From: Enterobacter mori
GTDB taxonomy: Bacteria; Pseudomonadota; Gammaproteobacteria; Enterobacterales; Enterobacteriaceae
Assembly (NCBI RefSeq): GCF_025244905.1
Contig: NZ_CP104285.1
Span: 744,001 to 808,000 of the forward strand
Direction of reading: 5' to 3'
Length of the DNA: 64,000 nt
Shown: piece by piece, positions 1-64,000 of the stretch
How positions within the stretch are numbered: the first letter of the stretch is position 1
How the letters are laid out: each line of letters opens with the position of its first letter
Translations under genes and position numbers: made by a program
The notes under the pieces: generated by a model
What the model was told of the DNA's origin: nothing
The model's database searches: none
What the model saw: the letters and a program-made list of their open reading frames with translations, nothing else

Positions 1-576
1 GCCCTGACGCGTACTGAATTTGAATTGGGCCTGTCGGACAGCGTTAATACACGCATTGCTGCGCTGGGCTTACCGGTTATTGTTAAGCCGAGCCGTGAAG
101 GGTCGAGCGTTGGGATGTCTAAAGTTGATAAAGCTGAGGATTTATCTGCCGCTTTAACATTGGCATTTCAACATGATGAAGAAGTTCTGATTGAAAAATG
201 GCTCAGCGGGCCGGAATTTACAGTTGCGATGCTTGGCGAAGAAATTTTACCGTCAATTCGCATCCAACCCGCTGGAGTCTTCTATGATTATGAGGCGAAG
301 TATCTCTCTGATGAGACGCAATATTTCTGTCCAAGTGGTCTTGAAGCAGAACGTGAAGCCGATTTACAGTCTCTGGTGCTCAAAGCCTGGAATGTTTTAG
401 GCTGCCGCGGCTGGGGACGCATTGATGTCATGCTCGACGGTGACGGGCAATTTTACCTGCTTGAAGCCAACACCTCTCCAGGTATGACGAGCCATAGCCT
501 TGTGCCGATGGCAGCGCGTCAGGCGGGGATGAGCTTCTCGCAGTTAGTCGTACGTATTCTGGACCAGGCGGGCTGA
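1..576 (+). CDS. ddlB: D-alanine--D-alanine ligase B, 5'-truncated by the window edge
   Basis: Cytoplasmic ATP-dependent ligase that makes the D-Ala-D-Ala dipeptide for peptidoglycan. The frame is open from base 1, so only the last 191 codons of an enzyme of about 306 residues are present. ATP-grasp features are visible: the lysine and serine-rich loop [12 protein letters not shown], the [11 protein letters not shown] strand and the metal-binding stretch [10 protein letters not shown], followed by SHSLVP. The stop is separated by one base from the ftsQ start, the tight spacing of the dcw cluster of wall and division genes. Assignment rests on clear similarity to the E. coli protein and on gene order. 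Confidence 0.97.
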
Positions 577-577
577 T

Positions 578-1420
578 ATGTCTCAGGCTGCATTGAACAC
601 GCGCAACCGCGATGAAGAGGAAGAATATACGTCTTCACGCCGGAGTAATGGAACGCGTCTTGCAGGAATTATCTTCCTGCTCGGGGTGCTGTGCACCGTG
701 TTTATCAGCGGCTGGATGGTGCTGGGCTGGATGGAAGATGCGCAGCGTTTACCGCTCTCTAAGCTGGTAGTGACCGGCGAGCGTCACTACACGCGTAACG
801 ATGATATTCGCCAGTCTATTCTGGCCCTGGGCTCACCTGGCACCTTTATGACCCAGGACGTCAATATTATCCAGAGCCAGATTGAACGACTGCCGTGGAT
901 AAAACAGGCGAGTGTAAGAAAGCAATGGCCTGATGAATTGAAGATTCATCTGGTTGAATATGTGCCCATTGCGCGTTGGAATGATCAGCACATGGTAGAC
1001 GTAGACGGAAACTCCTTCAGCGTCCCAAGCGATCGCGTCAACAAGCAAAATTTACCGATGTTGTATGGCCCTGAAGGCAGCGAAAACGAAGTGTTACAAG
1101 GTTTCCGCGAGATGGGGCAGGTGCTGGCTAAGGACCGCTTTACGTTAAAAGATGCCGCAATGACGGCGCGCCGCTCCTGGCAACTGACGTTAACGAACGG
1201 TATCAAGCTCAACCTTGGCCGCGGCGACACAATGAAACGTCTGGCGCGATTTGTAGAACTTTACCCGGTTTTACAGCAGCAGGCGCAGACGGACGGCAAA
1301 CGGATAAGCTACGTTGATTTGCGCTATGACTCAGGCGCAGCAGTCGGTTGGGAGCCGGCTCCGGTCGAGGAACCTAATCAGCAACAGAATCAGGCACAGG
1401 TACAGGCAGAACAACAATGA
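578..1420 (+). CDS. ftsQ: Cell division protein FtsQ
   Basis: Bitopic inner-membrane divisome protein that bridges early and late division proteins through FtsB and FtsL. It has 280 residues (E. coli 276). A charged cytoplasmic tail of about 27 residues is followed by one transmembrane segment ([20 protein letters not shown], about 28-47). Next come a POTRA domain beginning near [17 protein letters not shown] and a periplasmic beta domain. The C-terminal tail is unusually glutamine-rich ([14 protein letters not shown]). The ATG lies one base after ddlB and the stop overlaps ftsA by 4 bases (ATGA), indicating translational coupling. Confidence 0.97.
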
Positions 1421-2673
1421 TCAAGGCGACGGACAGAAAACTGGTAGTTGGACTGGAGATTGGCACCGCAAAGGTTGCCGCTTTAGTAGGGGAAGTTCTG
1501 CCCGACGGTATGGTCAATATCATTGGCGTGGGGAGTTGCCCATCCCGTGGTATGGATAAAGGTGGGGTAAACGACCTTGAGTCGGTGGTGAAATGCGTTC
1601 AGCGCGCCATCGATCAGGCTGAATTAATGGCAGATTGCCAGATTTCTTCTGTCTATCTGGCCCTTTCTGGCAAGCACATCAGCTGCCAGAATGAAATCGG
1701 TATGGTGCCGATTTCAGAAGAAGAAGTGACGCAGGAAGACGTAGAGAATGTTGTGCATACGGCGAAGTCCGTGCGCGTCCGCGATGAGCATCGCGTACTG
1801 CACGTGATCCCGCAGGAATATGCTATCGACTACCAGGAAGGAATTAAGAATCCGGTGGGTCTTTCCGGCGTACGTATGCAGGCAAAAGTGCACCTGATCA
1901 CATGTCACAACGATATGGCGAAGAACATTGTTAAAGCCGTTGAACGTTGTGGCCTGAAAGTTGACCAACTTATTTTCGCCGGTCTGGCCGCGAGTTATTC
2001 CGTGCTGACCGAAGACGAACGTGAACTGGGCGTCTGTGTGGTCGATATTGGTGGTGGTACAATGGACATGGCTGTCTATACCGGCGGTGCGTTGCGCCAC
2101 ACCAAAGTGATCCCTTACGCAGGGAACGTTGTGACCAGCGATATTGCCTACGCCTTTGGTACGCCACCGAGCGATGCAGAGGCCATTAAAGTCCGCCACG
2201 GCTGCGCCCTGGGTTCTATCGTAGGCAAAGATGAGAGCGTTGAAGTGCCGAGCGTAGGTGGTCGTCCACCGCGCAGCCTGCAGCGCCAGACGCTGGCAGA
2301 GGTGATTGAGCCGCGCTATACCGAGCTGCTCAACCTGGTCAACGAAGAAATTTTGCAGTTACAGGAACAGCTTCGTCAGCAGGGTGTTAAGCATCATCTT
2401 GCGGCGGGGATTGTATTAACCGGCGGGGCAGCGCAAATTGAAGGTCTTGCGGCCTGCGCTCAGCGCGTGTTCCATACGCAGGTGCGTATTGGTGCGCCGC
2501 TGAATATCACCGGTTTAACGGATTACGCTCAGGAGCCGTATTATTCAACGGCTGTGGGCCTGCTGCACTACGGGAAAGAATCTCATTTGAGTGGTGAAGC
2601 AGAAGTGGAAAAACGCGTCTCAGTGGGGTCGTGGGTCAAACGACTGAACAACTGGTTGCGAAAAGAGTTTTAA
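1417..2673 (+). CDS. ftsA: Cell division protein FtsA
   Basis: Actin-like ATPase that anchors FtsZ filaments to the inner membrane. It has 418 residues (E. coli 420). The phosphate-binding loop [14 protein letters not shown] lies near residue 207 and the second nucleotide motif [12 protein letters not shown] near 330. The last 15 residues ([15 protein letters not shown]) form the amphipathic membrane-targeting helix. It starts inside the end of ftsQ with a 4-base overlap. ftsZ follows after 63 bases. Confidence 0.97.
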
Positions 2674-2736
2674 TTTTTTTAAGAGACCGGAGAGAATTAG
2701 CGGTCTCGGGCGACAGGCACAACGGAGAGAGAAATT

Positions 2737-3888
2737 ATGTTTGAACCTATGGAACTGACCAACGACGCGGTGATTAAAGTCATCGGCGTCGGTGGCGGCG
2801 GCGGTAACGCCGTAGAGCATATGGTGCGTGAACGCATTGAAGGTGTTGAATTCTTTGCAGTTAACACCGATGCGCAGGCACTGCGTAAGACGGCAGTTGG
2901 CCAGACTATCCAGATCGGCGGTGGTATCACCAAAGGGCTGGGCGCTGGGGCTAACCCGGAAGTCGGTCGCAACGCGGCTGAAGAGGATCGTGAAGCCCTG
3001 CGTGCTGCACTGGAAGGTGCGGACATGGTCTTCATCGCAGCAGGCATGGGCGGCGGTACCGGTACCGGTGCAGCACCTGTCGTGGCTGAAGTGGCAAAAG
3101 ATTTAGGTATCCTGACCGTTGCTGTCGTGACTAAGCCTTTCAACTTCGAAGGCAAGAAGCGTATGGCCTTCGCGGAGCAGGGTATCACCGAGCTGTCCAA
3201 ACATGTGGACTCTCTGATTACCATCCCGAACGACAAACTGCTGAAAGTTCTGGGTCGCGGTATCTCTCTGCTGGACGCCTTTGGCGCAGCAAACGACGTG
3301 CTGAAAGGCGCGGTTCAGGGTATCGCTGAACTGATTACCCGTCCTGGCCTGATGAACGTCGACTTTGCAGACGTTCGCACCGTGATGTCCGAAATGGGCT
3401 ACGCGATGATGGGCTCTGGCGTGGCGAGCGGTGAAGACCGCGCAGAAGAAGCGGCAGAAATGGCGATCTCTTCTCCACTGCTGGAAGATATCGATCTGTC
3501 TGGTGCGCGCGGCGTGCTGGTCAACATTACCGCTGGCTTTGATCTGCGTCTGGATGAGTTCGAAACCGTGGGTAACACCATCCGTGCGTTCGCCTCTGAC
3601 AACGCAACCGTGGTAATCGGTACCTCCCTTGACCCGGAAATGAACGACGAACTGCGCGTCACTGTTGTTGCCACCGGTATCGGTATGGATAAGCGTCCTG
3701 AGATCACGCTGGTCACCAACAAACAGACTCAGCAGCCGGTGATGGATCGTTACCAGCAGCACGGTATGTCTCCACTGACTCAGGAGCAGAAACCGGCCGC
3801 GAAAGTGGTAAACGACCCGACTCCACAAACGGCAAAAGAGCCAGATTATCTGGATATCCCGGCGTTCCTGCGTAAGCAAGCTGACTAA
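2737..3888 (+). CDS. ftsZ: Cell division protein FtsZ
   Basis: Tubulin-like GTPase that polymerises into the Z ring. It has 383 residues, the E. coli length. The N-terminal glycine-rich stretch GVGGGGGNAVEHM (near 17-29), the tubulin signature GGGTGTGAAPVVA (near 104) and the synergy-loop region NVDFADVR are present. The conserved C-terminal peptide DYLDIPAFLRKQAD binds FtsA, ZipA and other partners. A ribosome site (AGAGAG) precedes the ATG. Codon use is strongly biased, as expected for a highly expressed gene. Confidence 0.98.
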   Translation: MFEPMELTNDAVIKVIGVGGGGGNAVEHMVRERIEGVEFFAVNTDAQALRKTAVGQTIQIGGGITKGLGAGANPEVGRNAAEEDREALRAALEGADMVFIAAGMGGGTGTGAAPVVAEVAKDLGILTVAVVTKPFNFEGKKRMAFAEQGITELSKHVDSLITIPNDKLLKVLGRGISLLDAFGAANDVLKGAVQGIAELITRPGLMNVDFADVRTVMSEMGYAMMGSGVASGEDRAEEAAEMAISSPLLEDIDLSGARGVLVNITAGFDLRLDEFETVGNTIRAFASDNATVVIGTSLDPEMNDELRVTVVATGIGMDKRPEITLVTNKQTQQPVMDRYQQHGMSPLTQEQKPAAKVVNDPTPQTAKEPDYLDIPAFLRKQAD

Positions 3889-3902
3889 GAATTGGCTGGA
3901 AT

Positions 3903-3931
3903 TTGGGGATTTTCGCTCTTTGTGCTAAACT
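3903..3931 (+). promoter_or_regulatory. Candidate lpxC promoter
   Basis: An extended -10 element TGCTAAACT (3923-3931) lies 17 bases after a weak -35 (TTGGGG, 3903-3908) in the ftsZ-lpxC gap. It would give lpxC its own transcript with a leader of about 50 nt. This is inferred from sequence only. Confidence 0.45.
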
Positions 3932-3968
3932 GGCCCACCGTTAGTGATATACACTCTCGGTTGGATAG

Positions 3969-4907
<939 letters not shown>

Positions 4908-4931
4908 CGGTCTATACCGTTCGTAAAAAAT

Positions 4932-4986
4932 CGACTGGTTAACCTGGTACTCTCTCCGACCAGGAAGGCCAGTCGTTTTTATTTTT
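4932..4986 (+). terminator. Rho-independent terminator after lpxC
   Basis: The stem CGACTGG/CCAGTCG encloses an inner stem ACCTGGT/ACCAGG and is followed by TTTTTATTTTT. It separates the ftsZ-lpxC transcription unit from secM-secA. Confidence 0.8.
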
Positions 4987-5184
4987 ACTCTTCTTTGTTT
5001 TCCCCGGTGTATCCTCACGCCCGTCAGGCGTAGAAAATCTGTGCGTTAGCTGCATTCTTGACCGTTTTTCCCTGCTGCATTACGTCATTCCTGCTGCTGC
5101 GCATTGGCTTTAGTGGTAATATCTGGGCGCTAAAAAGAATAACTGAACTCAGCCTCTGCAAGGCTGGCTTATTGGGTGGAGCAG

Positions 5185-5688
5185 GTGAGCGGAATACTGA
5201 CGCGCTGGCGACAATTTGGCAGACGTTACTTCTGGCCGCATCTCTTATTAGGGATGGTCGCGGCGAGCCTCGGCTTGCCTGCGCTCAGCAATAGTGCTGA
5301 AGCGGCAACACCGACAAAAACTTCCACCACTAAGCACGATCTTACCACGCGGGTTAATTTTACTAACCTCGCACTGCTTGAAGCTAATCGCCGCCCAAAC
5401 TTCTCGGTTGATTACTGGCATCAACACGCCATCCGCACGGTTATCCGCCATCTGTCCTTCGCGATGGCACCGCAGACCATGCCTGTTGCTGAAGAGACGC
5501 TTCCAGTTCAGGCTCAGCATCTTGCTCTGCTGGACACGCTCAACGCGCTGCTCACGCAGGATAACCAGCCGCCGGTCATGGTTCGTCAGACGGCGCAATT
5601 CGCGTTCATTCCGCCTGCCACATTTTCTGTCTCCACATGGATAAGCCAGGTTCACGGCATCCGTGCCGGACCGCAACGCCTCAGCTAA
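5185..5688 (+). CDS. secM: Secretion monitor SecM, translational regulator of secA
   Basis: Exported regulatory nascent chain whose elongation arrest exposes the secA ribosome site when secretion is slow. The GTG start at 5185 gives [17 protein letters not shown], matching the E. coli N-terminus; an in-frame GTG at 5176 is also possible. A long signal sequence ([17 protein letters not shown]) follows. The arrest motif is intact at the C-terminus: F, then WI, then GIRAGP ([17 protein letters not shown]), four residues before the end. The central region has diverged from E. coli, as is usual for this family. secA follows 59 bases downstream. Confidence 0.95.
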
Positions 5689-5747
5689 ATTAACCTTTTT
5701 TCAATACCTTAATTTATCTGCCCATCTGGGGCGTTTGAGAATTTATT

Positions 5748-8453
5748 ATGTTAATCAAATTATTAACCAAAGTTTTTGGTAGTCGTAACGATCGTACCCT
5801 GCGCCGTATGCGTAAAGCTGTTGCCGTCATCAACGGTATGGAACCGGCGATGGAAAAGCTGTCAGATGACGAGCTGAAGGCGAAAACGGCGGAGTTCCGC
5901 GCGCGCCTGGAAAAAGGCGAAACCCTGGAAAGCCTGATCCCAGAAGCTTTCGCCGTAGTGCGTGAAGCGAGTAAACGTGTTTTCGGTATGCGTCACTTCG
6001 ACGTGCAGCTGCTGGGTGGTATGGTGCTCAACGAGCGCTGCATCGCGGAAATGCGTACCGGTGAAGGTAAAACTCTGACCGCGACGCTGCCCGCTTACCT
6101 GAACGCACTGACCGGTAAAGGCGTTCACGTCGTTACCGTCAACGACTATCTGGCACAGCGTGACGCCGAAAACAACCGTCCGCTGTTTGAATTCTTAGGC
6201 TTGACCGTGGGCATCAACATGTCCGGTCTGCCTGCGCCAGCCAAGCGTGAAGCGTATAACGCAGACATCACCTACGGCACCAACAACGAGTACGGCTTCG
6301 ACTACCTGCGCGACAACATGGCGTTCAGCCCTGAAGAGCGCGTACAGCGCAAGCTGCACTATGCGCTGGTGGATGAAGTGGACTCCATCCTGATCGATGA
6401 AGCACGTACCCCGCTGATCATCTCCGGCCCGGCCGAGGACAGCTCTGAAATGTACCGTAAAGTCGACAAAATCATTCCGCACCTGCTGCGTCAGGAGAAA
6501 GAGGACTCCGATACCTTCCAGGGCGAAGGTCACTTCTCTGTTGATGAAAAAGCGCGCCAGGTTAACCTGACCGAACGTGGTCTGGTTCAGATTGAAGAAC
6601 TGCTGGTGGCTGAGGGCATTATGGAAGAGGGTGAGTCGCTTTACTCTCCAACTAACATCATGTTGATGCACCACGTAACGGCCGCACTGCGCGCGCACGC
6701 GCTGTTCACTCGCGACGTTGATTACATCGTTAAAGACGGTGAAGTGATCATCGTTGATGAACATACCGGCCGTACTATGCAAGGACGTCGCTGGTCTGAC
6801 GGCCTGCACCAGGCGGTTGAAGCGAAAGAAGGCGTTGATATTCAAAACGAAAACCAGACGCTGGCGTCTATTACTTTCCAGAACTACTTCCGTCTGTACG
6901 AGAAGCTGGCAGGGATGACCGGTACTGCCGATACCGAAGCGTTTGAATTCAGCTCTATCTACAAGCTGGATACCGTGGTTGTTCCTACCAACCGTCCGAT
7001 GATCCGTAAGGATATGCCGGATCTGGTGTACATGACCGAAGCGGAAAAAATTCAGGCGATCATCGAAGATATTCGCGATCGTACCGCGGCAGGCCAGCCA
7101 GTACTGGTGGGGACCATCTCCATTGAGAAATCCGAAGTGGTTTCCAACGAGCTGACCAAAGCGGGCATTAAGCACAACGTTCTCAACGCCAAATTCCACG
7201 CTAAAGAAGCAGATATCGTTGCGCAGGCGGGTTATCCGGCGGCCGTAACCATCGCTACCAACATGGCGGGTCGTGGTACCGATATTATGCTGGGTGGTAG
7301 CTGGCAGGCCGAAGTGGCCGAGCTGGAAAACCCAACACCAGAACAAATTGCGCAGATCAAAGCCGACTGGCAGGTGCGTCACGATGCCGTGCTGGCATCG
7401 GGTGGCCTGCACATCATTGGTACCGAGCGTCACGAATCTCGTCGTATCGATAACCAGCTGCGTGGCCGTGCGGGCCGTCAGGGTGATGCCGGTTCTTCTC
7501 GTTTCTACCTGTCTATGGAAGATGCGCTGATGCGTATTTTCGCCTCCGACCGCGTGTCCGGCATGATGCGTAAACTGGGTATGAAGCCTGGCGAAGCGAT
7601 TGAGCATCCATGGGTCACCAAAGCGATTGCCAACGCGCAGCGTAAAGTGGAAAGCCGTAACTTCGATATTCGTAAGCAACTGCTGGAATATGATGATGTG
7701 GCCAACGATCAGCGTCGTGCGATCTATACCCAGCGTAACGAACTGCTGGACGTGTCCGACGTGAGCGAAACCATCAATAGTATCCGTGAAGACGTGTTCA
7801 AAGCGACTATCGACGCGCATATTCCTCCGCAGTCTCTGGAAGAAATGTGGGATATCGAAGGTCTGCAGGAACGTCTGAAAAATGATTTCGACCTTGAACT
7901 GCCAATTAAAGAGTGGCTGGACAAAGAGCCTGAGCTGCACGAAGAGACGCTGCGTGAACGCATCTTCGAAACTGCGCTGGACGTCTACAAGCGTAAGGAA
8001 GAAGTCGTTGGCGAAGAGATGATGCGTCACTTCGAAAAAGGCGTGATGCTGCAGACGCTCGACTCCCTGTGGAAAGAGCACCTGGCGGCGATGGACTACC
8101 TGCGCCAGGGTATCCACCTGCGTGGATATGCGCAGAAAGATCCGAAGCAGGAGTACAAGCGTGAATCCTTCTCCATGTTTGCCGCTATGCTGGAATCGCT
8201 GAAGTATGAAGTCATCAGCACCCTGAGCAAAGTTCAGGTGCGTATGCCGGAAGAAGTGGAAGCGATGGAGCAGCAGCGTCGCGAAGAAGCTGAGCGTCTG
8301 GCACAGATGCAACAGCTGAGCCACCAGACTGACGAAAGTGAAGCCGCAGCGGCGATCGCAGCGCAGACTGGCGATCGTAAAGTGGGCCGTAACGATCCGT
8401 GCCCATGTGGTTCTGGTAAAAAGTACAAGGCGTGCCACGGCCGTCTGAGCTAA
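5748..8453 (+). CDS. secA: Protein translocase ATPase SecA
   Basis: ATP-driven motor that pushes preproteins through SecYEG. It has 901 residues, the family length. The Walker A motif [11 protein letters not shown] lies near residue 102 and the [11 protein letters not shown] motif near 209. The second nucleotide-fold motif with [14 protein letters not shown] lies in the 570s. The C-terminal zinc and SecB-binding motif [14 protein letters not shown] ends the protein. Translation is expected to be controlled by upstream secM. The very long minus-strand frame opposite this gene is a coding shadow. Confidence 0.98.
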
Positions 8454-8468
8454 GACGTTAACAACTCG

Positions 8469-8496
8469 AAAAGGCGCAGATTTCTGCGCCTTTTTT
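8469..8496 (+). terminator. Rho-independent terminator after secA
   Basis: The stem AAGGCGCAG/CTGCGCCTT with a short loop is followed by a T run (TTTTTT). It lies just upstream of mutT, so mutT is either expressed by readthrough or has its own start. Confidence 0.85.
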
Positions 8497-8510
8497 ATGG
8501 AAGTCACAAT

Positions 8511-8903
8511 ATGAAAACACTGCAAATTGCCGTCGGGATTATTCGCAACCCGCAAAACCAAATTTTCATCACCCAGCGCGCTGCCGATGCCCATATGGCG
8601 AACAAGTGGGAGTTTCCTGGCGGAAAAATCGAGTCGGGTGAAACGCCGGAGCAGGCGCTGGTTCGGGAGCTTCAGGAAGAAGTGGGGATTACCCCGTTTG
8701 GCGCAACGCTGTTTGATAAGCTTGAATACCAGTTCCCGGACAGGCACATCACGCTGTGGTTCTGGCTGGTGGAAAGCTGGGAAGGCGAACCCTGGGGGAA
8801 AGAGGGGCAACCGGGTAACTGGGTTGAGCTTAAAGCAAGTGATGCCGACAAATTTCCTCCGGCAAATGCGCCCGTCATATCCCGCCTGACGGGCAACCTG
8901 TAG
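8511..8903 (+). CDS. mutT: 8-oxo-dGTP diphosphatase MutT
   Basis: Nudix hydrolase that cleanses the nucleotide pool of oxidised dGTP and prevents A:T to C:G changes. It has 130 residues (E. coli 129). The Nudix box is complete from GGKIESGETPEQAL through REL to QEEVGI (residues about 37-59). The gene starts 15 bases after the secA terminator T run. Its stop codon lies at the edge of a REP element. Confidence 0.97.
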   Translation: MKTLQIAVGIIRNPQNQIFITQRAADAHMANKWEFPGGKIESGETPEQALVRELQEEVGITPFGATLFDKLEYQFPDRHITLWFWLVESWEGEPWGKEGQPGNWVELKASDADKFPPANAPVISRLTGNL

Positions 8904-8931
8904 GCCTGCTAAGCGAAGCGCCAGCAGGCAT
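8900..8931. repeat. REP-like palindromic element after mutT
   Basis: On the minus strand it reads GCCTGCTGGCGCTTCGCTTA then GCAGGCCTAC, the classic enterobacterial REP form (stem GCCTGCT/AGCAGGC). It overlaps the mutT stop and separates the convergent mutT and yacG. No T run on either side, so probably a 3'-end stabiliser rather than a terminator. Confidence 0.75.
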
Positions 8932-8937
8932 TAAAGG

Positions 8938-9132
8938 CTATCGCTGCTCTTCGCTCCAGTCATCACTATCAGAGAGATCGCCTTCGCTTGGAATGCGTTT
9001 CTCTTCCGCGGCCCATTCGCCCAGGTCAATGAGCTGGCAGCGCTTGCAGCAGAATGGGCGAAATGGGCTCACTTCGCCCCAGACAACGGTTTTGCCACAG
9101 GTAGGGCAGTTTACGGTGGTTACGTCAGACAT
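8938..9132 (-). CDS. yacG: DNA gyrase inhibitor YacG
   Basis: Small zinc protein that in E. coli binds GyrB and inhibits gyrase. It has 64 residues. The four-cysteine zinc site is visible as CPTC near the N-terminus and C-x3-C in the segment [18 protein letters not shown]. The E. coli sequence has Ser where this one has an extra Cys (FCCKRC). The start was set at 9132 because an AAGGAG ribosome site lies 5 bases upstream; the in-frame GTG at 9138 overlaps that site. The gene is last in the coaE-zapD-yacG operon. Confidence 0.93.
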
Positions 9133-9141
9133 CGGCACTCC

Positions 9142-9885
9142 TTAACAACAGGCCAGTTCAAAATCGAGGCGTTCCGGCACGGTGCCATTTTCACTGTCCA
9201 GCGGCATAAAGCGAATCGCAAAACGACTCTTATGCCCCGAAATTTGCGGGTAAAGCTGCTCACCCAGCGATAAATTCAGGCGTAACAGATCGGCATCATC
9301 CCCATTATCCTGGTAGAAACCGTTCAGGCTGGTTTGCTTGCGGAACGGGGCTGAGTTACGGATAAGATCGAGGATAAGCGAGAGCGTTTGATTCATTGGC
9401 TCCAGACTTGCCAGCCAGCTGTTCACCTGCGCGTCACGCTGTGCCTGCGGCATATGTAGCCACATGTGCAGGGTTGGCAGGTCGAAGCTGCAGCAACCGC
9501 CAGGGATGCTGAGACGCTGGCGCACCAGCGCGATCAGACGATCTTCACGCAGAAACTGCCCGACGCGTGGCGCGGCCATCAAAATGGCGCTGCTGCTTTT
9601 CAACTGCTGGCGGAGCGCGTCGATACGGCTCTGATCGACACCCGGCACTTCTGTCCATGCCTGTAATTTACGCTGCTGGCGCTCCAGCTCTTTGAGCAAT
9701 TCAGTGCGGACATCGCCGCGTTCAATCACATCCAGCAGATCGCCAACGTTGCGGAAGAAATGCAGGGCGGTGGCATGATCGTTAACAGGCAGATGATGCG
9801 AAAGCTGTTGAATGAGAAATTCGATGCGCAGCCAGGTACGCATTTTTTCGTTAAGCGGGTGCTCAAAAAGGATGTGGGTCGACAT
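9142..9885 (-). CDS. zapD: Cell division protein ZapD
   Basis: Z-ring associated protein that cross-links FtsZ filaments by binding the FtsZ C-terminal peptide. It has 247 residues, the E. coli length. The characteristic [19 protein letters not shown]-terminus and the C-terminus ending [11 protein letters not shown] are present. The start overlaps the coaE stop by one base (TAATG), indicating translational coupling. yacG follows 9 bases after its stop. Confidence 0.96.
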
Positions 9886-10505
9886 TATGGTTTTTCCTGT
9901 GCAACGGTCTGCGCGGCGAACGCCAGATACTGCGCGTGCAGACGGGCAACATCCGATGCAATGGCATCTGGTGCGCCGTTATTATCAATAACATCATCCG
10001 CAACGGCAAGGCGCTGAGCGCGCGTGGCCTGTGCGGCAAGAATTTTTTCAGCATGTTCACGTGAGACCCGATCCCGCGCCACGGTTCGCTGGATTTGCGT
10101 CTCGGGAGTGACATCGATGACCAAAACCCGATCGGCTTTATTTTGCAGCTGATTTTCTACCAACAGTGGAACGACCCAGAGCACATAAGGCGAACGTGCT
10201 GCAGCAATCTGACGCTGGGTTTCCTGATGGATAATGGGATGGAGCAGGGCATTAAGCCAGGCTTTTTCTGCAGAATCAGAAAAAATGCATTCTCGAAGCT
10301 GGCGGCGATTGAGCGTGCCATCCGCATTGAGGATGATAGGGCCAAAGTGTGACTCGATGGCCTTGAGTGCGGCTGTATTTGGCTCTACCACCTGACGGGC
10401 AATGATATCGGCATCAATAATCGTGATACCCAGACGAGAAAACGCGTCCGCAACGGTACTTTTGCCACTACCGATGCCGCCGGTTAATGCGACGATATAC
10501 CCCAT
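9885..10505 (-). CDS. coaE: Dephospho-CoA kinase
   Basis: Last enzyme of coenzyme A synthesis; it phosphorylates the ribose 3'-OH of dephospho-CoA. It has 206 residues (E. coli 206). The P-loop [16 protein letters not shown] sits at residues 7-22, and the lid region contains [10 protein letters not shown]. It is the first gene of the coaE-zapD-yacG operon and diverges from guaC. Confidence 0.96.
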
Positions 10506-10586
10506 TAAATCGGATCCTGGGAATTATTCATTATTAAAATCAATTGGTTGAAATTCAAACTTCCTACCGCGAGTGTTTAGCTCTCG

Positions 10587-10608
10587 TTACCTGCTTTTTA
10601 TCAGGTAA
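10587..10608. other. Stem-loop in the coaE-guaC intergenic region
   Basis: A perfect 7-bp inverted repeat TTACCTG/CAGGTAA has a T-rich 8-base loop. It lies in the 228-base divergent gap, about 125 bases before guaC. It lacks a downstream T run. Its role is unknown. Confidence 0.4.
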
Positions 10609-10733
10609 ATTTATAGGATTGTAGCGTAAAAAAAGAGAATTTCGCAGTCTTGCGGAGCAGGTATTAGTGCGTATGATAACGTCACTGGAGTTGTGCTTTT
10701 AACATATTTGCCTCTAACCCCAGGAATCTGCAC

Positions 10734-11777
10734 ATGCGTATCGAAGAAGATCTGAAGTTAGGTTTTAAAGACGTTCTTATCCGCCCTAAACGCTCTACAC
10801 TGAAAAGTCGCTCAGACGTTGAACTCGAACGTCAATTCACCTTTAAACATTCCGGTCAGACCTGGTCTGGCGTGCCGATTATCGCTGCCAATATGGATAC
10901 GGTCGGTACCTTTGAGATGGCAACGGCGTTGGCACAGTTCGATATTCTCACCGCGGTCCACAAACACTACAGCACCGAAGAGTGGAATGCGTTTGTCGCC
11001 TCTGCATCCGCGGATGTGGTGAAGCACGTGATGGTCTCTACCGGTACCTCAGATGCGGATTTCGAAAAAACTAAACAGATCCTGAACGCTAACCCGGCGC
11101 TTAGTTTTGTTTGCATTGATGTGGCGAATGGTTATTCCGAACACTTCGTACAGTTTGTCAGCAAGGCGCGTGAAGCCTGGCCGACTAAGACCATCATTGC
11201 GGGCAACGTGGTGACCGGTGAAATGTGTGAAGAGCTGATCCTCTCCGGTGCAGATATTGTAAAAGTAGGTATTGGTCCGGGTTCCGTATGTACCACGCGC
11301 GTGAAAACCGGTGTGGGTTATCCGCAGCTGTCTGCCGTTATTGAATGTGCAGATGCCGCGCACGGCCTGGGCGGTCAGATCATCAGTGACGGTGGTTGCA
11401 CCATGCCGGGTGATGTTGCGAAAGCCTTTGGCGGCGGTGCGGATTTCGTAATGCTCGGCGGTATGCTGGCAGGCCACGAAGAGAGTGGTGGTACCGTCGT
11501 TGAAGAAGATGGCGAGAAATTCATGCTGTTCTACGGTATGAGCTCTGAATCCGCCATGACCCGTCACGTCGGTGGCGTGGCAAAATACCGTGCGGCAGAA
11601 GGCAAAACCGTGAAGCTGCCTCTGCGCGGCCCGGTTGAATACACCGCCCGCGATATCCTCGGCGGCCTGCGCTCTGCCTGCACCTATGTGGGAGCATCCC
11701 GCCTGAAAGAGCTGACGAAACGCACAACGTTTATTCGCGTTCAGGAACAGGAAAACCGCGTTTTCAATAGCCTGTAA
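10734..11777 (+). CDS. guaC: GMP reductase
   Basis: NADPH-dependent enzyme that converts GMP to IMP for purine salvage. It has 347 residues, as in E. coli. The IMPDH/GMPR TIM-barrel features are present: the catalytic loop [10 protein letters not shown] with the cysteine near 186, and glycine-rich phosphate-binding loops ([34 protein letters not shown]). The gene stands alone between a divergent coaE and the convergent hofC, with a hairpin at the 3' end. Confidence 0.97.
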
Positions 11778-11785
11778 TACCGCTG

Positions 11786-11809
11786 GCTGGCGCATGTCCG
11801 TGCGCCAGC
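11786..11809. terminator. Hairpin between convergent guaC and hofC
   Basis: The perfect 9-bp inverted repeat GCTGGCGCA/TGCGCCAGC lies 9 bases after the guaC stop. No proper T run follows, so terminator function is only probable. Confidence 0.5.
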
Positions 11810-11820
11810 ACTATTCTGTA

Positions 11821-13005
11821 CTATCCCACACTCATGGCATCCCCCAGGTGGAATATTGGCAGATACATTGCCACCACCAGCGTGCCGATAATCAACCCTG
11901 TCACAATCAACAACAGTGGCTCCAGAAGCGCAGCCAGATTGTCTGCTTGTTGAAATGTCTGTTCCGTATGATGACGAGCAAGGTTTGCCAGCATCACATC
12001 AAGCGCACCAGCGGTTTCACCGGTTCGAATCAGCTGTATGCATAGCGGTGTGAAGACAGACGCCTGCTGAAAGGCTGACCATACGGGCATTCCTTGCTCG
12101 ACATGTTCGCGTACCTCCCGCAGTTTGGTTTGCCAGTACCCGCTTTCAACCGTCTCTTCCACACTTTCTAGCCCCTGCAAAAAAGCGATCCCGGCTTGCT
12201 GGGTTAATGACAACACGGTAAATATCTGCCCCAATTTTTGCCCGCGCGCCAGCGCGCCCATCACGGGCAGATGCAGCAGCATGTGCTGCCAGCGCGGATG
12301 TCGTCGTAGCTTACAGGCGACAACAACCAAAATAAGAAGCAGGGCAAAAAGCGTGACATTGTGCTCCTGAATAACGGCGGCTAACCCCATAACAGCCTGC
12401 GTGAGCCAGGGCAGGGGAGTATTAAATGTTTTATAGATCGCGGCGAACTCGGGAAGCACCAGGGTCACCATTGCCAGCACCACCAGCGCTGCAAGGGTCA
12501 GAATGATCGTGGGGTAGCGCAGCGCCTTTTTGACTTTTGCACCAAGCTGCTGCTGGGCTTTTTGTTGCTGTGCGAGTTGGCGACAGCACTCCTCCAGCTT
12601 TCCCGTCAGCTCGCCTGTCTTTACCATCGAGACATAAAGCGGGCTAAACACCTCCGGCCATTTATTCATTGACGCAGAGAAGGCACAGCCTTCGCTGAGA
12701 TCGTCAGCAAGGCTGCGAAGCAGAGCCTGCCAATGCGTTAACGGATGCTGTTCCGCCAGCATTTGCAGACTGTGAGACAACGTCAGGCCAGCCTGCAGCA
12801 GCGTCGCGAGCTGGCGAAAGATATCGTAGCAGTGATGACGCTGCCATCGAGGACGCTGAAACGACCGATTAAGCGCCAGCGGATGAAGATGCCGTTGTTC
12901 TAAGCTGCTGCAAGCGGCTTCACGACTGACGGCCCAAAGCGTGCCCGTGTGGATTTCACCCTCCGCAGTAATCGCCCTCCAGCGCCAGAGTTGATTAACA
13001 GCCAT
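11821..13005 (-). CDS. hofC: Type IV pilus-like inner-membrane platform protein HofC (PilC/GspF family)
   Basis: Polytopic platform protein that couples the assembly ATPase to pilin movement. It has 394 residues when started at ATG 13005 (MAVNQLWRWRAI), which matches the E. coli start and overlaps the hofB end by 11 bases. Two GspF domains are present (LATLLQAGLTLSHSLQMLAEQ, later LTQQAGIAFLQGLESVEE). Hydrophobic segments lie around residues 160-195 and 215-235, plus a C-terminal one (LLLIVTGLIIGTLVVAMYLP). In E. coli K-12 the ppdD-hofBC genes are poorly expressed under laboratory conditions. Confidence 0.92.
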   Translation of the reverse strand: MAVNQLWRWRAITAEGEIHTGTLWAVSREAACSSLEQRHLHPLALNRSFQRPRWQRHHCYDIFRQLATLLQAGLTLSHSLQMLAEQHPLTHWQALLRSLADDLSEGCAFSASMNKWPEVFSPLYVSMVKTGELTGKLEECCRQLAQQQKAQQQLGAKVKKALRYPTIILTLAALVVLAMVTLVLPEFAAIYKTFNTPLPWLTQAVMGLAAVIQEHNVTLFALLLILVVVACKLRRHPRWQHMLLHLPVMGALARGQKLGQIFTVLSLTQQAGIAFLQGLESVEETVESGYWQTKLREVREHVEQGMPVWSAFQQASVFTPLCIQLIRTGETAGALDVMLANLARHHTEQTFQQADNLAALLEPLLLIVTGLIIGTLVVAMYLPIFHLGDAMSVG

Positions 13006-14377
13006 CGGGCATTCCCATGACACGGACTAACTCTTCGATCGTGGTGAGCCCTTCTTCTACAGCCATACAGCCATGCTCAAACAGCGATGTCATTCCTGCC
13101 TGACGGGCGCTGCCTTCTATCACTTCTATGGTTGCTCCGCTGGCAATCGCCTGCCGAAGCGTGCTGTCGATGGACAGCACTTCAAAAATCGCCACGCGGC
13201 CATAAAAACCGTGATAACAGCGTTCGCAACCTGTAGGTTGCCAGCGCGGAAGCGGCCTGGGCCAAAGGGCGCGAGGTAATTCTTCACGGCCGCTGGCTTC
13301 ATGGCGACAGTGGGGACACAGGCGGCGAACCAGCCGCTGGGCAATCACCAGCGAAAGCGCTGAGGAGATCATCCACCGGGCGACCCCCATTTGTTGAAGA
13401 CGAATAAGCGTCTCCGCTGTTGAATTGGTATGGAGCGTAGACAGCACCAGATGCCCGGTCTGCGCGGCCTTGATGGCGATCTCTGCGGTGTCGCCGTCAC
13501 GGATTTCGCCCACCATGATGATGTCGGGATCCTGACGAAGCAGTGCTCGCAGCACGCTCTGGAAGGTTAATCCCGCTCGGGGATTAATCTGTGTCTGGTT
13601 CAACCCGGCAAGCGGGATCTCAATCGGATCTTCCACGCTGCAGATGTTGACGTCCTGGGTGTTACGCGCCTGCAACGCGCTGTATAGCGATACGGTTTTC
13701 CCGCTGCCGGTGGGGCCGGTCACCAGGATCAAGCCTTGCGGGCGATGAAGGGCCTCGTTAAAGCAGACCAGCTGTTCGGCATTCATTCCCAGCTTAGCGG
13801 GTTCCAGCGCCTGTTGAACCTGATGCAGCAGGCGCAGCACAATTTTCTCACCACCGCTGCAGGGGAGCGTAGAGATACGGAAGGAGACCGGCTCGTTGGC
13901 TACCTCAACCGTAAACTGACCATCCTGAGGCAAACGCCGCTCCGCAATATCCAGATTGCCCAACACCTTTAAGCGCGCAATGAGCATGGTCGCCAGCGCC
14001 GCAGAGAGCGGCGGCTGCGGGCAAAGCACGCCGTCGATGCGTAAACGAATCTGGCAGGCGTGCTCCATCGGTTCAATATGAATGTCGGATGCGCGTTGGC
14101 TTATCGCCTGCTGCAACGTGTGGTTGAGGATATCTACCGCGGAGTGTGGTGCTGACACGACGGGGAGATGAGATTGTGACGCCATCTGCCGGTGCTTTTC
14201 CATGCGTTCAACGCTCCAGCATTCGATATCAATCCGTTTTTGCGTCGCGAAACGCAATGCTTCCATCAGTTCATTGCCGGGATTTCCCGCTACGGCAATG
14301 CTGATCATCTCGGTATCGCTGGTCAGTAGCACGGCGTGATGACGCTGGCATAGTGCGACAAGTTGCTCGGTATTCAT
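12995..14377 (-). CDS. hofB: Type IV pilus-like assembly ATPase HofB (PilB/GspE family)
   Basis: Cytoplasmic hexameric ATPase that powers pilin polymerisation. It has about 460 residues. The Walker A motif LVTGPTGSGKTVSLYSAL, the Asp box region NICSVEDPIEIPL, Walker B DPDIIMVGEIRDGDTAEIA and the His box HLVLSTLHTNS are intact. Zinc cysteines are visible as CPHC and CERC further on. There are two consecutive ATGs; the second (14377) has the better spacing to GGAG. It lies between ppdD and hofC in one operon. Confidence 0.93.
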   Translation of the reverse strand: MNTEQLVALCQRHHAVLLTSDTEMISIAVAGNPGNELMEALRFATQKRIDIECWSVERMEKHRQMASQSHLPVVSAPHSAVDILNHTLQQAISQRASDIHIEPMEHACQIRLRIDGVLCPQPPLSAALATMLIARLKVLGNLDIAERRLPQDGQFTVEVANEPVSFRISTLPCSGGEKIVLRLLHQVQQALEPAKLGMNAEQLVCFNEALHRPQGLILVTGPTGSGKTVSLYSALQARNTQDVNICSVEDPIEIPLAGLNQTQINPRAGLTFQSVLRALLRQDPDIIMVGEIRDGDTAEIAIKAAQTGHLVLSTLHTNSTAETLIRLQQMGVARWMISSALSLVIAQRLVRRLCPHCRHEASGREELPRALWPRPLPRWQPTGCERCYHGFYGRVAIFEVLSIDSTLRQAIASGATIEVIEGSARQAGMTSLFEHGCMAVEEGLTTIEELVRVMGMPDGC

Positions 14378-14389
14378 CATCCGCTCCCG

Positions 14390-14827
14390 TTAGTGAGTGT
14401 CGAAGCGGAAAACGTCTTCACAGGCCTGCTTGAGTGCGCTGTCAGAGTCGATCTTGCAGTCACGCGTCCAGCCCGTCATGCCATTGCCGTCGCTCCAGAG
14501 CGGCGTCATGAGAACCTCCAGCCCGTTCAGGCTCTCCTGCCCCGTTAACGACACGACGCCTTTAGCCACGCTCATCGCTGAAACATAACGTGTCGTCGTC
14601 GGAGAGGGGATGCCGTTCGTTCCCGCATCACAACGCTCCACGCCACCGTGGTCCAGTGCGCAAAGCTCAATAGCAGTGCGATAAGGGACAAACGTTTGCA
14701 GCATATCGGTGAGTGCGGCTTTTCGCAGGTAGTTCTGGTATGCGGGTATGCCGATGGCGCTCAGGATGGCAATAATGCCAATCACCACCATTAGCTCAAT
14801 GAGCGTGAATCCTTTTTGTCTGTTCAT
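14390..14827 (-). CDS. ppdD: Prepilin peptidase-dependent major pilin PpdD
   Basis: Type IV pilin-like subunit of 145 residues. It has a short class III leader (MNRQKG), the prepilin cleavage site G|FTLIELMVVI with glutamate at +5, and a long hydrophobic N-terminal helix. C-terminal cysteines can form the D-region disulfide. It is the first gene of ppdD-hofB-hofC, and its stop is 12 bases before the hofB start. Confidence 0.95.
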   Translation of the reverse strand: MNRQKGFTLIELMVVIGIIAILSAIGIPAYQNYLRKAALTDMLQTFVPYRTAIELCALDHGGVERCDAGTNGIPSPTTTRYVSAMSVAKGVVSLTGQESLNGLEVLMTPLWSDGNGMTGWTRDCKIDSDSALKQACEDVFRFDTH

Positions 14828-14971
14828 GTCTGCTCCTTAGGTTAAGTGCCGCCACCCTGGCAGGGAGAGGAAGCAGAAACGAGGGGCAAAAAAGGAAACG
14901 TGAAGGGGCTTTCAGGGATTTAACGTAGCGTTACAGGGAAGGGCAACAGATTTGCGATGAAGGCTGTGATT

Positions 14972-14991
14972 CCCCCTTCGCGTGAAGGGGG
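14972..14991. other. Hairpin after nadC
   Basis: The perfect 8-bp inverted repeat CCCCCTTC/GAAGGGGG has a 4-base loop and lies 9 bases beyond the nadC stop. It has no T run. It probably protects the nadC mRNA 3' end or acts as a weak terminator before ppdD. Confidence 0.5.
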
Positions 14992-15000
14992 AGAATGGGA

Positions 15001-16533
<1,533 letters not shown>

Positions 16534-16542
16534 GGAGATACC

Positions 16543-17397
16543 ATGACGTTGTTTACCATGCTGCTGGTTATCATCGCTGAACGCCTGTTTAAACTCGGCG
16601 AGCACTGGCATCTGGATCATCGGCTGGAGGTGATTTTCCGCCGCATTAAGCATTTTTCCATGCTGCGTACGCTGTTGATGATGGCGGGCGTCATGCTTAT
16701 TACCTTCCTGCTCCTGCGTTCGCTGTACGGGCTGTTTTTCAACGTGCCGCTGCTGGTGGTGTGGATCCTGCTTGGGGTGCTGTGCATTGGTGCAGGCAAA
16801 GTGCGTATGCACTATCACGCTTATCTTAAAGCCGCCTCCCGTGACGATGCCCATGCGCGCGGAGCCATGGCGAGCGAGCTGACGATGATCCACGGCGTGC
16901 CGCCGGACTGCGACGAGCGCGAGTTTCTGCGCGAGCTGCAAAACGCGCTGCTGTGGATTAACTTCCGCTACTATCTGGCTCCGCTGTTCTGGTTCGTGGT
17001 GGGTGGCCCGTGGGGGCCGGTACTGCTAATGGGGTATGCGTTCCTGCGCGCCTGGCAGACATGGCTGGCCCGTTACCTGACGCCGCATGAACGCTTGCTG
17101 TCAGGCATTGATGCCATCCTGCACGTGCTTGACTGGCTTCCGGTGCGTCTGGTAGGTGTGGTGTACGCGTTAATTGGTCACGGCGAAAAAGCGCTGCCTG
17201 CATGGTTCGCCTCGCTTGCCGACCGCCATACGTCGCAGTACCAGGTGTTAACGCGTCTGGCGCAGTTCTCGCTGGCGCGTGAGCCGCATACCGACAAAAT
17301 TGAAACGCCGAAAGCCGCTGTCTCCATGGCGAAGAAAACGTCGTTCGTGGTGGTGGTTGTCGTGGCGTTGTTGACTATCTACGGCACGCTGGTGTAA
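16543..17397 (+). CDS. ampE: Inner-membrane protein AmpE
   Basis: Membrane protein encoded in the ampDE operon; it has been proposed as a sensory or transport protein in beta-lactamase regulation, but its molecular role is not settled. It has 284 residues, the E. coli length. Hydrophobic segments are seen near 42-85 (two), 143-170 and at the C-terminus ([18 protein letters not shown]). AAGGAGATACC before the ATG is a strong ribosome site. Confidence 0.95.
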
Positions 17398-17415
17398 GCC
17401 AGCGCGCCGCAAAAA

Positions 17416-18366
17416 CTAAAGCGTATCCGCGGGCGGGATGCCAAAGTCAGGCATCCCGTTTTCGTCCCAGCGGATAAGCTTCAGGCGGGTGTGGCGGTTA
17501 GGATCGTACAGCGGGTCGCCCTCATTTTCGGTATAATTACGCGCGTGATACACGAGCACATCTTCCCCTTCCGGCGTTTGCGTAAAGCTGTTATGGCCCG
17601 GCCCATACTGGCGGTTTTCATAGCTGGTGACAAACACCGGGCGAGACGATTTATGCCAGTTTGCCGGGTTTTGCGGATCGGCATTCAGGTCTATCCACAG
17701 TAGCCCCATGCAGTAGTTCTCGTCTGTGGCGCTGGCGGAATAGCTGATAAACAGCTTATCGCCGTGAACCAGCACCGCCGGTCCTTCGTTGACCCAGAAC
17801 CCACGACACTCCCAGTCATACTCCGGCTTGCTGAGCATCACCGGCGCGCCTTTCAGCGTCCAGGGGTTCTCCATTTCACACAGATAAAGATTGGAGTTCC
17901 CGGAGATGTCCGGTGCTTTTTGCGCCCACAGATACCAGCGTTTCCCCTGATGAACAAAGGTGGTAGCGTCCAGCGCGAAGGTGTCGAACTGCGTTTTTAT
18001 CTGACCTTTTTCCGTCCACGTACCGGTGAGCGGATCGCCGTCGGCACACTCCAGCGCAAACATGCGGTGCTGGAACATCCCGAGTTCGTCAAGCGCCTGG
18101 GTGTGCGTTGCCGCAAAGTAGATGTACCACTTGCCGTCAATGTGGTGCAGTTCCGGCGCCCAGATCAGCTGGCTCATCGGGCCGGTCTCGGGTTTGCGCC
18201 AGACCACCACTTCTTCAGCATGACGTAAGCCTTCCAGCGACGCTGCGCGGCGGATCGCCAGCCTGTCGTACTGCGGCACGGAGGCGATAAAATAGTACTG
18301 CCCCTCGTGATGCAAAATATACGGATCGGCGCGTTGTTCAATAAACGGGTTTGGCCACTGATGCAT
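17416..18366 (-). CDS. Glycoside hydrolase family 43 protein (arabinosidase/xylosidase-like)
   Basis: Predicted intracellular five-bladed propeller glycosidase of 316 residues with no signal peptide. GH43 features are seen: the catalytic base aspartate in QRADPYILHH near residue 14, the LIWAPELHHIDGKWYIYFAA strand, the aspartate in FALDATTFV, and the general acid glutamate in VNEGPAVLVHGDKLF. Many GH43 enzymes cleave alpha-L-arabinofuranosides or beta-xylosides; the substrate cannot be read from sequence. It lies 10 bases after the GPH transporter stop with an AAGGAG site, so the two form an uptake and hydrolysis unit. The cassette is absent from this spot in E. coli K-12. Confidence 0.85.
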   Translation of the reverse strand: MHQWPNPFIEQRADPYILHHEGQYYFIASVPQYDRLAIRRAASLEGLRHAEEVVVWRKPETGPMSQLIWAPELHHIDGKWYIYFAATHTQALDELGMFQHRMFALECADGDPLTGTWTEKGQIKTQFDTFALDATTFVHQGKRWYLWAQKAPDISGNSNLYLCEMENPWTLKGAPVMLSKPEYDWECRGFWVNEGPAVLVHGDKLFISYSASATDENYCMGLLWIDLNADPQNPANWHKSSRPVFVTSYENRQYGPGHNSFTQTPEGEDVLVYHARNYTENEGDPLYDPNRHTRLKLIRWDENGMPDFGIPPADTL

Positions 18367-18376
18367 TTGGCTCTCC

Positions 18377-19774
18377 TTATTTTGTCTCTGCGGCTTTCAG
18401 TTCCTGATAGTCGCTCAGTTCACGGTAATTGGTGCGACGTTTTTCCAGGTCTTCCTGAATGCGTTTCATCGTTTCACGGTCTACCTTCAACAGACGCACC
18501 ACGCCCGCGGTAATTAAGTATCCAATGCCGGGAATGACGGTAAAGAGCAGCACGATCCCGTTGATGGCATCCGCGCTCTGCGCTTTTGCGCCCGCGTCAT
18601 AACCGTACCAGGAGAGCAGGAAGCCGACCATTGCCCCGGCAATCGCCAGCCCCAGCTTCAGGAAGAAAATGTTGCCGGAGAAGCTGATCCCGGTAATGCG
18701 TTTCCCGGTCTTCCACTCGCCGTAGTCGTCCACGTCGGCCATCAGCGACCAGTGCAGCGGAGACGGGATCTGGTGCAGGATGTTAAGCAGGAAGTAGAGC
18801 ACCACGATGGTGACGGTCGCTTTCGGGTCGAAGAAATAAAAGGCGCAGGAGAAAATCGCCAGCACGATATTGGTCCAGAAGAAGACCTTCAGCTTACACC
18901 AGCGGTCGGTCAGCACTTTAGCCAGCACGCTGCCGAGCATCATGCCGACCACGCCCAGGCTGATAAACAGCGTGGCGAAGTGGGTGCTCTGGCCCATCAC
19001 CCAGGTGACGTAATACATGGTGGCCGCCATGCGGATAAAGCCGGGGCAGACGTTGCACAGGGTCAGGAGCAGAATGCGTACCCACTGGTCGTTTTTCCAC
19101 ACGTCTTTCAGATCGTTTTTCAGCTCATCGTTGGTTTGCACCGCCGGGCGCACGCGCTCGCGCACGGTAGAGAAGCTGAACAGGAACATACAGGTCCCAA
19201 TCAGGGCCAGGACGGTCATCGCCATCTGGTAGCCTTTGGCCTTGTTGTCCCCGCCAAACCAGTCGGCCATTGGCAGCAGCGTTAATGAGAGCAGCAGCGT
19301 GGCGATACCGACCATCACAAAACGATACGACTGGCAGGCGACGCGCTCTTTCGGATCGTTGGTGATCACGCCACCCAGCGAGCAGTAAGGAATATTGATT
19401 GCCGTGTAGGTCAGCGACAGCAGGAAATAGGTGACAAACGCATAGATAACTTTGCTGTTATAGCTCCAGTCTGGCGTGGTGAACATCAGGATGCTGAACA
19501 GCGCGTAGGGGAAGGCGATCCACAGCAGCCATGGACGAAATCGGCCATATTTACTGCGGGTACGGTCGGCAATCGCCCCCATAATCGGGTCCGTTACGGC
19601 GTCAATCACGCGGACGGACAGCAGCAGCACGCCGACCAGCGCAGGTGCCAGGCCAAAAATATCCGTATAAAAATAGTTAACAAACAGCATGATGGCGCCG
19701 AAGATGATGTTGCATCCCGCGTCGCCCATCCCATAGCCGATCTTTTCTTTTACTGACAGTTTGTTGTTATCCAT
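18377..19774 (-). CDS. GPH-family sugar:cation symporter (glycoside/pentoside transporter)
   Basis: Twelve-helix inner-membrane symporter of the glycoside-pentoside-hexuronide family, 465 residues. Typical signatures are KIGYGMGDAGCNIIFGAIML at the N-terminus, RVIDAVTDPIMGAIADRTRS after helix 2, and SPLHWSLMADVDDYGEWKTG in the second half. It resembles YagG/YicJ/XynP-like carriers and probably imports the oligosaccharide or glycoside cleaved by the downstream GH43 enzyme. A ribosome site (GGAGAG) lies 8 bases before the ATG. No regulator gene is adjacent. Confidence 0.85.
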   Translation of the reverse strand: MDNNKLSVKEKIGYGMGDAGCNIIFGAIMLFVNYFYTDIFGLAPALVGVLLLSVRVIDAVTDPIMGAIADRTRSKYGRFRPWLLWIAFPYALFSILMFTTPDWSYNSKVIYAFVTYFLLSLTYTAINIPYCSLGGVITNDPKERVACQSYRFVMVGIATLLLSLTLLPMADWFGGDNKAKGYQMAMTVLALIGTCMFLFSFSTVRERVRPAVQTNDELKNDLKDVWKNDQWVRILLLTLCNVCPGFIRMAATMYYVTWVMGQSTHFATLFISLGVVGMMLGSVLAKVLTDRWCKLKVFFWTNIVLAIFSCAFYFFDPKATVTIVVLYFLLNILHQIPSPLHWSLMADVDDYGEWKTGKRITGISFSGNIFFLKLGLAIAGAMVGFLLSWYGYDAGAKAQSADAINGIVLLFTVIPGIGYLITAGVVRLLKVDRETMKRIQEDLEKRRTNYRELSDYQELKAAETK

Positions 19775-19901
19775 CGACAGCTCTCCGGTTTACGGTATGG
19801 AGAGAATTATTCGCTGGCAAAGGAATATATGCGTTGCAGGATAAAGGCGGTGATATGGATGAAACGGCTGAAGGCCTGAATTTGTGAGGAAGGTAACAAC
19901 A

Positions 19902-19930
19902 CGCTGTACCCGCTCAAAACGGGTACAGCG
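19902..19930 (-). terminator. Hairpin after aroP
   Basis: The perfect 11-bp inverted repeat CGCTGTACCCG/CGGGTACAGCG lies 10 bases beyond the aroP stop. On the minus strand it is followed by TGTTGTTACC, a poor T run. It probably ends aroP transcription before the GPH gene. Confidence 0.6.
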
Positions 19931-19939
19931 CAGAGAGGC

Positions 19940-21310
19940 TTAGTGCGCTTTCACGGCTTTCTGGTTCTTCTGTTTCACCATGTAGCCCACGCCGAGGATC
20001 GCAATCCAGACCGGGATCAGGTAAACGGAAATCGCCATGCCCGGAGTGATCAGCATGATCACCAGCACGGCCGCCATAAACGCCAGGCACACCCAGTTAC
20101 CCAGCGGGTAAAGCAGGGCAGGGAAGCGCGTGGTGATGCCTTGCTGCTGCTTGGCGCGGCGGAACTTGATGTGCGCCAGGCTGATCATCGCCCAGTTAAT
20201 CACCAGAGCAGAGACCACCAGCGCCATCAGCAGGCCGAAGGCTGACTCCGGCGCCAGGTAGTTGATCAGCACGCACAGCGCCGTGACGACTGCAGACACA
20301 ATAATGGTGTTCACCGGCACGCCGCGCTTATCAACGTTGAGCAGCGCTTTCGGAGCGTTGCCCTGCTGAGCCAGACCAAACAGCATGCGGCTGTTGCAGT
20401 ATACACAGCTGTTATAAACGGACAGCGCCGCGGTCAGAACAACCACGTTGAGTGCGTTTGCTACAAAGGTATCGCCCAGCTCGTGGAAGATCAGCACAAA
20501 CGGGCTGGTGTCAGCGGTTACGCGGGTCCACGGCAGCAGGGAAAGCAGCACGGCCAGCGAGCCCACATAGAAGATCAGAATGCGGTAGATAACCTGGTTA
20601 GTGGCTTTTGGAATGCTTTGCTCCGGGTTGTCGGCTTCAGCGGCTGTGATGCCCACCAGCTCAAGGCCACCGAAGGAGAACATAATGATAGCCATCATCA
20701 TTACCAGGCCGGTCATGCCGTGAGGCAGGAATCCGCCCTGTTCCCAGAGGTTGCGCACGGTTGCCTGTGGGCCGCCGTTGCCGCTGAACAGCAGCCAGCC
20801 GCCAAAGATAATCATCGCCACTACGGCAATGACCTTGATGATGGCAAACCAGAACTCCATTTCACCGAACACTTTTACGTTGGTCAGGTTAATGGCGTTA
20901 ATAATGACAAAGAAAGCCGCTGCGGAGGCCCAGGTTGGGATCTCGGGATACCAGAACTGAATGTACTTCCCGACGGCGGTAAGCTCAGCCATGGCAACCA
21001 GGACGTACAGCACCCAGTAGTTCCAGCCAGAGGCGAAACCGGCAAAGCTGCCCCAGTATTTATAGGCAAAGTGGCTGAACGAGCCTGCGACCGGCTCTTC
21101 AACGACCATCTCACCCAACTGACGCATAATCAAAAAGGCAATAAAGCCTGCGATTGCGTACCCCAAAATAATGCCCGGACCGGCTGACTGGATAACGGAC
21201 GCGCTGCCGAGAAACAGGCCAGTACCGATAGCACCACCCAGTGCAATGAGCTGTATGTGGCGGTTCTTAAGCCCGCGCTTTAGCTGATCGCCGTGCTGTT
21301 GAGCTTCCAT
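19940..21310 (-). CDS. aroP: Aromatic amino acid permease AroP
   Basis: Proton-driven importer of Phe, Tyr and Trp of the APC superfamily. It has 456 residues (E. coli 457). The N-terminal signature LKRGLKNRHIQLIALGGAIG followed by TGLFLGSA is present. Twelve hydrophobic segments can be followed, and the helix 3 region EEPVAGSFSHFAYKYWG is conserved. It diverges from pdhR; the leader contains putative TyrR boxes. Confidence 0.95.
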   Translation of the reverse strand: MEAQQHGDQLKRGLKNRHIQLIALGGAIGTGLFLGSASVIQSAGPGIILGYAIAGFIAFLIMRQLGEMVVEEPVAGSFSHFAYKYWGSFAGFASGWNYWVLYVLVAMAELTAVGKYIQFWYPEIPTWASAAAFFVIINAINLTNVKVFGEMEFWFAIIKVIAVVAMIIFGGWLLFSGNGGPQATVRNLWEQGGFLPHGMTGLVMMMAIIMFSFGGLELVGITAAEADNPEQSIPKATNQVIYRILIFYVGSLAVLLSLLPWTRVTADTSPFVLIFHELGDTFVANALNVVVLTAALSVYNSCVYCNSRMLFGLAQQGNAPKALLNVDKRGVPVNTIIVSAVVTALCVLINYLAPESAFGLLMALVVSALVINWAMISLAHIKFRRAKQQQGITTRFPALLYPLGNWVCLAFMAAVLVIMLITPGMAISVYLIPVWIAILGVGYMVKQKNQKAVKAH

Positions 21311-21351
21311 TTGAAACCTCGTGTGTGGTTGTTATGTTCACGCTGTGCGTG

Positions 21352-21392
21352 TGTAATTATGAAAATCCATATTCTGTATTTATTTCTTTACG
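21352..21392 (-). promoter_or_regulatory. Putative pair of TyrR boxes upstream of aroP
   Basis: TGTATTTATTTCTTTACG (21375-21392) fits the TyrR pattern TGTAAA-N6-TTTACA, including the key G-N14-C. A weaker box, TGTAATTATGAAAATCCA (21352-21369), lies 5 bases away. E. coli aroP is TyrR-repressed through paired boxes, so the same control is likely here. This is inference from the motif and gene identity. Confidence 0.55.
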
Positions 21393-21798
21393 GTTAACGA
21401 GACCGAAAAAAGCGGAGATGACTTCCGTAGGCGCAAGAATAGTGGTAAGCGCCTGTGAATGCACCTGCTTTATGAAGGGCTGATGACGACTTGAATAAAA
21501 AGAAAGCATTTGTAAATCGGTCCGCTCAGTCTTCCTAACCCAACCTATAGAATAGAAATGCGCCAGAAGTGGGCGAATTTTCATTATTTGCGTTGTTGAA
21601 TCGCTTCAGATTGCAAAAACCCTCGTTTCATTATGGTTAAAACTCCCTCTTAAGGAGTAATCAACTCATTTGTGCAAAGTTACATTTCTGAAACGTTATT
21701 TCTGTAAGGTTGTTAAAATGTGCAGGGTTTACTGATTTCAATCAAAACCAATATGGACAGAAGGTGAATACTTTGTTACTTTAGCGATACGAAATAGA
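21393..21798. promoter_or_regulatory. aroP-pdhR divergent intergenic region with FNR-like site
   Basis: No convincing gene is present in this 537-base divergent gap. CTGATTTCAATCAA (21732-21745) matches the FNR consensus TTGAT-N4-ATCAA at 9 of 10 positions, which fits the known anaerobic repression of the pdh operon in E. coli. The pdhR promoter should lie around 21760-21800 but I could not fix its -35 and -10 with confidence. Confidence 0.45.
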
Positions 21799-21815
21799 AA
21801 TTGGTAAGACCAATT
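21799..21815 (+). promoter_or_regulatory. PdhR operator
   Basis: AATTGGTAAGACCAATT is a near-perfect palindrome matching the PdhR consensus ATTGGTNNNACCAAT. It lies 33 bases before the pdhR start, so PdhR should repress its own operon until pyruvate releases it. Confidence 0.9.
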
Positions 21816-21847
21816 GACTCCGGGCAAAAAGGCGTAAGACAGGGAAT

Positions 21848-22612
21848 ATGGCCTACAGCAAAATTCGCCAACCAAAACTATCTGATGTGATTGAGCAGCA
21901 GCTGGAGTTTTTAATCCTCGAAGGGACTCTGCGCCCGGGTGAGAAACTTCCGCCAGAACGCGAGCTGGCAAAACAGTTCGACGTTTCACGTCCCTCTCTG
22001 CGTGAGGCGATTCAACGTCTCGAAGCAAAGGGCTTGCTGCTTCGTCGCCAGGGCGGCGGAACCTTTGTGCAAAACAGCCTGTGGCAGAGCTTCAGCGATC
22101 CGCTGGTAGAACTTCTCTCTGACCACCCAGAATCCCAGTTTGATCTGCTTGAGACCCGTCACGCGCTTGAAGGTATTGCGGCCTATTACGCCGCCCTTCG
22201 CAGCACTGATGAAGATCGCGTGCGTATCCGCGAGCTGCATCAGGCCATTGAACGGGCACAGCAGTCCGGCGATTTAGACGCCGAGTCCAGCGCCGTCGTC
22301 CAGTATCAAATCGCCGTCACCGAAGCGGCCCACAACGTGGTGCTCCTCCATCTGCTACGCTGCATGGAGCCGATGCTGGCCCAGAACGTTCGTCAGAATT
22401 TTGAATTGTTGTATGCCCGTCGGGAAATGCTCCCACTGGTAAGCAACCATCGCACCCGAGTATTCGAGGCGATAATGGCCGGGGAACCGGAGCAGGCGCG
22501 CGAAGCGTCGCACCGCCATCTGGCTTTCATTGAGGAAATCTTGCTGGACCGCAGCCGTGAACAATCGCGTCGCGAACGTTCATTACGCCGCATACAGCAA
22601 CGAAAGGATTAA
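21848..22612 (+). CDS. pdhR: Pyruvate-responsive transcriptional repressor PdhR
   Basis: GntR-family repressor of the pyruvate dehydrogenase operon, 254 residues as in E. coli. The winged helix is at residues about 9-75 ([35 protein letters not shown]). It is followed by an FCD ligand domain with metal-binding histidines ([32 protein letters not shown]). It is the first gene of pdhR-aceE-aceF-lpd and has its own operator upstream. Confidence 0.97.
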
Positions 22613-22646
22613 GCGCCGATATTTTAGAGCGCGGCAACTAAACGCA

Positions 22647-22694
22647 GAACCTGTCTTATTGTGTTCTTGCCCAAGAGCACAATGGGACAGGTTC
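22647..22694 (+). other. Long stem-loop between pdhR and aceE
   Basis: The outer stem GAACCTGTC/GACAGGTTC is 9 bp and perfect. It encloses ATTGTG/CACAAT and CTT/AAG in register. No T run follows, so it is not a standard terminator. It may be an attenuation, processing or mRNA-stability element that sets aceEF levels relative to pdhR. Confidence 0.6.
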
Positions 22695-22733
22695 CAGACA
22701 AATCAACGTATTAGATAGATAAGGAATACCCCC

Positions 22734-25397
22734 ATGTCAGAACGTCTCCAAAATGACGTGGATCCGATCGAAACTCGCGACTGGCTACAGGCGATCGAAT
22801 CGGTCATCCGTGAAGAAGGTGTTGAGCGCGCTCAGTATCTGATTGATCAGCTGCTTTCTGAAGCCCGCAAAGGCGGTGTGAAGGTTGCTTCAGGTGCAGG
22901 GGCTAGCAACTACGTAAACACGATTGCCGTCGAAGACGAACCGGAATACCCGGGCAATCTGGATCTGGAACGTCGTATCCGTTCTGCAATCCGCTGGAAC
23001 GCCATCATGACCGTTCTGCGCGCATCTAAGAAAGACCTGGAACTGGGTGGCCACATGGCGTCCTTCCAGTCTTCTGCAACCGTTTACGAAGTGTGCTTCA
23101 ACCACTTCTTCCGTGCAGCGAACGAGAAAGACGGCGGCGATCTGGTGTACTTCCAGGGCCACATCTCTCCGGGCATCTATGCACGTGCATTCCTGGAAGG
23201 TCGTCTGACTGAAGAGCAGATGAACAACTTCCGTCAGGAAGTTCACGGTAAAGGTCTGTCTTCTTACCCGCACCCTAAACTGATGCCTGAATTCTGGCAG
23301 TTCCCGACCGTATCTATGGGTCTGGGCCCAATCGGTGCGATCTACCAGGCTAAATTCCTGAAATACCTGGAACACCGTGGTCTGAAAGACACCTCCGAGC
23401 AGACCGTTTACGCCTTCCTGGGCGACGGCGAAATGGATGAGCCAGAATCCAAAGGTGCGATCACCATCGCAACCCGTGAGAAGCTGGACAACCTGTGCTT
23501 CATCATCAACTGTAACCTGCAGCGTCTGGATGGTCCGGTAACCGGTAACGGCAAGATCATCAACGAACTGGAAGGCATCTTCGCAGGTGCTGGCTGGAAC
23601 GTGATTAAAGTCATGTGGGGCGGTCGTTGGGATGAGCTGCTGCGTAAAGACACCAGCGGTAAACTGATCCAGCTGATGAACGAAACCGTTGACGGCGACT
23701 ACCAGACCTTCAAATCCAAAGACGGCGCCTACGTGCGTGAGCACTTCTTCGGCAAATATCCTGAAACCGCAGCCCTGGTTGCAGACTGGACTAATGAGCA
23801 GATCTGGGCCCTGAACCGCGGTGGTCACGATCCGAAGAAAGTCTACGCTGCACTGAAAAAAGCGCAGGAAACCAAAGGTAAAGCGACTGTAATCCTGGCC
23901 CATACCATCAAAGGTTACGGCATGGGTGATACCGCAGAAGGTAAAAACATCGCTCACCAGGTTAAGAAAATGAACATGGACGGCGTGCGTTATATCCGCG
24001 ACCGTTTCAACGTTCCAGTGACCGATGAGCAGGTAGAAAACCTGTCTTACATCACCTTCCCGGAAGGTTCTGAAGAGCACAAGTACCTGCACGAACGTCG
24101 TCAGGCGCTGAAAGGCTACCTGCCGGCTCGTCAGCCTAACTTCACCGAGAAGCTGGAACTGCCGGCGCTGGAAGACTTCTCTCAGCTGCTGGAAGAGCAG
24201 AACAAAGAGATCTCTACCACTATCGCCTTCGTTCGTGCCCTGAACGTGATGCTGAAGAACAAGTCGATCAAAGATCGTCTGGTGCCAATCATCGCCGACG
24301 AAGCGCGTACTTTCGGTATGGAAGGTCTGTTCCGTCAGATCGGTATTTACAGCCCGAACGGCCAGCAGTACACCCCGCAGGACCGTGAGCAGGTTGCATA
24401 CTACAAAGAAGACGAGAAAGGCCAGATCCTGCAGGAAGGTATCAACGAGCTGGGCGCAGGCGCATCCTGGCTGGCTGCTGCGACCTCTTACAGCACCAAC
24501 AACCTGCCGATGATCCCGTTCTACATTTACTACTCCATGTTCGGGTTCCAGCGTATCGGTGACCTGTGCTGGCAGGCAGGCGACCAGCAGGCTCGCGGCT
24601 TCCTGGTAGGCGGTACTTCCGGACGTACGACCCTGAACGGTGAAGGTCTGCAGCACGAAGATGGCCACAGCCACATTCAGTCTCTGACTATCCCTAACTG
24701 TATCTCTTACGACCCGTCTTACGCGTACGAAGTGGCCGTCATCATGCACGACGGTCTGACCCGTATGTACGGTGAAGCGCAAGAGAACGTTTACTACTAC
24801 ATCACCACCCTGAACGAAAACTACCACATGCCGGCAATGCCAGCAGGTGCCGAGGAAGGTATCCGTAAAGGTATCTACAAACTCGAAACCCTCGAAGGTA
24901 GCAAAGGTAAAGTTCAGCTGCTGGGCTCCGGTTCTATCCTGCGTCACGTACGTGAAGCAGCACAGATCCTGGCGAAAGACTACGGTGTGGGTTCCGACGT
25001 GTACTCTGTGACTTCCTTCACTGAACTGGCGCGTGATGGTCAGGATTGTGAGCGCTGGAACATGCTGCACCCAATGGAAACCCCACGCGTTCCGTACATC
25101 GCTCAGGTGATGAACGACGCGCCAGCGGTGGCGTCTACTGACTATATGAAACTGTTCGCTGAGCAGGTTCGTACTTACGTTCCAGCTGATGATTATCGCG
25201 TTCTGGGTACTGACGGCTTCGGTCGTTCTGACAGCCGCGAAAACCTGCGTCACCACTTCGAAGTTGATGCTTCTTACGTGGTTGTAGCAGCACTGGGCGA
25301 ACTGGCTAAACGTGGCGAAATCGATAAGAAAGTGGTTGCGGATGCAATTACCAAATTCAACATCGATGCAGAAAAAGTTAACCCGCGTCTGGCGTAA
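22734..25397 (+). CDS. aceE: Pyruvate dehydrogenase E1 component
   Basis: Thiamine diphosphate enzyme that decarboxylates pyruvate and acetylates the lipoyl groups of E2. It has 887 residues, the E. coli homodimeric type. The TPP motif runs from [12 protein letters not shown] to [10 protein letters not shown] (about 229-260). The histidine loops GHISPG and HEDGHSH and the C-terminal domain are intact. aceF follows after 14 bases. Codon bias is strong. Confidence 0.98.
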
Positions 25398-25411
25398 GAG
25401 GTAAAAGAATA

Positions 25412-27304
25412 ATGGCTATCGAAATCAATGTACCGGACATCGGGGCTGATGAAGTTGAAATCACCGAGATCCTGGTCAAAGTGGGCGACAAAGTTGAAGC
25501 TGAACAGTCGCTGATCACCGTAGAAGGCGACAAAGCCTCTATGGAAGTCCCGTCTCCTCAGGCTGGCATCGTTAAAGAGATCAAAGTCTCTGTGGGCGAT
25601 AAAACCGAGACTGGCAAACTGATCATGATTTTCGATTCCGCCGACGGTGCAGCAGCAGCTGCACCTGCGCAGGAAGAGAAGAAAGAAGCCGCTCCGGCCG
25701 CCGCTGCTCCAGCAGCTGCCGCGAGCGCGAAAGAAGTGAACGTGCCTGACATCGGCGGTGACGAAGTTGAAGTTACTGAAATCCTGGTGAAAGTGGGCGA
25801 CACCGTTGCGGCCGAGCAGTCACTGATCACCGTAGAAGGCGACAAAGCCTCTATGGAAGTGCCAGCTCCATTCGCCGGTACCGTTAAAGAGATCAAGATC
25901 AACACCGGCGACAAAGTGTCTACCGGCTCTCTGATCATGGTCTTCGAAGTGGCGGGTGCAGAAGGCGCCGCTGCGCCAGCACAGGCCGCTGCTCCGGCTC
26001 CGGCTGCTGCACCAGCAGCTGCTGGCGGTGCGAAAGACGTTAACGTACCGGACATCGGCGGTGACGAAGTTGAAGTGACCGAAGTGATGGTGAAAGTGGG
26101 CGACAAAGTTGCCGCTGAACAGTCACTGATCACCGTTGAAGGCGACAAGGCTTCCATGGAAGTCCCTGCGCCGTTCGCGGGTACCGTTAAAGAGATCAAA
26201 ATCAGCACCGGCGACAAAGTGTCTACCGGCTCTCTGATCATGGTCTTCGAAGTGGAAGGCGCTGCGCCTGCCGCAGCTCCGGCTGCACCGGCACCGGCTG
26301 CTGCACCGGCTCAGGCTGCTAAACCTGCTGCGGCGCCTGCTGCGAAAGCGGAAGGCAAATCTGAGTTCGCTGAAAACGACGCTTACGTCCACGCCACCCC
26401 GCTGATTCGCCGCCTGGCGCGCGAATTCGGTGTGAACCTGGCGAAAGTGAAAGGGACGGGCCGTAAGGGACGTATCCTGCGCGAAGACGTTCAGACTTAC
26501 GTGAAAGACGCGGTGAAACGCGCCGAAGCTGCACCAGCTGCAGCCGCTGGCGGCGGTATCCCGGGCATGCTGCCATGGCCGAAAGTGGACTTCAGCAAGT
26601 TCGGCGAAATCGAAGAAGTGGAGCTGGGCCGTATCCAGAAAATCTCTGGTGCTAACCTGAGCCGTAACTGGGTGATGATCCCGCATGTTACGCACTTCGA
26701 TAAAACCGATATCACCGATCTGGAAGCGTTCCGTAAACAGCAGAACGCCGAAGCTGAGAAGCGCAAACTGGACGTGAAATTCACCCCAGTGGTCTTCATC
26801 ATGAAAGCCGTTGCCGCTGCCCTTGAGCAGATGCCACGCTTCAACAGCTCCCTGTCCGAAGACGGTCAGAAGCTGACGCTGAAGAAATACATCAACATCG
26901 GTGTTGCGGTTGATACGCCAAATGGTCTGGTTGTTCCAGTCTTCAAAGACGTGAACAAGAAGAGCATTACCGAGCTGTCCCGTGAACTGACCACCATCTC
27001 CAAAAAAGCGCGTGATGGTAAGCTGACTGCCGGCGAAATGCAGGGCGGCTGCTTCACTATCTCCAGCATCGGCGGCCTGGGTACCACCCACTTCGCGCCG
27101 ATCGTGAACGCGCCGGAAGTGGCTATCCTCGGTGTGTCCAAGTCCGCGATGGAGCCGGTGTGGAATGGCAAAGAGTTCGTGCCGCGTCTGATGATGCCAA
27201 TCTCTCTGTCCTTCGACCACCGCGTGATCGACGGTGCTGATGGTGCGCGTTTCATCACCATCATCAACAACACCCTGAGCGACATTCGCCGCCTGGTGAT
27301 GTAA
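25412..27304 (+). CDS. aceF: Dihydrolipoyl acetyltransferase, E2 of pyruvate dehydrogenase
   Basis: Core of the pyruvate dehydrogenase complex; it transfers acetyl groups to CoA. It has 630 residues. Three tandem lipoyl domains begin near 1, 106 and 209, each with the lipoylated lysine in [10 protein letters not shown]. They are joined by Ala-Pro-rich flexible linkers. A peripheral subunit-binding domain follows ([29 protein letters not shown], about 330-370). The catalytic domain ends with [15 protein letters not shown], containing the active-site histidine. A strong terminator follows. Confidence 0.98.
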
Positions 27305-27306
27305 TC

Positions 27307-27336
27307 GAAAAGCCGGCCAGTCGGCCGGCTTTTTTC
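27307..27336 (+). terminator. Rho-independent terminator after aceF
   Basis: The stem AGCCGGCC/GGCCGGCT with a 4-base loop is followed by TTTTT. It separates aceEF from lpd, which has its own promoter. Confidence 0.9.
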
Positions 27337-27396
27337 TGATAATCTCATGGGGTTTGTGAGGTTATTGGCGAAAGCGACAATTCGTGAGCCGTTTGT

Positions 27397-27426
27397 TGTT
27401 TCAAAATTGTTAACAATTTTGTAAAC
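27397..27426 (+). promoter_or_regulatory. lpd promoter region with an 18-bp palindrome
   Basis: AAAATTGTTAACAATTTT (27403-27420) is a perfect palindrome. A TAAACT -10 element (27422-27427) lies just 3' of it. The nearest -35-like sequence is weak. The palindrome overlaps the promoter, so a repressor such as an ArcA-type regulator could act here. In E. coli lpd has an independent, ArcA-controlled promoter. Confidence 0.55.
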
Positions 27427-27479
27427 TGCGGGCGGATAGAACGACCCGGTGGACGACGGGTATAAATTAAGAGGTCATG

Positions 27480-28904
27480 ATGAGCACAGAAATCAAAACT
27501 CAGGTCGTAGTACTTGGGGCAGGCCCGGCAGGTTACTCCGCAGCATTTCGCGCCGCGGATTTAGGTCTGGAAACCGTCATCGTAGAACGTTACAGCACCC
27601 TCGGCGGTGTTTGTCTGAACGTCGGCTGTATCCCTTCTAAAGCGCTGCTGCACGTAGCGAAAGTTATCGAAGAAGCCAAGGCGCTGGCTGAACACGGTAT
27701 CGTCTTCGGCGAGCCGAAAACCGATATCGACAAAATTCGTACCTGGAAAGAGAAAGTTATCACTCAGCTGACCGGCGGTCTGGCGGGTATGGCCAAAGGC
27801 CGTAAAGTGAAAGTGGTAAACGGTCTGGGTAAATTCACCGGTGCGAACACCCTGGAAGTGGAAGGCGAAAACGGCAAAACCGTGATCAACTTCGACAACG
27901 CGATCATCGCGGCAGGCTCTCGCCCAATCGAACTGCCATTCATTCCGCATGAAGATCCACGCGTGTGGGATTCCACCGATGCTCTGGAGCTGAAAACCGT
28001 TCCTAAGCGTCTGCTGGTTATGGGCGGCGGTATCATCGGCCTGGAAATGGGTACTGTGTACCATGCGCTGGGTTCAGAGATCGACGTGGTTGAAATGTTC
28101 GACCAGGTTATCCCGGCTGCTGACAAAGACATCGTTAAAGTCTTCACCAAACGCATCAGCAAGAAATTCAATCTGATGCTGGAAACCAAAGTGACTGCCG
28201 TTGAAGCGAAAGAAGACGGTATTTACGTTTCCATGGAAGGCAAAAAAGCCCCTGCAGAAGCGCAGCGTTACGACGCCGTGCTGGTGGCTATCGGCCGCGT
28301 GCCGAACGGTAAAAACCTCAACGCAGGTGCCGCAGGCGTGGAAGTGGATGACCGTGGCTTTATCCGCGTTGACAAGCAGCTGCGCACCAACGTGCCGCAC
28401 ATCTTTGCTATCGGCGATATCGTCGGTCAGCCGATGCTGGCGCACAAAGGTGTTCACGAAGGTCACGTTGCCGCTGAAGTTATCGCGGGCATGAAACACT
28501 ACTTCGATCCGAAAGTGATCCCATCTATCGCGTACACCGAGCCAGAAGTTGCCTGGGTGGGTCTGACCGAGAAAGAAGCGAAAGAGAAAGGCATCAGCTA
28601 CGAAACCGCCACCTTCCCGTGGGCTGCTTCCGGCCGTGCTATCGCTTCCGATTGCGCAGATGGCGTGACCAAACTGATCTTCGACAAAGAGACTCACCGC
28701 GTTATCGGTGGTGCGATTGTCGGTACCAACGGCGGCGAGCTGCTGGGCGAAATCGGTCTGGCTATTGAAATGGGCTGTGACGCTGAAGACATCGCGCTGA
28801 CCATCCACGCTCACCCGACTCTGCACGAGTCCGTGGGTCTGGCGGCAGAAGTGTTCGAAGGTAGCATCACCGACCTGCCAAACGCGAAAGCGAAGAAGAA
28901 ATAA
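27480..28904 (+). CDS. lpd: Dihydrolipoyl dehydrogenase (E3)
   Basis: FAD enzyme that reoxidises lipoyl groups in the pyruvate and 2-oxoglutarate dehydrogenases and in glycine cleavage. It has 474 residues from ATG 27480 (MSTEIKTQVVVLGAGPAGYS); an ATG directly upstream at 27477 would add one Met. The redox cysteines lie in GGVCLNVGCIPSKA, the NAD-binding loop is VMGGGIIGLEMGTVYHALG, and the catalytic His-Glu pair is in HAHPTLHE. A terminator follows. Confidence 0.97.
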   Translation: MSTEIKTQVVVLGAGPAGYSAAFRAADLGLETVIVERYSTLGGVCLNVGCIPSKALLHVAKVIEEAKALAEHGIVFGEPKTDIDKIRTWKEKVITQLTGGLAGMAKGRKVKVVNGLGKFTGANTLEVEGENGKTVINFDNAIIAAGSRPIELPFIPHEDPRVWDSTDALELKTVPKRLLVMGGGIIGLEMGTVYHALGSEIDVVEMFDQVIPAADKDIVKVFTKRISKKFNLMLETKVTAVEAKEDGIYVSMEGKKAPAEAQRYDAVLVAIGRVPNGKNLNAGAAGVEVDDRGFIRVDKQLRTNVPHIFAIGDIVGQPMLAHKGVHEGHVAAEVIAGMKHYFDPKVIPSIAYTEPEVAWVGLTEKEAKEKGISYETATFPWAASGRAIASDCADGVTKLIFDKETHRVIGGAIVGTNGGELLGEIGLAIEMGCDAEDIALTIHAHPTLHESVGLAAEVFEGSITDLPNAKAKKK

Positions 28905-28922
28905 ATTTCTTTATTGCTGATA

Positions 28923-28948
28923 AACGCCTCCTCGGAGGCGTTTTTTTT
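28923..28948 (+). terminator. Rho-independent terminator after lpd
   Basis: The stem AACGCCTCC/GGAGGCGTT with a 2-base loop is followed by eight T. The region from here to 29129 is very AT-rich and holds no gene that I can see. Confidence 0.9.
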
Positions 28949-29129
28949 GCCCTGAATTAATATTTCAGTTTTAATAGGTTTTCGATATGTTTATTTTTAT
29001 TATAAATTGATATTGCTTATTTTTATTATGAATGAATATTTTATTTAATGTCGTTTCCAAAATAACCATCTTAGTTATTTGATGAAGGTTTTACGGATTT
29101 AACGATCCGGTTCACATAAATTCTTTTTT

Positions 29130-29158
29130 TCGACACTTATAGTTCTTCCACTACTAAT
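29130..29158 (+). promoter_or_regulatory. Candidate promoter of the RCC1-like gene
   Basis: TCGACA (29130-29135) and ACTAAT (29153-29158) are separated by 17 bases. They lie at the end of an AT-rich stretch, and the ATG at 29180 follows an AAGGGAAG ribosome site. H-NS silencing is plausible because of the base composition. Confidence 0.4.
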
Positions 29159-29179
29159 GCTACGGAAGGGAAGAATTAA

Positions 29180-30571
29180 ATGAGTGAATATGGTCAGTAT
29201 TCCGATATTCGTGAATTAAGAATTATGGGCGCAAGGACAGAGCTTGGTCAGGGGCGTACAGCAATGACACACAAACTCGTAGCCCTGGACAAAGAAACTC
29301 TGCAACCTGTTAGCGTAGACTGGTGGTATGAAGATGAATCAGCCCCCTGTTATACCGGGTCTGTATTTACCGATATACGACCAAGCGTGCGCTTAATGGC
29401 TAACTCCGATACTTATCGTTTTGGGGATGTAATTAACATCAGTAACGTTGGTGGCTCAAACGCTGCATTGGCTGTTATTCAGAATAATGGCACCGTTGTG
29501 GCATGGGGCATGCCGCAGAATGGAGGAAGTTCTCCTTCGAGCGATCGTAACCATAACGTAAAATCTATTTATGGTGGCTATGACTGTTCTGCAGCAGTTA
29601 ACGCAGATGGTCAGGTATTTACGTGGTCGGTTGATAGTGATAACACGCTTCCACCAGAGGTTGCCCAGCTGAATGATATTATCGATATCAAAGTAGCGCA
29701 ATATTGGGGTGAAGGAGGAAACTATACCTATTTGGCTTTGAGGGCTAACAAACAGGTGGCTCAATGGACGGATGGAAGGTCGCATAATGATTTTCCTACT
29801 GATATTGCAGAGCGTAAAGATTTCATCGCCATTCAGGTTACGGAGTATGCTTTTGCCGGAATAACGGAGAATGGGCATATTTTAGCATGGGGTAATGAGT
29901 CCTATGGCGGAGCTTTGCCAGACCATTTAAAAGATATTAATGATGCCGTAACGCTCTACAGTAACGATGGCGCATTTGTTGCACTTAGGGCATCCGGCAC
30001 TATTGTGTCCTGGGGGAGTGCGAAACACGGTGGCGATATGCCCGATGATATAGCCAGCCTTACCGATATCGTATCAATCTGTAATACCAGTTCCACATTT
30101 ATTGCCCTTAGAGCAAATGGTAGCGTTGTATTCTGGGGGAGTCAGCGTACATTAATTGTACTTCCTGAGAATATTGCCAGTCTGACGAATATCATTGACG
30201 TACAAGGTGCTATTAACGGTACCTATGCATTTTTAACTGCAGACGGAAATGTGTATTGTTGGGGACAATATGGAGAAGATCTCCCGGAGGGTTTGAATAA
30301 TATTGTATCGGTGACCGCTGCCTGGAACGCCTTTGCTGCACTACGCCGTGATGGAAGCGTTGTTGCATGGGGCGATAGTTTCGAAGGTGGCGACACTACC
30401 CCGGTAGCGGACGAACTTTACAATATTCGCGCGATATATTCCTGTGGCTATCGTTTTCTGGCATTGCGCGATGACGATTTTGCTTTCGAATGGGGTGAAG
30501 AGGCCAGAGAGGACATCACAAAGATGCCGGCGAGTTTACAAGGCAATATCACCTATAGTTTTGTGAAGTGA
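29180..30571 (+). CDS. RCC1-like repeat protein of unknown function
   Basis: A 463-residue protein with no signal peptide or membrane segment. After a 75-residue N-terminal part (MGARTELGQG, KLVALDKETLQPVSVDWWYE) it carries about eight or nine repeats of some 45-50 residues. Each repeat centres on a VVAWG-type strand (VVAWGMPQNGG, ILAWGNESYGG, IVSWGSAKHGG, VVFWGSQ, VYCWGQYG, VVAWGDSFEGG) and often ends in P-x-x-I or FxALR. This is the pattern of a seven-bladed RCC1-like propeller. The gene is distinctly more AT-rich than its neighbours and has no counterpart at this place in E. coli K-12, suggesting horizontal acquisition. Function and partners are unknown. Confidence 0.75.
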   Translation: MSEYGQYSDIRELRIMGARTELGQGRTAMTHKLVALDKETLQPVSVDWWYEDESAPCYTGSVFTDIRPSVRLMANSDTYRFGDVINISNVGGSNAALAVIQNNGTVVAWGMPQNGGSSPSSDRNHNVKSIYGGYDCSAAVNADGQVFTWSVDSDNTLPPEVAQLNDIIDIKVAQYWGEGGNYTYLALRANKQVAQWTDGRSHNDFPTDIAERKDFIAIQVTEYAFAGITENGHILAWGNESYGGALPDHLKDINDAVTLYSNDGAFVALRASGTIVSWGSAKHGGDMPDDIASLTDIVSICNTSSTFIALRANGSVVFWGSQRTLIVLPENIASLTNIIDVQGAINGTYAFLTADGNVYCWGQYGEDLPEGLNNIVSVTAAWNAFAALRRDGSVVAWGDSFEGGDTTPVADELYNIRAIYSCGYRFLALRDDDFAFEWGEEAREDITKMPASLQGNITYSFVK

Positions 30572-30598
30572 CTTATCATTTTAAGTTAGCTCCCTTGC

Positions 30599-30626
30599 AT
30601 GCCCGGCTACACGCCGGGCATTTTTC
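30599..30626 (+). terminator. Rho-independent terminator after the RCC1-like gene
   Basis: The stem TGCCCGGC/GCCGGGCA with a TACAC-type loop is followed by TTTTT. It lies between the convergent RCC1-like and DUF2950 genes, 3 bases from the stop of the latter. Confidence 0.85.
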
Positions 30627-30628
30627 TA

Positions 30629-31420
30629 CTACATAACCTCATGCCACGAACCTATTAGGTTGAATCTGTTGATGGCCTGAGCATGCTCCGCTGTCGCCAC
30701 GCCTAAATTTGACTGATAAACCCTGTCGTCCTGATTAATCATAAAGCTCATCACGCCCGTCTGACCGTAACGCACCGGCCAGGCGATCATGGCAAAGCCA
30801 GCCTTATCGGGTAGGATCCGGAAACGATAGCCGTGATAACCTGCGCCAGGCTCTTGCGGGCTAAATGCCGGTCCGAGCGGGCTGGGCGCTTCGCCCGGTG
30901 AGACGGGCCAGTACAGACCATCTTTTTTTCCTTCAGCGCTGACGATTTTTTCAGCGTAATGCTGATTCAGCGCAAAATAGCTCTTTTGCGCGTCCACATA
31001 GGCGTGTAAGGCTTCAATTGCCGCAAGCTCGTTGCGCCCGATTTCACGCGTCTGGATCTCGTCGGCGGCTTTTTGCATATCAAACTGCCAGCCGTCGGTT
31101 TTTTTCACGACGGGTATGGGCAGCTGCCAGCCGTTTTCCCCAACGTAGAGATGGGCGATATCCCCGTTAATGGCGACGTGATGGCTTACCTTCCAGTCGC
31201 GTAAAAAACGCGCCACGGCTTCAGGGTCAACGCCCTCAGGCGGCAGGTAATCACGCCAGTTATCGCCGAGCAGGCTGTTTAATGTCCCCTCGTTTTGCTC
31301 GCTGATGGCTTTTGTCAGGGCGTCCGTTGCCTGTCCCGGCGTCGTGAAATTCTGCTGGGCCAGGGCGAAGGTGGATACCATAAGCAACAGTACGCCGCCA
31401 ATCAGTTTTTTTTTCATCAT
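30629..31420 (-). CDS. DUF2950 family exported protein
   Basis: Predicted periplasmic protein of 263-264 residues of unknown function. A signal peptide is clear (MMKKKLIGGVLLLMVSTFA, then LAQQ). The body has DUF2950-type features: FTTPGQATDALTKAI, repeated Trp/Gly motifs, KKDGLYWPVSPGE, YHGYRFRILPD and AMIAWPVRYGQTGVMSFMI. Start at 31420 or 31417; TAAGGACATC precedes both, and upstream in-frame codons lie before the signal peptide. The gene begins 7 bases after the DUF3300 stop, so the two are co-transcribed. Such DUF3300/DUF2950 pairs occur in several proteobacteria. Confidence 0.8.
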   Translation of the reverse strand: MMKKKLIGGVLLLMVSTFALAQQNFTTPGQATDALTKAISEQNEGTLNSLLGDNWRDYLPPEGVDPEAVARFLRDWKVSHHVAINGDIAHLYVGENGWQLPIPVVKKTDGWQFDMQKAADEIQTREIGRNELAAIEALHAYVDAQKSYFALNQHYAEKIVSAEGKKDGLYWPVSPGEAPSPLGPAFSPQEPGAGYHGYRFRILPDKAGFAMIAWPVRYGQTGVMSFMINQDDRVYQSNLGVATAEHAQAINRFNLIGSWHEVM

Positions 31421-31427
31421 GATGTCC

Positions 31428-32957
31428 TTAACGGTGGCGGAATTCTCGGTGTTCGGCGTGGCGTTCAGACGCCTGTTGTCTAAGGCTGGCACGCTGTTCA
31501 CCGCTCAGCGACGCTCGCTGACGGCTTTGCAACCCGCGCTGCTGCTGCGCCTGCCAGCTCGGAGAACGGCTGTCGTTGCCGCTCAGGGCGTTGGCGTAGC
31601 GCTGAGGATGCTGGCTTTGCGTGCGGTGCTCGGTCTGCAGGCGATCCTGACGCGCGTGGGTATTTTCCTGCCGCTCGTGCGGCGTTATCCCGTCGTAGCC
31701 CCGGTAGTTATTGCGTTGAGTGATCTGCCTTAGCTGCTGGGCGGAGGCGGGGCGCTGCACGTTTTGGGTGACGGGATGCTGCAGTTGCGACAGCGATTTC
31801 CCGGTCGATTTTTGCACCTGCGCCAATGCCGCCTGACGCTGGCCGTCGCGGTTAACCGGCTGATGCTGCGTCGCGCTCAAACCGGTGTGGGTGGACGTCG
31901 GATGGAACTGGCTGGCAAGCTGGCTGTTGGTATAGGGCACCCCGTTGCGATACGCCGGGTTGTGCTGCCACACTATATTGTTATCCGTGCGGTGCTCGCC
32001 GGTTATTTTATTGAAATTATTGACGTTGATATTGATGTTATCGCCGTTATGCGAGTATCCGTCGTGATGGTAATCATCGTCATGATGATGATCGTCATCG
32101 TGGTGGTGGTGATCGTCGTCATTGTCCCAGTCGATATTGCTGAACAGCGCATAGGTGGTGGCAACGCCGAGGCTATAGCCGAACCCTTTTACAAAGCTGT
32201 TGGTGAACTGCTCGCCGGGAGACGGGGGGAGATAAACCGGCGGATAGCTGGCGTTTGGCCAGGACCCATAGACGGCCGTTGGGTTATAGGTTGGCACATA
32301 CACCACCTGCGGATCGGCGGGCTCAATCTTTATCACCGTCTCGCTTGCAGGCGCGGCGCCGACCGTTGCGGTGGTACTTTTGGCGGGCGCGGCTTTTTTA
32401 ACCGAGGTCACCGTCTGTTGAGGAGTCGACTGCAGCGCGCCGGTTTGCTGCGCCAGCGCGCGAAGACGCTGCACGGAGTACATGACGTCCTTCGGCTGAG
32501 CCAGAAACGCATCCCCTAAATTTTGCACCCACTCCGGGTTACCGCCCATCAGCGTCATCAGCTGTGGGAAGGCCACCAGCGATTTTACGCTGGCATCCCA
32601 CGGCTGGCCGGAGACGGCCTGGATCGCAGCGTCGCCCTGCCGCTTTGGATTGTCCTGCGACCACTGCGCGGCCTGGATGACGTTTGAAGGGTAGGTCGAT
32701 GCCATCAGGATTTGCGAAAGCAGCGCATCGGGGTAGAGCGCAATGGGCGCCGTCCACTGATCGATTTGAGCCGCCGTATAAGTAGGGGCGACGACCGGCG
32801 CGGGCTGAGCAGTTGGGGTGACGGGTTGTTGCGCGACAGGCGCAGGGGACACCGGGGTTTCTGTCGCGCGGCTTTTAACAAACATCACGCCAGAGGCGGC
32901 GAATAACCCGGTACTGCACAGAAGAACAAGCAGATGTGGCTTAAAGGGCAACTTCAT
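31428..32957 (-). CDS. DUF3300 family exported protein (YacH-like)
   Basis: A 509-residue protein starting at ATG 32957, which is preceded by GGAG; the longer frame has no ribosome site. It has an N-terminal membrane anchor or signal (HLLVLLCSTGLFAASGVMF) and a Pro/Ala/Val-rich linker. The DUF3300 core follows (IALYPDALLSQILMASTYP, NPEWVQNLGDAFLAQPKDVM, VVYVPTYNPTAVYGSWP). A dense Asp/His stretch spans residues about 285-310 (DNDDDHHHHDDDHHHDDD). The C-terminal third is rich in Gln, Arg and His and looks disordered. E. coli yacH, also DUF3300, occupies the same position between lpd and acnB. Function is unknown; a metal-binding or envelope role is only a guess. Confidence 0.8.
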   Translation of the reverse strand: MKLPFKPHLLVLLCSTGLFAASGVMFVKSRATETPVSPAPVAQQPVTPTAQPAPVVAPTYTAAQIDQWTAPIALYPDALLSQILMASTYPSNVIQAAQWSQDNPKRQGDAAIQAVSGQPWDASVKSLVAFPQLMTLMGGNPEWVQNLGDAFLAQPKDVMYSVQRLRALAQQTGALQSTPQQTVTSVKKAAPAKSTTATVGAAPASETVIKIEPADPQVVYVPTYNPTAVYGSWPNASYPPVYLPPSPGEQFTNSFVKGFGYSLGVATTYALFSNIDWDNDDDHHHHDDDHHHDDDYHHDGYSHNGDNININVNNFNKITGEHRTDNNIVWQHNPAYRNGVPYTNSQLASQFHPTSTHTGLSATQHQPVNRDGQRQAALAQVQKSTGKSLSQLQHPVTQNVQRPASAQQLRQITQRNNYRGYDGITPHERQENTHARQDRLQTEHRTQSQHPQRYANALSGNDSRSPSWQAQQQRGLQSRQRASLSGEQRASLRQQASERHAEHREFRHR

Positions 32958-33138
32958 ATAGTGACTCCGACGAGACCAGCGCAGTGCCCTCAGGCGCTGC
33001 AATTGCCGCGAGTATTATTCACCCGTCTTTTACAGTTTTGACGATTGTTGGGAATTCACCAGAAGGTCCGGATAAAGAGTGTGAGTATTTATTACACAAT
33101 TTTGCGGGGCGGTTGAAAAGCCGAAGGGTTCCTCAGAA

Positions 33139-33158
33139 GGCCGCTCTTGCGAGCGGCC
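33139..33158 (-). terminator. 3' hairpin of the 38-codon ORF
   Basis: The perfect 8-bp inverted repeat GGCCGCTC/GAGCGGCC has a 4-base loop. It lies 5 bases beyond the stop of the small minus-strand ORF, followed by TTCTGAGG. The T run is poor but the placement is that of a transcript end. Confidence 0.5.
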
Positions 33159-33163
33159 AGCAG

Positions 33164-33280
33164 CTAATTGCCGAGGTTAACCACAAACAGTACAGTGATG
33201 TCGGATATGTTCCAGCCACCATGCAGTGCGGTAAGCAGTAAACCGGTCACAACGATCAGCGCATAGACTCGCATCTCCAT
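33164..33280 (-). CDS. Candidate small hydrophobic peptide (38 aa), putative type I toxin-like
   Basis: Minus-strand ORF from ATG 33280 to TAG. AGGAA lies 8 bases before the ATG. The product starts MEMR, then has a hydrophobic segment VYALIVVTGLLLTAL (residues 5-19), the polar turn HGGWNISD, and a second hydrophobic segment ITVLFVVNL. Size and hydrophobicity are those of membrane-active type I toxins or small membrane proteins. I do not recognise it as a member of Hok, Ldr, Ibs, TisB, ZorO, DinQ or ShoB. A 3' hairpin follows the stop, and the leader contains a block complementary to the divergent RNA at 33560. Translation is unproven. Confidence 0.5.
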   Translation of the reverse strand: MEMRVYALIVVTGLLLTALHGGWNISDITVLFVVNLGN

Positions 33281-33345
33281 TGCGTGCGTTCCTGTAAAGG
33301 CTACGCCGGTTCTTTCTTCACCGGGAAAGACTGAACCAGGCAAAT

Positions 33346-33402
33346 GAACGTATTGCCGCGTAGGTTACGGAACTGCTTCCGGGCCCGGTGACTGGTTGCT
33401 AC
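33346..33402 (-). promoter_or_regulatory. Predicted antisense-pairing site in the leader of the 38-codon ORF
   Basis: Read on the minus strand, this leader segment holds GTAGCA (33397-33402), CACCGGGC (33383-33390) and GCGGCAATACGTTC (33346-33359). Each is the exact complement of a block in the divergent small RNA, in the right order for one antiparallel duplex. The 14-nt block lies 66 bases before the ATG. The toxin promoter must lie above 33402 if all three blocks are transcribed; I could not identify it. Confidence 0.45.
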
Positions 33403-33523
33403 ACCAGCGAAGCAGGCCGGAAATAACAGTAGCTCAGTGTGTTAAGCTTGAGAAGATGAGTGGCTGGATTACATTCTATTTCATTCGAAACTGGATAGAG
33501 CCTCGTAAACCTGCATTCTGGAG

Positions 33524-33552
33524 TTGCGGATTGTTTAGCTTTAGAGCATTAT
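33524..33552 (+). promoter_or_regulatory. Candidate promoter of the small RNA
   Basis: TTGCGG (33524-33529) and CATTAT (33547-33552) are separated by 17 bases, a moderate sigma70 match. Transcription would start near 33558-33560, at the first base of the 14-nt complementary block. Confidence 0.45.
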
Positions 33553-33559
33553 TCTTGTC

Positions 33560-33639
33560 GAACGTATTGCCGCAAATCTGCCAGCCCGGTGTGCTACCAC
33601 CGCAAGGCAACAAATTAACCGCTATCAGGCGGTTTTTTT
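33560..33639 (+). ncRNA. Candidate antisense small RNA (about 80 nt), putative type I antitoxin
   Basis: The predicted transcript begins GAACGTATTGCCGC and has GCCCGGTG and TGCTAC in the middle. It ends in an intrinsic terminator: stem AACCGC/GCGGTT (33617-33622 and 33629-33634) followed by seven T. No ORF accounts for it. It is transcribed away from the 38-codon ORF and pairs in trans with that ORF's leader. This arrangement matches IstR, OrzO and OhsC antitoxin RNAs. Existence of the RNA is inferred from promoter, complementarity and terminator only. Confidence 0.5.
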
Positions 33640-33722
33640 GTGCCCAAAATTCGTCTCGTCTCTCCACTACACCATGCTTAACGATTCAGCAAATTTTTTA
33701 ATGTTGCTTTTTTGTAAACGGA

Positions 33723-33751
33723 TTAACACTGTGCAGAAATCCTGCTATGCT
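33723..33751 (+). promoter_or_regulatory. acnB promoter
   Basis: TTAACA (33723-33728) and TATGCT (33746-33751) are separated by 17 bases. TGC before the -10 gives the extended form. It leaves a leader of about 95 nt before the GTG start. Confidence 0.7.
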
Positions 33752-33851
33752 GCCCGACGCGGTATCGGGCATTTACCCTACAAACTGCTGTCTCACAGGA
33801 GCGTGAAGAGAACGCCCGCCGCATATGACAATGAGAGCGAGGAGAACCGTC

Positions 33852-36449
33852 GTGCTAGAAGAATACCGTAAGCACGTAGCAGAACGTGCCGCCGAGGGAA
33901 TTGTACCCAAACCTTTAGATGCAACCCAAATGGCCGCGCTCGTCGAGCTGCTGAAGAACCCGCCTAAGGGCGAAGAAGAATTCCTGTTAGATCTGTTGAT
34001 CAACCGCGTACCGCCTGGCGTAGATGAAGCTGCCTACGTAAAAGCCGGATTCCTTGCTGCTATCGCCAAAGGCGAAGCCACCTCCCCACTGGTTACTCCT
34101 GAAAAAGCCATTGAACTGCTCGGTACCATGCAGGGTGGTTACAATATTCATCCGCTGATTGACGCGCTGGATAACGACAAGCTGGCACCGATTGCCGCTA
34201 AAGCGCTCTCTTCCACGCTGCTGATGTTCGATAACTTCTACGACGTAGAAGAAAAAGCCAAAGCGGGCAACGTCTATGCGAAGCAGGTGATGCAGTCCTG
34301 GGCGGATGCCGAATGGTTCCTTAACCGTCCTGCCCTGGCTGAAAAAATTACCGTTACCGTCTTTAAAGTGACCGGTGAAACCAACACCGATGACCTTTCT
34401 CCGGCACCGGACGCGTGGTCTCGCCCGGATATCCCTCTGCACGCCCTGGCGATGCTGAAAAACGCTCGTGAAGGTATCGAGCCGGATCAGCCGGGCGCTG
34501 TCGGCCCGATCAAACAGATCGAAGCGTTGCAGAAGAAAGGTTTCCCGCTGGCTTACGTCGGTGATGTGGTCGGTACCGGTTCTTCCCGTAAATCCGCCAC
34601 CAACTCCGTGCTGTGGTTCATGGGTGACGACATTCCTCACGTGCCAAACAAGCGCGGCGGCGGCCTGTGCCTCGGCGGCAAAATTGCGCCGATCTTCTTT
34701 AACACCATGGAAGATGCGGGTGCGCTGCCGATTGAAGTGGATGTTTCAAACCTGAACATGGGCGACGTGATTGACGTCTATCCGTTCAAAGGCGAAGTCC
34801 GTAACCACGAAACCAACGAGCTGCTGGCAAGCTTCGAGCTGAAAACCGACGTGCTGATTGACGAAGTGCGCGCCGGTGGCCGTATCCCGCTGATCATCGG
34901 TCGTGGCCTGACCACCAAAGCGCGTGAAGCGCTGGGTCTGCCGCACAGTGACGTGTTCCGTCAGGCGAAAGATGTGGCGGAGAGCATCCGTGGTTACTCT
35001 CTGGCGCAGAAAATGGTGGGCCGCGCGTGCGGCGTAGCGGGCGTTCGTCCGGGCGCGTACTGCGAGCCGAAGATGACCTCCGTGGGCTCTCAGGATACCA
35101 CCGGTCCAATGACCCGTGACGAACTGAAAGACCTGGCGTGCCTGGGCTTCTCGTCTGACCTGGTGATGCAGTCCTTCTGCCACACCGCGGCGTATCCGAA
35201 GCCGGTCGACGTAACCACGCACCACACGCTGCCAGACTTCATCATGAACCGTGGCGGTGTGTCTCTGCGTCCGGGTGACGGCGTCATCCACTCCTGGCTG
35301 AACCGCATGCTGCTGCCGGATACCGTGGGTACCGGTGGTGACTCTCACACCCGTTTCCCAATCGGTATCTCCTTCCCGGCGGGTTCCGGTCTGGTGGCGT
35401 TTGCTGCTGCGACCGGCGTGATGCCGCTGGATATGCCGGAATCGGTGCTGGTGCGCTTCAAAGGTAAAATGCAGCCAGGTATCACCCTGCGCGATCTGGT
35501 TCACGCGATCCCGCTGTATGCGATTAAACAGGGTCTGCTGACCGTTGAGAAGAAAGGGAAGAAAAACATCTTCTCTGGCCGCATTCTGGAAATTGAAGGT
35601 CTGCCGGATCTGAAAGTGGAGCAGGCGTTCGAGCTGACCGATGCCTCCGCCGAGCGTTCTGCGGCGGGCTGTACCATCAAGCTGAACCAGGCGCCAATCG
35701 AAGAGTACCTGACCTCCAACATCGTGTTGCTGAAGTGGATGATTGCGGAAGGCTACGGCGACCGTCGTACGCTGGAGCGTCGTATTCAGGGTATGGAAAA
35801 ATGGCTGGCGGATCCGCAGCTGCTGGAAGCCGATGCTGACGCAGAGTACGCGGCGGTGATCGACATCGATCTGGCGGATATCAAAGAGCCAATCCTGTGT
35901 GCACCGAACGATCCGGACGATGCGCGTCCGCTGTCCGAAGTTCAGGGCGAGAAGATCGACGAAGTGTTCATCGGTTCCTGCATGACCAACATCGGCCACT
36001 TCCGTGCGGCCGGCAAGCTGCTGGATACCCACAAAGGCCAGCTGCCAACCCGTCTGTGGGTGGCGCCGCCAACCCGTATGGACGCGGCTCAGCTGACCGA
36101 AGAGGGTTATTACAGCGTGTTTGGTAAGAGCGGTGCGCGTATTGAAATCCCTGGCTGTTCCCTGTGTATGGGTAACCAGGCGCGCGTGGCTGACGGTGCG
36201 ACGGTGGTTTCCACCTCTACCCGTAACTTCCCGAACCGTTTAGGTACCGGTGCGAACGTCTACCTGGCCTCTGCGGAGCTGGCGGCGGTTGCGGCGCTGA
36301 TTGGCAAACTGCCAACGCCGGAAGAGTACCAGACCTTTGTGGCTCAGGTAGATAAGACGGCAGTGGATACCTATCGCTATCTGAACTTCGACCAGCTCTC
36401 TCAGTACACCGAGAAGGCTGACGGGGTGATCTTCCAGACGGCGGTATAA
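33852..36449 (+). CDS. acnB: Bifunctional aconitate hydratase 2 / 2-methylisocitrate dehydratase
   Basis: Iron-sulfur enzyme of the TCA cycle that also binds mRNA in its apo form in E. coli. The GTG start at 33852 ([16 protein letters not shown]) after GAGGAG gives 865 residues, exactly the E. coli length; upstream in-frame ATGs add a tail not seen in the family. Cluster cysteines are in [10 protein letters not shown] and [10 protein letters not shown]. The N-terminal HEAT-like domain, swivel domain ([14 protein letters not shown]) and catalytic core are complete. A terminator follows. Confidence 0.98.
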
Positions 36450-36454
36450 ACAGC

Positions 36455-36480
36455 AAAACCGTCTCCACGAGACGGTTTTT
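36455..36480 (+). terminator. Rho-independent terminator after acnB
   Basis: The stem AAAACCGTCT/AGACGGTTTT with a short loop continues into TTTTT, 5 bases after the acnB stop. Confidence 0.85.
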
Positions 36481-36490
36481 AGTGTTTGCA

Positions 36491-36520
36491 CCCTCTCCCG
36501 TGGGAGAGGGACGGGGTGAG
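36491..36520. repeat. Short palindromic repeat, CCCTCTCCC type
   Basis: The palindrome CCCTCTCCCGTGGGAGAGGG is followed by ACGGGGTGAGGG. Dispersed intergenic repeats of this kind are common in enterobacteria. It lies in the acnB-yacL gap, beyond the acnB terminator. Confidence 0.5.
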
Positions 36521-36639
36521 GGCATCAGGCCGCAGGGTCTTGCTCTCACCTTTTTATTTTCATTCCTCCCACCTCTCCCGCTTTTTTTCTTCCTCTCTGC
36601 TGCGATAATTACCCTAATGGCTTTGCAGAGGAAAACACT

Positions 36640-37002
36640 ATGGATTACGAATTTCTGCGCGACATCACCGGAGTGGTGAAAGTGCGTATGTCGATGGGCC
36701 ACGAAGCCGTAGGACACTGGTTTAACGAAGAGGTGAAGGAGAATCTCGCACTTCTTGATGAAGTGGAAGAGGCGGCGAAGACGGTAAAAGGCAGTGAGCG
36801 CTCCTGGCAGCGCGCCGGGCATGAATACACCCTGTGGATGGATGGCGAAGAGGTGATGGTGCGCGCCAACCAGCTCGAATTTTCCGGTGACGAGATGGAA
36901 GAGGGGATGAGCTACTACGACGAAGAGAGCCTGTCGATGTGCGGCGTAGAGGATTTCCTTCAGGTGGTAAATGCGTACCGCGACTTTATGAAACAGAAAT
37001 AA
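36640..37002 (+). CDS. yacL: UPF0231 family protein YacL
   Basis: Conserved cytoplasmic protein of 120 residues, the E. coli length, with no known function. It is acidic, with the family segments [57 protein letters not shown] and [17 protein letters not shown]. It lies between acnB and the convergent speD. Confidence 0.93.
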
Positions 37003-37006
37003 CAGA

Positions 37007-37026
37007 CCGGAGCATCCCTGCTCCGG
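37007..37026. terminator. Hairpin between convergent yacL and speD
   Basis: The perfect 8-bp inverted repeat CCGGAGCA/TGCTCCGG has a 4-base loop. On the minus strand it is followed by TCTGTTATTT, so it probably ends the speED transcript. Confidence 0.6.
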
Positions 37027-37033
37027 CTTGCGC

Positions 37034-37828
37034 TTACACGGCCGGAATATTGCGGCCGTAGTAGATCTCGCGCATCTCTTTCCAGAGCAGGTCAGTAATC
37101 GCCTTACGCTCTTCTTCGCTCAAATCTTCCGGTTTGGTATGGAACATGTAGTGCTTAAGGTCGAACTCCTTCAGCAACATTTTGGTATGGAAGATGTTCT
37201 CCTGATACACGTTCACGTCCATCATATCGTACAGCGATTTCATGTCTTCAGACATAAAGTTCTGAATAGAGTTGATCTCATGGTCGATGAAGTGCTTCAT
37301 ACCATTGATATCACGGGTAAAACCACGCACGCGATAATCAATCGTGACGATGTCCGATTCCAGCTGGTGGATTAAATAGTTCAGCGCGTTCAGCGGCGAG
37401 ATCACGCCGCAGGTCGATACTTCGATATCCGCGCGGAAGGTGCATAGCCCACCTTCAGGGTGGCTTTCCGGGTAGGTGTGTACGCAGATGTGGCTCTTAT
37501 CGAGGTGCGCGACGACCACTTCCGGCAGCGGGCCGGGGTGCTCGGTTTTGTCGATAAGCTTCGGGTCTACCGGCTCTTCGCTCACCAGAATGGTGACGCT
37601 CGCGCCCTGTGGTTCATAATCCTGACGCGCAATGTTCAGGATGTTAGCGCCAATGATCGAGCAGGTTTCTGACAGGATCTCCGTCAGGCGGTTAGCGTTG
37701 TAGAGTTCATCGATATAGGCGATATAACCATCGCGCTCTTCCGCTGTTTTGGCGTAGCAGATATCGTAAATACAAAAACTCAGGCTTTTCGTCAGGTTGT
37801 TAAAGCCATGCAGTTTCAGCTTTTTCAA
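37034..37828 (-). CDS. speD: S-adenosylmethionine decarboxylase proenzyme
   Basis: Pyruvoyl-dependent enzyme that supplies the aminopropyl donor for spermidine synthesis. It has 264 residues, the E. coli length, and starts with TTG as in E. coli. Self-cleavage should occur at the Lys-Ser bond in [14 protein letters not shown], where Ser112 becomes the pyruvoyl group. The TTG directly follows the speE TAA with no gap, so translation is coupled. Confidence 0.97.
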
Positions 37829-38698
37829 TTAGCTCACCCCCTTTGAGGACAGTGCGTCTTGCAGATATTGTGGCAAGGCAAACGCCGCGGTATGGACGGC
37901 CGGGTTGTAATAGCGACAGCGGAGACCCGCCTGGTGGAAGCGCGCCTGAATGATTTCGGTAGAGAGATGTCGCAGCACCTCATTGTCGGTCGCCCACGCG
38001 AAGGTCATGATCCCGCCGTAATAGGTCGGGATCGCGGCCTGGTAGAAGCTGACGTCGCTAAAGTAGGTGCTCAGCTTGCGGTGGCTGTCGAGAGCTTCAT
38101 CCTGCTGCAGGAAGCAGACGCCGTTTTGCGCGACGAAGATCCCGCCGGGATTCAGGCAGCGCTTGCAGCCTTCGTAGAATGAGGAGGTAAACAGCGACGC
38201 GCCCGGACCGATCGGGTCGGTGCAGTCAGAGATGATCACATCAAACGTTTGCGTGGTCTGGTTAACAAAATTGACGCCGTCGTCGATAACCAGATTAAAG
38301 CGCGGATCGTCGTAGCTACCGGCGTTATGGTTGGGCAGGTATTGACGGCAGAACGAAACCACCCCTGCGTCGATTTCCACCATCGTGATGGTTTCGACGG
38401 ACTGATGGCGGGAGACTTCACGCAGCATCGCGCCGTCGCCGCCGCCAATAATCAGGACGTGCTTTGCGTGGCCGTGAGCCAGCAGCGGAACGTGGGTCAT
38501 CATCTCATGATAAATAAACTCATCGCGCTCGGTGGTTTGCACCACGCCGTCCAGCGCCATGACGCGGCCAAAGGCGGCGTTCTCGAAGATGATCAGATCC
38601 TGATGATCGGTCTTCTCGTGATAAAGCACGTTATCAACGGCAAAGTACTGACCAAACTGATCGTGCAGCGTTTCTTGCCATACCGTTTTCTCGGTCAT
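37829..38698 (-). CDS. speE: Spermidine synthase
   Basis: Aminopropyltransferase that converts putrescine to spermidine. It has 289 residues from ATG 38698; the longer frame has a 12-codon tail absent from the family. Key segments are [19 protein letters not shown] for the nucleotide site, [10 protein letters not shown], and the catalytic aspartate in [10 protein letters not shown]. It is the first gene of speE-speD. Confidence 0.97.
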
Positions 38699-38800
38699 GG
38701 GCTGTCCTCTCCATCGTTTACATCCTGACATTCAGCAGAAAGGGCGCAACACATCACCGCCGTGAAGCGGTTAGCGAGTCAACAAGGGGCGTCGGGAAGG

Positions 38801-39148
38801 TTACTTCACGTAGGCGAGCAGGCTGAGTGAATCACGAGCCAGCGCTTTGCATTTTTTAGCAGTGGGAATACCGATACCGCTCAAATCGCGGTAGCTGTCT
38901 TCACCGAGCGCCTTCATGTCGAAGCTGTCGTAGTTGCTGAGATCCCATTGGTTCTGCTGGGCAAAAAAGACCAGTGCGCGACGAATCTGCCCGTTGGGCA
39001 AATTCTGGTAACCACAATCGTTTTTCAGAAACACAAACACCGCCGTGAGATCGGCCATATCTTCTGCTTCGTTTTCACTCAGCGCGTAACTGTTCGCACA
39101 CATCGCCATCAGGCCACTGAACAAAATTGTTCTGAAAAACGTCTTCAT
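38801..39148 (-). CDS. yacC: YacC family periplasmic protein
   Basis: A 115-residue exported protein of unknown function, the E. coli length, started at ATG 39148. The signal peptide is [20 protein letters not shown], then YALSE. The mature part has cysteines in NDCGYQN and AKKCKAL that could form a disulfide. The longer upstream frame overlaps the cueO promoter and is not real. It is upstream of speE on the same strand. Confidence 0.92.
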
Positions 39149-39228
39149 TGCTTCTACCACTGCATCACGGAAAATTAACGTTAGCATACTTGATGCCAGG
39201 CCGACGACCTTTATTATTGCCGCTTTAC

Positions 39229-39259
39229 TTGACCTTCCGGTAAGGGGAGGGTTTATGCT
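39229..39259 (+). promoter_or_regulatory. CueR-controlled cueO promoter
   Basis: TTGACC (39229-39234) and TATGCT (39254-39259) are separated by 19 bases, the long spacer typical of MerR-family promoters. The spacer holds the CueR dyad ACCTTCC-N7-GGAGGGT at 39232-39252. Copper-induced expression through CueR is expected. Confidence 0.88.
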
Positions 39260-39293
39260 CAAAAGATCGCCGGCTGGAAATAAGGAAATGAAC

Positions 39294-40853
39294 ATGCAAC
39301 GTCGTGATTTTTTAAAATATTCCGCTGCGCTGGGGGTTGCCAGCGCATTACCTCTCTGGAGTCGCGGGGTTTTCGCGGCTGACAGACCTGCCCTGCCTAT
39401 TCCTGAATTGCTGACGGCTGATGCCCGCAGTCGTATCCAGCTTGTGGTGCAATCGGGCAAAACGACCTTTGGTGCGAATACCGCCACAACCTGGGGCTAT
39501 AACGGAAATCTCCTCGGCCCGGCACTCCAGTTACGCAAAGGAAAAACCGTTACCGTTGATATCCATAACACGCTGTCGGAAGAGACCACGCTGCACTGGC
39601 ACGGGTTGGAAGTGCCGGGCGAAGTGGACGGTGGACCGCAGGGCGTTATTAAGGCTGGTGGCAAGCGCAGCGTGACCTTTACCCCTGACCAGCGTGCGGC
39701 GACCTGCTGGTTCCACCCGCATCAGCACGGCAAAACGGGCCATCAGGTGGCGATGGGGCTGGCGGGGCTGGTACTGATTGAAGACGATGAAAGCCGCCTG
39801 CTGCGCCTGCCGAAACAGTGGGGCATCGATGACGTTCCGGTGATTGTGCAGGACAAGAAATTCAACGCTGACGGGCAAATTGATTACCAACTGGACGTGA
39901 TGAGTGCGGCGGTGGGCTGGTTTGGCGACACGCTGCTGACCAACGGCGCGATCTACCCTCAGCATGCCGCGCCGAAGGGCTGGCTGCGTTTACGCCTGCT
40001 TAACGGCTGTAACGCCCGCTCGCTGAACTTCGCCGCCAGCGATAAGCGCCCGATGTACGTGGTGGCAAGCGACGGTGGACTCCTGCCGGAGCCGGTAAAA
40101 GTGAACGAGCTGCCGATGCTGATGGGCGAGCGCTTCGAGGTGCTGGTGGACATCAGCGACGGCAAGGCGTTTGACCTCGTGACCCTGCCAGTCAGCCAGA
40201 TGGGGATGGCGGTTGCGCCATTTGATAAGCCGCATCCGGTGCTGCGTATTCAGCCTTTACTGGTGACCGCTTCCGGCACGTTGCCGGATACGTTAACCAC
40301 CCTGCCAGCGCTCCCGTCGCTTGACGGGCTTACGCAGCGCAAGCTACAGCTTGCCATGGATCCGATGCTCGACATGATGGGTATGCAGGCGCTGATGAAA
40401 AAGTACGGCAATCAGGCGATGGCGGGGATGCACCACGGGCAGATGATGGGCCATATGAATATGGACCACGGCAAGATGGGGGGCATGGATCACGGCGGCC
40501 ATGGTTTCGATTTCCACAACGCCAATATGATTAACGGTAAAGCCTTCGACATGAATACGCCGATGTTTACTGCGACAAAGGGTCAGTTTGAGCGCTGGGT
40601 GATTTCGGGCGAAGGGGACATGATGCTGCATCCGTTCCACATCCACGGCACCCAGTTCCGCATTCTCTCAGAAAACGGCAAAACGCCGGATGCGCACCGC
40701 GCGGGCTGGAAAGATACGGTGAGAGTGGAAGGCGGCGTCAGCGAGGTGCTGGTGAAGTTTGACCATGAGGCACCGAAGGAGTTTGCCTATATGGCGCACT
40801 GCCACCTGCTGGAGCATGAGGATACGGGGATGATGCTGGGCTTTACCGTATAA
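39294..40853 (+). CDS. cueO: Multicopper oxidase CueO
   Basis: Periplasmic cuprous oxidase for copper tolerance, 519 residues. Start at ATG 39294, preceded by AAGGA; this places the Tat motif [10 protein letters not shown] at the N-terminus, and upstream in-frame codons fall in the promoter. Copper ligands are [30 protein letters not shown] and [13 protein letters not shown] Met/His-rich insert near residues 355-405 ([31 protein letters not shown]) is the substrate Cu(I) region. Confidence 0.97.
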
Positions 40854-40857
40854 AAAA

Positions 40858-40937
40858 AGCCGGGTGGCGGCTTCGCCTTACCCGGCCTACATAGGGCACC
40901 CGTAGGCCCGGTAAGCGTAAGCGCCACCGGGCTTTTC
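40858..40937. repeat. BIME-like pair of inverted REP elements between cueO and gcd
   Basis: Two oppositely oriented REP units share the core GCCGGGTGGCG...CCGGCCTAC, each with an AAAAGCC or GGCTTTT edge. They lie between the convergent cueO and gcd and can act as a bidirectional terminator. Confidence 0.8.
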
Positions 40938-40939
40938 AG

Positions 40940-43330
40940 TTACTTGTTTTCGTCAGGCAACGCATACGCGACAATATAGTCGCCCATCTTCGTACCAAAC
41001 GAACCGTGACCCCCGGCAGAGATGACAACGTACTGCTTGCCATTCACTTCATAGGTCATCGGCGTGGCCTGTCCGCCCGCTGGCAGACGGCCTTGCCACA
41101 GTTTTTCACCGTTGGTCATGTTGTACGCGCGCAGGTAGTTATCTGCGGTTGCCGCGATGAACAGCACGTTACCGGCGGTGGAAATTGGGCCACCCAGCAT
41201 TGGCATACCCATATTGAACGGCACCGGAACCGGCATCGGGAACGGCATGCTGTCCTGTGGCGTACCAATACGTTTTTTCCATACGATTTGGTTGGTTTTC
41301 AGATCCAGACCGGAGATGTAACCCCAGGCAGGCTGTTTACACGGCAGACCAAACGGAGAAAGGAACGGATTCAGGGTCACACCATAAGGAACGCCATACT
41401 GCGGCTGGATACCGGCTTCGGTACCGCTGCCTTTCGCATCTTTCGGCTGCTCCATTGGGTTGCCCGGACCGCGTGGGATCAGACGGGAAACGAATGGCAG
41501 CGCCATTGGGTTAGCAATCGCCACCTGACGGTTCGGGTCGACGGAGATCCCGCCCCACTCGAACATCCCCAGGTTACCCGGGAAGACCAGCGTGCCCTGC
41601 TCAGACGGCGGCGTGAAGATGCCTTCATAGCGCAGCTGGTGGAACATCACGCGGCACACCAGCTGGTCAAACATGGTGGCACCCCACATGTCTGCACCGC
41701 TGAGATCTTTCTTCGGACGGAAGCTCAGGTCAGAGAACGGCTGGGTTTTGCTGACGTAGTCGCCTTTAGCCGCGCCCTGTGGAACCGGTTTTTCCGGTGC
41801 AGGCACAACCAGCTTACCGTTGCTGCGATCCAGAACGAAAATGTTGCCCGTTTTGGCCGGAGCGTAAATCACCGGAACGGTTTTGCCATCGACGGTAATG
41901 TCCGCCAGCGTCGGCTGGGACGGCATATCCATATCCCACAGATCGTGGTGAACGGTCTGATAGCTCCACGCCAGTTTACCGGTCGTTGCGTTCAGCGCCA
42001 CGATAGCGCTCGCGTAACGCTCCTGCTCCGGCGTGCGGTTACCGCCCCAGATATCTGGCGTGGTGACGCCCATCGGCAGGTAGACCAGATCCAGCTTCGC
42101 ATCATATGCCGCCGGGGCCCAGGAGTTAGGCGAGTTAAAGGTAAAGGTGTGCTCGTCCGACGGGATCGCATTCGGATCTTTCGCGCCCGGGTCAAACGCC
42201 CACAGCAGTTTACCGGTGTTTACGTCGAAACCACGGATGACGCCGGAAGTTTCACGCGTAGAGAAGTTATCCGTTACCGAACCGGCAATCACGATGGTTT
42301 TATCGGTGATAATTGGCGGTGAGGTTGGCTCATACAGACCCGGCGTGGTGTCCGGCATATTGGTCTGCAGGTTCAGGATGCCTTTGTTAGCGAAGGTTTC
42401 ACACAGCTTGCCCGTTTCGGCGTTAATCGCGAACAGACGGCCATCGTTCACCGGCAGCATAATGCGGCGCGGGCAGTCGGCAATGACTTCCGGGCTGGCA
42501 TTATCGGCACGCGCTTCGTGATAAGAGACGCCACGACAGGTGATGTGCTGGAACGAAGGGTTAGAGTTCAGCTGTGGATCGAAGTGCCATTTCTCTTTAC
42601 CGGTGGCTGCGTCGAGCGCGAACAGACGCTGGTGCGCCGTACACAGGTAGAGCATGTTGCCCACTTTGATCGGGGTGACTTCGTTGGTCAGTTCACCCGG
42701 ATCGTTCGGCATCTTCAGGTCGCCGGTACGGAATACCCAGGCTTCTTTCAGGTTCTTCACGTTGTCCGCGTTGATCTGCTTCAGCGGAGAGTAGCGCTGG
42801 CCTTCCTGGTTACGACCATACGCAGGCCAGTCACCGTCAGCGACCTGCGAGATAGCAGCCGCAGGCGTGGATTCTGCGTTCAGCGTACCGTTGATCTCCT
42901 GTGGGTCATTAAAACCGGCCCAGGTCAGAATGCCGCCGGTAATCAGCAGGGCAACAACCAGGCCCGCCACAGCACCGCTGGAAGGCACAATCAGGCGACG
43001 CCAGACGAACGGCAGGATCAGCCAGATACCAAAGAAGACCAGGATGTCGCTGCGCGGCGTCAGTGCCCAGAAATCAAAACCGACTTCCCAGACGCCCCAG
43101 ATCATAGTGGCAAGAAGGAGTGCGGCATACAGCCACAGTGCAGATTGTTTTCTACGCAACAGCAGGACGGTTACGGCAACCATAACCAGACCTGCAATCG
43201 GGTAGTACCAGGAGCCGCCTAAAGCGACCAGCCAGACGCCACCGATTAACAGATACAGCGCGCAGAAGGCTGCGAACGCGGCTGTTAATGTCACCAGTAG
43301 ACGCGGCTGTTTAGAGTTTGTTTCAGCCAT
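40940..43330 (-). CDS. gcd: Membrane-bound quinoprotein glucose dehydrogenase
   Basis: PQQ-dependent periplasmic glucose oxidation to gluconolactone, with electrons passed to ubiquinone. It has 796 residues, the E. coli length. Five N-terminal transmembrane segments occupy about residues 10-140. A PQQ propeller domain follows with repeated W-motifs (DWPAYGRNQEGQRYSPL, SYQTVHHDLWDMDMPSQP, GGHGSFGTKMGDYIVAYAL). PQQ synthesis genes are not in this window, so activity depends on synthesis elsewhere or on supplied PQQ. Confidence 0.97.
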   Translation of the reverse strand: MAETNSKQPRLLVTLTAAFAAFCALYLLIGGVWLVALGGSWYYPIAGLVMVAVTVLLLRRKQSALWLYAALLLATMIWGVWEVGFDFWALTPRSDILVFFGIWLILPFVWRRLIVPSSGAVAGLVVALLITGGILTWAGFNDPQEINGTLNAESTPAAAISQVADGDWPAYGRNQEGQRYSPLKQINADNVKNLKEAWVFRTGDLKMPNDPGELTNEVTPIKVGNMLYLCTAHQRLFALDAATGKEKWHFDPQLNSNPSFQHITCRGVSYHEARADNASPEVIADCPRRIMLPVNDGRLFAINAETGKLCETFANKGILNLQTNMPDTTPGLYEPTSPPIITDKTIVIAGSVTDNFSTRETSGVIRGFDVNTGKLLWAFDPGAKDPNAIPSDEHTFTFNSPNSWAPAAYDAKLDLVYLPMGVTTPDIWGGNRTPEQERYASAIVALNATTGKLAWSYQTVHHDLWDMDMPSQPTLADITVDGKTVPVIYAPAKTGNIFVLDRSNGKLVVPAPEKPVPQGAAKGDYVSKTQPFSDLSFRPKKDLSGADMWGATMFDQLVCRVMFHQLRYEGIFTPPSEQGTLVFPGNLGMFEWGGISVDPNRQVAIANPMALPFVSRLIPRGPGNPMEQPKDAKGSGTEAGIQPQYGVPYGVTLNPFLSPFGLPCKQPAWGYISGLDLKTNQIVWKKRIGTPQDSMPFPMPVPVPFNMGMPMLGGPISTAGNVLFIAATADNYLRAYNMTNGEKLWQGRLPAGGQATPMTYEVNGKQYVVISAGGHGSFGTKMGDYIVAYALPDENK

Positions 43331-43393
43331 AGAAAGTGTACTCGTCAGTTTTTGTTAATAATTTGCTAGCAACTAATTATAGGTATTAACAAG

Positions 43394-43409
43394 TGTGATC
43401 GGAATCACA
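43394..43409. promoter_or_regulatory. CRP-binding site in the gcd-hpt divergent region
   Basis: TGTGATCGGAATCACA matches the CRP consensus TGTGA-N6-TCACA in both half-sites. It lies 64 bases before the gcd start. E. coli gcd is repressed by cAMP-CRP, so the same is likely. Confidence 0.8.
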
Positions 43410-43452
43410 ATATTTGCTTTTTATAACTCATGCGCCAGGGTTATCCATTTGC

Positions 43453-43461
43453 TGGTATAAT
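43453..43461 (+). promoter_or_regulatory. hpt promoter, extended -10
   Basis: TGGTATAAT combines the TG motif with a perfect TATAAT hexamer (43456-43461). The -35 region is weak. The leader would be about 70 nt. Confidence 0.7.
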
Positions 43462-43538
43462 GGCTGGCTTGCGTATCGATGCCGGAAATACATTCACCTG
43501 CATTGAGAGATTTTCATTAAAATCATATGGTTAGTAAT

Positions 43539-44075
43539 ATGAAACATACTGTTGAAGTGATGATCCCGGAAGCCGAGATCAAAGCGCGTATCGCCGAACT
43601 GGGTCGTCAAATCACCGAACATTACAAGGACAGCGGCAGCGAAATGGTGCTGGTCGGTCTTTTACGTGGCTCTTTCATGTTCATGGCAGACCTGTGCCGT
43701 GAAGTGCAGGTGTCCCATGAGGTCGATTTTATGACCGCCTCCAGCTACGGCAGCGGCATGTCCACAACCCGTGATGTGAAAATCCTGAAAGATCTGGATG
43801 AAGATATTCGTGGCAAAGATGTGCTGATCGTTGAGGACATTATCGACTCTGGCAACACGCTCTCTAAAGTGCGCGAGATCCTGAGCCTGCGTCAGCCTAA
43901 ATCGCTGGCGATTTGTACGCTGCTGGATAAGCCCGATCGTCGTGAAGTGCAGGTGCCGGTGGAGTTCGTTGGCTTCTCTATTCCGGACGAATTCGTGGTG
44001 GGTTATGGCATCGACTACGCGCAGCGTTATCGCCATCTGCCGTATGTTGGGAAGGTAGTGATTCTGGACGAGTAG
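43539..44075 (+). CDS. hpt: Hypoxanthine phosphoribosyltransferase
   Basis: Purine salvage enzyme that converts hypoxanthine and PRPP to IMP. It has 178 residues from ATG 43539 ([18 protein letters not shown]), the E. coli length. The PRPP motif [14 protein letters not shown] and the flexible-loop region [12 protein letters not shown] are present. The ribosome site is weak. It is a single gene, convergent with can. Confidence 0.96.
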
Positions 44076-44082
44076 TGTCTTT

Positions 44083-44161
44083 GCCCGGTGGCGCTACGCT
44101 TACCGGGCCTACGAATGGGCACATGTAGGCCGGGTAAGGCGCAGCCGCCACCCGGCTTTTT
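44083..44161. repeat. BIME-like REP pair between hpt and can
   Basis: TGCCCGGTGGCGCTACGCTT then ACCGGGCCTAC, followed by GTAGGCCGGGTAAGGCGCAG then CCGCCACCCGGC and TTTTT. It is the same family as the element between cueO and gcd and sits between convergent genes. Confidence 0.82.
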
Positions 44162-44170
44162 AATGGGCAC

Positions 44171-44833
44171 TCATTTATGGTTTACGTGCTTAAGCTTGAG
44201 GTTGGCAATGCCCGAACGGTAACGCTGCTCCAGCGTTTCGCGGTTGGTGGCGGTCACTTCCAGATTACGCAGCAGGCCATCGTGAATGCCGTACGCCCAA
44301 CCGTGGATGGAAACCTTCTGCCCGCGTTTCCAGGCGGACTGCATAATCGTTGAATGGCCCAGGTTATAGACCTGCTCCATCACGTTCAGCTCGCAAAGGG
44401 TATCAAGTCGACGCTCCTGCGGCATTTCACCCAACAGTGAGCTATGTTTGAACCAGATATCGCGGATGTGCAGCAGCCAGTTATCGATTAACCCCAGCTC
44501 TGTATTTTCAACCGCCGCCTGTACGCCGCCGCAACCGTAGTGGCCGCAAATAATGATGTGCTCAACTTCCAGCACGTCAACGGCATACTGAACGACAGAA
44601 AGGCAGTTGAGATCGGTATGAATAACAAGGTTGGCGACGTTACGGTGAACAAAAAGTTCGCCAGGTTCGAGACCGGTCAGGCGTTCTGCCGGGACGCGGC
44701 TGTCGGAACATCCAATCCATAGAAAGCGTGGGTTTTGCGCTTGCGCCAGCTTACCGAAAAATCCGGGGTCTTCTTCAACCAGCATCTTTGACCATAGTGC
44801 ATTGTTGCTGATGAGTGTATCTATGTTATTCAT
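44171..44833 (-). CDS. can: Beta-class carbonic anhydrase
   Basis: Zinc enzyme that interconverts CO2 and bicarbonate, needed for growth in air. It has 220 residues from ATG 44833, as in E. coli. Zinc ligands are visible as Cys and Asp in [11 protein letters not shown] (42 and 44) and His and Cys in [10 protein letters not shown] (98 and 101). The upstream part of the longer frame overlaps the can-yadG promoter region. Confidence 0.97.
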
Positions 44834-44940
44834 GGACGTTAACGGCCTGTAACCTGGTAATTGCGTTGCGCTACTATAGGGTAACCCGACTTTTAATGAA
44901 ACCACACAAGGTGTGTAAGAACTGAAGGTAAGTTTAATTC

Positions 44941-45867
44941 ATGGCAATTGCACTGGAGCTTGAGCAGCTTAAAAAAACCTATCCGGGCGGCGTTCAGGCG
45001 CTACGCGGGATAGATCTCAAAGTAGAGGCGGGGGATTTCTATGCGCTTCTTGGACCGAACGGGGCGGGGAAATCCACCACGATCGGCATTATCAGTTCGC
45101 TGGTGAACAAAACCTCAGGTCGCGTGAGCGTCTTTGGCTACGATCTGCAGAAAGATGTAGTCAACGCCAAGCGCCAGCTGGGGCTGGTGCCGCAGGAGTT
45201 CAACTTCAACCCGTTTGAGACGGTACAGCAGATTGTCGTTCAGCAGGCGGGTTACTACGGCGTTGAGTATAAAGAGGCGATTGAGCGTAGCGAAAAATAC
45301 CTTAAACAGCTCGATTTGTGGGAAAAGCGTAACGAACGCGCGCGCATGTTATCCGGTGGGATGAAACGCCGCCTGATGATTGCCCGCGCGTTGATGCACG
45401 AGCCAAAGCTGCTGATCCTCGATGAACCGACCGCGGGCGTGGATATCGAACTGCGCCGGTCCATGTGGGGCTTCCTGAAGGATCTGAATGATAAAGGCAC
45501 GACCATCATCCTGACGACGCACTATCTCGAAGAAGCAGAGATGCTGTGCCGTAACATCGGCATCATTCAGCACGGTGAACTGGTGGAAAACACCTCGATG
45601 AAAAATCTGCTCTCCAAGCTGAAATCAGAAACCTTCATCCTCGACCTGGCGGCGAAAAGCGCGCTGCCGAAACTGGAAGGGTATAACTATCGTCTGGTGG
45701 ATACCTCGACGCTGGAAGTGGAAGTGCTGCGCGAGCAGGGCATCAACAGCGTCTTCTCACAGTTGAGCGCGCAGGGCATTCAGGTATTGAGTATGCGCAA
45801 CAAAGCGAACCGACTGGAAGAGCTGTTTGTCTCTCTGGTGCATGAAAAACAAGGAGACAAGGCATGA
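44941..45867 (+). CDS. yadG: ABC exporter ATP-binding protein YadG
   Basis: ATPase of a two-gene ABC-2 type exporter of unknown substrate, 308 residues as in E. coli. Walker A LLGPNGAGKSTTIGI lies near 37, the Q-loop is LVPQEFNF, the signature is LSGGMKRRLMIARAL, Walker B is LLILDEPTAGVD and the switch is TTHYLEEAE. The stop overlaps yadH by 4 bases. Confidence 0.95.
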   Translation: MAIALELEQLKKTYPGGVQALRGIDLKVEAGDFYALLGPNGAGKSTTIGIISSLVNKTSGRVSVFGYDLQKDVVNAKRQLGLVPQEFNFNPFETVQQIVVQQAGYYGVEYKEAIERSEKYLKQLDLWEKRNERARMLSGGMKRRLMIARALMHEPKLLILDEPTAGVDIELRRSMWGFLKDLNDKGTTIILTTHYLEEAEMLCRNIGIIQHGELVENTSMKNLLSKLKSETFILDLAAKSALPKLEGYNYRLVDTSTLEVEVLREQGINSVFSQLSAQGIQVLSMRNKANRLEELFVSLVHEKQGDKA

Positions 45868-46634
45868 CGCATCTTTACTGGGTCGCGCTGAAAAGTATCT
45901 GGGCGAAAGAGATCAACCGCTTTATGCGCATCTGGGTGCAAACCCTGGTGCCGCCGGTGATCACCATGACGCTCTATTTCATCATCTTTGGCAACCTGAT
46001 CGGTTCCCGCATTGGTGAGATGCACGGCTTTACCTACATGCAGTTTATCGTGCCGGGCCTGATCATGATGGCGGTGATCACCAATGCTTATGCCAACGTG
46101 GCATCCTCATTCTTTAGCGCTAAGTTCCAGCGCAACATTGAAGAACTGCTGGTGGCGCCGGTGCCAACGCACGTGATCATTGCCGGTTACGTGGGCGGCG
46201 GCGTGGCGCGCGGTTTGTGCGTAGGTATTCTGGTGACGGCGATTTCGCTGTTCTTCGTGCCGTTCCAGGTGCACTCGTGGCTGTTTGTGGCGCTGACGCT
46301 GCTGCTCACTGCGATCCTGTTCTCGCTGGCCGGATTGCTGAATGCGGTATTCGCTAAGACGTTTGACGACATTAGCCTGATCCCGACCTTCGTGCTGACG
46401 CCGCTGACCTATCTTGGCGGGGTGTTTTACTCCCTGTCGCTGCTGCCGCCGTTCTGGCAGGCGCTGTCGCACCTGAACCCGATCGTCTACATGATCAGCG
46501 GCTTCCGCTTTGGTTTCCTCGGCATTACCGATGTGCCGCTGTTTACCACGGTGGCGGTGCTGGTGGTGTTCATCATCGCCTTCTACCTGCTGTGCTGGTA
46601 TCTGATCCAGCGCGGGCGTGGTCTGCGCAGTTAA
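45864..46634 (+). CDS. yadH: ABC exporter permease YadH
   Basis: ABC-2 family permease of 256 residues with six hydrophobic segments (for example TMTLYFIIFGNLIGSRIG, FIVPGLIMMAVITNAYA, LLLTAILFSLAGLLNAVF, TVAVLVVFIIAFYLLCW). The family motif FRFGFLGITDVP occurs near the end. It pairs with YadG and its ATG overlaps the yadG stop. A hairpin follows. Confidence 0.94.
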   Translation: MTHLYWVALKSIWAKEINRFMRIWVQTLVPPVITMTLYFIIFGNLIGSRIGEMHGFTYMQFIVPGLIMMAVITNAYANVASSFFSAKFQRNIEELLVAPVPTHVIIAGYVGGGVARGLCVGILVTAISLFFVPFQVHSWLFVALTLLLTAILFSLAGLLNAVFAKTFDDISLIPTFVLTPLTYLGGVFYSLSLLPPFWQALSHLNPIVYMISGFRFGFLGITDVPLFTTVAVLVVFIIAFYLLCWYLIQRGRGLRS

Positions 46635-46640
46635 TCTTCT

Positions 46641-46670
46641 GCCCGGTGACGTTCTGGTTGCCGGGCATTT
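46641..46670 (+). terminator. Hairpin terminator after yadH
   Basis: The stem GCCCGG/CCGGGC with an imperfect extension is followed by ATTTTCTTT, 7 bases after the yadH stop. Confidence 0.6.
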
Positions 46671-46739
46671 TCTTTGACTGTTATCACCGTACGCTAACCT
46701 TCACTCCGCTAAACTACTTGCCTGCTAAGGAGAGACGTT

Positions 46740-47180
46740 ATGCTGGGATGGGTTATCACCTGCCACGATGAACACGCGCAGGATATGCTGGATAAGCTTG
46801 AAGCTAAATTTGGTCCGCTGACGCAGTGCCGAGCGGTGAATTACTGGCGTGGTTTAAGCACCAACATGCTCAGCCGCATGATGTGCGATGCGCTGCATGA
46901 AACTGACACGGGCGATGGCGTGATCTTTCTGACCGATAAATCCGGCGCGGCGCCTTATCGTTCCGCCGCGCTGTTAAGCCACAAGCACGAAAACTGCGAA
47001 GTCATTTCCGGCATCAGCTATGCGCTGCTGGAAGCGATGTACCCGCTGCGTGAGACGCTGAGCAGCGCCGAATTTCGCAATACGCTCGTTGATATGCATG
47101 TCCCAGGCGTAAGCAGTCTGTGGCATCAGCAGCAGAAAAATCCTCCCTTTGTCCTGCTTCACGATCTGTATAAGCATTAA
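46740..47180 (+). CDS. yadI: Orphan PTS EIIA component, mannose-family (YadI)
   Basis: A 146-residue EIIA-man-like domain. The likely phospho-histidine is one of the two in MLGWVITCHDEHAQDML at the N-terminus; the usual pattern is His near residue 9-10. The hydrophobic core GDGVIFLTDKSGAAPY and ISGISYALLEAM fit the fold. No EIIB, EIIC or EIID genes are near, so it is an orphan with unknown partner. Confidence 0.88.
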   Translation: MLGWVITCHDEHAQDMLDKLEAKFGPLTQCRAVNYWRGLSTNMLSRMMCDALHETDTGDGVIFLTDKSGAAPYRSAALLSHKHENCEVISGISYALLEAMYPLRETLSSAEFRNTLVDMHVPGVSSLWHQQQKNPPFVLLHDLYKH

Positions 47181-47243
47181 ACGTTGGTATTGATGTCGCA
47201 TTTGTTACAATGGCGACTGATTTCCCGTATCGATTTATATCCC

Positions 47244-48491
47244 ATGCTCATGCGCGTTGTTTTCCTGCTGTTGCTGCTGATATCCGGCGGCGCATCTGCC
47301 ACTCTGATCAGTCAGCAAGGGCTTCCCGCCCGATATATGCAAACTACCGAAGATGCGGCCATCTGGGCGCAGGTGGGTAACGATGTGGTCAACGTCGGTA
47401 ACGTCCGCGCCGGGCAGATCCTGGCCGTGGTTCCGACTTCCGCAGATTACTATGAATTCCGCTTTGGGTTTGGAACCGGGTTTATCGATAAAGGCCATCT
47501 GGAAGAGGTACAAGGTAAACAGCGTGTTGAAGACAGCCTGGGCGATCTGAACAAGCCGCTCAGTAACCAAAACCTGATTACCTGGAAAGACACGCCGGTG
47601 TATAACGCCCCCAGCAGCGGAAGCGCGCCCTTCGGCACGATGAGCGCCAATCTTCGCTATCCAATTTTGAACAAACTGAAAGACCGTCTGAATCAGACAT
47701 GGTTCCAGATCCGCATCGGCAACCGTCTGGCGTGGATCAGTAGTCTGGATGCGCAGGAAGATAACGGCCTTCCGGTCCTGACCTACCATCATATCCTGCG
47801 TGATGAAGAGAACACACGCTTCCGTCATACATCCACGACGACCAGCGTACGCGCGTTCAACAACCAGATGGCCTGGCTACGCGATCAAGGCTATGCCACG
47901 CTGACGATGTATCAGCTTGAAGGGTATGTGCGTAACAAGATGAATCTGCCCGCGAAGGCGGTGGTGATCACCTTTGATGATGGCCTGAAATCGGTCAGCC
48001 GCTATGCGTACCCTGTTCTGAAAGAATATGGCTTTAACGCCACGGCGTTTATCATATCGTCACGTATTAAAGGCCACGCGCAGAAGTGGGACCCCAAATC
48101 ACTGCAGTTTATGAGCGTCCAGGAGATCAAGAGTATCCAGGATGTCTTTGACATTCAGTCTCACACCCACTTTCTGCATCGTGTTGATGGGTATAAACAC
48201 CCCATCTTATTGAGCCGCAGCTATCATGTGATCCTGTTTGATTTTGAACGCTCCCGCCGCGCGCTGGCGCAGTTCAACCCGCGGGTGCTTTATCTGTCGT
48301 ATCCTTTTGGTGGCTATGACAATAAAGCGATAAAAGCGGCAAACGACGCCGGTTTCCATCTGGCGGTGACCACGGTAAAAGGCAAGGTGAAGCCGGGGGA
48401 TAATCCGTTCTTACTGAAGCGTTTGTATATCTTAAGAACGGATTCGCTGGAGACAATGTCGCGGCTGATCAGCAATCAGCCGCAGGGGTAG
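47244..48491 (+). CDS. yadE: Predicted polysaccharide deacetylase YadE
   Basis: Exported protein of about 415 residues. The start at ATG 47244 gives the signal peptide [19 protein letters not shown]; an in-frame TTG at 47184 also exists, and no start has a good ribosome site. The N-terminal 170 residues have no recognised family. The C-terminal half is a NodB-type deacetylase: metal aspartates in VVITFDDGL, the histidine motif SHTHFLHRV and the third motif [11 protein letters not shown]. The substrate is unknown. It is convergent with the fimbrial operon with only one base between stops. Confidence 0.88.
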
Positions 48492-48492
48492 C

Positions 48493-49566
48493 TTATTCGT
48501 AGGTTATGTTGAAGGTAATCGTGGTACCGAAACGGCCTACGGTAACGGGTTCGCTGCCGATCTTAACCAGTTGAGCCCAAATGGTTTTGTCCAGAACGGT
48601 AGGCGGGGTACCGTCATAATCGGTTACAGCAATAGCAATTTTCCAGCTATCTGCTTTCACGGGGTAGTGGTCTCCCGGGTTACTCAAAATCCTGACGCCG
48701 ACGCCTCCTGCCGCGGTTATACCCTCTCCCTCAACGGCGTTAGTAAAATATGTCTTATCAGCGGTGGTATGCGTGGAAGATAACGTATACATAACTTGTG
48801 CTGTGTTCGCGCATGTACCCGTAATCTTAAACGCCACTGTACTGGTTGTACCATTCTCGACTTCTACAGGGCTCCATTCTCCCAGATCCACCGTTGTCGG
48901 GGCGCGCAGTACGCATGCTGGACGGTTTAAGGGAATGCTGAATGACATCTGGGACATATTTACCATGGGCCGTGGATGATCGCTAACTGCGCCACTCGGT
49001 CTACCAAGAAGAATTTGGCCAATTGGGCCGCTACTTGCGGTCAAGAAGTTTTGATCGAGGGGCACACCCTGAAAGCCATTGGTCTGCCAGAACTCCATGC
49101 TGACATGCCAGGTTTTCTCATCGACAATATATTCCTGATCGTGTTCGAGATCGCCGGTAAGGTAAAACTGTCCATTTGCAGAGGGTGGAAACCAGGCCGT
49201 TACACCCTTACCATCCGGATAAAATGCCAGGGTATAAACAATCCCAGGGACGTTAGTCCTAAAAGTGGCTTTTCCATCAATCTCCCCATCAAGCATAGCA
49301 CTGTTAGTCAACTGCCAGACGTCTTCAGTGTCTTCACCTACCGAACAAGAGGATCTCAATGATGGGGTTGTCTCCATAATGATGGCGTTACTGATCTGCA
49401 CAGGGGACGTTACCGTACCTGGGGGTAAGGGGGTGATCACAGGTTGTACGCCTGGAGACATAATTAACAACGGATCGTTGCTATTAAATCGACATTCTAC
49501 TGCTGCATGCGAGACGCCAGAAATCCCGAACGTCACGAACGCTAATATCTTAAAGAGTTTCTTCAT
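48493..49566 (-). CDS. Fimbrial tip adhesin, two-domain
   Basis: Last gene of the fimbrial operon, 357 residues, the size of a two-domain adhesin. The signal peptide is MKKLFKILAFVTFGISGVSH, then A. A receptor-binding N-terminal domain (about 22-200) has cysteines in VECRFNS and RSSCSV. The C-terminal pilin domain (about 215-357) has NRPACVLRA and ITGTCANT and ends TITFNITYE with the penultimate Tyr recognised by the chaperone. It begins 11 bases after the preceding gene. The ligand is unknown. Confidence 0.82.
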   Translation of the reverse strand: MKKLFKILAFVTFGISGVSHAAVECRFNSNDPLLIMSPGVQPVITPLPPGTVTSPVQISNAIIMETTPSLRSSCSVGEDTEDVWQLTNSAMLDGEIDGKATFRTNVPGIVYTLAFYPDGKGVTAWFPPSANGQFYLTGDLEHDQEYIVDEKTWHVSMEFWQTNGFQGVPLDQNFLTASSGPIGQILLGRPSGAVSDHPRPMVNMSQMSFSIPLNRPACVLRAPTTVDLGEWSPVEVENGTTSTVAFKITGTCANTAQVMYTLSSTHTTADKTYFTNAVEGEGITAAGGVGVRILSNPGDHYPVKADSWKIAIAVTDYDGTPPTVLDKTIWAQLVKIGSEPVTVGRFGTTITFNITYE

Positions 49567-49577
49567 TATAAATCCTT

Positions 49578-50186
49578 TTATTCGTAGCTCACATTGACCA
49601 GAACGCTACTTATTACAGTGCCGCTGGTGATAGTGCCAGCGTTCTGGTAACGTGCGTAAAACCCATAATCCTTTATATAACTCTCGCTACTTCCACTGAC
49701 ATCGTAAATAACGTTAGACGTTCCGTCAGTTTTCAAAACATTGGTTTTGTATTTATCAGAGAAAATAACGATACCCACATTTTCAGCCGCACCGGCTGTG
49801 GCTTCGTTTTTAAACACCTGCTTTTGGTCACTCCAGAAACCATTCTGCGGTGCAAAACTGAATTTTAGTTGGCTAATACCTGTGCTTTCTCCACCGCTCG
49901 CGTAGCAGTTATTTACATGAATAGTGAAGGGCGTGCCTGCTACATCATCGGTCGGCGTTAAACGGTCGCTTTTATCGCTATTATAAAACCAGTCTCGGGT
50001 CACGGTTGGCAGGTAGATCTCCCCGCCGTTTTCGACGCTGAGCTGGCATGTGTTATTAACAATGTTTGCCGTCAGGTTTACATCCATACCTGAACCTGCC
50101 TGGCATATGCCAGGCAGAGTGCTACCAGCCAGACCGATAAGCAACATCAGACCGGGCTGGTGTAAAGTAAACGGTGATTGTTGCAT
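49578..50186 (-). CDS. Minor fimbrial subunit
   Basis: A 202-residue exported pilin. The signal is PGLMLLIGLAGSTLPGICQA. It has the usual disulfide pair (NTCQLSV and NNCYASG) and ends SSVLVNVSYE. AGGGA precedes the ATG. It lies 14 bases after the preceding minor subunit gene. Probably an adaptor between shaft and adhesin. Confidence 0.82.
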   Translation of the reverse strand: MQQSPFTLHQPGLMLLIGLAGSTLPGICQAGSGMDVNLTANIVNNTCQLSVENGGEIYLPTVTRDWFYNSDKSDRLTPTDDVAGTPFTIHVNNCYASGGESTGISQLKFSFAPQNGFWSDQKQVFKNEATAGAAENVGIVIFSDKYKTNVLKTDGTSNVIYDVSGSSESYIKDYGFYARYQNAGTITSGTVISSVLVNVSYE

Positions 50187-50200
50187 AGTGATCCCTGGAA

Positions 50201-50764
50201 TTATTGATAGGCGATAGTAAACGTGACCGGTGCGGAAACAGCACCAGTGCCAACATCAGTAATGCTTTGACCCTGTCCGACTACGATACGGGAGTTCATC
50301 AGGAACTCACCGGTGCCATTGGAAATGGTCACTTCCTGTGCTGCAGGAGGAATGTTGCAGCTCATCAGCAGACCGGTATCAACAACGCCCGACCAGATCT
50401 CAAAGCCTGTCGCTAAACCGCCAGAGTACGAGTCGCCGTTTTTACCTGTGCCACTGCATTCTCCGCCGGCGCCTTTAGCGGCAGCTACCGTTGCTTTTGC
50501 TACCCCAGAACAGTTGGAGAAGGCAATTTTGAGCGGCTTAACGCGAGTTTTGTTCACCAGATCGGATTTGAATACTTCGCCAAATGCAATTTCACTGGAT
50601 TCAGTACCTGCATCGTTAAGCACTTTTGCCGTACATGTGCCTGATACGACCTTGGTTTTAATCGTCATCTCGACGCTGCTGGTACCTGTAATTGCTGCAC
50701 TTGCCATTCCAGAGAACAGAAGGCCGGAAAGGGACAGGGCGATAAAAGTGGATTTAAATTTCAT
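50201..50764 (-). CDS. Minor fimbrial subunit
   Basis: A 187-residue pilin with signal MKFKSTFIALSLSGLLFSGM, then ASA. Cysteines occur in SGTCTAK and FSNCSGV, with extra ones in GECSG and MSCNIPP, so two disulfides are possible. The end is VTFTIAYQ; the last residue is Gln rather than Glu. A GGAG site precedes the ATG. Confidence 0.82.
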   Translation of the reverse strand: MKFKSTFIALSLSGLLFSGMASAAITGTSSVEMTIKTKVVSGTCTAKVLNDAGTESSEIAFGEVFKSDLVNKTRVKPLKIAFSNCSGVAKATVAAAKGAGGECSGTGKNGDSYSGGLATGFEIWSGVVDTGLLMSCNIPPAAQEVTISNGTGEFLMNSRIVVGQGQSITDVGTGAVSAPVTFTIAYQ

Positions 50765-50790
50765 GATGTTGCTCCGTTTTCCTGCACCAA

Positions 50791-51378
50791 TTACTCGTAG
50801 CTAAATTCAAAAGTCGCCACAGCCTGAAAATCACCCAGCGTCATGTTGTCTGTTCTGGTTTCACGCATTTTGGCTACCAAAGAAACTTCTTTATTCTGGA
50901 TTTCTGTTGTACTCCAGACCAGGCGCTCCGCATCCACGGTAGAGTTAGGGGTGAATGGAGCACTTGGGGTGCTAGCTCTGGCGATTTGAACCGCAGCGTA
51001 CTCTGCACCTCCGCTGGCTTTTTGTATCTGGTTAGCAAGGCCTGAGAGCAAATTCGTGTCTTGTGTTCCTCTAATTGTGGTTTTCAGTGATTTCAGCGAT
51101 GCGGGGCACTCAACGATCATGATTTTGAAAGTGGCATTTGCATTACCCGCTTTGATATCGTCGAGACGCACCTGGCCATTGTTACCAATGGTCAGCGTTT
51201 GCTGCGAGTCGGAACCCGTACCACCAGCCAGTTTCATATCACAGGTGGTTTCGCGAATATTGGCGGTGAAGTTCACATCCAGAGTGGTGCTTTCTTCGGC
51301 TAACGCTGAACCTGATAACGCCAGCATCACCATGGCAAATGCTGACAGGTTAAGATTTTTTTTCATGCTTACTCTCAT
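50791..51378 (-). CDS. Minor fimbrial subunit
   Basis: A 195-residue pilin beginning MRVSMKKNLNLSAF at ATG 51378, which has AGGA 6 bases upstream; ATG 51366 is an alternative. The signal ends SGSALA. The mature protein shows the donor-strand region TTLDVNFTANIRETTCDM, a second Cys in VECPAS, and ends ATFEFSYE. It starts 16 bases after the usher stop. Confidence 0.82.
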   Translation of the reverse strand: MRVSMKKNLNLSAFAMVMLALSGSALAEESTTLDVNFTANIRETTCDMKLAGGTGSDSQQTLTIGNNGQVRLDDIKAGNANATFKIMIVECPASLKSLKTTIRGTQDTNLLSGLANQIQKASGGAEYAAVQIARASTPSAPFTPNSTVDAERLVWSTTEIQNKEVSLVAKMRETRTDNMTLGDFQAVATFEFSYE

Positions 51379-51394
51379 CAATTTTCCTGAATAA

Positions 51395-53986
51395 TTACAT
51401 TTGGCACTGTTGATTATGAAGTACCGTTGTAAGTCCTACTTTTTGAGCATTTGGTAAAACCTGATAGCGGACGTCACATTGACTGTCTTTATTATTTCCC
51501 CAGACCACATGCAGTACACCCCGATCATCGACGCCACGGATATAGGCTTGTCCGGCCTGACCGACGGTACCGACAGATTCATTTTTTTCATTTAATACAT
51601 CGGCACCCAAAGGAATAAACCCTTTATCGGTTCGCTGGAGTTCTAATATTATTGAACGACCTTCGTCCGTTTCAAAATTAACCAGCACGACAGCGCCGCT
51701 ACGAGGCACCTTAACTTCACTGGTGTTCTTTATTTCAACGTCATTTTCCAGCGTGCTAATATCCAGATAAACGCGGTTTTCACGATAAGCCGACATATAA
51801 GGGAAAATACCGTAGCCAGAATCACCAATTTGGCTACTGCCGAAACCAATACCTGCGCCTTTCGCTCCGCTGGCTTTGACCAATGCCAGTGAGTCGCTGT
51901 CCCCGATGCTGCCTGGCGCAAATGCGACGCCCCCTGAATGCACTACCATTCCCCCGCTATAAGAGGCGGAATACTGCTTGCTGTTGTCGTCTGCGAAGGA
52001 GGCGGATAAACTAAGAGGACCGTAGGCGCTGTTCAGTGAGCCATAACCGCTTATCTGGTTCAGGTTGCCATAATTGCCTCCGTTTGATGCGGCATTGACG
52101 GAATAGCTAACCTTATTATCTTGTGTGTTGCCGCCCGCGGAAGTATTAAAGCTCGTGCCGCCTTTAAGATCGGAACGTAAGCCCATATTAACGTTAGAAA
52201 AACCGCCTGAACGCGAACCGCCATGTGAAAACACGTTGAATGGAATACTCAGACTTAAATATACGCTGTCGTCTTTTGTTCCATACTGGTCATACGTTCG
52301 CTGGAATGACAGGCTGTAACTGCCATAGGTGAAGCTATTGTTATATCCAATGTTGTAGTTGGACGTTGATCCTGTGGCGTTCCAGTAGTCTTCCCATGTA
52401 CCGCTTACGAACAGAGAACCATAGTTATTCTCTCCAGAATTCAGCGGCTGGTTGAGACTTAACTGAACCTGGTTTTTGGTTCGTTGATAGTCTGCATAGA
52501 GTTCTTGGTTGGTATCATAGCTGCGGTTAGAATATTTCTGCCGCTTGATACTGTCCTGGAGTTGTGCCGCATCGTTAAGGCTGAGGTAATCCTCCGTCGA
52601 GAAGCGATAGGCCGCAACGTTAAGGGACGTATTTGTCGCTTCAATCATTTTACTGAAGGTCAGGCGATAACTTTGACCGCTAAGCGTGTCAAGACCCTCA
52701 ATATCAGCATGGGATTGCGTGACATCGGCTGCAAACGCACCGATCGAGGTGTTCATCGCCAGGCCTAAAATGCCCGCGTAAAAATCCATATCGCTGTATT
52801 GCGCGCCGATATAGCCTGTAAAGGTGTTATTCAGGCCATAGTAAAACGTGCCATAACCGATTTTCGGCGTATCCAGCAGGGAATCGTCGTTAAGTTCGCC
52901 TACGCCCACATCCCAGCGCGTTGCCCCCGGACGGAGCATCTGGGTAACGGATGAAAAAGGAACGGTAAAGGAACGTTTGCTGCCATCAGCTTCTTCAATC
53001 GTTACCTCTAAGTCATTACCATAACCCGTTGTGCTCAGGTCATTGATTTCAAACGATCCCGGTGGTACGGATGTTTCGTAAATCTTATTACCACTTTGAG
53101 TGACGCTAACTTTGGCATTGCTGTTCGCCACCCCTCGGATTACTGGCGCGTAGCCTGTCGACCCCATCGGCAACATGCGGTCATCGCTGTACATACGCGT
53201 ACCGCGCAAACTCAACGAGTTAAAGGCTTCGCCGCGCGTATAGGAGTCACCGATGACGAACTGTGCGCTGAGCGGAGTTATATCCCGCTGCAAATAGATA
53301 TCCTGGCTGTTATATTTCGTACCGTTATCTTTGTCCCAGTTGAAGTTTCCGCGGGAACGCAAGCGCCAGGGCCCCATATTGAGCCCGTAGCGTAAATTCA
53401 GATAGGCGCTTTCCGAGGTATTGCCGTTGCCTTCGCTATGCCAGGCGTTCATGTCATAAGAGAGCAAGGCGGCCGGAATGCCGTTATCCCACAGTGAGGG
53501 GTCGACATAACCCGCCGGACGTTTCAGGACATAGATCTGCGCAAAATTGAGATCCAACGTCTGCGTACTGCTTTCATAGCTTATTGAGGAGCCGGGGAAC
53601 GTCTTTTTAACATTGATGCAGGTTGTGTCATCTACCGCTTCTTCAGCGAGTGCGCTGGTGTCGACACCCGACTGCGTCAGCAGCAGTTTGGTTATGCATG
53701 GCGTTGCGCGAGGGGTGCCGTTATCTTTAAACGTCACTTCCACTGTTGATTTTAATTTACCGTTCAGGTTGATATTGGTGCGATAAATGCCTGGCAGGAT
53801 CGGGTTGCCATGAGCGAAACGGTTAATATCAACATTTGAGCTACCGTTCAGAAGAAACTGTTCGTTAAACTCAATGGCTTCTTCATTATCAGGTAACTCT
53901 TCAGCTGAAGTGGTATTTTCTGCACAAGCATAAAAAGGTAATGCTGCGCTTATAGCAAGGCATAAGAGAGAACGTTTAAATAACAT
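51395..53986 (-). CDS. Outer-membrane fimbrial usher (FimD family)
   Basis: An 863-residue usher that assembles subunits and forms the secretion pore. The signal peptide is MLFKRSLLCLAISAALPFYA. The N-terminal domain has FNEQFLLNGSSNVDINRFAHG followed by LPGIYRTNI. The 24-strand barrel has VIGDSYTRGEAFNSLSLRG and a plug region (APVIRGVANSNAKVSVTQSG). The C-terminal domain ends CDVRYQVLPNAQ with late cysteines. It lies 83 bases after the chaperone gene, across a perfect hairpin. Confidence 0.95.
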   Translation of the reverse strand: MLFKRSLLCLAISAALPFYACAENTTSAEELPDNEEAIEFNEQFLLNGSSNVDINRFAHGNPILPGIYRTNINLNGKLKSTVEVTFKDNGTPRATPCITKLLLTQSGVDTSALAEEAVDDTTCINVKKTFPGSSISYESSTQTLDLNFAQIYVLKRPAGYVDPSLWDNGIPAALLSYDMNAWHSEGNGNTSESAYLNLRYGLNMGPWRLRSRGNFNWDKDNGTKYNSQDIYLQRDITPLSAQFVIGDSYTRGEAFNSLSLRGTRMYSDDRMLPMGSTGYAPVIRGVANSNAKVSVTQSGNKIYETSVPPGSFEINDLSTTGYGNDLEVTIEEADGSKRSFTVPFSSVTQMLRPGATRWDVGVGELNDDSLLDTPKIGYGTFYYGLNNTFTGYIGAQYSDMDFYAGILGLAMNTSIGAFAADVTQSHADIEGLDTLSGQSYRLTFSKMIEATNTSLNVAAYRFSTEDYLSLNDAAQLQDSIKRQKYSNRSYDTNQELYADYQRTKNQVQLSLNQPLNSGENNYGSLFVSGTWEDYWNATGSTSNYNIGYNNSFTYGSYSLSFQRTYDQYGTKDDSVYLSLSIPFNVFSHGGSRSGGFSNVNMGLRSDLKGGTSFNTSAGGNTQDNKVSYSVNAASNGGNYGNLNQISGYGSLNSAYGPLSLSASFADDNSKQYSASYSGGMVVHSGGVAFAPGSIGDSDSLALVKASGAKGAGIGFGSSQIGDSGYGIFPYMSAYRENRVYLDISTLENDVEIKNTSEVKVPRSGAVVLVNFETDEGRSIILELQRTDKGFIPLGADVLNEKNESVGTVGQAGQAYIRGVDDRGVLHVVWGNNKDSQCDVRYQVLPNAQKVGLTTVLHNQQCQM

Positions 53987-54005
53987 GGCAGATCCACTTA
54001 ATCAG

Positions 54006-54028
54006 TGTAGAGAGTATTACTCTCTACA
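54006..54028 (-). other. Perfect stem-loop between chaperone and usher genes
   Basis: TGTAGAGAG/CTCTCTACA has a 5-base loop. It has no T run. It may be a processing or pause site that lowers usher relative to chaperone. Confidence 0.55.
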
Positions 54029-54069
54029 GAGTTAATGCTATCGATTATTATATGTGCAGAGGTCTTTTT

Positions 54070-54813
54070 TTATTTAATTGCGGCTTCGAAATCGTCTGTT
54101 CCGCCATAGTCATTTATGGCTTCATACTGCACGTTGCCATTTGCTGTGGATGCTAAACCTTTTACCGTCATTGTGGTGTCGCTAAACGGTTTCACCGCCT
54201 GATGCTCAACCTCATATGTTTTTGGGCCGGATTTAATGGTTACTTTAGAAACAGAGACGTTATACGGTGAGTTATTGTGCGCGATGAGCTTAACCGTATT
54301 TCCTTCTTTCTTCTGCGTCCAGTTTAAATTTTTCGCGGCATCGCCGGGCGTGCCTTTTAATCCGTCAGGACGGAAGAAGAACTTAATTCGGGTTCGGAAT
54401 GCGAGTTGGAGCTGATTAAGGCTCTCTTTATCCGCGTTTTTAGATTTTGGCGGAATTTCCAGAACATTGAACCAGAAAAGCGATTCACGATCCTGCGGTA
54501 ATGGCGTGCCTGTGTAGGTGATACGTACGGACTGGCCTTTTTTCGGGTCAATGCGTGATACCGGCGGGGTAATAATAAAAGGGAGCTTTAACTCCTGCGG
54601 GTTGACGTCAACGCGGCCATCATCAAGCCATGTTTGCACTAAAAGAGGTTTATTACCGTGGTTATCGAGATTCACCACAACATCTTTAGTTGATTGCGGA
54701 TATACGATACGCGTGCCGGAAATAACAATATCCGCGCATGCATTTGACGCGGACAAAAAAGCAGTGACGAGCAATGCGGCTTTTAAGCCTTTACTGACTA
54801 CTAAATGAGACAT
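54070..54813 (-). CDS. Periplasmic fimbrial chaperone (PapD family)
   Basis: A 247-residue chaperone started at ATG 54813 (AAGGAAG upstream). The signal ends SASNACA. Two immunoglobulin-like domains are present. The first has IVISGTRIVYPQSTKDVVV, the cleft arginine near residue 30, the alternating hydrophobic G1 strand ESLNQLQLAFRTRIKFFFRP and the PQDRESLFWFNVLEIPP signature. The second has NNSPYNVSVSKV and INDYGG. It resembles YadV/EcpD-like chaperones. Confidence 0.93.
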   Translation of the reverse strand: MSHLVVSKGLKAALLVTAFLSASNACADIVISGTRIVYPQSTKDVVVNLDNHGNKPLLVQTWLDDGRVDVNPQELKLPFIITPPVSRIDPKKGQSVRITYTGTPLPQDRESLFWFNVLEIPPKSKNADKESLNQLQLAFRTRIKFFFRPDGLKGTPGDAAKNLNWTQKKEGNTVKLIAHNNSPYNVSVSKVTIKSGPKTYEVEHQAVKPFSDTTMTVKGLASTANGNVQYEAINDYGGTDDFEAAIK

Positions 54814-54840
54814 TTTTCCACTTCCTTTTGGAATCAAACA

Positions 54841-54871
54841 AGCAATCCCTCATTAATAATGAGAGATTGCT
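54841..54871 (-). other. Stem-loop between major subunit and chaperone genes
   Basis: AGCAATC/GATTGCT is extended by CTCATT/AATGAG around a short AT loop. On the minus strand it is followed by TGTTTG. A leaky terminator or 3'-protecting hairpin here would give excess major subunit mRNA, a common feature of fimbrial operons. Confidence 0.6.
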
Positions 54872-54896
54872 CAATTATTTAAGGCTTACGAATTTC

Positions 54897-55502
54897 TTAT
54901 TCGTATTGCATGGTAAAGGCAACTTGCGCCTGCACGGTACCAGCGCTTACTGGGTTAGACGTTGCATTCCAACCCTGGCCCTGGGTGTAGGCTACGCGAT
55001 AGTAGAGGTTAGCCGCACCAGCCGCACTGATATCAGCCTTCTGAGTGTTGTTAACCTGGTCAACTTTGATCTGATCGGTTGCGGTACTACCGGCGTTTGA
55101 CAGCACCAGGTTTACGTTCTTAGCAGAACCCTGAGCATTGCTTGGCGGAACCAGCAGACCACCCTCAGTTGAAGAGCTACCAGCCCATGAATCGAATTGT
55201 GCAGATACTTTCTTCACAGTTTCATAATCACAACCGGTCAGTGACAGAGAGAATTTCTTCTCGCCCAGGGTGCTAGCAGTACCCAGGGCGCTTGCGAAAT
55301 CAGCTACTTTTACTGTGTCCAGGGTTACGTCGAAATCGTTACCTTTCTGGTCGATTTTCTGATCCAGGGAAACCTGACAGGTGTTGTTAGAAACCATACC
55401 GTGGAAAGTGATGGTACCGGTATCAGATCCTGCTGCTACTGCGGAACCCGCGCTTAGAGCCATTGCTACAGCCACAGCCATGCCATATTTCTTAAAAGAC
55501 AT
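54897..55502 (-). CDS. Major fimbrial subunit
   Basis: First gene of the operon, 201 residues. The start at ATG 55502 has GGA 8 bases upstream; the in-frame ATG at 55514 lacks a site. The signal peptide is KYGMAVAVAMALSAGSAVAA. The mature protein shows SDTGTITFHGMVSNNTCQV, a second Cys in LTGCDYET, and ends VQAQVAFTMQYE. This is a type 1-like pilin similar to YadN-type subunits. It is placed first and followed by a hairpin, as expected for the most abundant product. Confidence 0.9.
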   Translation of the reverse strand: MSFKKYGMAVAVAMALSAGSAVAAGSDTGTITFHGMVSNNTCQVSLDQKIDQKGNDFDVTLDTVKVADFASALGTASTLGEKKFSLSLTGCDYETVKKVSAQFDSWAGSSSTEGGLLVPPSNAQGSAKNVNLVLSNAGSTATDQIKVDQVNNTQKADISAAGAANLYYRVAYTQGQGWNATSNPVSAGTVQAQVAFTMQYE

Positions 55503-55791
55503 TTTTATATCCATATATAAAAGTTAATAATATCGACAAGACATATAACATTTTTATATCTGTGATATGCCTTGCAATTGAAATATTCTATTTCGGCGCG
55601 GATTTTAATTGCCTGCAGATGGAAATAAAAGGCTTCGTTGCTTATTAAATATAAATGTTGTTTTTAGATTTGATTAAAGGATTCATTGGGTGAATATCTT
55701 TAGAAAAGCAATAAAGTGTGGTTTATATTTGTGGGGTGAATAGATTGAGGATGTCCCTGTATTACATCGCAGGGATACATTAGACAAGGAA
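55503..55791. promoter_or_regulatory. AT-rich fimbrial control region
   Basis: This interval upstream of the major subunit is AT-rich and holds no ORF that I trust. The promoter must lie here but several AT-rich candidates compete. I saw no inverted repeat pair or adjacent recombinase gene that would suggest a phase-variable switch. Confidence 0.4.
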
Positions 55792-55824
55792 TTTACTCAT
55801 CGAAAAAGAATTTCGATGAGTAAA
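55792..55824 (-). terminator. Terminator after panD
   Basis: The perfect 12-bp inverted repeat TTTACTCATCGA/TCGATGAGTAAA lies 7 bases beyond the panD stop. It should isolate the pan operon from the fimbrial promoter. Confidence 0.75.
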
Positions 55825-55831
55825 ATTATCT

Positions 55832-56212
55832 TTAAGCAACCTGAACTGGAATCGCCTTCGCGGTGCGTTTCATCTCGTTGTCGCCTTCGAAATAAGCGAC
55901 TTTGGGCTGCCAGCGGCGCGCTTCTTCGTCAGACATCATGACGAAGCTGGCGATAATAACGATATCGCCGACGTCCGCGCAGTGTGCCGCCGCGCCGTTG
56001 ACGGAGATAATTTTAGACCCGCGCTCGGCGGCAATCGCGTAGGTGGAAAAACGCTTGCCGTTATTCACATTCCAGATATCAATGGCTTCATTTTCGAGAA
56101 TACCCGCCGCGTCGAGAAAATCCTGGTCAATGGCGCAGGAACCTTCATAGTGCAGGTCTGCCTGGGTGACTTTCACTCGGTGAAGCTTACCTTGCAGCAT
56201 TTTGCGAATCAT
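55832..56212 (-). CDS. panD: Aspartate 1-decarboxylase proenzyme
   Basis: Pyruvoyl enzyme that makes beta-alanine for pantothenate. It has 126 residues, the E. coli length. Self-cleavage is at Gly24-Ser25 in [10 protein letters not shown]. The catalytic region [10 protein letters not shown] and [12 protein letters not shown] are intact. It lies 33 bases after panC with no intervening gene. Confidence 0.97.
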
Positions 56213-56245
56213 TACGTATACCTTTAATTATCAAGGGTGAAAGAA

Positions 56246-57097
56246 CTACGCCAGCTCAACCACTTTATTATCGATAAGGCGTGCCTGGCCGAGCCATGCC
56301 GCCACCAGAATCACCGCGCGTTTGCTGGTTTCCGTCAGCTCAAGCAGGGTATCAGCATCGCGGATTTGAATATCATCAGCGCGGAAGCCTTTGTCGTTCA
56401 GCGCCTGCTCTGCAAGGGCGACGATCTCTTCTGCGGCCAACTCTTTCGCCAGCAGCTGTTCTGCCATGGTGTTCATCACCTTGCTTAAGCCCGGCGCGAT
56501 TTTACGCTGATCGGCGGTCAGGTAACCGTTGCGTGAGCTGAGCGCCAGGCCATCTTTGGCTCGTACGATCGGCACGCCGACGATTTCGATATCGTAACCC
56601 ATATCGGCAACCATCTTGCGGATCAGCGCCAGCTGCTGGAAATCTTTTTCACCGAAACAGGCGATATCCGGCTGCACCAGGTTGAACAGCTTGCTGACGA
56701 TGGTGGAAACGCCGCGGAAATGGCCCGGACGGCTTGCACCTTCCAGCATGGTCGAAATCCCCGGGACATCCACGTAGGTCGCCTCTTCCGTACCCTGCGG
56801 GTACACATCGGCAGGCGCCGGAGAGAACACGATATCCGCATGACGTTTTTTAAGCTTTTCGCAATCTTCCTGAAGAGTGCGCGGATAGCGTGCCAGGTCG
56901 TCTGCGCGGTCAAACTGCATCGGGTTAACGAAAATACTGACCACCACGATGTCTGCACGGGCTCTCGCCTCATCGACCAGCTTCATATGGCCGTCATGCA
57001 GGTTACCCATGGTCGGGACCAGTGCGATACGTTTACCTTCCTGACGCGCGCGGCGGATATGCTGGCGAAGCAGCGGCAGGGTTTCAATGATTAGCAC
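56246..57097 (-). CDS. panC: Pantothenate synthetase
   Basis: ATP-dependent joining of pantoate and beta-alanine. It has 283 residues. The GTG start at 57097 has AAGGAG 7 bases upstream. The HIGH-like motif is [11 protein letters not shown] (about 31-41). [20 protein letters not shown] and the KMSKS-like segment [11 protein letters not shown] are present. It lies between panB and panD. Confidence 0.97.
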
Positions 57098-57108
57098 AAC
57101 GAGACTCC

Positions 57109-57900
57109 TTAATGGAAACTGTGTTCTTCACCCGGATACACACCGGATTCAACGTCGGCAATATACTGCCTGACTGCCGCACGCATGTCGCCCGCTTCGT
57201 TGAGGAAGTTTTTGGCAAATTTCGGGATGTGTCCACCGGTAATACCGAAGGCGTCGTGCATCACCAGAATCTGGCCGTCGGTCACGTTGCCTGCACCAAT
57301 ACCAATCACCGGAATTGACAGCGCGTCGGTGATGCGTTTCGCCAGCTCAACCGGCACGCACTCCAGCACCAGCAGCTGCGCACCTGCCGCTTCCAACGCC
57401 AGGGCATCATCAAACAGCGTCTGGGCTGCGTCACCGCGGCCCTGCACTTTATATCCACCAAAGATGTTGACGGATTGCGGCGTCAGGCCCAAATGGCCGC
57501 ACACCGGCACGGCGCGCTCGGTGAGCATTTTCACCGTCTCCACCAGCCAGGCGCCGCCCTCAATTTTGACCATGTTGGCGCCAGCGCGCATCACTGCCGC
57601 TGCGTTTTCAAACGCCTGCTCAGGTGTGGCGTAGGCCATAAAAGGCAGGTCGGAAAGAAGCAGGCAAGACGGTGCGCCGCGACGCACAGCACGGGTGTGG
57701 TAAGCAATATCTTCTACCGTTACAGGCAGGGTGGAATCATGTCCCTGTACAGTCATCCCTAACGAGTCTCCGACCAGCATGACGTTGATCCCCTCTTCGG
57801 CAAACAGTCTGGCGAAGCTGTAGTCATACGCGGTGATGGTGGCGAAGCGTTTTTTTTCCTGTTTGCATTTCTGCAGTAAGGAGATGGTGGTTGGTTTCAT
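57109..57900 (-). CDS. panB: 3-methyl-2-oxobutanoate hydroxymethyltransferase
   Basis: First committed step of pantothenate synthesis, forming ketopantoate with methylene-tetrahydrofolate. It has 263 residues (E. coli 264). Metal ligands are the aspartates of [13 protein letters not shown] and the glutamate of VKIEGG. The catalytic region [14 protein letters not shown] and [17 protein letters not shown] are conserved. It is first in panB-panC-panD. Confidence 0.97.
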
Positions 57901-58023
57901 ACTGTTTCCTGGTAACCCAAAAACGAATCTTTGCGCATTCTAACAGTAACATTGGAGGGAACAATGATTTTAGGTAATCGATTAACCACAAAATGTTAAA
58001 GGTTAATCGATAAGGGAAGAGCG

Positions 58024-58503
58024 TTACCAGCGGGCAGGTTTTTCCGCGTTGAGGCTGTCCAGAATGGACTTGAGTGGGATGTCATCCGGGAAGATAAGAT
58101 CGGGGGCAACTTCAAACAGCGGCCACAGCATAAACCCACGATTTTTCATGTCGTAATGCGGAACGGTGAGGCGTTCGGTGTTTATGACCTCATCTCCAAA
58201 CAGCATGATATCGAGGTCCAGTGTACGCGGTCCCCAGCGTTCGGCTTTGCGTACGCGACCCTGCTGCAGCTCAATACGCTGGGTATTATCCAGCAGCGTT
58301 TCGGCATTCAGAGCCGTGTCGAGCACAACGGCGGCGTTCAGATAATCAGGCTGATCCTGCGGGCCCAGCGGCGGCGTGCGATAAAAAGAGGAGACCGCCA
58401 CGATCCGGCTTTGCGGGATCTCCCCGAGCGCCTGAACGGCAGCGTTAACCTGCTCCAGCGGAGAGGCCAGATTGCTGCCGAGGGCGATATAGGCGAGGGT
58501 CAC
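58024..58503 (-). CDS. folK: 6-hydroxymethyl-7,8-dihydropterin pyrophosphokinase
   Basis: Folate pathway kinase of 159 residues (E. coli 159). Signatures are [17 protein letters not shown] at the N-terminus, [20 protein letters not shown] and the magnesium motif [13 protein letters not shown]. The start is GTG and overlaps the pcnB stop by 4 bases (GTGA), so the two are coupled. Confidence 0.96.
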
Positions 58504-59897
58504 GCTGATCCTTCGCGACGCGGTGCGCGTTTGCGTGGGCGACGGTGGCGACGACGTGGTTCTGGCTCTTCATCCAGATTGGTCAGCATCCCTTTTTGCT
58601 CGGGTGGTGCAGAGACCTGGAATTCGCCCCACCACTGCGCCAGACGCTGCAGCTCCTGGTTCTTTTCAATTTCAGCGCGCAGTGCCAGCAGATCGAACGC
58701 GGCGCGGAATTTCGGATGCTCCATCAGCTTCCAGGCGCGTTTGCCCTGGCGACGGGACATGCGCAGCTGAAGCTGCCAGATGTCGCGCACCAGCGTGGTG
58801 ATACGTTTTGGGATCGCGAGCGTACGACAGGCTTCATCCAGCACGTCGTTTGCCGCCAGCGCAAAGGCATCGTAATAGGCCAGACCGCTTTCCTGTGCAA
58901 TTCTCTGTGCTGATTCCAGCAGGGGATACCAGAACATTGCGGCAAACAGGAATGCCGGGTTCACACGCATGTCATTCTGAATGCGCGTATCGGTATTCTT
59001 CAGCACCTGCGCAATGATGCGTTCCATCGGGCTGTCACCGTTTTCGGTGAAGCAGCGAGTAATGGTTGGGAAGAGGGGCTGGAACAGGCTGTATTCGCGC
59101 AGCAGATTGTAGGTTTCATACCCGTAACCCGCCTGCAACAGCTTCAGTGCCTCTTCAAACAGACGCGCTGGCGGCACGTCGTTAATCAGCGTTGCCAGAC
59201 GCGGGATCGGCTCCCCGGTCTCAGGGCTGATGCGCATGTTTAATTTGGCCGCAAAGCGCACGGCGCGCAGCATACGTACAGGGTCTTCGCGGTAACGGGT
59301 TTCCGGCGTGCCGATCAGGCGAATCAGGCCTTCTTTCAGGTCCTGCATACCGCCAACGTAATCCCGTACGGTGAAATCCGCCACGCTGTAGTAAAGGCTG
59401 TTGATGGTGAAATCGCGGCGCTGGGCATCTTCTTCAATGGAACCGAAGATGTTATCACGCAGCAGCATGCCGTTCTGGCCCTGCTGGGACGTCGTACGAT
59501 CGGATACGCCCGCTTCGTGATGGCCACGGAACGTCGCCACTTCGATGATTTCCGGACCAAACATGACGTGCGCGAGGCGGAAACGGCGGCCAACAAGACG
59601 GCAGTTACGGAATAATTTGCGTACCTGTTCTGGCGTGGCGCTGGTCGTCACGTCGAAATCTTTTGGTTTTTTGCCCAGCAGTAAATCACGCACCCCACCG
59701 CCCACGAGATAGGCCTCGTAGCCTGCTTTATTCAGACGATAAAGCACCTTGAGGGCATTTTCACTGATATCTTTGCGGGAAATAGTGTGCTGCTCACGCG
59801 GAATAACCGACATGCGGTTTTGCGCAATAGCGTCGTTCGCCATGCTCTCTTCGCGGCTTAGCACTTTACGGCAAAAATTAGCGACTCGGGTAAAAAT
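58500..59897 (-). CDS. pcnB: Poly(A) polymerase I, with ATT start
   Basis: Adds poly(A) tails that promote RNA decay. The frame is open upstream of the GTG at 59864 and reads [18 protein letters not shown] from an ATT at 59897, residue for residue as in E. coli, where pcnB is known to start at AUU. This start gives 465 residues, exactly the E. coli length; a GTG start gives 454. The nucleotidyltransferase motif [20 protein letters not shown] and the [11 protein letters not shown] segment are present. The C-terminus is a basic tail ([16 protein letters not shown]). Confidence 0.93.
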
Positions 59898-59939
59898 AGT
59901 ACACCTCGTAGTGTGTTTTGTTATGAAAAAAGCGGCTAA

Positions 59940-60830
59940 TCATAGCTCAGCGCAACGCATTTGAGAATGCTGGATTTTTGGCACGGCCTCGAGCGTCCAG
60001 TGGGCGACGGCCAGATCCAGCAGTTCGTCAATGCGCAGATCCTGCCATTCGTTGGTTACATTTTGGTTGAGAAACCGCAGCGCGTCGATCAAAACAGGGC
60101 GCGGATCGCCGCCTGGCAGGGCGGGCGCGTGGTTCTGCTTGGAGAGCTTAACGCCCTGCGCATTGACCGCCAGCGGCAGGTGGATGTAATCCGGCGCTGA
60201 CCAGCCAAACTGATGATAAAGCGATATTTGCCGCACCGTCGGTTCGACCAGGTCTGCCCCGCGCACAATTTCCGTCACGCCCTGGAAATGATCGTCCACC
60301 ACCACCGCCAGGTTATAGGCGAACAGGCCATCGCGGCGGTGGATGATGAAATCTTCACAGGCAAGACGTTGGTTGGCAGAGATTTCGCCAGAGAGTAAAT
60401 CGGCAAAGTGCATCACCGGGGAACGCTGCCGTATACGCACGGCGGCATTTTCAGGACCGTTGTTCAGCGTGCGGCAGTGGCCGTCATAGACGCCACCCAC
60501 GCTCTGAATACGCGCGCGGGTGCAGGTGCAGTAATAGGATAGCCCTTGTTCATAGAGCCACGCCAGACGTTCCCGATAGGCATCATGGCGTTGTGACTGC
60601 CACAGTACATCGTCGTCCCAGTGAAGACCGTAATGTTCCAGCTGACGCAGAATCGTTTCTGCTGCACCGGGAACTTCACGCGGAGGATCAATATCTTCAA
60701 TGCGGACGAGCCATTTTCCCTGGCGGGCACGAGCCTGCAGGTAGCTGCCGAGCGCGGCAATTAATGAGCCGAAGTGTAATTCGCCGGAAGGAGATGGCGC
60801 GAAGCGCCCAATATAGTGTGATTCAGACAT
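59940..60830 (-). CDS. gluQ: Glutamyl-Q tRNA(Asp) synthetase
   Basis: Truncated GluRS paralogue that attaches glutamate to the queuosine base of tRNA-Asp. It has 296 residues and lacks the anticodon-binding domain. The class I signature is [17 protein letters not shown] and the KMSKS equivalent is [10 protein letters not shown]. Zinc-type residues are present in [10 protein letters not shown] and YDGHCRTL. It is downstream of dksA, as in E. coli. Confidence 0.95.
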
Positions 60831-60842
60831 ATCAACAGTAAC

Positions 60843-60865
60843 AAGGCGGGAGAGACTCCCGCCTT
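60843..60865 (-). terminator. Attenuator-like hairpin between dksA and gluQ
   Basis: The perfect 9-bp inverted repeat AAGGCGGGA/TCCCGCCTT has a 5-base loop. On the minus strand it is followed by GTTACTGTTG, 22 bases after the dksA stop. It probably ends most dksA transcripts and limits gluQ; the dksA-gluQ junction in E. coli also carries a terminator. Confidence 0.65.
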
Positions 60866-60887
60866 TGCAGTAGTTAGAGGGTTGGCA

Positions 60888-61343
60888 TTAGCCAGCCATC
60901 TGTTTTTCGCGGATTTCGGCCAGCGTTTTACAGTCGATACACAGATCGGCGGTTGGACGCGCTTCCAGGCGACGAATACCGATTTCAACACCGCAGGATT
61001 CACAGTAGCCAAAATCTTCGTCTTCGACTTTTTTCAGCGTTTTCTCGATCTTTTTGATCAGTTTGCGTTCGCGGTCACGGTTACGCAGTTCGAGGCTGAA
61101 CTCTTCTTCCTGAGCGGCACGGTCTACCGGATCCGGGAAGTTTGCAGCTTCATCCTGCATATGTGTAACGGTGCGATCGACTTCATCCCTGAGTTGATTA
61201 CGCCATGCTTCAAGAATACGCTTGAAGTGCGACAGCTGGGCTTCGTTCATATACTCTTCGCCCGGTTTCTCTTGATACGGCTCCACCCCAGCGATGGCGA
61301 GAATACTCAGGGACGATGTTTTACGGTTTTGCCCTTCTTGCAT
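60888..61343 (-). CDS. dksA: RNA polymerase-binding transcription factor DksA
   Basis: Works with ppGpp at the secondary channel of RNA polymerase. It has 151 residues from ATG 61343, the E. coli length and nearly the same sequence. The coiled coil carries the tip motif DPVDRAA (Asp71 and Asp74). The zinc finger is CESC and CIDC. AAGGAG precedes the ATG. Confidence 0.98.
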
Positions 61344-61519
61344 GTTGCTTCTCCTTAACACGCACTATCGATCCCCGTGTTGGGGGAAAAATCAGGTCGC
61401 TATAAATAGCAGATGCTTTTCCGTATGGCAATTATCTAAACGTAACACTTGACAAGCCTGTGAGGAAAAGCGTATTTGCGCACGCGGCCAGAACACATAA
61501 TAGTCAATCGTCTATTCCC

Positions 61520-62224
61520 TTATAAGACAATGGGAAGAGAGGATCTCAGAGTCATATTATCGGCAGAAAGTTCCGCTTTATAAGCGAAAACCTCCACCCC
61601 CTGCTTTTGTGCCTCATTCAACAATTGCGCGTATTTAGGATCGATATGGCGGGCGGGGGAGAATCGTTCAATGGCTGAATGCAAAACCGCAAACAGCAAC
61701 ACGGCGCGTTTGCCCGCCGCCGCTACACTCATTAGCTCTCGCAGATGCTTCTGGCCACGCAGCGTTACCGCATCCGGAAAGTAGCCATTTTCCTGTTCCG
61801 CTAACGTCACTGATTTTACTTCAATATAGCACTCAGGCCGTTCTTGCGCCTGTAGCATAAAGTCAATTCTGCTGCCTTCATCGCCATACTTCACTTCGCT
61901 TTTTTGCACGCTGTAGCCTATCAGTTCAGGGAGAGCATTATTTGTTAGCGCTTCCTTCACCAATTGGTTTGCACGCAATGTGTTGACGCATATAAACGCT
62001 CCGTTTTGCGTCTCGGTCATTTCCCAGGTGTGGGGATATTTGCGTTTAGTATTTTCTGAAGTGGAATACCAGACCCTGTCACCCGGCGTCGCACAACCGG
62101 TCATCGCACCGGTGTTGGGGCAGTGCAGGGTGAGCTGTTCCCCCTCGGGTGTGATCACGTCGGCAAGAAAGCGTTTGTAGCGCTGGATCAGCGTGGCGTG
62201 CTGTAGAGCAGGACTAAACTTCAT
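61520..62224 (-). CDS. sfsA: Sugar fermentation stimulation protein SfsA
   Basis: A 234-residue protein (E. coli 234) of the SfsA family, with an OB-like N-terminal part and a nuclease-like fold. Conserved segments are [40 protein letters not shown] and [18 protein letters not shown]. Reported to bind DNA and affect maltose genes in E. coli; the exact role is uncertain. It overlaps the end of thpR by 11 bases. Confidence 0.94.
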
Positions 62225-62768
62225 CGGATTTCCTTAGTGCGTCACCCAACGACCAGCGCTGTAGCGGCATGTAGCGGGTGCGTCCTTGTGCAAAGACAGA
62301 TTCATAAAGCGTAAATTCGGTCACCGGAAAGGCCCAGTGAAAGCCCGGTGGCGGAATGGCAACGGCCTGACCGGCATCGCGCAGCAACGTAATATGTGGA
62401 TGAAACGGCTGCGGGCTTTGGTAGCAGCCGCTGCGTGCCGCCTGGGCGCGCAGCATATTTGCCAGCTGTAACAACCCGCGCGGCGGATTGCGCGTGCCCA
62501 GCCAGACTACGCGCGAGCGTAGCCACTGACCGGCATCGTCAAGGTGCAGCGTAAACCCCGGCTGGGAAATGCGCCCGGCCATCATGGCTAACGCGCGCTG
62601 TTTATCCGCGCTTACCTCGCCCAGGAAGGCCAGCGTAAGGTGCATATTCGCCGCCGCAACAGGACGGCCAGCCTCCGAAGGGAAGTGTTCGGCGCGCCAG
62701 CGGACGATTTGCCGCTGAAGCGTGGCGGGAAGTTCAATGGCGAAAAACAGTCGTTTCGACTCAGACAT
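62214..62768 (-). CDS. thpR: RNA 2',3'-cyclic phosphodiesterase (LigT family)
   Basis: A 2H-family phosphoesterase of 184 residues from ATG 62768 ([20 protein letters not shown]); the longer frame runs into hrpB on the other strand. The two catalytic HxTx motifs are HLTLAFLG (about residue 43) and HITLLRDAG (about 125). E. coli ThpR has 176 residues; this one has a slightly longer tail. It is divergent from hrpB. Confidence 0.95.
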
Positions 62769-62841
62769 ACGGAGGACTCGGTAATGATATGCGCCGATGC
62801 TACAATGTACGCCGACTAATGTTAACCCTCTGGAGCTGTTA

Positions 62842-64000
62842 GTGTCCTCATTGCCGGTCGTCGCCGTCCTTCCTGAGCTTCTCGCTGCCCTCAACGATGC
62901 CCCGCAGGTTTTACTGAATGCCCCAACGGGGGCGGGTAAATCCACCTGGCTGCCGCTGCAAATCCTCAGAGAGGGGAATATTAACGGGAAAATTATCCTG
63001 CTTGAGCCGCGCAGACTGGCTGCCCGTAACGTGGCGCAGCGCCTGGCGGAACTGCTCAATGAAAAAACGGGCGAGACGGTAGGTTACCGGATGCGTGCAG
63101 AAACCTGCGTCGGCCCCGCAACGCGCCTTGAAGTGGTGACCGAGGGCATCCTCACCCGTATGCTGCAAAACGATCCGGAGATGACGGGTATCGGGCTGGT
63201 GATCCTGGATGAATTCCACGAGCGCAGTCTGCAGGCGGATTTAGCGCTGGCGCTGCTGCTGGACGTGCAGCAGGGGCTGCGAGACGATCTCCGGCTGCTG
63301 ATTATGTCCGCAACGCTGGATAACGAGCGGCTGCAGCAGGCATTGCCCGATGCCCCTGTCATCACCTCTGAAGGACGCGCATTTCCGGTTGAACGTCGCT
63401 ATCAGGCGCTTCCCGCCCATCAGCGTTTTGATGAGGCCGTTGCTATTGCGACGGCAGAGCTGCTGCGCCAGGAACCCGGTTCGCTGCTGCTGTTTTTGCC
63501 TGGTGTAGGTGAAATCCAGCGCGTGCAGGAGCAGCTTTCCTCTCGCGTAGGCGGTGATGTGCTGCTTTGCCCGCTCTACGGCGCATTGTCGCTACAGGAT
63601 CAGCGTAAAGCCATTCTTCCGGCCCCGGCGGGGCAACGCAAGGTGGTGCTCGCAACCAACATTGCTGAAACCAGTTTGACCATCGAAGGCATTCGTCTGG
63701 TGGTAGATAGCGCGCAAGAGAGGGTGGCAAGTTTTGACCCGCGCACCGGGCTAACCAAACTGCTTACGCAGCGCATCAGCCAGGCATCGATGGTGCAGCG
63801 TGCGGGCCGTGCGGGGCGTCTTGAACCGGGCATTTGCCTTCATTTGACGAGCGCAGAGCAGGCTGAACGCGCTGCACAGCAAAGTACGCCGGAAATTTTA
63901 CAAAGTGATTTGTCTGGCCTGGTGATGGATCTGCTGCTGTGGGGCTGCCCAAACCCTGAACAGCTCACATGGCTTAATCCTCCGCCTGCCGTGAACCTCG
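62842..64000 (+). CDS. hrpB: ATP-dependent RNA helicase HrpB, 3'-truncated by the window edge
   Basis: DEAH-box helicase; 386 codons of a protein of about 810 residues are present. The GTG start at 62842 follows GGAG by 7 bases and gives an N-terminus matching E. coli. Motif I is LNAPTGAGKSTWLPLQ, motif II is VILDEFHERSLQADLAL, motif III is IMSATLDN, and motif VI lies around VQRAGRAGRLEPG. The frame stays open to the end of the window. Confidence 0.95.
   Translation, partial: MSSLPVVAVLPELLAALNDAPQVLLNAPTGAGKSTWLPLQILREGNINGKIILLEPRRLAARNVAQRLAELLNEKTGETVGYRMRAETCVGPATRLEVVTEGILTRMLQNDPEMTGIGLVILDEFHERSLQADLALALLLDVQQGLRDDLRLLIMSATLDNERLQQALPDAPVITSEGRAFPVERRYQALPAHQRFDEAVAIATAELLRQEPGSLLLFLPGVGEIQRVQEQLSSRVGGDVLLCPLYGALSLQDQRKAILPAPAGQRKVVLATNIAETSLTIEGIRLVVDSAQERVASFDPRTGLTKLLTQRISQASMVQRAGRAGRLEPGICLHLTSAEQAERAAQQSTPEILQSDLSGLVMDLLLWGCPNPEQLTWLNPPPAVNL

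Follow-up and report, generated by a model that had tools for sequence, protein, structure and literature searches.

A probable, strongly diverged timPR-like type I toxin-antitoxin locus between a DUF3300 gene and acnB in Enterobacter mori

Two divergent units in the DUF3300-acnB gap

The window, i.e. the 64,000-nucleotide stretch of the Enterobacter mori genome analysed here, contains two divergent units in the gap between a DUF3300 gene and acnB, flanks that had been named in a first-pass annotation and were corroborated by PF11737 and TIGR00117 matches. The features of this interval are listed below, with the grounds for each in parentheses.

31428-32957, minus: DUF3300 gene, which we take to be yacH (PF11737)
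33133-33420, minus: predicted timP (ryfA) mRNA (RF00126 match, model positions 1-296)
33139-33158, minus: timP terminator stem GGCCGCUCGCAAGAGCGGCC, a GC-rich 3' hairpin with a weak U-tract (sequence; aligns to the ryfA-model terminator)
33164-33280, minus: TimP-like ORF, 38 codons plus stop (dN/dS, third-position bias, motifs common to other ryfA/timP ORFs)
33286-33306, minus: SL4 hairpin hiding the Shine-Dalgarno sequence (read from sequence)
33293-33290, minus: AGGA, Shine-Dalgarno sequence (inside SL4, 9 nt before the ATG)
33319-33325, minus: pseudoknot strand CCCGGUG in SL3 (alignment, covariation)
33346-33359, minus: predicted TimR target, SL2 loop and 5' arm, GCGGCAAUACGUUC (complementarity, between-genome variability)
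33384-33390, minus: pseudoknot strand CACCGGG in SL1 (alignment, covariation)
33426-33431, minus: putative timP -10 element TACTGT (alignment)
33524-33552, plus: putative TimR promoter TTGCGG-17-CATTAT (conserved alignment blocks)
33559-33640, plus: TimR-like small RNA of about 80 nt (address GAACGUAUUGCCGC at 33560-33573, then core hairpin and terminator)
33617-33640, plus: TimR intrinsic terminator (terminator scan)
from 33852, plus: acnB (TIGR00117)

The first-pass annotation had described a hydrophobic minus-strand ORF of 38 codons with a ribosome site and a 3' hairpin, and a divergent plus-strand unit of about 80 nt with a promoter-like sequence and a strong intrinsic terminator, and all of these parts were recovered at the positions given above. 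The timP leader is about 139 nt long, with the ATG at leader position 140, and the -10 pattern TAnnnT is present in all 13 rows displayed of the 23 aligned. The terminator scan returned 3 terminator-like sites compared with 1.4 in shuffles, which is weak evidence when taken alone, and the timP 3' hairpin is absent from its list. As for the plus-strand promoter, TTGCGG-17-CATTAT is a poor consensus match, yet its positions are conserved across the aligned genomes, and it is kept in five of the six toxin-less relatives aligned. The better consensus match of the promoter scan, at 33448-33475, falls in a region lost by four of these six, in which the remainder of the small-RNA gene is complete. 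TTGCGG-17-CATTAT is most likely the promoter, from which the RNA would begin with the stretch complementary to the timP leader; the transcript starts, placed by conservation, would lie at about 33420 for timP and 33559 for TimR. Elsewhere in the window, a 463-aa ORF (29180-30571, plus) contains repeats that look RCC1-type by eye.

The minus-strand ORF is under coding constraint

The ORF encodes a hydrophobic peptide of 38 residues, MEMRVYALIVVTGLLLTALHGGWNISDITVLFVVNLGN, whose residues 5-19 reach a mean hydropathy of 2.44; a signal-like N-terminal stretch is thus found in an ORF that begins about 140 nt from the predicted transcript start. Comparison of 21 sequences with 38-codon ORFs revealed purifying selection (pS 0.170, pN 0.046, dN/dS 0.25), compared with dN/dS values of 2.02 and 1.17 in the shifted frames of the same sequences, and the differences at codon positions 1, 2 and 3 numbered 406, 374 and 1108. 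Of the 24 loci from relatives that were examined first, 22 retain the frame. No Pfam or NCBIfam family was found for the peptide above chance (NCBIfam none, Pfam only at E 0.2), and a protein-family name was rejected on these grounds. GGWNISD and LIVV motifs are common to the window peptide and other ryfA/timP ORFs, and intermediate peptides, e.g. MRRSSLYLLIVVLGMALGAGNGGWSISDI..., bridge the window peptide and other TimP-type peptides. At one relative's locus (L067:1501-1648) the leader is intact and the TimP frame follows the family only over about its first 20 residues.

Homology to ryfA/timP

The default Rfam scan of the window reported only tp2 (22618-22730, minus), PssrA (2653-2745, plus) and STnc40 (8429-8496, plus), all over their cut-offs, and not ryfA. 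When the threshold was lowered, RF00126 (ryfA) yielded a full-length match to 33420-33133 on the minus strand with 32.7 bits and E 1.8e-6; the default scan omits the locus because this score is under the 80-bit gathering score of RF00126, at which the locus is not a member. In its own genome the locus is the sole RF00126 match below E 0.7, the next one having E 0.8. Among 14 control genomes, matches at E <= 0.01 were found in one (E. coli), and matches at E <= 10 in six.

For the reverse comparison we used a covariance model (R1) of the 145-nt leader, built from 23 genus sequences (alignment A1). R1 gave full-length matches, with E values from 2e-13 to 1e-4, to five ryfA loci over the Rfam cut-off (L028, L029, L030, L025 and L012), among them L028 (RF00126 91.2 bits, R1 E 2e-13), L025 (124.7 bits, E 5.6e-6) and L012 (251 bits, E 1.2e-4). 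Overall, R1 aligned over its full length with 10 of the 30 RF00126 loci at E <= 1 and gave no such match in the other 20. Three further loci with the same pseudoknot (L079, L080 and L084) also miss the RF00126 cut-off. The Rfam cut-off is a curation threshold, and because the full-length match at E 1.8e-6 is accompanied by reciprocal matches that reach loci over the cut-off, the window locus is, on sequence comparison, a timPR homologue that is not a member at the Rfam threshold.

According to Andresen 2020 (PMC7667032), ryfA is the type I toxin mRNA timP, which encodes a toxic inner-membrane protein of 38 residues and is repressed by the divergent sRNA TimR. The window locus shares with timP/timR (ryfA/STnc2070; RF00126) of Salmonella and E. 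coli the divergent layout and the 38-codon membrane peptide, as well as the far-upstream SL2 target, the 7-bp SL1-SL3 pseudoknot, the Shine-Dalgarno sequence in SL4 and the GC-rich 3' hairpin. It differs in its diverged peptide, its score under the Rfam cut-off, its address sequence and its site, which is DUF3300-acnB in the window and sseA-sseB in E. coli K-12. On the account of PMC7667032, RyfA1/RyfB1 of Shigella dysenteriae belong to the same family in another host, RyfB1 being named there as the TimR homologue and RyfA1 as the timP homologue. The likeness to tisB/istR-1, zorO/orzO, shoB/ohsC and dinQ/agrB, in which a divergent small RNA likewise represses a small membrane-toxin mRNA (PMC7667032), is one of layout, and many mRNAs of the tisB/zorO/shoB/dinQ type are described as needing processing for activity, whereas timP does not (PMC7667032, PMC11228461).

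The first-pass annotation had called the locus a candidate undescribed type I toxin-antitoxin-like system. Its type I-like character is upheld by the divergent antisense arrangement and the co-varying pairing, and "undescribed" has to be dropped, RF00126 ryfA being timP. Its suggestion of a new family does not survive the full-length, low-scoring RF00126 match and the timP pseudoknot, and its comparison with tisB, zorO, shoB and dinQ left out the actual relative, timPR. As judged from sequence, the window locus is a strongly diverged timPR relative; what is new is the member and its site, not the kind of system.

The leader pseudoknot is conserved and co-varies

Translation of timP is reported to require a 7-bp SL1-SL3 pseudoknot, which is undone when Salmonella TimR binds SL2, and the timP Shine-Dalgarno sequence is located in SL4 (PMC11228461). 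In the window, the strands CACCGGG (33390-33384) and CCCGGUG (33325-33319) make up a seven-pair SL1-SL3 pseudoknot in the homologous register. All seven positions pair in 38 of the 41 rows of the leader alignment, in which two extra rows are spurious window fragments and two L105 rows appear to duplicate two of L073; the exceptions are L077 and L081, with six pairs, and L086, without the 3' strand. Among the 30 RF00126 loci, the pseudoknot in homologous register was the best helix in 27, while L030 had its best helix in a different register and L014 and L031 had no pseudoknot.

Covariation was assessed in 51 leaders, a set that includes the earlier failures (L014, L031, L077, L081 and L086) and 3 of the 23 genus leaders, and that leaves out rows duplicating another locus as well as L068 and L069. 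Of its 347 pseudoknot cells, 98.0% were paired, and both-side changes occurred in six of the seven pairs. There were 41 both-side-change cells compared with 9.0 in shuffles, and the covariation score was reached by 0 of 500 shuffles, which, like the permutations below, ignore the kinship of the genomes. Sliding the strands by 1-3 columns gave pairing of 25-59%. Further standard pair types numbered 13 compared with 11.1 in shuffles, a count reached by 53 of the 500. In a hand-picked set of 31 leaders without the five failures, 99.5% of cells were paired. Within the genus, only 1 of the 39 pairs in the nested leader fold co-varies. The Shine-Dalgarno sequence is predicted to be sequestered in SL4, where the sequence offers GCGU...ACGC and CCU/AGG; only the inner CCU/AGG pairs are retained in the consensus fold, which assigns GCGU to a different partner.

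TimR and leader addresses change together

The exact complementarity between the small RNA and the ORF leader, also pointed out in the first-pass annotation, extends over 14 nt, from 33560-33573 in the plus-strand RNA to 33359-33346 in the leader. The predicted duplex has an energy of -40.5 kcal/mol. When the 40-nt sRNA end was dinucleotide-shuffled 1000 times (mean -25.2, sd 3.1), this value was never reached, although the best shuffle fell only narrowly short at -39.4. Leader columns are on average 94% identical within the genus, and the most variable 12-column windows fall in columns 61-79, the SL2 loop. The predicted TimR 5' end tracks this loop: the window reads AATACGTTC on both sides, and the address at other loci is AAAACCCCAA (L041), AATTCCTCA (L054) or AATCATCAAC (L058).

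The 23 genomes yield 16 different segments for the leader and 11 for TimR. Own TimR and leader segments match at a mean of 11.7 of 13 positions (range 11 to 13), which 0 of 10000 permutations reached; swapped segments from differing leaders agree at 8.1 of 13 on average, and at up to 13 (486 comparisons). Ranked by duplex energy, the own leader comes first of 23 for only 9 TimRs and second to sixth for the others, as addresses are common to relatives. The strongest duplex of all, moreover, is a swapped one (-50.1), ahead of the best own duplex (-49.4). Among 26 loci outside the window, 12 have an address that is repeated exactly over 12-18 nt, with letters quite different from locus to locus, and the longest exact repeat at the other 14 measures 6-11 nt.

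Besides its address, the window TimR contains CCCGGUG, which could pair with SL1. This motif is found in 21 of the 23 genus TimRs and is absent from those 26 other loci (L083 has UCCGGUG), and the idea that TimR copies the SL3 pseudoknot strand was rejected as a family feature on the latter count. Conservation of CCCGGUG would be equally explicable by a hairpin in the TimR core.

Distribution and the acnB site

Across the family, R1 matches came from 12 genera and from 23 of the 295 genomes searched, with filters that lose some weak matches. In 19 of the 26 other-genus R1 loci (L066-L091), acnB lies within about 1.5 kb on either side (L066-L079, L082, L083, L085, L086 and L088), and in the remaining seven it does not (L080, L081, L084, L087 and L089-L091). 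Because L028-L030, which are over the Rfam cut-off and occupy the same places as L082, L083 and L085, are acnB-linked as well, the acnB site is, on these comparisons, an old home of the timPR family that is common to several genera. The window-type peptide was found at 14 loci, whose hosts are Enterobacter chuandaensis, asburiae, mori, wuhouensis and quasihormaechei, E. genomosp. O and an uncultured Enterobacter, together with Huaxiibacter, Lelliottia, Leclercia, Atlantibacter and Cedecea. In E. coli, a blastn search with window positions 33030-33825 gave matches in 5375 of 5426 genomes, none over 80% of the query, and the 20 matches listed cover only the acnB-side end (query 638-794), so that the locus was not found in E. 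coli at blastn sensitivity. A mobile origin was rejected, as plasmid and phage collections contained no tblastn match at E 0.01.

Second copies and antitoxins without toxins

Away from the acnB copy, RF00126 matches over the cut-off occurred in 39 of the 61 genus genomes; the flanks of one such second copy (L119) are presumably ybfA and phrB. The second timPR copy was taken from 18 genomes with an acnB-site leader, and 17 were compared, G339 being excluded for an acnB copy without an ORF. With TimR2 ends set by position, the mean predicted energies of own pairs were -30.7 (TimR1-timP1) and -34.7 (TimR2-timP2), compared with -19.4 (TimR1-timP2) and -21.0 (TimR2-timP1) for crossed pairs, and own pairing was predicted to be better both ways in all 17 genomes. 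In other genera, L073 and L084 each have two timPR copies close together whose SL2 loops differ.

At the acnB site, a TimR core of that type (27 nt, up to 3 mismatches) was found in 32 of the 61 genus genomes and a full-length timP leader in 25, with a 69-nt match in G296. Leader, ORF and TimR occur together in 24 genomes, that of the window included, and the ORF accompanies 24 of the 25 full-length leaders. None of the 61 has a full-length leader without the TimR core. Conversely, seven genomes lack a TimP ORF and still have a TimR gene together with its promoter and address (G296, G339, G340, G345, G323, G335 and G324; toxin-less loci L133 in G296, L056 in G339, L141 in G324, and L060 and L062-L064), and G348 retains only the TimR core and terminator. 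The deletions at the toxin-less sites have at least five different ends, by eye. This pattern is compatible with a toxin and its antitoxin, and the asymmetry is suggestive only: related genomes in the count are not independent, and the toxin gene, as the larger target, would be expected to be lost on its own more often.

In the window's own genome, the RF00126 search detected no timP2. At the presumed ybfA-phrB site, a repeat-like insert occupies the place of timP2 and adjoins a complete-looking TimR2 (C1:1315.67 kb); a second TimR2 (C1:4642.84 kb) adjoins an ORF that we named zapB-like by eye. Both lie outside the window:

G000:C1:1315668-1315692 (L139): TimR2-like gene without detected toxin; terminator remains
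C1:4642844-4642868 (L140): TimR2-like gene without detected toxin

In G340, a TimR2 core runs directly into a timP2 copy whose leader is missing its 5' part (L150).

Proposed mechanism and alternative explanations

We consider the locus very probably a divergent timPR type I toxin-antitoxin module, and our confidence is equally high for the family assignment and the antisense pairing taken together. Homology, leader structure, coding constraint and co-varying antisense pairing are observed here, and transcription, membrane toxicity and repression by TimR would follow the Salmonella precedent. The minus-strand RNA would be the timP mRNA, with its Shine-Dalgarno sequence shut in SL4, and the SL1-SL3 pseudoknot would be required to translate the small inner-membrane peptide. 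The plus-strand RNA would be the TimR antitoxin, whose 5' end would pair with the SL2 loop, undo the pseudoknot and thereby stop translation, as in Salmonella. The module in the window probably works, and toxic action of its peptide is likely by analogy. Against the timPR assignment we count the 32.7 bits compared with 80, a site other than sseA-sseB, a peptide without a family match, swapped segments that sometimes agree at 13 of 13 positions, and a swapped duplex that tops the own ones.

That the minus-strand RNA is instead a regulatory RNA with an incidental ORF, as in the RyfA view from pathogenic E. coli, is suggested by peptide-disrupted ryfA alleles that still complemented a ryfA mutant of E. 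coli CFT073 (PMC13188913). This is highly improbable for the present locus in view of the low dN/dS relative to the shifted frames, the third-position bias and the near-constant presence of the ORF beside full-length leaders. We give just as little credence to a decayed remnant: the complete set is indeed confined to 24 of 61 genus genomes, and deletion scars were read at several of the toxin-less acnB sites, but in the window itself no part is broken in its sequence, and the two address strands match along 14 nt. Least credible of all is convergence, i.e. an independent type I system unrelated to timPR. The diverged peptide, the different site and the score under the Rfam cut-off would agree with it, whereas the full-length two-way covariance-model homology, the same pseudoknot in the same register and the intermediate peptides speak against it; an independent new family was rejected by the RF00126 match and R1.

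A variant within the timPR explanation has a larger, though still minor, chance of being correct, namely that TimP and TimR form a pair as proposed and that the peptide natively serves a mild membrane or envelope function instead of arresting growth. Native derepression in Salmonella is reported to leave growth unimpaired and to provoke no more than mild Cpx stress, although timP overexpression is lethal there (PMC7667032); the absence of full-length leaders lacking a TimR core among the 61 genus genomes, together with the seven TimR genes without a toxin ORF, also weighs against this variant. A further point against the main reading is that deletion of timR does not slow the growth of Salmonella (PMC7667032), which makes native toxicity a tentative part of it.

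Implications for the timPR family

The titles and abstract openings retrieved mentioned no acnB-linked or Enterobacter timPR, although Fig. S3 of PMC7667032 may include relatives of this branch; the acnB site, the address diversification and the orphan antitoxins are apparently new. As a speculation that we hold rather doubtful in its entirety, timPR may be a multi-site family in which the SL2 loop and the TimR 5' end co-diversify into orthogonal addresses, allowing several insulated copies per cell, and in which the antitoxin outlives the toxin, orphan TimRs being kept for immunity, should a timP with their address re-enter, or for a free regulatory role. The present locus extends timPR to the DUF3300-acnB site and to a divergent branch missed by the curated threshold of Rfam. 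The natural series of matched loop and antitoxin addresses, with many genomes apparently running two insulated copies, offers material on how a type I antitoxin shifts its specificity without killing the host, and the toxin-less antitoxins offer material on the fate of an antitoxin once its toxin is lost.
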